From the NCBI GenBank assembly GCA_945873115.1, contig CAMCBT010000014.1, forward strand, positions 1 through 38,543: DNA of 38,543 nucleotides, written 5' to 3'. The notes under the pieces are model-generated. The model was not told the origin of the DNA. It ran no database searches and was given only the letters and a program-made list of their open reading frames with translations. The position numbers were made by a program, and so were the translations under genes. This document shows, piece by piece, positions 1 to 38,543 of the stretch (positions are counted from its first letter, which is position 1; every line of letters begins with the position of its first letter). This DNA is from an uncultured Mitsuokella sp. GTDB lineage: Bacteria; Bacillota; Negativicutes; Selenomonadales; Selenomonadaceae.

Positions 1-14
1 TTTGCTATTCGCGT

Positions 15-1259
15 TTATTCCTGTGCCACGAGCTTTCTCGTGTGCTCGGCGACCTGTTCTGGAGTGAGGTCGGTGCGGCGGGCTACGCCGGTGTCGAGGG
101 CGGCTTTCGCTACGGCGGCGGCGACGGTGGGGGCGACCTCCGGGTTCAGGGGACTGGGGATAATGTTTTCCTCGCTGAGCTCGCCCTCCGGGATGAGGGA
201 GGCGATGGCCTTGGCTGCGGCTATCTTCATCTCCTCGTTGATTTCCCTTGCCCGCACGTCGAGAGTGCCGCGGAAGATGCCGGGGAAGGCCAGGAGATTG
301 TTGACCTGGTTCGGGAAGTCGGATCTACCGGTGCAGACGATGCGGGCGCCGGCGGCATGGGCCTCGGCGGGGAGAATCTCCGGCACCGGGTTCGCGAGGG
401 CCACCACCAGCGGGTCGTCGTTCATGGAGTGAATCATCTCCGGCGTAAGCGTCCCCGGGGCGGAGACGCCGATGAAGATATCCTTGCCCTTCAGCACCTC
501 TGAAAGCGTCCCCTTCTCCAGCTGGCGGTTGGAGACCTTCGCCAGGGCCTCCTTGTAGGGATTCATGTTCTCCGGGCGGCCCTCGTAGATGGCACCGGAC
601 CGGTCACAGAGGAGAGCCGTGCGGAAGCCGAAGGAGAAGAGGAGTCGGGCGATGGCCTGGCCGGCGGCGCCGGCGCCGTTGATGACAATCTTTGCCGTCT
701 GGATGTCCCGGCCCAGGAGCTTGTAGGCGTTCAAGAGGGCGGAGACCACGACGATGGCGGTGCCGTGCTGGTCATCGTGGAACACGGGGATGTCCAGGGT
801 CTTCTTGAGCTCGTTTTCCACGTCGAAGCACTGAGGAGCCTTGATGTCCTCCAGGTTGATGCCGCCGTAGGTTGTGGCGATGAGCTGGCAGACCTTGACG
901 ATATCCTCGACCTTTTCGCTGTTCACGCAGACGGGCACCGCGTCCACGCCGGCGAAGCCCTTGAAGAGGATGGCCTTGCCCTCCATGACGGGGAGGCCGG
1001 CTCCTGCGCCGATGTTGCCGAGGCCCAGGACGGCGGTGCCATTCGTGACGACGGCCACCATGTTCCCTTTCGTGGTGTAGTCGTAGATGGCCTCCGGCGT
1101 CTTCTTGATGGCGAGGCAGGGGGCCGCCACGCCCGGGGTATAGGCCCGGCTCAGGTCGTCGTTCGTCCTGATGGAAACGGTGGGCTGGATGGAAATTTTC
1201 CCGGGATGCTTCTTATGAAGTGCCAGGGCTTCTGCATCAAACTTGCTTGCCATACTCAT
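15..1259 (-). CDS. NAD(P)-dependent malic enzyme (oxaloacetate-decarboxylating)
   Basis: Predicted to convert malate to pyruvate and CO2 with reduction of NAD(P), linking C4 acids to the pyruvate pool in the cytosol. The 414-residue product matches the short bacterial malic enzyme: an N-terminal malic domain containing [12 protein letters not shown] and the FHDDQHGTA motif with metal-binding acidic residues, then a Rossmann NAD(P) domain with [10 protein letters not shown]. The C-terminal phosphotransacetylase-like domain of long MaeB enzymes is absent. A GTG lies 18 bases upstream in frame, but AGGAAAGG followed by AAGC places the real start at the ATG at 1259. It is separated from the upstream clcA gene by a terminator, so it is probably its own transcription unit. 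NAD versus NADP preference cannot be read from sequence. Confidence 0.93.
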
Positions 1260-1356
1260 GCTTCCTTTCCTATTCACAGGGCGAGCCGAAGCTGCGCCCT
1301 TCCATTACTTTGTCCTGTTCCCTTCAAACAAACGGGAAACGCCCTTACTATATAGC

Positions 1357-1397
1357 AAAAGCCGCGAATATGCAAGGTGCTTCTGCATATTCGCGGC
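1357..1397 (-). terminator. Intrinsic terminator after clcA
   Basis: A perfect 14-bp inverted repeat (arms 1361-1374 and 1384-1397, 9-nt loop) lies 30 bases downstream of the clcA stop. Read on the minus strand it is followed by TTTT, then GCTATATAG. It should end the PHP-clcA transcript and isolate it from the malic enzyme gene. Confidence 0.85.
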
Positions 1398-1427
1398 AAA
1401 TCACTTCATCTAGTGCCCAGAACGTCG

Positions 1428-2795
1428 CTAGTCCCTCCGGGAGGTGTGCAGGCGCTTTTCGAGGGCCGCCCTTGCCCGCTCCCTTTTCGCGAGGTTCCTC
1501 TCCAGCAACATGTCGTAGACAGGGGCGCTGCCCATGAGATCTGACACGAGATAGGCGGTCATGGCGCAGATCATGAGTGGTAGCAGGTGGGAAAAGCTCC
1601 CTGTCATCTCCATGATGAGGACGACGCCCGTCACCGGGGACTTCACCACGGCGGAAAAATAGGCGGCCATGCCGTAGACGATATAGCAGACGGCAAGATT
1701 CTCCGGAATCCAGCCAAGCCCCTCCCCCGAGAGTGCAAATATGCTGCCGGCAAGGGCCCCCAGCACCAGCATGGGGAGGAAGATGCCGCCGGGTACGCCG
1801 GAGCCGAAGGCCGCCATGGTAAAGGCGAACTTCGCTAAAAAGAGGAGGAGCAGCAGGGCCAGGCCATGGGGATAGGCCACGAGGGAGTCCACGAGAGGCC
1901 CGCCCCCGCCGAGGACCGCGGGAAGGGTGAAGCCCAGGGGCACAGAGAGGAGGAGAGGCAGCGCCGCCTTCCCCCAGCCCGGTAGGTGCAGTGCCTCGTA
2001 GGTCTCGAGGGAGAAGATGAGGCATTTGTTGAAGAACAGGGCCACGAGCCCCACGAGGGCCCCCAGGAGCACCAGCAGAGGGAAGTGGGTCCCCGCGTCC
2101 AGGGTGGGGATGGCGCCCAGATGGAAGACCGGGGCCATGCCGAAGAAATACTGGGTGACCGTCGTGGCCATGATGGCGGCGGAGACGGCCCCCATGAGGA
2201 CGTAGGTAGAAAAGCCGTGGGTAATCTCCTCAAAGCAGAAGATAACGCCTGCCAGCGGCGCATTGAAGGCCGCGGCGAGGCCCGACCCGGCACCGGTGGC
2301 AAGAAGATAGCGCCCCTCCTCCACCGACCGATGGGTGAGCCGCCCGAGTCCCTGGCCGAAGCAGGCCCCCAGCTGGACACTGGGCCCCTCCCGGCCAAGG
2401 GAGAGCCCCGCGCCTATGCCAAGAGTCGCCCCCAGGAACTTCAGGGCCAGCACCCGGGCCCAGTTCATGTCCATCTTACCTGCCAGGATGCCCTCCACCT
2501 GGGGGATGCCGGAGCCCGATGTCATGGGCTCTCGCTGGACGATGCGATGGAGAATATAGCCCGCGAGGAGGAGGAAGAGGAGCCAGGGCGCAAGAAAGCG
2601 CGGCTCACTGGCGAGCCGCGCGTAGACCTCCGGCAAAAGCTCCTCCGAGGTGCTGAGCAGGTATCGGAACAGGGCGATGAGGAGCCCTGTGAAGATGCCG
2701 ATGATGTTGCCCTCCACGAAGAGGCGGAGCTTCAGGTGCCTTTCGTCGGTGAGCACCCGGACAATGGAGAGAAGGGAGTCCATGGAGCGCCTCAT
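1428..2795 (-). CDS. clcA: ClC-family H+/Cl- exchange transporter
   Basis: Integral membrane protein of about 455 residues that should exchange chloride for protons. The three ClC selectivity motifs are present: GSGIP (residues 94-98), GREGP (134-138, with gating Glu136) and GSGVPGGIFLP (331-341). A Glu-Glu pair at 189-190 sits where the proton glutamate of E. coli ClcA lies, which favours exchange over a passive channel. GREGP rather than GREGT argues against a fluoride (CLC-F) type. There is no C-terminal CBS domain. The start overlaps the PHP gene stop by 4 bases (ATGA), so translation is probably coupled. An ATG 12 bases in (2783), preceded by GAGG, is an alternative start. Confidence 0.93.
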   Translation of the reverse strand: MRRSMDSLLSIVRVLTDERHLKLRLFVEGNIIGIFTGLLIALFRYLLSTSEELLPEVYARLASEPRFLAPWLLFLLLAGYILHRIVQREPMTSGSGIPQVEGILAGKMDMNWARVLALKFLGATLGIGAGLSLGREGPSVQLGACFGQGLGRLTHRSVEEGRYLLATGAGSGLAAAFNAPLAGVIFCFEEITHGFSTYVLMGAVSAAIMATTVTQYFFGMAPVFHLGAIPTLDAGTHFPLLVLLGALVGLVALFFNKCLIFSLETYEALHLPGWGKAALPLLLSVPLGFTLPAVLGGGGPLVDSLVAYPHGLALLLLLFLAKFAFTMAAFGSGVPGGIFLPMLVLGALAGSIFALSGEGLGWIPENLAVCYIVYGMAAYFSAVVKSPVTGVVLIMEMTGSFSHLLPLMICAMTAYLVSDLMGSAPVYDMLLERNLAKRERARAALEKRLHTSRRD

Positions 2796-3568
2796 GCGTA
2801 CCAGGAGACCTGCATCCGGTGCTCCCGGAAGGTGACGACACTGAGGCCCGCCTCCCGCACCATATCCTCCGCCTCCACGAAATAGGCGCCGATGGCATCC
2901 TGGCTGTGGGCATCGGAGCCCAGCGTTACATAGCGGCCGCCCAGGTCATAGAAGCGCTTGTAGATGGCGAAGAGCTCCTTGCGGGCCTGGCGGCTGGCAA
3001 AGCGCTTCGTGGAGAGTTCCAGGGTGGTGTCCGTCTCGATGACAGCCCGAAGCACTGCGTCGATTTCCCGGGTGAAGTCCCCATAGGTGATATCGGGATT
3101 CGAGTAGGGAGCGTGGCGGCAGATATAGTCGATATGGCCCAGCACATCGATGAAGGGATGGAGGCGGATCATGCGCTCCATTTCCTCCAGATAGTGGGTG
3201 TAGAGCTTCTGCTTTTCCTTCCCGTCGTAAAAGTCCTCGTCGTAGATATCCTTGCCGTCGAGGACATGAAGGGAGCCGATGGAAAGATCAAAGGGCTCGT
3301 CCTTCACAAAGGCCTCCACCTTATCCTTCGTCTCCTCCCGCAGCCCGAGCTCCACCCCGAGGCGCAGGCGGAAGCTCCGAATGGAGTCATACTCCTTGAA
3401 ATAGGCCGCCTTGTCAAAGGTGAAATCCGTACCGCCCGGGAAGTCCGGGTCGTAATGCTCCGTGAATACGAGGCCGATGCCCTTGTCCGCCGCCTCCATG
3501 ATGGCAAAGTCCGGCCGCATCTCCGAGTCCGCCGAGAACTTCGTATGCGTGTGATTGTCGAATAGCAT
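2792..3568 (-). CDS. PHP-domain phosphatase, histidinol-phosphatase (HisK-type) family
   Basis: A 258-residue PHP-family metal-dependent phosphoesterase. Motifs of the trinuclear metal site are visible in order: HTH near the N terminus (residues 6-8), FTEHYD, GSLH, LGHIDY and GSDAHS near the C terminus. Length and arrangement match the HisK-type histidinol-phosphatase of histidine synthesis, but no other his gene is nearby and many family members act on other phosphomonoesters, so the substrate is uncertain. The start at 3568 is chosen because AAGGTG lies 6 bases upstream; an in-frame start 36 bases earlier has no ribosome site. It is the first gene of a two-gene unit with clcA. Confidence 0.85.
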   Translation of the reverse strand: MLFDNHTHTKFSADSEMRPDFAIMEAADKGIGLVFTEHYDPDFPGGTDFTFDKAAYFKEYDSIRSFRLRLGVELGLREETKDKVEAFVKDEPFDLSIGSLHVLDGKDIYDEDFYDGKEKQKLYTHYLEEMERMIRLHPFIDVLGHIDYICRHAPYSNPDITYGDFTREIDAVLRAVIETDTTLELSTKRFASRQARKELFAIYKRFYDLGGRYVTLGSDAHSQDAIGAYFVEAEDMVREAGLSVVTFREHRMQVSWYA

Positions 3569-3628
3569 GAAAAACACCTTTTCCTTCTCTCCTGTGCCAT
3601 GCAAAAGGGCGCAGCAGCTGCAGATATG

Positions 3629-3658
3629 TCTGTATTTTCAAAAAGAATTATTCGACAA
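3629..3658 (-). promoter_or_regulatory. Candidate promoter for the PHP-clcA unit
   Basis: In the 164-bp AT-rich gap between ureD and the PHP gene, TTGTCG (minus strand, 3658-3653) is followed after 18 bases by TACAGA (3634-3629). The match is moderate. No convincing terminator for ureD was found in this gap. Confidence 0.4.
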
Positions 3659-3732
3659 AAAAACGCATTTTCCTCTTTTCCTGCTCGTATTTGTCCGCAT
3701 TTCCTGCATTCTTTTGGAAAGCTGCCCTTGCC

Positions 3733-4515
3733 TCAGGCCGATGGCGAGGCGGCCGCCTCCAGGAGAAGGGCCTGCGCCGCCAAAAGCTCCTCCGCCGACC
3801 GGGCAAGGAGACACACGAGCACTGCCCCAGCTTCCTCCGCCAGTCGCGTCACGCCGCCGGTGCGGGACGGCGCCTCCAGCCAGGGCGCGAGCAAAGCCCG
3901 ACAGTCCTCCACGTCAAGGGTTCCCACCAATAGGAAAGTGGCGTGATGTGTATAGCCCTCGTAGAGGCAGATGCCGCCCATGTCCATCTCCCGGGGCGCA
4001 AAGAGCGTATTGTCGTAGTAGAGGAGCTCTCCCTCCTGCCGCAGGCGGATCCGAGACGCATAGCGCCTGTAGGAAAATGGGGCCTCGAAGGCAGCCCGCC
4101 CGCAAGCGAGGATGTCGCTGAAGAAGAGCTTTGCCCCTCGCGCAAGATCGATAGCCGTCTCCCCGGTAAAGCAGGAGTCCCCGAAGGGCAGTGTCGGCAG
4201 GGGCGTGTAGAAGAGCGCCGCCCCCGCCTCCACCTGGATATGGAGCTCGCGGCGGGCCACCCCCGCCTCCATGCGGTGGATTTTTTCAAAAGACTGGCTC
4301 GTGACCTCAGCGCGGGCACCCCTCGCCGCTGTGATATGGATGCGCTCCTCGTCCCCTGCCATAAGGCCTGCGGAGGACTTCATGACGACGAGGCGCTGCC
4401 TCCCCTTTGCCGCAAAGGGACGCATGACCTTGAAGGGGGCGGTGAAGTGGAGCTTTGCGAGCCGCGGGCCCTCAAAGCGCAGCGAAAGCTCCGAGGTGCG
4501 GCCGAATGGTGTCAT
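3733..4515 (-). CDS. ureD: Urease accessory protein UreD (UreH)
   Basis: The 260-residue product matches UreD, the scaffold that binds apo-urease with UreF and UreG and provides the path for nickel into the active site. Recognisable family signatures are the N-terminal [12 protein letters not shown] region, SSAGLMAGD, the [11 protein letters not shown] strand, and a central segment with [10 protein letters not shown]. It is the last gene of the urt-ure unit; its ATG overlaps the ureG stop by 4 bases (ATGA), which implies coupled translation of two proteins that act in one complex. The gene is intact. Confidence 0.93.
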
Positions 4516-5117
4516 GCGCCCTCCAGCAGCACGTGGTGACGGATCCAGCCGAGAATCTCCGCCACCCCCTCCCCATGGCGAAGATCCGTAAAGAGAAAGG
4601 ACCGGTCGCCACGCATGCGCCGAGCATCTCGTTCCATGACGGAGAGGTCTGCGCCCACGTAGGGGGCCAGATCCTTCTTGTTGATGACGAGGAGGTCGGA
4701 GCGGGTGATGCCAGGGCCGCCCTTCCGGGGTATCTTCTCACCCTCCGACACATCGATGACGAAGAGTGTGGCGTCCGCAAGCTCTGGGGAGAAGGTGGCG
4801 GAGAGATTGTCCCCGCCGCTCTCGATGAAGACGAGCTGCGCGTCCGGGAATTTCTCCACCAGCTCCTCCACCGCCTCGAGATTCATGGAGGCATCCTCCC
4901 GAATTGCCGTATGGGGGCAGCCGCCCGTCTCCACCCCCAGGATGCGCTCCCGGGGAAGGACGGAGTTCTTCGCCAGGAACTCTGCGTCCTCCTTCGTGTA
5001 GATGTCATTCGTGACGACGACGACGCTGTACTCCTTCGCCAGCGTCCGGGTGAGCGCCTCGATGAGGGCCGTCTTGCCGGAGCCCACAGGGCCCGCCACG
5101 CCGATTTTTACGTACAT
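4512..5117 (-). CDS. ureG: Urease accessory GTPase UreG
   Basis: SIMIBI-class GTPase of 201 residues that delivers nickel to urease with UreDF and UreE. The P-loop GPVGSGKTA (residues 9-17), the nickel-binding Cys67-Pro68-His69, the [17 protein letters not shown] switch region and NKKDL base-recognition motif are all present. The start is supported by AAAGGA six bases before the ATG. In the + direction its 5' flank is immediately followed by a MITE-like element that separates it from ureF; removing the element restores a normal 22-base ureF-ureG gap. Confidence 0.97.
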
Positions 5118-5131
5118 ATGCTTTCCTTTCG

Positions 5132-5293
5132 CTAGAGGGTACCTCTAAAAACCTATAGCACCTCATCTGCACTATCCCTGCCCGGCGTACAAAGCCTCGG
5201 TATAGCACCGCTATGCCTACGTTTTGTCCACCAGACATGGACAGCACATCTGCTTACAGCTAAGACACCACAGTTTTTAGAGGTGCCCTAGAG
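5132..5293. mobile_element. MITE-like element with target site duplication between ureF and ureG
   Basis: A 150-bp non-coding block (5138-5287) is bounded by 15-bp terminal inverted repeats, GGTACCTCTAAAAAC at 5138-5152 and the complement of GGCACCTCTAAAAAC at 5273-5287 (14 of 15 match). Perfect 6-bp direct repeats CTAGAG lie outside it at 5132-5137 and 5288-5293. Inside is a small imperfect hairpin around CGGTATAGC and GCTATGCC, and no gene. This is the structure of a non-autonomous transposon moved in trans by a related transposase. The family is not identified; with CTAG alone as duplication, an IS5-type target would also be possible. Its left copy of the duplication abuts the ureG ribosome site. 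Confidence 0.75.
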
Positions 5294-5295
5294 GT

Positions 5296-5982
5296 CTACG
5301 AGATATAGAGGCGCGTGTAGAGCGTCTCGTGCTGCATGGAGCGGATGTCGAGCCCCGGGGCGGAGCGGCCCAGGGATGCCTCCGGCTCCTCCAGTGCCAT
5401 GCCCACGCACTCGGCCCAGGCCCCCTGCAGGGCCCCTAGGATCCGCTGTCCCTCTGTCTGTGCCAGAGGGACGAGCTTCACACAGGTATTGACAAGGGCG
5501 GAAATCTGGGCATAGGCGTAGTGCGCGACGGCCTCCTGCCGCCCGATGGCGAGCCGCGCCGTGAGGGCCCCATAGCAGACGGGGTGCGAGAGGCGCCGCC
5601 CTGCCGCCTTGACGAAGGCCGCGAAGAAATCGTCCTCCACGAGGCCTGCCGCCTGGGCCGTCTTTGTCAGGCGGCTGCCCAGGCGCACCAAGGCCTCCCG
5701 TATCTCCCGGGGGGCGCGGGCGGCGTAGAGGAGCTCCTCATAGGCCAGCAGCTGCGGCAGGTCCCCCGCCTCCGCCGCCTCATGGGCGAGGCGCACGGCC
5801 AGGAGCTCATTGTAGAGCAGGGCATGGCGTATATAGGCCCGAAGCCAGGCCTCCGCCGCCCTGCCATCCTGCAGGAGCCCCTCCGCCACGTAGGTCTCGA
5901 GGCCATAGGAGTGGGAGAAGCTGCCGATGGGAAAGAGAGCGTCATTGAGCTGCAGGAGCCGGAAGCGCTGCGCCTCATCCAT
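5296..5982 (-). CDS. ureF: Urease accessory protein UreF
   Basis: UreF acts as the GTPase-activating or fidelity partner of UreG in the UreDFG nickel-insertion complex. The family signature LLQLNDALFPIGSFSHSYGLET lies near the N terminus, and the rest is helical as expected; the conserved C-terminal region of the family is present and the gene ends intact at a TAG, two bases from the MITE target duplication. I place the start at the ATG at 5982 (228 residues), just before the conserved region and overlapping ureE by 8 bases. A longer reading from 6054 with GGGGGA upstream adds 24 non-conserved residues and overlaps ureE by 80 bases; it cannot be excluded. Confidence 0.88.
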   Translation of the reverse strand: MDEAQRFRLLQLNDALFPIGSFSHSYGLETYVAEGLLQDGRAAEAWLRAYIRHALLYNELLAVRLAHEAAEAGDLPQLLAYEELLYAARAPREIREALVRLGSRLTKTAQAAGLVEDDFFAAFVKAAGRRLSHPVCYGALTARLAIGRQEAVAHYAYAQISALVNTCVKLVPLAQTEGQRILGALQGAWAECVGMALEEPEASLGRSAPGLDIRSMQHETLYTRLYIS

Positions 5983-6541
5983 GGGCGTGCCCGCCCGGCG
6001 CGTGGTGCCCGTGGGCATGGACGCCATACTCCCCATTCTCTCCATGCGCTCCATGGTCGTGTCCCCCTTCCCGATGGGAATGTGAATGGGCGTGGCTGTG
6101 GCCCTTCGTCATGAGCTGGATCTTCTCCCGGGGGGAGACCACGATATCCGCCTCCCGGCAGGTCACGCCGGCCCCCTGCAGGGCCGACAGGAGCAGTGCG
6201 TTGCAGGGCACGAGAAAGGCGCTCCCCTGCTGGTAGAGGGGCGCATGGCGGTTGCCCACCTCGTAGGCAAAGCGCACGGCCTCGACGGGAGTGGCGGGCT
6301 CGGCGCAGATGACGTGGGCGGGACGGAGGCGCACGACGATGGCCGTCCCCTCCTCCACGGCGAGGACAGAGCCGTCCTCGAGGCCGCCGAAGGCGAGGCG
6401 GATGGCCACATCGCGCCCCGCCGCGCTCTCCTTTCGCAGGATGCGCTTCGCCGCCTCCTCCAGCTCCAGCAGAACGGTGTCCTCCGGAAGCGACGCGTAG
6501 GCCGCCTCCTCTTTTCTTCCTAGTATATTTTCAATCAACAT
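5975..6541 (-). CDS. ureE: Urease nickel metallochaperone UreE with long histidine tail
   Basis: UreE binds nickel and passes it to UreG. The 188-residue product has the N-terminal peptide-binding-like domain and then the metal domain with the conserved GNRH (residues 96-99), whose histidine lies at the dimer interface nickel site. Residues 148-187 form a tail with 14 histidines among Gly, Ala, Ser and Pro, like the nickel-storing tail of Klebsiella UreE and unlike short-tailed homologues. The upstream gap to ureC carries two stem-loops and is 94 bases, so expression may differ from that of ureABC. Confidence 0.95.
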   Translation of the reverse strand: MLIENILGRKEEAAYASLPEDTVLLELEEAAKRILRKESAAGRDVAIRLAFGGLEDGSVLAVEEGTAIVVRLRPAHVICAEPATPVEAVRFAYEVGNRHAPLYQQGSAFLVPCNALLLSALQGAGVTCREADIVVSPREKIQLMTKGHSHAHSHSHREGGHDHGAHGENGEYGVHAHGHHAPGGHAHG

Positions 6542-6554
6542 GCTATCCTCAAGC

Positions 6555-6631
6555 AGGCGGCACGCGCCCCAAATTCGGGCTGTGCCGCCTTTTTTCCATA
6601 GAAGGCTGCACGGCTTTGCCGCAGAGCCTTC
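6555..6631. other. Two stem-loops between ureC and ureE; one is a terminator in the + direction
   Basis: The first hairpin has arms AGGCGGCAC (6555-6563) and GTGCCGCCT (6582-6590), with additional GCCC/GGGC pairing inside, and is followed on the + strand by a six-T run (6590-6595). That is a good intrinsic terminator, but for transcription opposite to the urease genes. The second has arms GAAGGCT (6601-6607) and AGCCTTC (6625-6631) with a CGGC/GCCG inner stem. On the minus strand neither has a T run, so in the urease message they could act as stability or processing elements between ureABC and ureEFGD. Confidence 0.65.
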
Positions 6632-6635
6632 CCCG

Positions 6636-8350
<1,715 letters not shown>

Positions 8351-8354
<4 letters not shown>

Positions 8355-8716
8355 TTCGCTGCCTCCCCTCGGATAAAGCCCTGCTCCCTCGCCCGCTCTA
8401 TTGCCTCCTCCTTCGAGGCGCCCTGGGTCAGATTGTTCGCGCCAAAGCTGCGCTTTGCCCCGCCGATGGCCACGAGATCCACGGTGCGGATCTCGCCGGG
8501 CTCAAAGCGGACGCTGGTGCCAGAGGGAATGTCGAGGCGCATGCCAAAGGCCTCCTCCCTAGCAAAGGAGAGGAGGCGGTTCGCCTCGAAAAATGGAAAA
8601 TGCGCCCCGACCTGGATGGGGCGGTCGCCGGTATTCGTCACAGCCAGCCTATGCTGCTTTCGCCCTGCGTTCAGCTCGATGTTGCCCTCGCAGAGGATGT
8701 ATTCGCCTGGTATCAT
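8351..8716 (-). CDS. ureB: Urease subunit beta
   Basis: A 121-residue structural subunit of urease. It begins [19 protein letters not shown], the standard UreB N terminus, and carries [16 protein letters not shown] and GFGANNLT-like C-terminal sequence as in other separate-chain beta subunits. In this organism the beta and gamma chains are separate genes, as in most bacteria and unlike Helicobacter where they are fused. It lies 11 bases after ureA and overlaps ureC by 4 bases. Confidence 0.97.
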
Positions 8717-8727
8717 GGTGTCCTCCC

Positions 8728-9030
8728 TCAGCCTATCGGATTGTGAACGGTGACGAGCTTCGTCCCGTCGGGAAAGGTAGCCTCGATCTGGACGGAAGCC
8801 ACCATCTCGGGGACGCCCTCGAGGACGTCGTCCCGGGTGAGGAGGGTGCGCCCAAGCTCCATGAGCTCTGTGACGCGCTTGCCGTCCCGAGCCATCTCCA
8901 TGAGCTGCATGGAGATGTAGGCGACGGCCTCGGGGTAGTTGAGCTTCAGCCCCCGCCCCCGCCGCTCTTCAGCCAGCCGCCCCGCATAGTGGAGCATGAG
9001 CTTTTCCATATCCTTCGGCACAAGATGCAT
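8728..9030 (-). CDS. ureA: Urease subunit gamma
   Basis: A 100-residue small subunit, exactly the usual UreA length. It has the conserved [26 protein letters not shown] start (read in two parts: KDMEKLML and [15 protein letters not shown]), then [27 protein letters not shown] at the end. AAAGGA lies seven bases before the ATG. It follows urtE after only 17 bases, which ties urease to the urea transporter in one transcript. Confidence 0.97.
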
Positions 9031-9047
9031 AGTTCTTTTCCTTTCGT

Positions 9048-9740
9048 TTATGAAGCAAGCATGCAGCTTTCGATTTCTTCCTTGGAGAGCTCGGCCCTAT
9101 TTCCCTCCAAGACGACGCGCCCTTTATCCATGATGTAGCAGTAGTCGGCTACGTCGAGGGCGAAGTCCAGGTACTGCTCCACCAGCAGGATGGAGAGGCC
9201 TGTCTTTTCGTTGACGCTCCGGATGGCTCGGCCGATGTCCTTTATGATGGAGGGCTGGATGCCCTCTGTGGGCTCATCGAGGAGCAGGAGCTTCGGGCCG
9301 CCGATGAGGGCGCGGGCTATGGCCAGCTGTTGCTGCTGGCCGCCGGAGAGGTCGCCGCCCTTCCGGGCGAGGAACTTCTTCACATCGGGAAAGAGGGCGA
9401 AGAGTGCCGCCTCGTCCGTGCCCTTGCCTCCCGTCGCGAGGCCCAGATGGAGGTTTTCCTCCACGGTCATCTGTGGGAAGATGTCGCGGCCCTGGGGCAC
9501 GTAGCCGATTCCCTTATGGGCGCGGGTGTAGGTGGCGTAGCCTGTGATGTCCTCACCGGCCAGCCGCACGCTGCCGCCCGTCACGTCCACGAGCCCCATG
9601 ATGCCGCGCAGCGTCGTGGTCTTGCCCACGCCATTGCGCCCCACGAGGGCGCAGATCTTCCCGTCGGGCACGGAGAGTGTCACGCCGTGTAGCGCCTCGC
9701 TGCCGCTGTAGGCAGCCTTCAGATTTCGCACCTCAAGCAT
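9048..9740 (-). CDS. urtE: Urea ABC transporter ATP-binding protein UrtE
   Basis: One of two ATPases that power the UrtBC urea permease. The 230-residue protein has Walker [10 protein letters not shown], the signature [15 protein letters not shown] and Walker [17 protein letters not shown], the last being typical of the LivF/UrtE branch. The ATG at 9740 is preferred over an in-frame codon at 9782 because GGGGGGAAGCCA precedes it and the conserved [11 protein letters not shown] starts there; it overlaps the urtD stop by 8 bases. Confidence 0.95.
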
Positions 9741-10491
9741 TGGCTTCCCCCCGTCCCAGATAGACCTCCTGGACCTTCTCATTCTTCATCACGTCCGTGG
9801 CGCTCCCCTCGACGAGGACGGCGCCCTCATGCATGACGGTCACGCTGTCGGCGATGCTCTTCATGAACTCCATGTCGTGCTCCACGACGGCGACGGCACA
9901 GCGGTCCTTGATGGACTCCAGGATATTCGCCGTCTTCTCCGTCTCGCGGCCGCCCATGCCGGCCACCGGCTCGTCCAGCAGCAGGAGCTTCGGCTCCTGC
10001 ACCAGGAGCATGGCGATTTCCAGCCACTGCTTCTCGCCGTGGGACAGGCTCTTTGCCCGCTCCTTGCTCTTCTCGTCGAGGCCCACGAGATGGAGCACCT
10101 CGTGGATCTTCTTCGTGTCCATGTAGCGCTTCCGAGCGAGGATGGAGCCGAATACGCTCTTGTCCCTGTTGAGCGAGATGCGCATGTTATCGTAGACACT
10201 GAGGTTGACGAAGGTGGAGGGTGTCTGGAACTTGCGGCAGATGCCCTTCTTCACGATTTCATACTCCTTGAGCTTCAGGAGGCTGCCCACCCCGTCGCAG
10301 GTCACATCGCCTGCGCTGGGGCGGGTCTTGCCGCAGATCACATCGAGGAGCGTCGTCTTGCCCGCGCCGTTCGGCCCGATGAAGAAATGTATCGTATTCG
10401 GGGCCACATCCGTCGTCACGTCGTTTATCGCCTTGAAGCCGTCGAACTCCACAGAGATGTGGCGAAGGCTCAAGAGTGCGTCTGAATTCAT
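9733..10491 (-). CDS. urtD: Urea ABC transporter ATP-binding protein UrtD
   Basis: Second ATPase of the urea importer, 252 residues, LivG/UrtD branch. Walker A GPNGAGKTTLLD, the signature SHGEKQWLEIAM and Walker B LLLLDEPVAGM are intact; SHGEKQWLEI is characteristic of UrtD. The start at 10491 is set by GAGGAGGG five bases upstream, 11 bases after the urtC stop; a longer reading from 10599 would run into urtC and has a low-complexity, non-family N terminus. Confidence 0.95.
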   Translation of the reverse strand: MNSDALLSLRHISVEFDGFKAINDVTTDVAPNTIHFFIGPNGAGKTTLLDVICGKTRPSAGDVTCDGVGSLLKLKEYEIVKKGICRKFQTPSTFVNLSVYDNMRISLNRDKSVFGSILARKRYMDTKKIHEVLHLVGLDEKSKERAKSLSHGEKQWLEIAMLLVQEPKLLLLDEPVAGMGGRETEKTANILESIKDRCAVAVVEHDMEFMKSIADSVTVMHEGAVLVEGSATDVMKNEKVQEVYLGRGEANA

Positions 10492-10502
10492 AGTATCCCT
10501 CC

Positions 10503-11504
10503 TCAGGAATCGGCCTGAGCCCGGGCCGCCCCCGACAGGCAGCGGCGGAAATGGGTGCGGAGGCCCTCCACGCCGCCGACGATGCCCTTTGGCAGGCACA
10601 GGACGACGAGGACGAACAGGAGGCCGACGAAGTAGAGCCAGGCCCCCGGCATGGTCTCGCTGACCCCCGTCTTCAGGATGCTCACGAGGAAGGCCCCGAG
10701 CACTGCGCCGATGAGGGTGCCGCGGCCGCCGACGGCGACCCAGATGACCATCTCCACGGAGAAGGCGATGTCGAGCTCCTTCGGCGAGATGATGCCCGCA
10801 AAGGGCACGTAGGGTGCGCCGGCAAGGGCTGCGAGGGCTGCGGAAATGCAGAAGATGAAGGTCTTGTAGCGGCTTGCATCGTAGCCCGTGAAGTTCGTGC
10901 GGTTCTCCCCATCCCGTATGGCAATGAGAATTTTCCCCAGATCCCGGCTTATGAGCCAGGTGGAGCCGATATAGGCCAAGGCGAGGACAGCGACGGCGAG
11001 GTAGTAGAGCTTCACCATGTCAAGGGGTGCCGTCAGCGACATGCCGAAGTAGTCGGCAAAGCCCGTGATGCCATTGCTGCCGCCGGTGTAAGCCTGCATG
11101 CCGATGAATATGGTGACAAAGGCCCACGCAAGTGCCTGGGAGAGTATCGAAAAATACACGCCCTTGATGCGGTTGCGAAAAGTCATGAAGCCCAGGAGGA
11201 AGGCCAGCACCACCGGCACGAGGATGGCGAGGATGAGAGCCGCAGGCCCCGAGCGCAGGGGCTCCAAAAAGACTGGGAGCGCGTCGAGGCCGCCCGTCTT
11301 CATGAAGGCCGGCAGCACCGTGCCGAGGGACGCGAGCTTCAGGTGCATGGCGACGATGTAGGCACCAAGGCCGAAGAAGACCGCATGCCCGAGGCTCAGG
11401 ATTCCCGTGTAGCCCCAGATGAGGTCGATGCCGAGAGCCACGATGGCGTAACAGACGAACTTCGCCAAAAGCGTGAGCCGGAAGAGCGACAGCACGAAGG
11501 GCAT
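10503..11504 (-). CDS. urtC: Urea ABC transporter permease UrtC, N terminus interrupted upstream
   Basis: Second membrane subunit of the urea importer, LivM-like, with multiple hydrophobic segments and the family sequences AIVALGIDLIWGYTGILSLGHAVFFGLGAY, GGSNGITGFADYFG and IWVAVGGRGTLIGAVLGA (read here as motifs). The open frame from the ATG at 11504 gives 333 residues. However, the well-placed ribosome site (GGGAGGG) and ATG lie 75 bases upstream at 11579 in the same frame, and codon 12 of that longer reading is TGA. The annotated protein therefore probably starts inside the first membrane helix and depends on reinitiation without a clear ribosome site. It may be non-functional or weakly expressed, unless the TGA is a sequencing error. 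Confidence 0.8.
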   Translation of the reverse strand: MPFVLSLFRLTLLAKFVCYAIVALGIDLIWGYTGILSLGHAVFFGLGAYIVAMHLKLASLGTVLPAFMKTGGLDALPVFLEPLRSGPAALILAILVPVVLAFLLGFMTFRNRIKGVYFSILSQALAWAFVTIFIGMQAYTGGSNGITGFADYFGMSLTAPLDMVKLYYLAVAVLALAYIGSTWLISRDLGKILIAIRDGENRTNFTGYDASRYKTFIFCISAALAALAGAPYVPFAGIISPKELDIAFSVEMVIWVAVGGRGTLIGAVLGAFLVSILKTGVSETMPGAWLYFVGLLFVLVVLCLPKGIVGGVEGLRTHFRRCLSGAARAQADS

Positions 11505-11579
11505 GGCAATGAGTGCCGCCAGCAGCAGGAGGAAGGCGATGTTTCACCTATCCTGCAGAAAGAATCGAATCGCTTGCAT
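11505..11579 (-). other. Original 5' end of urtC with in-frame TGA codon
   Basis: ATG at 11579-11577 follows GGGAGGGAAATC, a strong ribosome site 18 bases after the urtB stop. It reads MQAIRFFLQDR, then TGA at 11546-11544, then NIAFLLLLAALIA directly into the MPFVLSLF start of the open urtC frame. In homologues a tryptophan commonly precedes such an (N)(I/L)AFLLLLAAL helix, so a TGG-to-TGA change is the simplest explanation. The rest of the gene is intact. Confidence 0.75.
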
Positions 11580-11597
11580 GATTTCCCTCCCTTTCCT

Positions 11598-12485
11598 TTA
11601 GTCCAGTGCCCGCGTGCGCAGGGCGAAGAGGCCCTGGGGCTTCTTCTGCAGGAAGAGGACCACGAGGAAGAGCACGGCGGCCTTTGCGATGGAGGCCGTG
11701 GCCACCCACTCGAGCACCGTCCCCGCCACGCCGATGAGCACCGCACCGGCAATCGTGCCGATGAGCTTTCCGACGCCGCCGAGGACGACCACCATGAAGG
11801 TGTCGACGATGTAGCTCGTGCCGAGCGTCGGCCCGATGGAGCCCAGGAGCGTCAGGGCGCAGCCCGCCACGCCGGCGAGGCCGGAGCCGAGGGCGAACGT
11901 CATGCAGTCGATGCGCTTCGTGCGGATGCCGAGGCAGGCCGCCATCTCCCTATTTTGGATGCAGGCGCGCATCCGGCGGCCGAACTCCGTCTTGTAGAGG
12001 ATGGCTAGGACGAGGGCGAGGGCCGCCCCCACCAGGAGCAGGATAAAGAGCCGCTTGTAGGACATGGTGACGCCCAAAAGCTCGAGGCTGCCGCCGAGAA
12101 AGGCCGGTGCCACCACATTGACATTCGGTGCGCCGAAGATGCTCCGGGCCAGCTGCTGGAGAATGAGGCTCACGCCCCAGGTCGCCAGCAGGCTGTCCGT
12201 CGCCCGACCGTACAGCCGGCGGATGACGAGCACCTCCAGGGCGACTCCGAAGAGGGCCGCCACCAGGAAGGCGAGGACGATGGAGACAAAGAAGTAGGCA
12301 TCGCCGAGGACGCTGCCCAGAGCCTTCTGAACCACGTAGGTGGTGTAGGCCCCCACCATGATGAATTCGCCATGGGCCATGTTGATGATGCCCATGAGGC
12401 CGAAGGTGATAGCGAGCCCGAGGGCCGCCAGGAGGAGAATCGAGGAAAGGCTTATGCCATTAAAGAGTATTGTCAGTGCATCCAT
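11598..12485 (-). CDS. urtB: Urea ABC transporter permease UrtB
   Basis: LivH-like membrane subunit of the urea importer, 295 residues with about eight hydrophobic segments. Family sequences include GLAITFGLMGIINMAHGEFIMVGAY near the N terminus, WGVSLILQQLARSIFG, and the PTLGTSYIVDTFMVVVLGGVGKL region near the C terminus (given as motifs). The ATG at 12485 is chosen over an upstream TTG at 12509; GAGAG precedes it, and it is 10 bases after the urtA stop. Confidence 0.94.
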   Translation of the reverse strand: MDALTILFNGISLSSILLLAALGLAITFGLMGIINMAHGEFIMVGAYTTYVVQKALGSVLGDAYFFVSIVLAFLVAALFGVALEVLVIRRLYGRATDSLLATWGVSLILQQLARSIFGAPNVNVVAPAFLGGSLELLGVTMSYKRLFILLLVGAALALVLAILYKTEFGRRMRACIQNREMAACLGIRTKRIDCMTFALGSGLAGVAGCALTLLGSIGPTLGTSYIVDTFMVVVLGGVGKLIGTIAGAVLIGVAGTVLEWVATASIAKAAVLFLVVLFLQKKPQGLFALRTRALD

Positions 12486-12495
12486 ATGTATTCTC

Positions 12496-13725
12496 TCATT
12501 CCGAGGCAAGGCCCTTCGCCCACTCGTAGGTGGCGAGGAAGGGATCCGGCTTGATGGGTTCCGTCACGGAGACTTCGTCGATGAGGCCATTTGCATTGAC
12601 CTTGCCGATGCGGACGCGCTTGTAGAGGTGCTGGTTCTCCCCATCGATCTTGACATCGCCCTCCGGCGCGTCAAAGGCGATGTCAGCTGCTGCCTTGCGC
12701 ACGGCCTCCACATCGAAGGAGCCTGCCTTCTCCACGGCCGCCTTCCAGAGATAGACCGCATCGTAGGCCGCCTCGATGGGGTCGTCCGTCACCCGATCCT
12801 CCCCGTAGACCTTCTTGTAGGCGGCGACGAATTTCTCATTGGCAGGTGTCGCCGTCGTCTCATAGTAGTTCCAGGAGACCAGGTCGCCGACGATGTTCTG
12901 GGCGCCGATGCCCTTGACCTCTTCCTCTGCGATGCTGAAGCTCATGACGGAAATCGTGTCTGCCGAGATGCCCGCATCCTTGAGCTGCTTGAAGAAGGCC
13001 ACGTTGGAGTCGCCGTTCAGCGTGTTGACGATGACATCCGGCTTTGCGGCGCGAATCTTGCTGATGATGGTCGCGTAGTCCGTGTGCCCCATGGGCGTGT
13101 ACTCCTCGCCGACGCACTCACCGCCAGAGGCCGCTAGCTGGGCTTTCACGATGCGGTTCGCCGTCTGGGGGAAGACGTAGTCGCTGCCCACCAGGAACAT
13201 CTTTTTCTTGCCCGCCTTCAGGAGGAAGTCGATGGCCGGGACGATCTGCTGGTTCGGCGCAGCGCCCATGTACATGATGTTCTTCGAGGCCTCCATGCCC
13301 TCATACTGGACAGGATACCAGAGAAGCCCGTTTGCACTTTCCACCACAGGCTTCACCGCCTTGCGGGAGGCCGAGGTCCAGCAGCCGAAGACGGTTGCGA
13401 CCCGATCTCTCTGGAAGAGCTTTTTCGCCTTCTCCGCGAAGATCTGCGGGTCGGAGGCGCCGTCCTCCTCGACGATTTCTATTTTCTTCCCGAGGACGCC
13501 GCCGGAGGCGTTTATCTCATCGATGGCCAGCTTCTCCGCATCCCGCACGGAGGTCTCGCTGATGGCCATGGTGCCGCTCAGGGAGTGGAGAAGTCCCACC
13601 TTCACCGTGTCGCCCGATACGGCGTTGCCGCCGCCCCCAAGGGCGCTGTCGCCGCCGCAGCCGGCGGTCATCAGCCCGAAAGCAAGTACCGAGGCGGTAA
13701 GAAGACCCTTCGCAAATCGCTTCAT
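12496..13725 (-). CDS. urtA: Urea ABC transporter substrate-binding lipoprotein UrtA
   Basis: High-affinity urea-binding lipoprotein of 409 residues. The N terminus [19 protein letters not shown] is a signal peptide followed by the lipobox TAGC, so the mature protein is anchored to membrane lipid through its first cysteine. The rest matches the Leu/Ile/Val-type periplasmic binding fold of UrtA, with [47 protein letters not shown] and [13 protein letters not shown] as recognisable urea-specific sequences. AGAGGG lies before the ATG. It is the first gene of a 12-gene unit and has a 110-base leader with an attenuator. Confidence 0.95.
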
Positions 13726-13780
13726 CGTGTATCCCTCTTTCTATGCAAGACACGTGTTTCCACGAATACCTTTTGGAAAC

Positions 13781-13830
13781 GAAAACGAGACCCGTGGGCA
13801 GGTACCATGCCCACGAGCCTCGTTGCTCGT
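13781..13830 (-). promoter_or_regulatory. Leader terminator with mutually exclusive 5' hairpin (attenuator) upstream of urtA
   Basis: On the minus strand a 16-bp stem (arms 13823-13808 and 13800-13785, two G-U pairs, 7-nt loop) is followed by TTTTCGTTT, a strong intrinsic terminator lying between the promoter and the urtA start. Its 5' arm is shared with a 6-bp hairpin ACGAGC-AACGAG-GCTCGT (13830-13813), so both cannot form at once. The hexaloop AACGAG has A at position 1 and G at position 4, the pattern described for ANTAR-protein RNA targets. A second weaker inverted repeat, GTTTCC/GGAAAC (13780-13756), follows. Regulation by an ANTAR or other antiterminator is inference; only one such hairpin is seen, whereas ANTAR targets usually have two. 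Confidence 0.65.
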
Positions 13831-13837
13831 ATGTGTG

Positions 13838-13859
13838 ACATTTTAGTGCAGTAAAATGT
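13838..13859. promoter_or_regulatory. Perfect dyad overlapping the urt promoter
   Basis: ACATTTTA-N6-TAAAATGT is a perfect 8-bp inverted repeat with six bases between the arms. It covers the -10 box and part of the spacer of the urt promoter, so a dimeric regulator bound here would block or remodel initiation. If transcription enters from the kor operon, the same sequence would form an RNA hairpin with a 6-nt loop just before the 5' hairpin of the attenuator. It does not match the TnrA/GlnR box. Confidence 0.5.
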
Positions 13860-13868
13860 GTTTGTCAA
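13840..13868 (-). promoter_or_regulatory. Sigma-70-type promoter of the urt-ure unit
   Basis: TTGACA (13868-13863), a 17-base spacer and TAAAAT (13845-13840) on the minus strand. Initiation about seven bases on would put the 5' end at roughly 13834, only a few bases before the leader hairpin. This is the only good promoter seen for the 12 downstream genes. Confidence 0.85.
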
Positions 13869-13910
13869 TAAGCTGCAACTATGTATACATGAATACGTAA
13901 TAATCCAGCA

Positions 13911-14204
13911 TTACCTCAATACCTGAAGTGCTTCGCCGATATCGCTTTCGATGCGGATGGCTTGGGACTCTATGGCTTCGGGGATGTAGGTGCTCTGCAT
14001 ATTGATGGTTGCAAAACATACGTTCTTATTTTTCTTTGTCAGCTCCTCCGTGTCCTCCACCTCCACGACGCCCTTCTCACGGAGCTCCTCCGCCAGATAC
14101 TCCCACTCGACGGTGAGGTACTCCGCCGAGGCTTCCTTTGGCGGGCGGATAGTATCATAGCAGGCTGCATGTCCTTTGTGAAGCAGGCACTTTTCGGTAA
14201 CCAC
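13911..14204 (-). CDS. Hypothetical protein, last gene of the kor unit
   Basis: I do not recognise this 97-residue protein. It begins with GTG at 14204 preceded by GGGG four bases upstream; an in-frame stop lies 30 bases earlier, so little extension is possible. It is charged, has three cysteines and no membrane segment or signal peptide. Its second half (lysine/asparagine rich, then NMQSTYIPEAIESQAIRI) uses more A+T codons than neighbouring genes. It lies 34 bases after korC in the same direction and ends 43 bases before the urt -35 box. It could be a real small protein of unknown function or a fragment; the rival frames show no better candidate. Confidence 0.5.
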   Translation of the reverse strand: MVTEKCLLHKGHAACYDTIRPPKEASAEYLTVEWEYLAEELREKGVVEVEDTEELTKKNKNVCFATINMQSTYIPEAIESQAIRIESDIGEALQVLR

Positions 14205-14238
14205 TGCCCCATCGACAATTCGATTGCATTTCTATAGG

Positions 14239-14763
14239 TTATTTTGCGGCCTCATAGCCGATGCGGAGAGCCTTTTCGTTGGCCTCCACCGTATGGGGCG
14301 GGACGCGCTTTGCCACGCAGTCCTTCACCGTGTCGAGGCTCACGAGGCCCGTGAGCCGGACGATGGCCCCGAGGGCCACGATGTTGGCGAAGAGGGGCTT
14401 TCCCACCTGCTCGATGGCGAGCTTCGTGATGGGGATTCTTCTCGTATTGGAAAAGTTCGGGGGATTTGGCACCAGCTCCTCATCGAGGAGCAGTAATCCC
14501 TCCGGCGACAAATCCTTGTAGTATTTATCTGCCGCCTTCTGGGTCATGGCCAGGACGAAGTCTGGGTGCTCCACATGGGGATGGTAGATGGTCTCGTCCG
14601 AGAGGATGACCTCCGCCTTTGCGGCGCCGCCCCTAGCCTCCGGGCCGTAGGACTGGGACTGGCAGACCTCCCGGCCCTCGAGAGCCGCAGCCTCGCCCAG
14701 GAGCACCGCCGCCGTGATGACCCCCTGGCCGCCGGATCCAGAGAAACGCAATTCCTTTTTCAT
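14239..14763 (-). CDS. korC: 2-oxoacid:ferredoxin oxidoreductase, gamma subunit
   Basis: A 174-residue gamma subunit, recognised by RFSGSGGQGVITAA at the N terminus and QSQSYGPEARGGAAKAEV, both conserved in gamma subunits of ferredoxin oxidoreductases, followed by IVALGAIVRLTG. With KorA, KorB and KorD it should oxidatively decarboxylate a 2-oxoacid to acyl-CoA using ferredoxin, or run in reverse. The ATG overlaps the korB stop by 4 bases. Confidence 0.92.
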   Translation of the reverse strand: MKKELRFSGSGGQGVITAAVLLGEAAALEGREVCQSQSYGPEARGGAAKAEVILSDETIYHPHVEHPDFVLAMTQKAADKYYKDLSPEGLLLLDEELVPNPPNFSNTRRIPITKLAIEQVGKPLFANIVALGAIVRLTGLVSLDTVKDCVAKRVPPHTVEANEKALRIGYEAAK

Positions 14764-15581
14764 CGCACACCTCCTGCCCGATCCACGAGCTCCTCGTAGG
14801 ACGTATTGAAGTCCTCCACCTCCCGCTTCAGGAAGCAGCCGATGGGGAATTTCCCCTGCCGCTTATCAGCCGGGAGCTTCTCCCAGGCGGAAAGCATGAC
14901 AGCGCTATCTCGCATGTGCTTCATCATGTCGGCGCCGCTTCCCAGCCGGTTTTTCCGCCCGTAGGCCGTGGGGCACTGGACGTAGGCCTCGATGAAGGAG
15001 AAGCCCTTGTTATCGATGCCTTCTCCGATGAGCTTTGCCAGGTGACGCACATGGTAGGCGGTGGAGCGGCCCACGTAGGTGGCGCCTGCCGCCATGGCAA
15101 TGTGGCAGGCATCGAAGGGGCGGACGCTCGTGCCGTAAGGTGCCGTGGTGGTCAGCCGGTCAAGGGGTGTCGTGGGGGAGCCCTGGCCGCCGGTCATGCC
15201 GTAAATCTCATTGTTGAACATGATGACGGTCAGGTCCACATTGCGCCGGCAGCCGTGGATGAAATGATTGCCGCCGATGGCGGTGCAGTCCCCGTCGCCG
15301 GTGATGACGATGACGTGGAGCCGCGGGTTCGCCAGCTTAATGCCCGTGGCAAAGGGGATGGCTCGGCCATGGGCCGTGTGGAGTGTATCGAAATCCATGT
15401 AGCCCGAGGCCCTCGACGAGCAGCCGATGCCGGAGACGATGACCGTCTCGTCCTGTGGGAGGCCCTTTTCCTCGATGGCCATGACGATGGCCTTCATGGC
15501 AAGGCCGTTGCCGCAGCCGGGGCACCAGATATGTGGGAGGCGCCCCTCCCGGAAATACTTTTCGTAGCTTCTCTCCATCAT
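14760..15581 (-). CDS. korB: 2-oxoacid:ferredoxin oxidoreductase, beta subunit (TPP-binding)
   Basis: A 273-residue thiamine-diphosphate subunit. CPGCGNG at residues 20-26 gives two iron-sulfur cluster ligands; the TPP/Mg motif GDGDCTAIGGNHFIHGCRRN is followed by NNEIYGMTGGQ. The sequence ends near residue 273 without an extra cluster domain. Reading frame overlaps korA by 4 bases upstream and korC by 4 bases downstream, a tightly coupled complex. The substrate could be 2-oxoglutarate or branched-chain 2-oxoacids; the sequence alone does not decide. Confidence 0.93.
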   Translation of the reverse strand: MMERSYEKYFREGRLPHIWCPGCGNGLAMKAIVMAIEEKGLPQDETVIVSGIGCSSRASGYMDFDTLHTAHGRAIPFATGIKLANPRLHVIVITGDGDCTAIGGNHFIHGCRRNVDLTVIMFNNEIYGMTGGQGSPTTPLDRLTTTAPYGTSVRPFDACHIAMAAGATYVGRSTAYHVRHLAKLIGEGIDNKGFSFIEAYVQCPTAYGRKNRLGSGADMMKHMRDSAVMLSAWEKLPADKRQGKFPIGCFLKREVEDFNTSYEELVDRAGGVR

Positions 15582-16717
15582 GCATCCCTCCCTGCCAGCT
15601 TCCTGATGTTTGCGAGAATCTCTGCCGGCGTCAGTGAGGTCATATCGTACTTGCCGCAGAGCTCGACCCGGGCCTTCCCATGGACGGCCCGGTCTACCTC
15701 CCGGACGAGCTGGCCATAGCTGAGCTCCGCCACGAGGATGGAGTCCACCCGCTCCGCCAGACGCAGAAGTGCCGCGTCCGCAAAGGGCCAGACGGTGATG
15801 AGGCGGAGAAGCCCCACGGGGATGCCCTCTTTGCGTGCCTCTCGCACCGCCTCGTAGGCCGTGCGGGCCGTGCCCCCCATGGCCACGACAGCAAACCTTG
15901 CGTCCTCCAGGAAGGACTCCTCCACATGGATGATTTCCTCCCCCACCCGCTCGATTTTTTTGTGAAGACGACGGATGTCGTCGCGGGTCACCGTAGGGCT
16001 GCCGGCGGGGAAGCCCGTGCCGTCATGGATGAGGCCCGTCACATGGATGTGGTAGCCCTGGCCGAAGTCCGCCGTGTCCGGCACCCCATCCGAGGCCGGC
16101 CTGTAGGGCTCATAGCCCTCGGCCCGGCTCTCGTGGGGCCTCCTGCGGGGATAGACCTCGACGCTCTCGGGCAGCTCCACCCTTTCGCGGAGGTGGCCCA
16201 CCATCTCGTCCATCAGCAGGATGACCGGCGTGCGGAATCGCTCGCTGTAGTTCACCGCCCGCACCGTGAGATCAAAGGTCTCCCGGACGCTCCAGGGGGA
16301 CAGCGCGATGACGGGATGATCCCCGTGGGTGCCCCAGCGCACCTGCATGATATCCCCCTGGGAGGGCGCCGTGGGCTGGCCCGTGGAGGGGCCCACCCGC
16401 TGCACATCCACCAGCACACAGGGAATCTCCGCGCAGGCCCCGTAGCCGATGAGCTCCTGCTTCAGGGAAAAGCCAGGGCCCGAGGTGGCATCCATGGCCT
16501 TCGCCCCCGCAAGCGATGCCCCGAGTACCGCGCCGAAGCTTGCAATCTCGTCTTCCATCTGGAGGAAGGTTCCATCCTTCTTCGGCAAAAGCTTCGCCAT
16601 GGACTCGGCAATCTCCGTGGAGGGGGTGATGGGATAGCCCGCGAAGAAATTCACACCGGCAGCTATCGCTCCCTCGGCGCAGGCCTCATTGCCCTGCATC
16701 AGTCTTGCCTTGCTCAT
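15578..16717 (-). CDS. korA: 2-oxoacid:ferredoxin oxidoreductase, alpha subunit (KorA/VorB type)
   Basis: A 379-residue alpha subunit with GNEACAEGAIAAG, FFAGYPITPSTEIAE, QMEDEIASFGAVLGAS and ATSGPGFSLKQE, the conserved pyrimidine-domain motifs, and QRVGPSTGQPT. Close homologues are often labelled 3-methyl-2-oxobutanoate dehydrogenase subunit VorB or 2-oxoglutarate synthase alpha, so the acid used is open. The ATG overlaps the ferredoxin gene stop by 4 bases. No gamma domain is fused; that is the separate downstream gene. Confidence 0.92.
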   Translation of the reverse strand: MSKARLMQGNEACAEGAIAAGVNFFAGYPITPSTEIAESMAKLLPKKDGTFLQMEDEIASFGAVLGASLAGAKAMDATSGPGFSLKQELIGYGACAEIPCVLVDVQRVGPSTGQPTAPSQGDIMQVRWGTHGDHPVIALSPWSVRETFDLTVRAVNYSERFRTPVILLMDEMVGHLRERVELPESVEVYPRRRPHESRAEGYEPYRPASDGVPDTADFGQGYHIHVTGLIHDGTGFPAGSPTVTRDDIRRLHKKIERVGEEIIHVEESFLEDARFAVVAMGGTARTAYEAVREARKEGIPVGLLRLITVWPFADAALLRLAERVDSILVAELSYGQLVREVDRAVHGKARVELCGKYDMTSLTPAEILANIRKLAGRDA

Positions 16718-16920
16718 TTCGCCGCCTCCCTGTCCATCTTATCCACAAAAATCGCAAAGTCCGGGCAGAGGAGCTCGCACTGTCCGCAGCCGATGCAGTC
16801 CTCGGGCCGGACTGCATGGACCTTCGACAGCGCATCCACCTCCAGGACGTTTTTCGGGCAGAAGGCCACACAGATGCCACAGCCCTTGCAGCGCTCCTCC
16901 CGAATGGTAAATACGCTCAT
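16714..16920 (-). CDS. korD: 2x[4Fe-4S] ferredoxin-like subunit of the 2-oxoacid oxidoreductase
   Basis: A 68-residue protein with two complete cluster motifs, CKGCGICVAFCP and CIGCGQCELLCP. As the first gene of the operon and overlapping korA by 4 bases, it is the delta subunit that carries electrons out of the KorABC core to ferredoxin. GGAGAGG precedes the ATG. Confidence 0.93.
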   Translation of the reverse strand: MSVFTIREERCKGCGICVAFCPKNVLEVDALSKVHAVRPEDCIGCGQCELLCPDFAIFVDKMDREAAK

Positions 16921-17000
16921 GGTACCTCTCCTTGCTATGGATTTCCGGTATGGAATCCATCCCTAAAATATATAACACATATTCGCCTTTCTATTTCCCT

Positions 17001-17029
17001 ATCATACCAGATTAGCAAGATGTTTTCTA
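17001..17029 (-). promoter_or_regulatory. Extended -10 promoter of the kor operon
   Basis: On the minus strand TAGAAA (17029-17024), 17 bases, then TATGAT (17006-17001) preceded by TGG, an extended -10. The roughly 80-base leader contains an imperfect inverted repeat ATGGATT/AATCCAT (around 16936-16959), of unknown role. Confidence 0.65.
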
Positions 17030-17078
17030 TAATTATGCAAAAAATTCATAGTATTGTGGAGATTATTTTCTATTATTT

Positions 17079-17107
17079 TTGCATGATTCACTATTTTGTG
17101 ATAGTAT
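17079..17107 (+). promoter_or_regulatory. Promoter of the alcohol dehydrogenase gene
   Basis: TTGCAT (17079-17084), 17 bases, TAGTAT (17102-17107), with TGA just before the -10. The spacer carries TCAC-N6-GTGA, a short dyad that could bind a regulator. The divergent kor promoter lies about 50 bases away. Confidence 0.7.
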
Positions 17108-17143
17108 AGAGCATAATAGTTCGACTATAAAGGGGGATTTCCT

Positions 17144-18328
17144 ATGCAAAGCTTTACGTATCAATGTCCGACAAAGATCCTTTTCGGCCCGAGGGCCGAG
17201 GATAAGGTAGCCGAGGAGCTCAAGACCTACGGTGCCAAGAGCATCCTCTTGGTCTACGGCGGAGAGAGCGCGAAAAGATCCGGCCTGCTGCCGAAAATCG
17301 AGCGGCAGCTGACGGAGGCCGGCCTCACGTTCCAGGTCATCGGCGGCGTGAAGCCGAATCCCCGCCTCTCCCTCATCCGGGAAGGGGTCCGCACTGCCAT
17401 CTCCGCCCACTCGGACTTCATCCTCGCCATCGGCGGCGGCAGTGTCATCGACACGGCGAAGGCCATCGCCCACGGTGCGGCGAACCCGGATACGGATGTA
17501 TGGGATTTCTGGACAGGCCGGAAGCCCCTTGTAAAATCCACGCCGATAGGCTCCGTGCTGACGCTTTCCGCCGCCGGCAGCGAGACGAGCGACTCCGCCG
17601 TCATCACGGATGAGGAGACCCATCGGAAGCTGGGTCTCAACACACCCTTTAATAGGCCGGCCCTCGCCTTTATGAATCCCGAGCTCACCTACACGGTGCC
17701 GAAGAAGCAGCTCGTGGCCGGTGCCTGCGACATCCTCATGCACACCCTTGAACGGTATTTCACCAGCATAAAGGCCCAGAATCTCCTGACAGACCGGGTG
17801 GCCGAGTCCCTCATCAAGACGGTCATGGAATCGGTGAAGGTCGCCATCAAGGACCAGCAGGACTATGACGCCATGAGCGAAATCATGTGGGCAGGAAGCG
17901 TCTCCCACACGAACTTCACGGAGCTGGGAAGGAAGAAGGACTTCTCCTGCCATAAGCTCGGCCATGAGCTCTCCGCCATGTTCGACTCCACCCACGGGGA
18001 GACGCTGACGGCCGTCTGGCCCTCCTGGGCAAGATACGTCTACCAGGATGACATCTCCCGCTTCGCCCACTTTGCAAAGGCGGTATTTGGCCTCGAGGGC
18101 GGCGGGGAGAAGGAGCTCGCCGAAAAGGGCATCGCCGCCATGACAGACTTCTTCCGCTCCGTGGAGATGCCCGTCACCATCCCGGAGCTCCTGGGCCGAG
18201 CCCTGACGCCGGAGGAGCTCGAAAAGCTTGCGGACCTCGGCACCGCCGGCGATACAAAGAAGCTGGGCGACTTCCACCCCCTGGGAAAGAAGGAGGCCCT
18301 GGATATCTACACCCTTGCCAATAAATGA
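17144..18328 (+). CDS. Iron-containing alcohol dehydrogenase (butanol dehydrogenase/YqhD type)
   Basis: A 394-residue group III alcohol dehydrogenase, predicted to reduce aldehydes with NADPH. The nucleotide loop GGGSVIDTAKAIAHG and the metal-binding residues are present: Asp in CDILMHTLE and two His in CHKLGHELSAMFDSTHG. The overall pattern (SAAGSETSDSAVITDEE, WPSWARY) is that of BdhA/YqhD proteins rather than the AdhE or 1,3-propanediol types. AGGGGG lies seven bases before the ATG at 17144. It is a single-gene unit on the + strand with its own promoter, ending before a hairpin shared with the convergent murA. Substrate cannot be fixed from sequence. Confidence 0.93.
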   Translation: MQSFTYQCPTKILFGPRAEDKVAEELKTYGAKSILLVYGGESAKRSGLLPKIERQLTEAGLTFQVIGGVKPNPRLSLIREGVRTAISAHSDFILAIGGGSVIDTAKAIAHGAANPDTDVWDFWTGRKPLVKSTPIGSVLTLSAAGSETSDSAVITDEETHRKLGLNTPFNRPALAFMNPELTYTVPKKQLVAGACDILMHTLERYFTSIKAQNLLTDRVAESLIKTVMESVKVAIKDQQDYDAMSEIMWAGSVSHTNFTELGRKKDFSCHKLGHELSAMFDSTHGETLTAVWPSWARYVYQDDISRFAHFAKAVFGLEGGGEKELAEKGIAAMTDFFRSVEMPVTIPELLGRALTPEELEKLADLGTAGDTKKLGDFHPLGKKEALDIYTLANK

Positions 18329-18362
18329 AAATCGTCCCTTTGTCTTATATCAGCTTTCTCGC

Positions 18363-18402
18363 AGACTCCCCCTCGGGGGAGGTGGCGCGTCAGAGGGAGT
18401 CT
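18363..18402. repeat. Short REP-like palindromic repeat
   Basis: An inverted repeat with arms AGACTCCC (18363-18370) and GGGAGTCT (18395-18402) encloses CCCCC/GGGGG and GAGGTGGCGCGTCAGAGG. This type of compact imperfect palindrome resembles dispersed intergenic repeats seen in many Firmicute genomes. It is the only copy in this window. Confidence 0.5.
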
Positions 18403-18443
18403 TGATGCCGGCAGAGGCTATTTGCAGAACTTACCTGAAATGC

Positions 18444-18480
18444 AACAGGGGCTGTGATAAATTTTATCACAGCCCCTGTT
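18444..18480. terminator. Hairpin between convergent adh and murA
   Basis: A perfect 16-bp stem (arms 18444-18459 and 18465-18480, 5-nt loop AATTT) lies between the alcohol dehydrogenase stop and the murA stop. Flanks are only mildly T-rich on the + side, and not on the minus side, but its strength and place suggest a bidirectional transcript end. Confidence 0.7.
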
Positions 18481-18496
18481 CGTATATTCTATTTGC

Positions 18497-19762
18497 TTAT
18501 TCCTCGATGCGCTCGATGGTGGCGCCGAGGGCCGTGAGCTTTTCCACGATGTCGTCGTAGCCCCGGTCGATGTGGTGGATGTAGCCCACCTTCGTCTCCC
18601 CATCCGCCACGAGACCGGCGAGAACCATGGCGGCGCCGGCCCGGAGGTCCGTGGCCTTCACCTGGCAGCCGGAGAGGCGCCCCACCCCCTCCACGATGGA
18701 GGTACGTCCGTCGATCTTGATATTCGCCCCCATGCGCTTCAGCTCGTCCACGTGCATGAAGCGATTCTCGAAGACCGTCTCCGTGACCCGTCCTATCCCC
18801 TCGGAGATGGTGAGGAGTGCCATGAACTGGGCCTGCATATCCGTGGGAAAGCCGGGATACGGCATGGTCTTGATGTCGAAGGCCTTCGGCCGATGGTCTG
18901 CGGTCACCCGGATGCCTGCCGGGTCTTCCTCCACCGTCACCCCCGCCTCCTTGAGCTTTGCGATGACGGGCTTCAGGTGCTCGCTGATGACATTTTCCAC
19001 GTAGACATCGCCCTGGGTCATGGCGGCGGCCACCATATAGGTGCCCGCCTGGATACGGTCGGGGATGATGGTGTAGTCGTGGCCTGTCATCTTCTTCACG
19101 CCCTCGATCTTGATGACGTTCGTTCCGGCCCCTCGGACGCAGCCTCCCATGACATTCATGTAGTTGGCCAGATCTACGATTTCCGGCTCCTGGGCAGCGT
19201 TCTCCAGGACCGTCTGTCCCTCCGCCATGCAGGCGGCCATCATGATGTTTTCCGTGGCGCCGACGCTGGGGAAGTCCAGGTAAATCTTCGCGCCCTTGAG
19301 GCCCTCCGGGGCTGTAGCCCGGATGGAGCCGTGGCCGATCTCAATCTTCGCCCCCAGAGCCTCGAAGCCCTTCAGGTGCAGGTCGATGGGACGGGTGCCA
19401 ATGGCGCAACCGCCGGGAAGCGATATGGTTGCCTCCCCGAACCGGGCCAGGAGCGGTCCCATGATGAGAAAGGATGCCCGCATCTTGCGCACCAGCTCAT
19501 AGGGCGCCTCACAGCTCGTCACCTCCCGGGCATCCACGTGGAGCTTGTTTTCCTTTGCCTCAAACTCCGCCTTGACGCCGAGGGCCCGCAGGACCTCTGT
19601 GATGGTGCGGACATCCTCGAGATTCGGCACCTCCTCCAGGAGGCTCGGTGCCTCCTGGCCTAGAAGCGTCCCTGCGATAATCGGCAGCACGGCGTTCTTC
19701 GCGCCGCTAATCTTGACGCGCCCCGTCAGGCGCACTCCACCCTGTATGCGAAATTTTTCCAT
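18497..19762 (-). CDS. murA: UDP-N-acetylglucosamine 1-carboxyvinyltransferase
   Basis: First committed enzyme of peptidoglycan synthesis, adding enolpyruvate from PEP to UDP-GlcNAc. The 421-residue product has KISGAKNA (catalytic Lys22), the fosfomycin-target Cys119 in [18 protein letters not shown], and [17 protein letters not shown], all conserved. The cysteine is present, so natural fosfomycin resistance through Cys-to-Asp is not expected. It is 65 bases downstream of the S55-type gene and probably co-transcribed with it. AGGAGG lies 13 bases before the ATG, a rather long spacing. Confidence 0.97.
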
Positions 19763-19827
19763 GTGGGTACGGATTCCTCCTGTATATGCTCATCAGCTGT
19801 GTCCAGTAACCTTTGAAGGACGCTCTG

Positions 19828-21879
19828 TTATTTCTTCTCGATGGTCAGCGTGGTGCGAACCACGTTGTCGACGATGTAGCTCGTCTCAAAATTCGTAGTG
19901 CCGGGCTTTTCGGCCGAATCGCCCTCCTTCTTCAGGAGCTCCACCTTGCGGACGGGCGGATTCTTCTTGGTCTCCTCCGCCAACCTCTTCGCGTTCTCTA
20001 GCATACGGCGCTTCTCCTTGTCGGAGAGGGGCTGGGTCGGAGCTCCCGGGGCGATGGTGATCACATTGTTGCGGCTGGCATCCTTCAGCGTCTTGAGCTG
20101 GTCCGCCGTCGTCTCCTTTTCCGGGACGTCAAGGGATACATCGGAGCCCGCCTGGGTCAGGATGAGGAGCGGCGAGACCGTCGGCACGAAGCCGCCGCCC
20201 CGCACGTCCAAGTGCATGGTACCTGCCGGCTGGTTCTCCGGCACCTTGTAGGGGATGACGAGGGTCTCCTTGTCCTTGCGATAGGGCTTGATGGTGGTGG
20301 TGAAGTTCACCGTTTCCCCCGGCTTTGCCGTCTTCTTGTCCGGGACGGCGGAGAGAATGCTGGCGGTCTTCCGGTCGCCCACCAGGTCGATATCCACCTT
20401 CACGTCGAGGATATCCGACTCCCGGTCCTGATTGGTGCAGATGATGCCCACGGCCTGCATGAGCTCACCAACGGCAATCTGCCCCACATCCGCCTTGCTG
20501 TAGAACATGTTGCTGCGCTCGAACTTCCCGCCGGGCACCGCATTCGTGCGGATAGAGAAGCTCACCTTCGCCGTGGCCTCGCTCACCGTATCGCTGGTCT
20601 TGGATATGGCGCCGTAGGCGATGACGCTGGAAAGGGTGGGCAGAAGATCCTCATCGTAGGCCATGGTGGAGGTATAGTTCACATCTCGGCCCAGGGTCTC
20701 GTCCTGCACATGGACCCGGACGGGGACCACGGAGGGATACTCCCCGAGGATGCCCGCGATGCCCGCATCCCGGTCCTGATTGATGCGGCCGATGATATTG
20801 CCGACGCCCGCAATCTTCATGCCTGCGGAGACGCCGGCGATGGTGCCGTAGACATCCGCATCCGTCATGAAGTAGTTCACATTGCCCCGATGGAGGAAGG
20901 AGTGGCCGAAGGCCAGGATCTTATCGCCATCCGTCGCTGTCACGGTGCCCACCCCGGAGATGGAGAAGTCGCCATAGGCCACGGCGACCCCCACGGAGCT
21001 GCCCGGCGGCAGGACGGGATTGTAGGTGGTATTCTCATCAGAGAGGCCCGGTGCACTGACGGGCACAATGGTGTAGTCCCCCACGGGGAGCTTCTTCTGG
21101 AGGAAGTCGATACCGCCTCCCGAGAAGCCCGAGAGATAGAGGAGATTCTTTTTCTCCATCTTTGCCTTCTCCGCAGGAGTCTCCTCACTGCTCTCTTTTT
21201 GTGCCTGCTCCTTGCCGGAAGCTTCCTGCTTATCCTTTTCCGCTTTCTTTTCTTCCTTTGCGTCAGCCTTTGGAGTCTCTTTCTCCGCTGGCTTCCCGTC
21301 CTTTATGCTATCGGAAGCCTCTTTCTTAGCCTCCTGCCCAAGGTTAGCGTCCTTCTTTCCTTCCTTCTCGGCTTCCTTTTCCGCTTCCTTCTTCTTGTCC
21401 TCCTGATACTTCTTCAGGTCGAAGGACTTGATATGGGTCTTGTTTTTGCGGTCCGGAAGGGCCCAGAGCTTCGTCATCTCTTCGATGGGGGTGATGAAGA
21501 AGGTATAGGGGGTCATGTCCTTGTAGCCGAGGGCCACGGCACCGATGAGGCGGCCCTCCACATAGACGGGGCTACCACTCATGCCCTGGAGGATGCCGCC
21601 CGCCTGCTCGACAACAGGCCCATAGGCTCGGGCCATGATGAGGGGCGTCTCCCCCTTGCCCCGGCCGATGCCGTTGATGATGTCCACATCAAAGGTGCGA
21701 ATCTCCCGGGAGCTGTCGACGACCGTATAGGCCGTGCCCGTCATCCCCTGCTGAACCTGGGAAAAGGGCAGGATGGGATCCAGGGCCTGTGCCTCCGGGG
21801 CAGTGAGGGAGAGGCAAAGGGCAAGAGCCAGCGGCGCAAGCGCACGCCTTGCAGACTTACGCAAAATAGATCTAAGCAA
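19828..21879 (-). CDS. Secreted SpoIVB-type peptidase S55 domain protein with charged linker
   Basis: A 683-residue exported protein. Residues 1-31 form a signal peptide (RKSARR, hydrophobic core, AQA cleavage site). Residues 41-136 carry the S55 signature: GMTGTAYTVVDSSREIRTFDVDI, GGILQGMSGSPVYVEGRLIGAV with likely catalytic Ser101, and FFITPIEEM. Residues 152-244 are an almost pure Lys/Glu/Ala low-complexity linker. A second conserved block follows, GVGTVTATDGDKILAFGHSFLHRG (about 309-332), whose GH resembles the SpoIVB histidine region, then an extended beta-rich C terminus. In Bacillus SpoIVB the GH region precedes GMSGSP; here the order is reversed, and no PDZ domain is seen. It starts with TTG at 21879 after GAGGTG. 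Function in a probably non-sporulating cell is unknown; an envelope role is suggested by murA next door. Confidence 0.8.
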   Translation of the reverse strand: MLRSILRKSARRALAPLALALCLSLTAPEAQALDPILPFSQVQQGMTGTAYTVVDSSREIRTFDVDIINGIGRGKGETPLIMARAYGPVVEQAGGILQGMSGSPVYVEGRLIGAVALGYKDMTPYTFFITPIEEMTKLWALPDRKNKTHIKSFDLKKYQEDKKKEAEKEAEKEGKKDANLGQEAKKEASDSIKDGKPAEKETPKADAKEEKKAEKDKQEASGKEQAQKESSEETPAEKAKMEKKNLLYLSGFSGGGIDFLQKKLPVGDYTIVPVSAPGLSDENTTYNPVLPPGSSVGVAVAYGDFSISGVGTVTATDGDKILAFGHSFLHRGNVNYFMTDADVYGTIAGVSAGMKIAGVGNIIGRINQDRDAGIAGILGEYPSVVPVRVHVQDETLGRDVNYTSTMAYDEDLLPTLSSVIAYGAISKTSDTVSEATAKVSFSIRTNAVPGGKFERSNMFYSKADVGQIAVGELMQAVGIICTNQDRESDILDVKVDIDLVGDRKTASILSAVPDKKTAKPGETVNFTTTIKPYRKDKETLVIPYKVPENQPAGTMHLDVRGGGFVPTVSPLLILTQAGSDVSLDVPEKETTADQLKTLKDASRNNVITIAPGAPTQPLSDKEKRRMLENAKRLAEETKKNPPVRKVELLKKEGDSAEKPGTTNFETSYIVDNVVRTTLTIEKK

Positions 21880-21942
21880 AATAGCACCTCATGATGACGG
21901 AATTTGCGTGGAAACGCCCACGCTACAAAATACTTTCTATCC

Positions 21943-21951
21943 ATTATAGCA
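21943..21951 (-). promoter_or_regulatory. Extended -10 promoter of the S55-murA unit
   Basis: TATAAT (21948-21943) preceded by TGC on the minus strand, with no good -35 box. The leader contains a perfect 6-bp hairpin GCGTGG/CCACGC with a 6-nt loop (21923-21906), 27 bases before the TTG start. Confidence 0.6.
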
Positions 21952-22033
21952 TAAGCCTAGAAAAAAGAAAGGGCTCTTTTCCCGCAAAATTTCATAAAGC
22001 TCCCGCTTCTTCAACATTTTTTCAACAGGCTCA

Positions 22034-22066
22034 TAAAAAAACCAGCACCCGAAGATGCTGGTTTTC
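22034..22066 (-). terminator. Terminator of the gap-to-GGGtGRT operon
   Basis: Minus strand: ACCAGCA (22062-22056), 8-nt loop, TGCTGGT (22047-22041), then a seven-T run. It lies about 150 bases beyond the stop of the last gene, leaving an unusually long 3' untranslated region. Confidence 0.88.
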
Positions 22067-22215
22067 CATGTACTCTGCAATTTTCACATGACAAAGGCCA
22101 CAGTCAGGCCTATATGCCCTATCAGGCGGCTTCTCTCGTGGAGTGTGTCCACTTCGAGGCGTTGCCATGGCGCTTCTTGCCCTGTTTGTCGGGCGGCGCT
22201 ATGAAAAGATAAAGC

Positions 22216-23220
22216 TTACTTGCTCATGGCTTCCTGCACGGCGACGGCCACGGCGACGGTCATGCCGACCATCGGGTTGTTGCCGGCGCCGATGAGGCCC
22301 ATCATGTCCACGTGTGCCGGCACGGAGGAGGAGCCTGCGAACTGGGCATCGCTATGCATGCGGCCCATGGTGTCCGTCATGCCATAGGAGGCAGGACCTG
22401 CGGCCATGTTGTCCGGATGGAGCGTACGGCCCGTGCCGCCGCCGGAGGCAACGGAGAAGTACTTCTTGCCCTTCTCCACGCACTCCTTCTTGTAGCAGCC
22501 TGCCACAGGATGCTGGAAGCGGGTCGGGTTCGTGGAGTTGCCCGTGATGGAGATATCCACGTCCTCCATGTGCATGATGGCGACGCCCTCCTGGACGGAG
22601 TCGGCGCCGTAGCACTTGACCTGGGAGCGCTCCGGATCGCTGCCGTAGACGGTTTCCTTCACGACGTTGACCTTGTTGGCCTTGTAGTCGTAATCGGTGC
22701 AGACATAGGTGAAGCCGTTGATGCGGCTGATGATCTGTGCTGCATCCTTGCCGAGGCCGTTCAGGATGACGCGGAGCTTGTTCTTGCGGACCTTGTTGGC
22801 CGTCTTGGCGATGCCGATGGCGCCCTCAGCTGCTGCGAAGGACTCGTGGCCGGCGAGGAAGGCGAAGCAGCCAGCTTCCTCGGAGAGGAGCATGGCACCG
22901 AGGTTGCCGTGGCCGAGGCCCACCTTGCGGTGGTCGGCGACGGAGCCCGGCACGCAGAAGGCCTGCAGGCCTTCGCCGATAGCCTTTGCAGCATCGACAG
23001 CCTTCGTGCAGTTCTTCTTGATGGCGATGGCAGCGCCGAGGGTGTAAGCCCACTTTGCATTCTCGAATGCGATGGGCTGGAGGTCCTCGACGATCTTATA
23101 GGGGCTGAAGCCCTTTCCCTCGCAGATGGTCTTTGCTTCCTCGATGGAGCCGATCCCATACTGCTTGCAGACTTTGTTGATTTGATCAATACGGCGCTCG
23201 TAGCCTTCGAACAATGACAT
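22216..23220 (-). CDS. GGGtGRT-family protein of unknown function
   Basis: A 334-residue protein that carries the motif SGGGTGRTLHPDN, which names a conserved but uncharacterised family. Other conserved-looking segments are GLGHGNLGAMLL, AGHESFAAAEGAIGIAK, HPVAGCYKKEC and GLIGAGNNPMVGMTVAVAVAVQEA. It has no signal peptide and looks cytosolic; four or more cysteines could bind metal. It is the last gene of the glycolytic operon, 61 bases after a NifU-like gene, and the two families commonly occur as a pair. I choose the ATG at 23220 because AAGGG lies nine bases upstream; the ATG at 23229 is overlapped by that site. Reaction and substrate are not known. Confidence 0.85.
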   Translation of the reverse strand: MSLFEGYERRIDQINKVCKQYGIGSIEEAKTICEGKGFSPYKIVEDLQPIAFENAKWAYTLGAAIAIKKNCTKAVDAAKAIGEGLQAFCVPGSVADHRKVGLGHGNLGAMLLSEEAGCFAFLAGHESFAAAEGAIGIAKTANKVRKNKLRVILNGLGKDAAQIISRINGFTYVCTDYDYKANKVNVVKETVYGSDPERSQVKCYGADSVQEGVAIMHMEDVDISITGNSTNPTRFQHPVAGCYKKECVEKGKKYFSVASGGGTGRTLHPDNMAAGPASYGMTDTMGRMHSDAQFAGSSSVPAHVDMMGLIGAGNNPMVGMTVAVAVAVQEAMSK

Positions 23221-23281
23221 TTGATTCATCCCTTCTTATGCAGCGGAAGAATTCCGCGTGAACACGACTTGATCGTAAGGA

Positions 23282-23977
23282 TTACTCCTCACGCGGATCG
23301 ATGAACTTGACGCCATCGGCAAACCGTCCCTTCGTGGAGGTGTTTGCCTTGATGGCCTCGTTTGCGTCCTTGCCAGCGCGCACGGCCTCCATGACCTTGC
23401 CCATCTGGACGACCTCGTAGCCGATGACGCGGTCTTCCTTGTCAAGGGCGAGCTTCGTGACGTATCCCTCGGCGAGCTCCAGGTAGCGGGGGCCCTTCTT
23501 CAGCGTGGAGTAGAGCGTACCGACCTGGCTGCGGAGGCCCTTGCCGAGGTCATCGAGACCTGCACCGATGGGAAGGCCATCGTCGGAGAAAGCCGTCTGG
23601 CTGCGGCCGTAGGCAATCTGGAGGAAGAGCTCGCGCATTGCCGTGTTAATGGCATCGCAGACGAGGTCTGTGTTGAGTGCTTCGAGGACGGTGAGGCCCG
23701 GGAGGATTTCCGCTGCCATGGCGGCGGAGTGGGTCATGCCGGAGCAGCCGATCGTCTCGATCAGAGCCTCCTGGATGATGCCCTCCTTGACGTTCAGCGT
23801 GAGCTTGCAGGCACCCTGCTGGGGTGCGCACCAACCCACACCGTGGGTGAGGCCGCTGATGTCAGAGACGTTCTTGCTCTTGACCCACTTGCCCTCTTCG
23901 GGAATCGGTGCAGCACCATGGTGCACTTCCTGTGCTACACATGCCATATCTTCCACTTTCTTGGAGTAAGCAATCAT
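23282..23977 (-). CDS. NifU-like iron-sulfur cluster assembly scaffold protein
   Basis: A 231-residue protein whose first two thirds match the NifU/IscU-like scaffold family as found beside GGGtGRT proteins. Conserved cysteines sit at CAPQQGACK, ETIGCSGMTHSAAMAAEI and DLVCDAINTAMRELF, consistent with cluster or metal binding. The C-terminal third ends in VIGYEVVQMGKVMEAVRAGKDANEAIKAN. The start at 23977 is chosen from AGAGG about ten bases upstream rather than an in-frame codon at 24007. It lies 40 bases after gpmI with no terminator, so it is transcribed with the glycolytic genes. It is not a typical SUF or ISC operon member here, and its client is unknown. Confidence 0.8.
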   Translation of the reverse strand: MIAYSKKVEDMACVAQEVHHGAAPIPEEGKWVKSKNVSDISGLTHGVGWCAPQQGACKLTLNVKEGIIQEALIETIGCSGMTHSAAMAAEILPGLTVLEALNTDLVCDAINTAMRELFLQIAYGRSQTAFSDDGLPIGAGLDDLGKGLRSQVGTLYSTLKKGPRYLELAEGYVTKLALDKEDRVIGYEVVQMGKVMEAVRAGKDANEAIKANTSTKGRFADGVKFIDPREE

Positions 23978-24017
23978 TGTTCGTATTCCTCTCTTTTGAT
24001 ACAACACACAATTTTTC

Positions 24018-25547
24018 TCAAAGCGTCACGAGAACCTTGCCCGTCATTTCCTTCGGGATATCGACGCCCGCGAGGGTGAGGAGGGTCGGGGCGATGTCGG
24101 AGAGGGCACCGTCCGCTACGGACTTAACCCGATCCGACACGACGATGAAGGGAACGGGGTTCGTCGTGTGCTTTGTGAACGGCTGGTTGTTCTCGTAGTC
24201 CATCATCTTGTCGGCGTTGCCGTGGTCAGCCGTGATGCAGACCTCGCCGCCGACCTTCTGGATGGCCTCCACAAAGCGGCCCACGCAGGTATCCACCGTC
24301 TCCACTGCCTTGATGACAGCGGGAAAGACACCCGTATGGCCTACCATGTCGCAGTTGGCGTAGTTCAGGATGATGAAGTCATACTTCTCGCTCTCGATGG
24401 CTGCCACCACCTTGTCCGTAACCTCTACCGCGCTCATTTCCGGCTTCAGGTCATAGGTGGCCACCTTCGGGCTGGGAACGAGGATGCGATCCTCGCCCTT
24501 GTAGGGCTCCTCCACGCCGCCGTTGAAGAAGAAGGTGACGTGGGCGTACTTCTCCGTCTCCGCAATGCGAAGCTGGGTAAGGCCGTGGTCCTGGATGATT
24601 TCTCCCATGGTGTTCTTGATGCTCTCCGGCGGGAAGGCCACGAGGGCATTCATGCCATCCTCGTACTGGGAGAAGGTGGCAAAGGGAATCTTGAGAGATT
24701 CATCCCGCTCGAAGCCGTCGAAGTGCTCGTCCACAAAGGCGTGGGTGAGCTGACGGGCCCGATCCGGACGGAAGTTGAAGAAGATTGCACCGTCGCCGTT
24801 CTTCATTCCCGCATAGCCGGAGACGACATAGGGAACGACGAACTCGTCGTTGACGCCTTCGTCGTAGCTGGCCTTGAGCCCTGCTTCCGCGGACTCAGCA
24901 GCCACGCCCTCAGCGTGGGCAATGGCCTCGTAGGCCTTCTGCTCCCGGTCCCAGCGGTTGTCCCGGTCCATGGCGTAGTAGCGGCCGCTGACGGTGGCGA
25001 TTTTGCCCACGCCAATCTCGGCGCACTTTTCCTCCAGCTCCTTCAGGAAGGGGCCGGCACTTTGGGGCGGCACATCGCGGCCATCGAGGAACGCATGGAC
25101 ATAGACCTCGCCCACGCCCTCCCGCTTTGCCATCTCAAGAAGCGCGTAGAGGTGCTCCTGGTGGCTGTGGACGCCGCCGGGGGAAACGAGACCGAGAAGA
25201 TGCAGGGCTCCGCCCTTCTCCTTTGCCCCATGGACAATCTTCAGCAGCGCTTCATTCTTGAAGAAGTCGCCATTCTTGATATCCCGGGTGATGCGGGTGA
25301 GCTGCTGGTAGACGACGCGGCCAGCACCGATATTCGTATGGCCGACCTCGGAGTTGCCCATCTGCCCATCGGGAAGGCCCACGTACTCGCCAGAAGCCTG
25401 GAGCTTCGACGTGGGGTACTTCTTCATGAGGCCATCGAGCACAGGCGTATTCGCCTGCTGGACGGCATTGTTCTTGTCCGTCTTGTCGCCAAGGCCGCAG
25501 CCATCCATGATGATGAGAGCGACTGGCGCATGTTTGATTGTTGCCAT
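24018..25547 (-). CDS. gpmI: 2,3-bisphosphoglycerate-independent phosphoglycerate mutase
   Basis: Interconverts 3- and 2-phosphoglycerate in glycolysis, using two manganese ions and no 2,3-BPG. The 509-residue length is standard. Asp15 in LIIMDGCGLG is a metal ligand and Ser66 in GQMGNSEVGHTNIGAGR is the phosphorylated nucleophile; further ligands are in HAFLDGRDVPP, VSGRYYAMDRD and TADHGNAD. It lies 74 bases after tpiA. AAAGG precedes the ATG. Confidence 0.97.
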   Translation of the reverse strand: MATIKHAPVALIIMDGCGLGDKTDKNNAVQQANTPVLDGLMKKYPTSKLQASGEYVGLPDGQMGNSEVGHTNIGAGRVVYQQLTRITRDIKNGDFFKNEALLKIVHGAKEKGGALHLLGLVSPGGVHSHQEHLYALLEMAKREGVGEVYVHAFLDGRDVPPQSAGPFLKELEEKCAEIGVGKIATVSGRYYAMDRDNRWDREQKAYEAIAHAEGVAAESAEAGLKASYDEGVNDEFVVPYVVSGYAGMKNGDGAIFFNFRPDRARQLTHAFVDEHFDGFERDESLKIPFATFSQYEDGMNALVAFPPESIKNTMGEIIQDHGLTQLRIAETEKYAHVTFFFNGGVEEPYKGEDRILVPSPKVATYDLKPEMSAVEVTDKVVAAIESEKYDFIILNYANCDMVGHTGVFPAVIKAVETVDTCVGRFVEAIQKVGGEVCITADHGNADKMMDYENNQPFTKHTTNPVPFIVVSDRVKSVADGALSDIAPTLLTLAGVDIPKEMTGKVLVTL

Positions 25548-25621
25548 TCGTTTTGCCTTTCTGCGTCGGCTCCCTACTCGCTAGCAAATAGCAGGAAGCC
25601 AACGGGAATGCTTAGAGTTTC

Positions 25622-26371
25622 TTAGTAGTTGACGATCTCGGAGAAGTCCTTTGCCTTCAGCGATGCGCCGCCCACGAGGGCGCCGTCCACGTTCGGCTGC
25701 TTCATGAGGTCCTTGATGGTGGCGGGCTTCACGCTGCCGCCGTACTGGATGCGGATGGAGTCGGCTGCTGCCTGATTGAACTTCTTCGCCACAGCCTCGC
25801 GGATGGCCTTGCAGACCTCCTCGGCCTGCTCGAAGGTAGCCGTCTTGCCCGTGCCAATGGCCCAGATCGGCTCATAGGCGATGACGAGCTTGCCTGCCTC
25901 GTCTGCCGTGAAGCCCTCGAGGGCAGCGTTAATCTGGCCAACGACGTGGTCGATATACTTTCCGGCCTCGCGGACTTCAAGGGACTCGCCGCAGCAGATG
26001 ATCGGCGTGATGCCTGCAGCAAAGGCGGCACGAGCGCGCTTATTGACGCCCTCATCCGTCTCGCCGAAATAGTCGCGGCGCTCGCTGTGGCCAAGGACCA
26101 CATAGTCCACGCCGATTTCCTTCAGCATGTCGCAGGAAATCTCGCCCGTGAAGGCTCCGCTCTTCTCCCAGTGCACGTTCTGGGCCCCCACATGGATGTT
26201 GGAGCCCTTCACCGTCTCCGTGACAGCCGCAAGAGCCGTCGCCGTCGGGCAGACAACGACCGTGACCTTCGCGTCCTTCACGAGGGGCATGAGCTCAGTG
26301 ACAAGCTTCTTGCCCTCGGCAATCGTGTTGTTCATCTTCCAGTTGCCAGCGATAATCGGAGTTCTTGCCAT
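25622..26371 (-). CDS. tpiA: Triosephosphate isomerase
   Basis: A 249-residue TIM-barrel enzyme interconverting DHAP and glyceraldehyde 3-phosphate. Asn10 and Lys12 in GNWKMN, His95 in [12 protein letters not shown] and Glu167 in [11 protein letters not shown] are the catalytic residues, and the GGASL phosphate loop is near the end. AGGGAGG precedes the ATG; it lies 28 bases after pgk in the glycolytic operon. Confidence 0.98.
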
Positions 26372-26399
26372 AGTATTTCCTCCCTATATTGGTTCTATA

Positions 26400-27617
26400 T
26401 TATTTGTCTGCGAGTGCTGCGATGCCCGGCATCTCCTTGCCTTCGAGGAACTCGAGGGTTGCGCCGCCGCCAGTGGACACGTGGGAAATCTTGTCCGTGA
26501 GGCCCGTCTTCTTCAGGGCTGCCACCGAGTCGCCGCCGCCCACGATGGAGATGGCACCGTTATCCGTTGCATCCGCCACAGCCTGGGCTACAGAAAGGGT
26601 GCCCTTTGCGAAGTCATCGCACTCGAACACGCCCATGGGCCCGTTCCAAATGACCGTCTTGGCACCCTTCAGGGCAGCCACGTACTCCGCGCTCGTCTTC
26701 TCGCCGGAGTCAAGACCCTGCCAGCCGTCCTCGACCTTGTCCACGTCGACGACCTTCTGCTGGCCTTCCTTTGCCCACTTCTCGGGATCTGCCAGGGGGA
26801 ACATGTTCGCCACCCGGAGGTCCAGAGGCAGGAGGACCTTGACGCCCTTTTTCTCCGCCTTTGCGAGGAGCTCCTTTGCAAGATCCAGCTTGTCGTTCTC
26901 GCAGAGGGAATCGCCGATGGGCAGTCCCTTTGCCTTGTCAAAGGTATGGGCCATGCCGCCGCCGATAATAATGGTGTCGACTTTATCAATCATGTTGCTG
27001 ATGACGCCAATCTTGTCGGAGACCTTCGCGCCGCCGATGATGGCCACGAAGGGATGCTGGGGAGCCTCCAGGGTCTTGCCGATGTAGTTGATTTCCTTCT
27101 CCATCAGGAAGCCTGCCACCGTCTCCAGATACTTCGGCACGCCGGCGTTCGATGCATGGGCGCGATGGGAGACGCCAAAGGCATCATCCACAGCGAGGTC
27201 GCAGCCGGCAGCCAGCTGCTTTGCAAACTCGGGATCGTTCTTCTTCTCAGCCTTGTGGTAGCGGAGATTCTCCAGGAGGAGCACCTCGCCCGGCTTCAGG
27301 TCTGCCTTGGCCTTATCCACCTCGGGGCCCACGCAGTCGGAGGCCCACTTGACCTCGCGGCCCAGGAGCTCAGACAGGTGCTTTACGAGATGCTTCGTGG
27401 AGAACTTGTCCTCCTTTGCCTCCGTCGGACGGCCGATGTGGCAGGCGATAACGAGGGCCGCGCCGCCATCCAGGAGATAGTTCAGCGTTGGCAGTGTGCG
27501 GACCATGCGGGTATCGTTGGTGATGTTCATATCGCCATCGAAGGGGACATTGTAGTCCACGCGGATGAATACCTTTTTGCCCTTTACGTCTACGTCTTTG
27601 ATGGTCTTCTTGTTCAT
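26400..27617 (-). CDS. pgk: Phosphoglycerate kinase
   Basis: Substrate-level phosphorylation step of glycolysis. The 405-residue protein has FIRVDYNVPFDG at the N terminus, the ACHIGRPTEAK substrate loop, AFIGGAKVSDKIG-like sequence (here AIIGGAKVSDK), the nucleotide region with ENDKLDLAKEL, MGVFE and the C-terminal GGGDSVAAL and STGGGATLEFLEG motifs. The ATG at 27617, with GGGAGG seven bases upstream, is preferred over the adjacent TTG. A hairpin lies between gap and this gene. Confidence 0.98.
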   Translation of the reverse strand: MNKKTIKDVDVKGKKVFIRVDYNVPFDGDMNITNDTRMVRTLPTLNYLLDGGAALVIACHIGRPTEAKEDKFSTKHLVKHLSELLGREVKWASDCVGPEVDKAKADLKPGEVLLLENLRYHKAEKKNDPEFAKQLAAGCDLAVDDAFGVSHRAHASNAGVPKYLETVAGFLMEKEINYIGKTLEAPQHPFVAIIGGAKVSDKIGVISNMIDKVDTIIIGGGMAHTFDKAKGLPIGDSLCENDKLDLAKELLAKAEKKGVKVLLPLDLRVANMFPLADPEKWAKEGQQKVVDVDKVEDGWQGLDSGEKTSAEYVAALKGAKTVIWNGPMGVFECDDFAKGTLSVAQAVADATDNGAISIVGGGDSVAALKKTGLTDKISHVSTGGGATLEFLEGKEMPGIAALADK

Positions 27618-27632
27618 CAAAAAACCTCCCTT

Positions 27633-27670
27633 AAAAACTTAAGGCCCGGCCCAAACGAAAGGCCGGACCT
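27633..27670 (-). terminator. Intercistronic hairpin/partial terminator between gap and pgk
   Basis: Minus strand: arms 27670-27661 and 27651-27642 form a 10-bp GC stem with one G-U pair, followed by TAAGTTTTT. It lies directly before the pgk ribosome site. It would lower readthrough from gap into pgk or act as a processing or stability end, giving more gap message than downstream message. Confidence 0.7.
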
Positions 27671-27724
27671 CAAGAGATCTGTTTTTGGAAGGGCCGTGGC
27701 CCTGCCTATATGAGATTAACCGAA

Positions 27725-28738
27725 TTACTTCAGCTCAGCGAAGTACTTGATCGTACGAACCATCTGGCTCGTGTAGGAGTTCTCGTTGTCGTACCAGGAA
27801 ACGACCTGAACCTGCGTCGTGCCATTGCCGACAGGGCTGACCATCGTCTGGGTGGCATCGAAGAGGGAGCCATAGCGCATGCCGACGATATCGCTGGAGA
27901 CAATCTCGTCCGTGTTGTAGCCGAAGGACTCCGTAGCTTCCTTCTTCATCTGTGCGTTGACCTGGTCAACCGTCACATCACCATCGACGACTGCGAAGAG
28001 GAGCGTCGTGGAGCCCGTCGGGGTCGGGACGCGCTGTGCGGCGCCGATGAGCTTGCCCTTGAGTTCGGGGATGACGAGGCCGATGGCCTTTGCAGCACCC
28101 GTGGAGTTCGGGACGATGTTGACAGCGGCTGCGCGGCTGCGACGGAGGTCGCCCTTACGCTGCGGGCCGTCGAGGGTCATCTGGTCGCCCGTGTAGGCAT
28201 GGATCGTAGCCATGATGCCGCTCTTGATGGGAGCGAGGTCGTTCAGGGCCTTTGCCATCGGAGCGAGGCAGTTCGTGGTGCAGGAAGCAGCGGAGATGAC
28301 CTTATCCTCCGGCGTGAGGGTCTTGTGGTTGACGTTGTAGACAATCGTCGGGAGGTCATTGCCAGCAGGAGCGGAGATGACGACCTTCTTTGCACCGGCC
28401 TTGAGGTGTGCAGAAGCTTTCTCCTTGGAAGCGTAGAAGCCCGTGCACTCGAGGACGACGTCCACGTCATGCTTGCCCCAGGGGATCTTCGTTGCGTCTG
28501 CCTCGGCATAGATCTTGATAGTCTTGCCGTTGACCGTGATGCTGTCTTCGCCGGCCTCGACCTTGTCCGCATACTTGTAGGTGCCCTGTGTGGAGTCATA
28601 CTTCAACAGGTGTGCAAGCATCTTCGGGCTCGTGAGGTCGTTGATTGCGACGACTTCATAGCCTTCTGCGTCGAACATCTGGCGGAAAGCGAGACGGCCG
28701 ATACGGCCAAAACCATTGATAGCAACTTTAACTGCCAT
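27725..28738 (-). CDS. gap: Type I glyceraldehyde-3-phosphate dehydrogenase
   Basis: First gene of the glycolytic operon, 337 residues. [13 protein letters not shown] is the NAD-binding turn, with an Asp in AINDL typical of NAD rather than NADP use. Catalytic Cys153 is in [12 protein letters not shown], followed by TVHAYTGDQ-like sequence (here [15 protein letters not shown]) and the conserved [14 protein letters not shown] end. AGGGGG precedes the ATG and a strong promoter lies 50 bases upstream. Confidence 0.98.
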
Positions 28739-28788
28739 TTGAAAAATACCCCCTAAATAAACATTAGAAGTTTTCGCTTACTGTCCAT

Positions 28789-28818
28789 ATCATACACTAC
28801 AGATGACCGAAATGTCAA
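28789..28818 (-). promoter_or_regulatory. Promoter of the glycolytic operon
   Basis: Minus strand TTGACA (28818-28813), 18 bases, TATGAT (28794-28789), in an AT-rich stretch. No cggR-like regulator gene precedes gap. The 28739-28950 region contains no other gene. Confidence 0.82.
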
Positions 28819-28950
28819 TGATTTTAGGATAAATTCCACCAATAACTCCCAGAGCAAAATTTTATATTGTGTGAATATTTTATATCTTTTGGAATACAAT
28901 ATTTTTCCGTCGCAATTCCCGTAAAATTCGCGAATAAGAAGCATAAACAA

Positions 28951-28978
28951 GAAAAAGCCCCGCAATAATTACGAGGCT
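28951..28978 (-). terminator. Terminator after the SCIFF maturase gene
   Basis: Minus strand arms AGCCTCG (28978-28972) and CGGGGCT (28962-28956), 9-nt loop, one G-U pair, then TTTTTCTTGTTT. It ends the SCIFF operon before the gap promoter. Confidence 0.85.
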
Positions 28979-29014
28979 CTGTCATAAATATCATTTATAT
29001 CGATTGGAAGAAGC

Positions 29015-30418
29015 TTATGCTTCTGCCGCTGCTTCCTGCTCCTGTTTTTCCAAAGCCAGCATGGCCTGGACGTAGATGGCGCACTCAAGACGCTTCTTCT
29101 GGATGGCGCAGCCCACCTCATAGGGCTCATAGATGTCCCCGTGGAATTGGTCCGCGTTGGCGTGGCAGCCGCCGGAGCAGAAAAACCTCGCCCAGCAGGA
29201 GCGGCACTTCTCCTTATTGAGCACGTGGCACTCCCGGAAATGGCGGGGAAGCGTGGTATTCGTCACGCCCTCGTCAAGAGACCCCAGACGGTGCCCCTCC
29301 CGTCCCACGAACTGGTGGCAGGGATAGAGGTCGCCGTTTTCTGCCACGGCGAAGTACTCGTGGCCCGCGCCGCAGCCGGAGAGCCGCTTCGCCACGCAAG
29401 GCCCGTTCGACAGATCCATGTTGAAGTGGAAGAAGAAAAAGCCCTTCCCCGCCCGATGGCGCTCCATGTAGGCATGGGTCAGCCGGTCGTACTCCTCGTA
29501 GATGCGGGGAAGATCTTCCTCCGTGAAGCCGATTTCCGGATTCTTCGACACGACGGGCTCCACGGAGAGGATGGAAAAGCCCTCGTCATTCATGGAGAGC
29601 ACGTCCTTCGTGAAGTCGAGATTCTTCTTCGTATAGGTGCCCCGAAGGAAGGTGTAGACGCCCCGGTAGTCGTAGTCGCCCCCCTTGCGGCTATCGAGAC
29701 AGCGCTTGAAGTTCTTCACGATGCGGTCGTAGGTGCCGTGGCCTCCCACATCGGGCCGCATGGCGTCGTTGACCTCCTTCCGGCCGTCCAGGGACAGCAC
29801 GAGGGCGAAGTCATTGTCATTGAGCCACTTGATTTTCTCATCCGTCAGCAGCATGCCATTCGTCGTCATGGTGAGCTTGAACTTCTTGCCCGTCTCCTTC
29901 TCCCGCGCCCTCGCATACTCCGTCACCGCCTTGACGGTGCCGAAGTTCATGAGGGGCTCGCCGCCGAAGAAGTCCATCTCGAGATGCTTTCGCTTTCCCG
30001 AGGACTTGATGAGGAAATCCACGGCCTTCTTCCCCGTCTCCTCGCTCATGACGGCCCGGCCCATACCGTAGTCGCCGCCATCGCCGAAGCAATACTTGCA
30101 GCGCAGGTTGCAGTCCTGGGCCACCATGAGGCAGAGGGACTTGACGAGGCCCTGCTCCTGAAAGGTGGGGGGGACATTGATGTCCGGCGCAAAGAGCTCT
30201 CCCGCCTCCATAAGGGTGTGGAGCTCAGAGAGTGCCTCCTGAAGCTCTGCCGCCTCGTAGCGACCAGAAAGCCTAGAGAGCACCTCGGCGTCATTTTCTC
30301 CCGTAAAGACCTGGAGGATGTCCCGTATCATCTCGTCGATGACATGGACGGCTCCGCTATTGATGTCCAGCAGGAGGATCTCGTCCTCCTGCTCAAAGAT
30401 ATGAATGCTTTCCTTCAA
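29015..30418 (-). CDS. Radical SAM/SPASM thioether cross-link-forming SCIFF peptide maturase
   Basis: A 467-residue radical SAM enzyme expected to form Cys-to-alpha-carbon thioether links in the adjacent SCIFF peptide. Residues 1-85 resemble a RiPP recognition element; the radical SAM cluster motif CNLRCKYC is at 103-110; FFGGEPLMNF and TMTTNGMLL follow. The C-terminal third is a SPASM domain with CGAGHEYFAV, YPCHQF, CRSCWARFFCSGGCHANA and a final GCAIQKKRLECAIY, binding auxiliary clusters. The start is TTG at 30418, with GGAGA six bases upstream; no better ATG exists. It lies behind a terminator after the precursor gene, which would lower its level relative to the substrate. Confidence 0.92.
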   Translation of the reverse strand: MKESIHIFEQEDEILLLDINSGAVHVIDEMIRDILQVFTGENDAEVLSRLSGRYEAAELQEALSELHTLMEAGELFAPDINVPPTFQEQGLVKSLCLMVAQDCNLRCKYCFGDGGDYGMGRAVMSEETGKKAVDFLIKSSGKRKHLEMDFFGGEPLMNFGTVKAVTEYARAREKETGKKFKLTMTTNGMLLTDEKIKWLNDNDFALVLSLDGRKEVNDAMRPDVGGHGTYDRIVKNFKRCLDSRKGGDYDYRGVYTFLRGTYTKKNLDFTKDVLSMNDEGFSILSVEPVVSKNPEIGFTEEDLPRIYEEYDRLTHAYMERHRAGKGFFFFHFNMDLSNGPCVAKRLSGCGAGHEYFAVAENGDLYPCHQFVGREGHRLGSLDEGVTNTTLPRHFRECHVLNKEKCRSCWARFFCSGGCHANADQFHGDIYEPYEVGCAIQKKRLECAIYVQAMLALEKQEQEAAAEA

Positions 30419-30445
30419 AATCGTTCTCCAAAGAATGTAAAGAAT

Positions 30446-30476
30446 AAAAGAAAAGGCCGCCGCACAGGCGACGACC
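30446..30476 (-). terminator. Intrinsic terminator between SCIFF precursor and maturase
   Basis: Minus strand arms GGTCGTCGC (30476-30468) and GCGGCGGCC (30463-30455), 4-nt loop, two G-U pairs, then TTTTCTTTTATT. It would release most transcripts as short precursor messages. A 12-bp direct repeat ATTCTTTGGAGA flanks it (30488-30477 and 30436-30425), the second copy supplying the GGAGA ribosome site of the maturase. Confidence 0.82.
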
Positions 30477-30487
30477 TCTCCAAAGAA

Positions 30488-30628
30488 TCAGTTCTTCTCG
30501 CAAACCTGATTGCCGACCGTGCAGCTCGTCTTGCAAGCACTCTGGCACGAAGCCTGGCACTCGCCGCAACCGCCCGTCTTGAGGGTCTTCTGCATCGTCG
30601 GCTTGTTGACTGTCTTGATGTGCTTCAT
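30488..30628 (-). CDS. SCIFF ribosomal peptide precursor (six cysteines in forty-five residues)
   Basis: A 46-residue peptide: MKHIKTVNKPTMQKTLKTGG, then a cysteine-rich core with cysteines at positions 21, 24, 28, 32, 36 and 43, ending VCEKN. This matches the SCIFF family in length, the lysine-rich leader, the GGCGEC junction and the cysteine count. GGAGG lies seven bases before the ATG and a consensus promoter lies 40 bases further up. The maturase gene follows after a terminator. The modified product's role is unknown; the family is widely conserved in Clostridia, which suggests a housekeeping role. Confidence 0.95.
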   Translation of the reverse strand: MKHIKTVNKPTMQKTLKTGGCGECQASCQSACKTSCTVGNQVCEKN

Positions 30629-30666
30629 GGTATTTCCTCCTACCTGGAATTCACTACCCTGCTATT

Positions 30667-30695
30667 ATTCTATATGGGAAAGGGCAGGAAGTCAA
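30667..30695 (-). promoter_or_regulatory. Promoter of the SCIFF operon
   Basis: Minus strand TTGACT (30695-30690), 17 bases, TAGAAT (30672-30667). It sits 22 bases after the stop of the upstream membrane protein gene, so SCIFF is independently transcribed. Confidence 0.85.
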
Positions 30696-30716
30696 GGGGC
30701 CCTCCCTATGCGCCAT

Positions 30717-31595
30717 TTATACCCGTGCCTCGAAATGGTGCCCGTCGTCTGCGGGACCCTTGCCCTTCCCCGTCTTTTTGAGGGGCTTTTTCGGCAGATG
30801 CGACTCTGGAGTGTTCCCGTCGGGAGATGCCACTGCCGTATTTTTCTTTGGCTTGGCCTTTTTCTTCTTTTCCGCCGGCTTTTGGCCGGCATAGGCGGAG
30901 AGGTTCTGCCTCGGCACCACCGCCTCCCGAGAGAGCTTTGCGAGTACCTCGTCAGGCCGCATTCCCGTATATTCCGTGAGGATTTCCTCCTGCCGCTCCT
31001 CCTTTGCGGGCGGCTTTTCCTTCGGCTGCTCCGCCCGCTCCTGGGGCCTTCCGGTACGGAAGAGCTCCGTGAGCTTTAGCCCCTCCGCACCCTGCTGTCG
31101 CAGCAAGACCCGCTTCACGAGAAACACGGCAAAGGCCAGGAGAAAGACAGCCGTGGCGGCCCAGAAGACGCCGCTGTAGTTCGTATAGGATTTCGGCGCG
31201 GGAGGCTGCTGCGTCTGGCTTTTCTGCCCCGCTTGGACGTTTTGCTGCTGCCCATTCTGCCCAGCCCCGTCCGCGAGAGCCTGCTGCACCTGGCCGTCCT
31301 GGACAATCTGGGTACTGGACCGCTTCGTCGCCTGGGTCGTGCCCATGGATTGGCCATTTGTCTGCCCGCTTTCTTGGCCTATTTGCGCCTTCGGATCCGT
31401 CACCGTGGTCTTGCCGAGGGCTCCCTCGCCATTGGCCACAGCGGAGCGGGCCTGGCTCTCCTGCTGCTCCTCGCCCGTAGTATGCCCGCTCTGGGGCGAT
31501 CCCCCTTCATGAACAGAGCCCCCATCCCCCAGGGACACGGCAGGAGGCACCGGAGCCACAGGTGGCACCGGCGGCACCGGTGGTGTCACCGCCAT
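30717..31595 (-). CDS. Hypothetical single-pass membrane protein, proline- and glutamine-rich
   Basis: I do not recognise this 292-residue protein. It starts MAVTPPVPPVPPVAPVPP, encoded by a tandem GGYGGYACC-like DNA repeat, followed by about 110 Gln/Gly/Ser/Thr-rich low-complexity residues. A single strong hydrophobic helix, FWAATAVFLLAFAVFLV, lies near residues 145-161 with basic residues after it. The C-terminal 120 residues are charged: Glu/Pro-rich, then a Lys-rich stretch KPAEKKKKAKPKK and a C-terminal His-His pair. The topology suggested is an exposed, disordered N-terminal half and a cytoplasmic tail. The ATG at 31595 has GGGAGG seven bases upstream. It has its own promoter and precedes the SCIFF operon; no link to SCIFF is shown. 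Confidence 0.75.
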   Translation of the reverse strand: MAVTPPVPPVPPVAPVPPAVSLGDGGSVHEGGSPQSGHTTGEEQQESQARSAVANGEGALGKTTVTDPKAQIGQESGQTNGQSMGTTQATKRSSTQIVQDGQVQQALADGAGQNGQQQNVQAGQKSQTQQPPAPKSYTNYSGVFWAATAVFLLAFAVFLVKRVLLRQQGAEGLKLTELFRTGRPQERAEQPKEKPPAKEERQEEILTEYTGMRPDEVLAKLSREAVVPRQNLSAYAGQKPAEKKKKAKPKKNTAVASPDGNTPESHLPKKPLKKTGKGKGPADDGHHFEARV

Positions 31596-31628
31596 AAGCA
31601 ATCCTCCCTTCCTCATTCTTGCATTTCT

Positions 31629-31657
31629 ATTCTACAATGACGAGCCGGATTCCACAA
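31629..31657 (-). promoter_or_regulatory. Promoter of the proline-rich membrane protein gene
   Basis: Minus strand TTGTGG (31657-31652), 17 bases, TAGAAT (31634-31629). It lies back to back with the LUD gene promoter, 12 bases apart. Confidence 0.65.
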
Positions 31658-31668
31658 GGAAAACCAGC

Positions 31669-31696
31669 TTGACTTCTCGTCCCTCTATTGTAAACT
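31669..31696 (+). promoter_or_regulatory. Promoter of the LUD-carbonic anhydrase unit
   Basis: TTGACT (31669-31674), 16 bases, TAAACT (31691-31696), followed by AGGAGG eight bases before the ATG at 31716. The start of transcription would be very close to the ribosome site, leaving a very short leader. Confidence 0.6.
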
Positions 31697-31715
31697 ACAC
31701 CCAGGAGGGATTCAA

Positions 31716-32321
31716 ATGGATATGGAAAGAGTCATTGCCGCTCTGAAGGATAGGAAGTATGAGGTCTCCCATTTTTCCACGGGAGAGGAGGCGGCCAGGT
31801 ATCTCGATGGTGAGATTGATGGGCGGCTAGTGGGCTTTGGAGACTCGGAGACGCTGATTGCCATGAAGCTTTACGAGCGGCTCGCCCCCCACAATGAGGT
31901 CTACGATCCAAAGCACCCGAGGGACGGCATGGACTTCTACGCCACGGCCCGGATTTGCCTCACGACGGATATCTTCCTGACCTCCGTCAATGGCCTCGCG
32001 GAGACGGGGGAAATGGTGAATATCGATGGTACCGGGAACCGGGTGGCAGGATCCCTCTTCGGCCACGAGAAGGTCTACTTCGTGGTGGGGGCCAACAAGA
32101 TTGCCCCGACCATCGAGGAGGCGGCCTTTCGGGCAAGGAATGTGGCGGCACCCCTGAATGCGGAGCGCCACGGGTATAAGACGCCCTGCGCCATCCAGAA
32201 GGATCATTGCTACGACTGCAAAAGCCCCCAGCGCATCTGCAACGCCCAGACCATCTACTGGCGCAAGATGAACCACACTGCCATGGAGGTGGTGCTCATC
32301 GACGAACACCTCGGTTTTTGA
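31716..32321 (+). CDS. LUD-domain protein (LutC/DUF162-like) with C-terminal cysteine motif
   Basis: A 201-residue stand-alone LUD domain, related to LutC and to part of LutB of the lactate-utilisation system. The signature TSVNGLAETGEMVNIDGTGNRV is clear, followed by YFVVGANKIAPTIEEAAFRARN. The C terminus has C-X6-C-X2-C-X6-C (CAIQKDHCYDCKSPQRIC), a possible iron-sulfur or zinc site found in stand-alone family members. No lutA or lutB lies nearby, so lactate oxidation cannot be claimed. It is followed after 15 bases by a carbonic anhydrase gene, in the same transcript. Confidence 0.85.
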   Translation: MDMERVIAALKDRKYEVSHFSTGEEAARYLDGEIDGRLVGFGDSETLIAMKLYERLAPHNEVYDPKHPRDGMDFYATARICLTTDIFLTSVNGLAETGEMVNIDGTGNRVAGSLFGHEKVYFVVGANKIAPTIEEAAFRARNVAAPLNAERHGYKTPCAIQKDHCYDCKSPQRICNAQTIYWRKMNHTAMEVVLIDEHLGF

Positions 32322-32336
32322 AAGGAAGGTATCCCC

Positions 32337-32894
32337 ATGAATCGTTTACAGAAAGTCTTGGAGGCAAACAAGGAATTTGTCGCCCACGGAAAGCACGACT
32401 ACAGCGATGAGGACATCGCCAGGAGCAAGCTGCCCCAGAAGAAGATGGCCATATTCACCTGCATGGACACGCGGCTCACGGAAATCCTCGAGCCCGCCAT
32501 GGGCATCGGCCGGGGGGATGCGAAAATCATCCGCACCGTGGGCAACTACCTGACGGGAGAGTTCGACACTGTCATCCGCAGCCTCATGGTGGCCATCTAT
32601 GAGCTGGGTGTAGAGGAAATCTTCGTGGTGGGCCACTACGAATGCGGTATGGCAAAGACGACGGCCAAGAGCCTCGCCACCGCCATGCGGGAGCACGGCG
32701 TGCCAGAGGAAGCCATCGAGAAGGTCCATGAGGAGCTCGCAACCTGGGCCAATGCCTTTAGAGACCCGGTGGAAAACGTCCGGGATGCGGTAAAGAAGCT
32801 CGCCGCCAACCCCTATATCCCGAAAACCATAAAAATCCACGGCCTCATGATCCACCCCCGCACCGGCAAGCTCGACGTGGTGGCAGACGAATAA
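32337..32894 (+). CDS. Beta-class carbonic anhydrase
   Basis: A 185-residue beta carbonic anhydrase interconverting CO2 and bicarbonate. Zinc ligands and the catalytic dyad are present: Cys42, Asp44 and Arg46 in FTCMDTRL, and His100 and Cys103 in VVGHYECGM. Length and the absence of an N-terminal extension match the short bacterial type I enzymes. It is the second gene of a two-gene unit and is followed by a terminator. It could supply bicarbonate from urease-derived or fermentative CO2, but this is inference; it is 20 kb from the urease genes. Confidence 0.93.
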   Translation: MNRLQKVLEANKEFVAHGKHDYSDEDIARSKLPQKKMAIFTCMDTRLTEILEPAMGIGRGDAKIIRTVGNYLTGEFDTVIRSLMVAIYELGVEEIFVVGHYECGMAKTTAKSLATAMREHGVPEEAIEKVHEELATWANAFRDPVENVRDAVKKLAANPYIPKTIKIHGLMIHPRTGKLDVVADE

Positions 32895-32904
32895 TTCTGT
32901 GCCA

Positions 32905-32955
32905 TGCAAAAGGGGCAGGAAGCAATTTTCCTGTCTCTTTTGCATTCTTTTATTT
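32905..32955 (+). terminator. Terminator after carbonic anhydrase
   Basis: A 16-bp stem (32905-32920 and 32929-32944) complete on the + strand RNA with two G-U pairs and an 8-nt loop, followed by TTCTTTTATTTG. It lies between convergent genes. The first 18 bases of the block (CTGTGCCATGCAAAAGGG, 32897-32914) recur at 3592-3609. Confidence 0.8.
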
Positions 32956-32958
32956 GAT

Positions 32959-34236
32959 TTACGCCAGGAATCGCTGCAAAAGCCTCTCGAGACTTTCCTG
33001 GTCGCTCCTTGCCATGGTCTCCCTCGCGGAGTGCATGGCGAGGATGGGCACGCCGATGTCGGCGGCCCGGATGGCGAGGGTGGCGGAGAGCATGGAGCCT
33101 ATGGTAGAGCCACCCCGGGAGTCGCTGTGGTTCACGAAGTGCTGCCAGGGAATCCCTGCCTCCTCGGCCAGAGCGCGGAGGATGGCCACGGCCTCCGCAT
33201 CGCCTGCGTAAGACTGGCTCGCCGCCTGCTTCAGGGCCACGCCGCCCCCGAGCACCGGATGAAGCTTCGGATCCATCTTGCTTGCATAGTTCGGATGAGT
33301 GGCGTGGGCCACATCCACAGAGAGGAGGAAGCCCGAGGCGAGGGCCGGCTCCAGTGCTTCCGGGGTGCCGAGGGCCTTGTAGATACGGGCGAGTATCCCC
33401 CTGAGGAGATTTCCCGCCGCCCCCTGCTTTGTGCGGCTGCCGATTTCCTCATTGTCGAAGCAGGCAATGAGGCGGATTCCCTTCGCCCCCTCCGCAGCAC
33501 AAAGACCCGAAAGGCAGGCAACCACAGAGGTCAGGTTGTCGAGACGCGGAGAGGAAAGGAGCTCGCCTTGAAGGCCGAGGGATGTGCCCTCCTCCACCGG
33601 GTAGGTCAAGAGGTCGTAGGAGAGGATATCCTCCTCGCCTGCGCCGATTTCCTCCGCCAGCCAGGAGAGAAAGAAGTCCTTTTTCTCCTCCCCCTCTGTT
33701 TCGCCAAGAAGGGTCGCCAGAGGAAGCAGGTTCTCCTGCACCTTGAGGGTGCCCTTCTCGTTGACCTCCCGGTCCATATGGATGGCGAGGCTCGGGATGG
33801 TGATGAGGGGGCCCTCCCCATCGAAGAGGCGCACTTCCGGCTGGAAGGGGTCATCCCTTCGAAGCACCACCTTTCCCGCCAGGGAAAGGGGCCTGTCGAG
33901 CCAGGTGCGCAGCATGAGGCCGCCGTAGGGCTCCACATTGAGAACCCCATAGCCCTCCTTCTCCATGGACGCACTGGGCTTCAGCCGGAAGCAGGGGGAG
34001 TCCGTATGGGCTGCCGCCATCCGGAGCGGCCCCGCCTCCCCTACCCTGAAGGCGACGAAGGCGGAGCCATAGGCCCGCAGGAAGTATCTGCCACCCCGCT
34101 GGAGGCGGAAGGGGGAGCCCAGGCTGAGCTCCTGAAAGCCTGCGGCAGAAAGCTCCTTTGCCGCCTGCTCCACCACATGGAAGGGGGAGGGGGATGCCTT
34201 GATAAAGTCCAGCAGGCTGGACGCATTTTTCTCCAT
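32959..34236 (-). CDS. M18 family aminopeptidase (aspartyl aminopeptidase-like)
   Basis: A 425-residue zinc aminopeptidase removing N-terminal residues, often acidic ones. Metal and catalytic motifs in order: AAAHTDSPCFRLKP (His), SSPRLDNLTSV (Asp), CFDNEEIGSRT (Glu pair), LSVDVAHATHPNY (Asp), and SRGGSTIGSMLS followed by ILAMHSARE (His) near the C terminus. No signal peptide, so cytosolic. It follows the PBP gene after 10 bases and is the last gene of the xpaC unit. Confidence 0.94.
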   Translation of the reverse strand: MEKNASSLLDFIKASPSPFHVVEQAAKELSAAGFQELSLGSPFRLQRGGRYFLRAYGSAFVAFRVGEAGPLRMAAAHTDSPCFRLKPSASMEKEGYGVLNVEPYGGLMLRTWLDRPLSLAGKVVLRRDDPFQPEVRLFDGEGPLITIPSLAIHMDREVNEKGTLKVQENLLPLATLLGETEGEEKKDFFLSWLAEEIGAGEEDILSYDLLTYPVEEGTSLGLQGELLSSPRLDNLTSVVACLSGLCAAEGAKGIRLIACFDNEEIGSRTKQGAAGNLLRGILARIYKALGTPEALEPALASGFLLSVDVAHATHPNYASKMDPKLHPVLGGGVALKQAASQSYAGDAEAVAILRALAEEAGIPWQHFVNHSDSRGGSTIGSMLSATLAIRAADIGVPILAMHSARETMARSDQESLERLLQRFLA

Positions 34237-34246
34237 GATAAGTCCT

Positions 34247-36217
34247 CTAGGGGGTGAAGGTGACGGTCACCGTCGTCCCCTTGTCCACAAGTGTATTGGC
34301 TGCGATGCTCTGCTCGCTTGCGATGCCGGATCCGGCGCTCTCAAAGCCCAGGCCCCGATCCGCCGCTAGCTTCGCCGCCTCCCGCAGGCTCTTGCCCACG
34401 AAGTCCGGCACCACCACCTTGCCATCGGGCACCTCCCCCGTGTAGGTGCGCTTTGGGCTCTCCTGCTTCTTCGGGGGTTCGAGGCCGGCGAAGGGGTCGC
34501 TGGTGGGCTCGATGCGCATGTGACGGAAGAGCTGGCTGAAGATGCGGGACGCCACCGGCGCCGCAATCTGGCCGCCGTAGTAGTCGCCGCTTCTCGGGTC
34601 GTCGATGATGACAAGAACCGTTACCTTCGGATCCTCCACCGGGGCGAAGCCGCAGAAGGAGGCGATGTAGCGGCCCTCCATGTAGCCCGCGCCGTTTTCC
34701 CGGATTTTCTGGGCCGTGCCCGTCTTGCCGGCGATGCGGTAGCCCCTGACAGCCGCCTTCCTGCCACCGCCGGAGGCGACCACCTGCTCCAGAAGGCCCA
34801 CGAGGGTCTTGTCCGTGGCGGAGTCCAGCGCCCGGCGCACCTCCTGCTTTTCCCTCTGCTCGTAGATGGAACCGTCCGCATTTTTGACGGTCTTGACGAT
34901 GTGGGGCTTCAAGAGGATGCCGTCGTTAGCGATGGCAGAGACGGCGGTGATGAGCTGCAGGGGCGTCACCGCGATGCTCTGGCCGATGGACATGGTGGCG
35001 ATATCCGAGTCCCGCATGTCGTCGGGATTGAAGAGGATGCCCGCCTCCTCACCGGGCAGGTAGATGCCCGTAGGCTCTCCGAAGCCGAATTTCTTCGCGT
35101 ACTCCGTGAGGCGCTCTGCCCCGAGGCGAAGGCCCACCTGGGCAAAGCCCGTGTTGAGGGACTCCTTCACCACATCGGTGAAGGTCACGGTACCGAAGCT
35201 GGTGCCGCTCCAGTTCTGGATGCGGCGGCCGGAGACCATGACGTAGCCCGGGTCCACAAAGACCTGGTTCGGCGTGACCACCTTTTCCTCCAGGGCCGCG
35301 CCGGCCACCACGGACTTGAAGGTGGAGCCTGGCTCATAGACCATGGAGACGGCCCGATTCTTCCAGACCTCCGGGCTGTAGTCGCCGAACTTGTTCGGAT
35401 TGTAGGAGGGGCGCGACGCCATGGCCAGCACCTCCCCCGTCTTCGGGTCCATGACGATGCAGGTGATGCCCGCGGGATTCGTCTCCGCCACCGCCCGGTC
35501 GAGCTCCTGCTCCACGATGAACTGGATCTGGCTGTCTATAGTGAGCTCCACGCTCTTGCAGAACTCGCCCCCGTGATCCCGACGGCTGGAGAAGATGGAG
35601 TCCAGGATGGGCCGGCTCTGGCGGTCCGTCGTCAGGAATTTCTCCTTGACCTCCCCCTTCAGCAGGCTGTCCATGGCCTGCTCCACCCCGTCGAGGCCCT
35701 TGTCATCCGTGCCCACGAAGCCCAGCACATTGGCCGCCAGGGCGTCATTGGGGTAGTAGCGCTTCGCCTCATCCCGGAAGCCCAGGCAGTCGCCGTATTT
35801 CTTCTCCCGGATGAGCTTCTTGACCGCCTCGTACTCGGTGTTTTCCATGCGGCGCTTCACCCAGACGAAGCCGCCCCCCACGTCGATATCGCTTTTTACG
35901 GCCTCCTCCGTCATGCCGAGGAGCGGCGCGAGATCGGCGGCGAGCTCATCGGCATCCTTCACGTGGTTCGGATCCACGTAGAGGGATTTCGTCATGGTGG
36001 AGACGGCGAGCTCCCGGCCATTACGGTCCGTGATGGCACCCCGAGGGGACTGGATGATGAAGTCCACCCCCACCTGCTGACGCATGCGCTCCCCCAGCTC
36101 CGAGCCCTGGACGATTTGGAGCCAGGCGTAGCGCAGGATGATGACAAGGAAAAGCACCAGGAGAAAGGCCGCCATAAAGACGATATTGCGCTGGACTCTT
36201 CTATGCGTCCGTATCAT
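34247..36217 (-). CDS. Class B penicillin-binding protein (SpoVD/FtsI-like) with C-terminal PASTA domain
   Basis: A 656-residue transpeptidase that cross-links peptidoglycan. Residues 1-12 are cytoplasmic, 13-31 a membrane anchor, then the dimerisation domain (SPRGAITDRNGRELA). The three transpeptidase motifs are Ser298-x-x-Lys301 in EPGSTFK, Ser353-Leu-Asn355 and Lys498-Thr-Gly in AGKTGTAQ. A single PASTA repeat occupies about residues 590-656 (VVVPDFVGKSLREAAKLAADRG). PASTA-bearing class B PBPs in Firmicutes act in division (PBP2x) or the spore cortex (SpoVD). It sits outside a division (dcw) cluster, in an operon with telA and xpaC, so I leave the symbol blank. Its ATG overlaps telA by 4 bases. 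Confidence 0.93.
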   Translation of the reverse strand: MIRTHRRVQRNIVFMAAFLLVLFLVIILRYAWLQIVQGSELGERMRQQVGVDFIIQSPRGAITDRNGRELAVSTMTKSLYVDPNHVKDADELAADLAPLLGMTEEAVKSDIDVGGGFVWVKRRMENTEYEAVKKLIREKKYGDCLGFRDEAKRYYPNDALAANVLGFVGTDDKGLDGVEQAMDSLLKGEVKEKFLTTDRQSRPILDSIFSSRRDHGGEFCKSVELTIDSQIQFIVEQELDRAVAETNPAGITCIVMDPKTGEVLAMASRPSYNPNKFGDYSPEVWKNRAVSMVYEPGSTFKSVVAGAALEEKVVTPNQVFVDPGYVMVSGRRIQNWSGTSFGTVTFTDVVKESLNTGFAQVGLRLGAERLTEYAKKFGFGEPTGIYLPGEEAGILFNPDDMRDSDIATMSIGQSIAVTPLQLITAVSAIANDGILLKPHIVKTVKNADGSIYEQREKQEVRRALDSATDKTLVGLLEQVVASGGGRKAAVRGYRIAGKTGTAQKIRENGAGYMEGRYIASFCGFAPVEDPKVTVLVIIDDPRSGDYYGGQIAAPVASRIFSQLFRHMRIEPTSDPFAGLEPPKKQESPKRTYTGEVPDGKVVVPDFVGKSLREAAKLAADRGLGFESAGSGIASEQSIAANTLVDKGTTVTVTFTP

Positions 36218-37359
36218 GACGCCGTGCCCTGGCTGCGACTGCTATGGGCGAGGAGCGTATCCCGGAGCTTTCCTTCGATGGCGACGAGCTCCTTTTCTGC
36301 CGCCTGGCGCTTCGCCCGGCCCTCCTGCTGGATGCGTACCGTCTCCTCAATGGTGTGGATGAGCTTTTCATTGACCCGGCGGACCGTCTCGATGTCCACC
36401 ACGCCCCGCTCGTTTTCCTTTGCCACCCCGATGGAGTTCTGCTCCAAAAGCTCCGCATTGCGCTTCAGGAGGTCATTCGTCGCGTCATTTACTCTCTTCT
36501 GCATTGCCAGCACCTCTGCCTGGGCCTGGAGGCCGAGGGCGATGACGAGCTGGTTCTTCCAAAGGGGAATGGTCTGGTAGATGGCCGTCTGGACCCGATC
36601 GATGAGGGCCTTGTCGTTGTTCTGGATCAGGCGGATCTGGGGGGCCGTCTGGATGGCGATGGTCTTGCTGATCTTGAGGTCGTGGACCTTCTTCTCGAAG
36701 CGGTCCACCGCTGCGGCGTAGTCGGAGACCACCTGCACCGCCATGGGGTCATTCTTGGCGGCGGCCTCCGCCTGAAGCCTCGGGAGCGTCACCTCCCGAA
36801 GCTCCTTTATCTTCTCCTCGCCGGCCCTTATGTAGAGCTCCAGATCCTTGAAGTAGGAGACGTTCTCCTGGTAGAGCTTGTCGAAGCGCACCACGTCCTT
36901 CATCATGCGGAGGCGGGACTGCTCGAGGGCGCCTGCGATGCGGTCCACCTGGACGGAGAGCTTGTCATAGCCCTGCTTCATGTCCTCGGCCTTTCTCACC
37001 AGGGAGCCCACGATGGGGATTTTCGATAAAAAGCTCTCGCCACTGCCGTCGAATTTCTTCACCTCTGTCACGAGACCCGAGAGAAGCTGGCCCGCCTCCC
37101 CCGCATCCTTCGTGCGGACCTCAGAGAGGATGCTCTCGGAGAAGTCGGCGATTCTTTTCTGGGCCGGGGCCCCGTAGGAAAGGACCGACTCGCTATTCGT
37201 GAGGTCGATGTCCTCCTTTAGCTTCGCCACCTTCCCCCGCTCCTCCTCGGAAAGGGTGGAAAGCGCCTCCTCCACGGGGACGAGGGAGGCCTCCTCCTTC
37301 GGCGTCTCCGCCTCGCTCTTCTTTGCCTTCATCAGGTCCTCAAGACTTACCTCTGCCAT
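36214..37359 (-). CDS. TelA/KlaA family protein (toxic anion resistance)
   Basis: A 381-residue soluble, mostly helical and probably coiled-coil protein of the TelA family. Recognisable stretches are the variable acidic N terminus, then FLSKIPIVGSLV, the long central helix with RLRMMKDVVRFDKLYQ, ISKTIAIQTAPQIRLIQ and KNQLVIALGLQAQAEVL. Members are associated with tellurite or antimicrobial stress resistance; in Bacillus subtilis the homologue YaaN lies next to XpaC, as here. Its direct function is not known. It is 30 bases after xpaC and overlaps the PBP gene by 4 bases. Confidence 0.9.
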   Translation of the reverse strand: MAEVSLEDLMKAKKSEAETPKEEASLVPVEEALSTLSEEERGKVAKLKEDIDLTNSESVLSYGAPAQKRIADFSESILSEVRTKDAGEAGQLLSGLVTEVKKFDGSGESFLSKIPIVGSLVRKAEDMKQGYDKLSVQVDRIAGALEQSRLRMMKDVVRFDKLYQENVSYFKDLELYIRAGEEKIKELREVTLPRLQAEAAAKNDPMAVQVVSDYAAAVDRFEKKVHDLKISKTIAIQTAPQIRLIQNNDKALIDRVQTAIYQTIPLWKNQLVIALGLQAQAEVLAMQKRVNDATNDLLKRNAELLEQNSIGVAKENERGVVDIETVRRVNEKLIHTIEETVRIQQEGRAKRQAAEKELVAIEGKLRDTLLAHSSRSQGTAS

Positions 37360-37389
37360 ACTCTGCTCCTTTTCTCACACGCCGCGAAC

Positions 37390-38403
37390 TCAGCCGCGCA
37401 TATATCCTCGATAATAATCCGTGACCGGCATGACGAGATAGCGTATCCCCTCGATGATGCCCACAAAGGTCGGAATCGACGACCAGAAAAAACCGGCATA
37501 GACGAGCCCCAGTGCCGTCTGCCCCCGATAGAAGCGATGGGCGCCGAAGGTGCCAAGGAAAATCGCCAAGAGCCCGCATATCACCTTGTCCTTGATAATG
37601 CGGGAGCGCATCTCTTCAGGAAGGCCGATTCCCTGCTCGAATATGGTTGCTCGGCTCTCCTTCGGCCGGATTTTCCGCCCGCCTCGGTTGACAGGCGGCC
37701 CTGCCGGACTCTCTTTGGAATCTTCCTCCGCCGGCTCCTCCTGCGTCACGACGGCAAAATCCTCCGTGTCCAGGGCTCCATCTGCCTTCATGGTCTCCTT
37801 CAGCACGTCGATCTCCGCATCCACATCGAGAAGCTTCGTGTGGAGGAGCCGGGAGAACTCCGCCTCATAGGCCTCATCGAAGGAGAAGAGAGCCGCCTTG
37901 ATACGCTTCCTTGTCTCTGCCACCTTGCCGCCCGTGACACCCGTCGTCTCCAGCTCCCGGTACTCCTCCACAAGGCTTGCCGCCCTGTCCTGGTAGGTTT
38001 CGGCAAAGCGCCTTGCTTGAGGGATGAACTTTGGATGCGCCGATAAATAGGCAAACATCCGCAGGGCAATGTCCTGCATCTTGTCAAGCTGGACGCAGAG
38101 CTCCGTATCCTGCAGCTCCTTTCGCACCGCCTCAATGCGGCGGTAGTCCTCCCGTGCCTTCTCAAAAATAGCCTGGGCAAGCTCTGCCTGCTCCTTTGAG
38201 AGCTCCTTCCCCAAATCAAGCGAGGGAATCGTTTCCTTTTTCCGATGGGTAAAGCCATAGATGCCAAAGCCGGCCAGGGCAAGCCCCAGGACTAATATGC
38301 CGCCACCGGCCGCAATATGGCCGCGCAACAGGCCGCCAAAGCCCACGAGCAGCGCAAAAGCGCCTCCCACACAGGAAACAAGATTTCGCATAAATCCAAA
38401 CAA
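37390..38403 (-). CDS. XpaC-like protein with C-terminal TM2 domain
   Basis: A 337-residue membrane protein of the XpaC (5-bromo-4-chloroindolyl phosphate hydrolysis) family. It has two N-terminal hydrophobic helices (about residues 6-48), a helical cytosolic XpaC domain, a disordered acidic linker with PAEEDSKESPAGPP, and a C-terminal TM2 domain: KVICGLLAIFLGTFGAHRFYRG then a second helix. The start is TTG at 38403, with AAAAGGAGG eight bases upstream; the ATG at 38442 lies within the -10 box and can be ruled out. It is the first gene of the operon with telA, the PBP and an aminopeptidase. Fusion of TM2 to XpaC is noteworthy. Its substrate, if any, is unknown. Confidence 0.82.
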   Translation of the reverse strand: MFGFMRNLVSCVGGAFALLVGFGGLLRGHIAAGGGILVLGLALAGFGIYGFTHRKKETIPSLDLGKELSKEQAELAQAIFEKAREDYRRIEAVRKELQDTELCVQLDKMQDIALRMFAYLSAHPKFIPQARRFAETYQDRAASLVEEYRELETTGVTGGKVAETRKRIKAALFSFDEAYEAEFSRLLHTKLLDVDAEIDVLKETMKADGALDTEDFAVVTQEEPAEEDSKESPAGPPVNRGGRKIRPKESRATIFEQGIGLPEEMRSRIIKDKVICGLLAIFLGTFGAHRFYRGQTALGLVYAGFFWSSIPTFVGIIEGIRYLVMPVTDYYRGYMRG

Positions 38404-38440
38404 AGGCAGCGCCTCCTTTTCTCCGCAATATTCTACTGCC

Positions 38441-38449
38441 ATTATACCA
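38441..38449 (-). promoter_or_regulatory. Extended -10 promoter of the xpaC operon
   Basis: TATAAT (38446-38441) preceded by TGG on the minus strand. There is no good -35 box (TGGCAC at the 17-base distance). The transcript start would lie about 30 bases before the TTG start. The remaining 38450-38543 carries an inverted repeat CGCACAA/TTGTGCG and no gene. Confidence 0.7.
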
Positions 38450-38543
38450 AACAACAACACGCCGTGCCACTAGGAGTGTTTTTTCTACGCAAACTACACG
38501 CACAAACGTCCACTTGCGGGTCTTGTGCGCCGCCCTTGCAAGA

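Follow-up and report, generated by a model that had tools for sequence, protein, structure and literature searches.

The urea operon of an uncultured Mitsuokella sp. is very probably preceded by an ANTAR-type transcription attenuator that works with a single hexaloop, a reading to which we give a probability of about 0.87. The window, the whole 38,543-nucleotide stretch of DNA that was analyzed, contains the operon and its leader, and the reading draws on the anatomy of that leader, its conservation and covariation, the presence of a regulator with matching contact residues, the co-occurrence of the element with ANTAR proteins, and the absence of the usual first hairpin (P1). An earlier note on this DNA had proposed that the urea genes are controlled by regulated antitermination through an ANTAR protein, and that proposal gains support from the regulator, from the covariation, from related genomes, and from other nitrogen genes.

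A terminator that overlaps a hexaloop hairpin

The features of the operon and its leader are as follows.

3733-9030 (-): ureA, ureB, ureC, ureE, ureF, ureG, and ureD (Pfam)
9048-12509 (-): urtB, urtC, urtD, and urtE, two permeases and two ATPases (Pfam)
12496-13725 (-): urtA, urea-type ABC transporter binding protein (Peripla_BP_5, 1.2e-154)
13783-13777 (-): U-rich tail TTCGTTT, directly 3' of the terminator stem
13824-13784 (-): intrinsic terminator AACGAGGCTCGTGGGCA-TGGTACC-TGCCCACGGGTCTCGTT, 17 pairs, 10 of them GC
13830-13813 (-): single ANTAR-type hairpin ACGAGC-AACGAG-GCTCGT, 6 bp, hexaloop at 13824-13819
13845-13840 (-): -10 box TAAAAT, 17-nt spacer from the -35 box
13868-13863 (-): -35 box TTGACA, from a sequence scan
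13882-13889 (-): TGTATACA palindrome, upstream of the urtA promoter
14239-16717: upstream oxidoreductase genes of the POR family, read in the same direction as urtA

The first gene behind the leader is urtA, and the 12-gene urea unit described earlier, urtABCDE plus seven urease genes, is confirmed, with 11 of the 12 genes identified by Pfam and the ureB frame (8351-8716) assigned by position only. An Rfam search over the whole window matched no leader family. It did return RF02514 (5' ureB sRNA) at 7904-8183 (+), antisense to ureC, with 86.6 bits; this match is probably conserved urease coding sequence and not an sRNA gene.

The promoter reported ahead of urtA is present at 13868-13840 (-) as a near-consensus TTGACA-17-TAAAAT, with 11 of 12 consensus matches, and ranks among the two best promoter-like sites in the 19 kb scanned. 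Judged from spacing, transcription would start near 13833. The hairpin begins 9 nt past the -10 box and so would lie about 2 to 3 nt into the transcript. Its loop, AACGAG, has A at the first position (13824) and G at the fourth (13821), the A1/G4 pattern by which ANTAR-target RNAs are recognized. The terminator's 5' arm is built from the hexaloop and the 3' arm of the small hairpin; the two structures are mutually exclusive, as in antiterminator-type ANTAR targets. The earlier description of a 6-bp hairpin that overlaps the terminator close to the presumed RNA 5' end is accurate, and so are the terminator and its U-rich tail; the stem, given there as 16 bp, has 17 pairs when G-U pairing is included. 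Termination here would release an RNA of about 55 nt. The folding energy of the leader is -35.8 kcal/mol, whereas shuffled sequences average -15.9 (z = -7.3); the hairpin alone folds at -9.6 kcal/mol, a value equaled in 1 of 200 shuffles. From the hairpin/terminator leader to urtA is 58 nt, and a search for a promoter-like site between the terminator and urtA found none.

The element at urtA in related genomes

Among 77 related urtA upstream regions, 28 have a terminator whose fold takes in an A1G4 hexaloop, so that the hairpin-terminator pairing sought in relatives is there; four have a loop with A1 and not G4, six have G4 and not A1, and three have neither. These counts come from a folding-based test, which replaced a strict terminator scan that missed bulged stems. 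Because our model R1 also scores ordinary-looking terminators (L135, L137, L145, L147, and L148), we used loop-class counts with controls. Carriers of the element include Selenomonas, Mitsuokella, Pectinatus, several Clostridia, and rumen Treponema, and a TTGACA-17- promoter stands at the same place in four relatives (L002, L003, L004, and L009). In Treponema, further single-hexaloop terminators occur in L014 (530-572 and 1067-1112) and in L015, L017, L020, L023, L028 (near 1100); lying about 0.8 to 1.5 kb upstream of urtA, they probably precede another nitrogen gene.

Covariation of the stem among relatives had been set beforehand as a test on which the proposal could fall. In nine Selenomonadaceae urtA leaders the fourth stem pair varies, being C-G in four, G-C in three, and A-U in two, and is always paired. 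Across 35 varied hairpins from urtA, amtB, glnA, and the glnH-like gene, the closing C-G pair is invariant (35/35) and the second pair is divided between GC (18) and AU (17). The outer pair, columns 5-18, covaries (AU 13, GC 9, CG 5, and UA 1); since the hairpins were chosen for pairing at the three inner positions, the outer pairs are the only unselected test of covariation. The closing pairs are thus conserved and the outer stem is kept by structure, not by sequence. The whole-helix covariation score was 0.570, compared with 0.266 for shuffled alignments (0 of 500 reached it), and slid controls gave at most 0.185.

The element also follows the presence of an ANTAR protein. It occurs at urtA in 25 of 39 ANTAR-bearing genomes and in none of 10 ANTAR-less ones (p = 0.0002, Fisher test, kinship ignored), a value that overstates the evidence since related genomes are not independent and that should be read, like the Fisher value below, as a direction and not an exact probability. 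Fourteen ANTAR-bearing genomes have no element at urtA.

These results bear on whether the terminator merely ends the upstream oxidoreductase operon, with the hexaloop a chance by-product of an A-rich 5' arm. The POR-family genes (14239-16717) do read in the same direction, and some ordinary terminators of the group begin with AAAGAGGC and are also hits of model R1 (L135, L137, and L147). However, the promoter sits between the oxidoreductase operon and the terminator, with no promoter-like site from there to urtA, and chance cannot yield the A1/G4 class bias, the covariation of the outer pairs, or the link to ANTAR presence. We regard a chance by-product as very unlikely.

Elements at amtB, glnA, and a glnH-like gene

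In the home genome the element accompanies nitrogen metabolism genes besides the urt-ure operon. Two elements stand in tandem at amtB (GGC-AAAGGA-GCC and GGAC-AAAGGC-GTCC), one lies in the glnA leader (TGGC-AAAGGG-GCCA), and one, with a weaker tail, precedes a glnH-like gene (AAGC-AACGGG-GCTT). The list was compiled by targeted searching and may have gaps; scanning the genome by pattern for further hexaloop-plus-T sites mostly returned noise from coding sequence.

Of 29 amtB loci, 26 have one or more A1G4 elements, and together the 29 hold 32 A1G4 hairpins versus 3 of other classes, with the antisense strand yielding 1; in a control of 353 kb of other sequence, A1G4 accounted for 10 of 69. At glnA, the element was present in 19 of 20 ANTAR-bearing and 1 of 5 ANTAR-less Selenomonadaceae and relatives (p = 0.002, Fisher test, kinship again ignored), and shuffles predict 0.05 hits. 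One genome, G194, has an ANTAR protein and lacks the glnA element. In G031, a search for an ANTAR domain detected none, and its glnA region (L248) keeps a hexaloop-like GGC-AGCGTT-GCC, perhaps the relic of a recent ANTAR loss. In one genus (represented by G014 and G126) ANTAR is lost or degraded, and the element is absent at urtA (L041), amtB (L186), and glnA (L253, L254, L264, and L265). In four loci of other Negativicutes (L133, L134, L138, and L140) a single gene is preceded by a pair of single-hexaloop attenuators, one after the other, and some of the loops start with G instead of A (GATGGG and GATGAA).

The TGTATACA palindrome sits 8 to 34 nt ahead of a TTGACA box at only four sites in the genome (the window, C70, C25 = L238, and C21 = L237). 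The genes at these sites are urtA, amtB, a split glutamate synthase, and a hydroxylamine-reductase-like gene, of which the last two were recognized from their sequence and not by a search. Counting one-base variants, the palindrome recurs upstream of nitrogen genes across the family, in 18 of 37 such regions. It probably serves as the DNA operator for another nitrogen regulator, a layer separate from the attenuator.

A candidate regulator and its kinase

The search for an ANTAR response regulator elsewhere in the genome, suggested by the earlier note, turned up exactly one ANTAR protein in the assembly (2.2 Mb, 99% complete), with a match of 6.5e-20. It has a REC and an ANTAR domain, and its gene adjoins that of a PdtaS-type kinase with GAF_PdtaS, HisKA_2, and HATPase domains. 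The regulator aligns over its full length with EutV (6WSH/6WW6) and Rv1626, the latter being the closest solved structure (2e-57). The EutV residues that hold the hexaloop, R142, K143, K147, K149, E160, and Y164 (PMC8934654), correspond to R143, K144, R148, K150, E161, and Y165 and are identical apart from one Lys-to-Arg replacement; the phospho-acceptor aspartate, D54 in that paper and D56 in the chain, served to match the two numberings.

Absence of the first hairpin

Characterized ANTAR antiterminators use two hairpins (PMC3369931), and the leader might accordingly be a canonical two-hairpin one in which the first is degenerate or is supplied by the promoter dyad. We consider this highly unlikely. 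There is no room for P1, because only about 2 to 3 nt of RNA would come before the hairpin, not enough to fold into another, and in the window and the four relatives with TTGACA-17 the distance from the -10 box to the hairpin is 9 to 16 nt, which leaves no space for a further one. A permissive P1 search (hexaloop 3 to 16 nt upstream, bulge allowed) found none in 32 urtA, 32 amtB, and 20 glnA attenuators, 84 in all; wherever a chance expectation was calculated, it came out below 1 for the set. An apparent P1 in L033 was an artefact, its "P1" being the true hexaloop and its "P2" the terminator tip. The same search recovered the canonical pair in both positive controls, the Desulforamulus and Desulforadius amtB leaders (L169 and L187), with linkers of 8 and 7 nt. 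The missing first hairpin that had been pointed out at urtA is therefore real, and it is general across these attenuators.

A perfect 8-bp dyad, ACATTTTA-CTGCAC-TAAAATGT, straddles the -10 box at 13839-13860. The suggestion that it stands in for P1 fails: its loop, CTGCAC, has neither A1 nor G4, it stops about 6 nt short of the presumed start site, and no such dyad was seen in the leaders of relatives.

The second hexaloop upstream that published surveys required (PMC3369931, PMC8164766) is absent here, and a single-hexaloop class would have been missed by them for that reason. In E. faecalis eut leaders the P1-P2 linker is 5 to 12 nt, and at eutP both hairpins were needed in vivo, with induction abolished by P1 deletion (PMC3369931), so that a one-hairpin leader might work poorly. 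Walshe et al. (2022) found that EutV binds a lone P1 or a lone P2 as well as the pair; they redefined the minimal ANTAR site as one hexaloop, held antitermination to need both hairpins, and asked what role single-hexaloop motifs have (PMC8934654). We found no paper on single-hexaloop targets beyond PMC8934654 in the open-access literature. The conserved single-hexaloop variant of known ANTAR attenuation that we predict here is new. P1 may be dispensable because promoter and terminator lie close together, because the attenuators at amtB come in tandem, or because the regulator binds more tightly.

Discussion

Our proposal for protein binding, the direction of control, and the signal is drawn from sequence and runs as follows. 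Transcription would start about 2 to 3 nt before the hairpin, and by default the nascent RNA would fold the 17-pair terminator, stop after about 55 nt, and release the leader. The PdtaS-like kinase would phosphorylate its ANTAR partner, with nitrogen limitation, judging from the target genes, as the likely cue. The ANTAR dimer could then bind the hexaloop through A1, G4, and the closing C-G pair, and the hairpin so stabilized would occupy the 5' arm of the terminator and let polymerase read into urtABCDE-ureABCEFGD. Through single-hexaloop leaders of this kind, the regulator probably also governs amtB and glnA and perhaps the glnH-like gene.

The terminated RNA of about 55 nt might instead itself be the product, a hexaloop RNA that soaks up ANTAR protein, so that the leaders buffer each other. 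Strong promoters (11 to 12 of 12) do stand before strong terminators at urtA and amtB, and there is an analogy in EutX/Rli55, the EutX hexaloops sequestering EutV (PMC8934654). However, the full terminator fold hides the hexaloop and should make the terminated RNA an ineffective decoy, and we think it very unlikely that this is its role.

The proposed attenuation by a single hexaloop resembles EutV/EutW control of the Enterococcus faecalis eut genes in its A1/G4 hexaloop, conserved closing pairs, and terminator overlap (PMC3369931, PMC8934654), and also in the pairing of an ANTAR response regulator with a kinase, the nitrogen theme, and the conserved contact residues. It differs in that E. faecalis has P1 and P2 with a short linker, whereas here there is one hairpin at the presumed RNA 5' end. 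The proteins recall PdtaS-PdtaR (Rv3220c-Rv1626), the regulator being nearest Rv1626 and the kinase having GAF_PdtaS, yet actinobacterial ANTAR-target RNAs are dual stem-loops (PMC8164766), unlike these single hairpins with predicted terminator control. The dual-hexaloop leaders of the Desulfotomaculum type (PMC3369931; L169 and L187) share amtB, the loop rule, and the terminator overlap, but they have P1 and the Negativicutes amtB leaders do not.

It is likely that nitrogen assimilation in the Selenomonadaceae and other Negativicutes, like the urea operons of Clostridia and rumen Treponema, relies on single-hexaloop attenuators as the standard form of ANTAR control. In that case ANTAR antitermination needs no recruitment hairpin, and such regulons were missed because earlier searches demanded two hairpins. 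The leaders are natural, conserved, and promoter-proximal, and come with a terminator, which makes the single-hexaloop question directly testable. Urea use is a major nitrogen route in ruminants, and these attenuators would outline a candidate nitrogen regulon, urea use included, for gut and rumen Negativicutes and treponemes.
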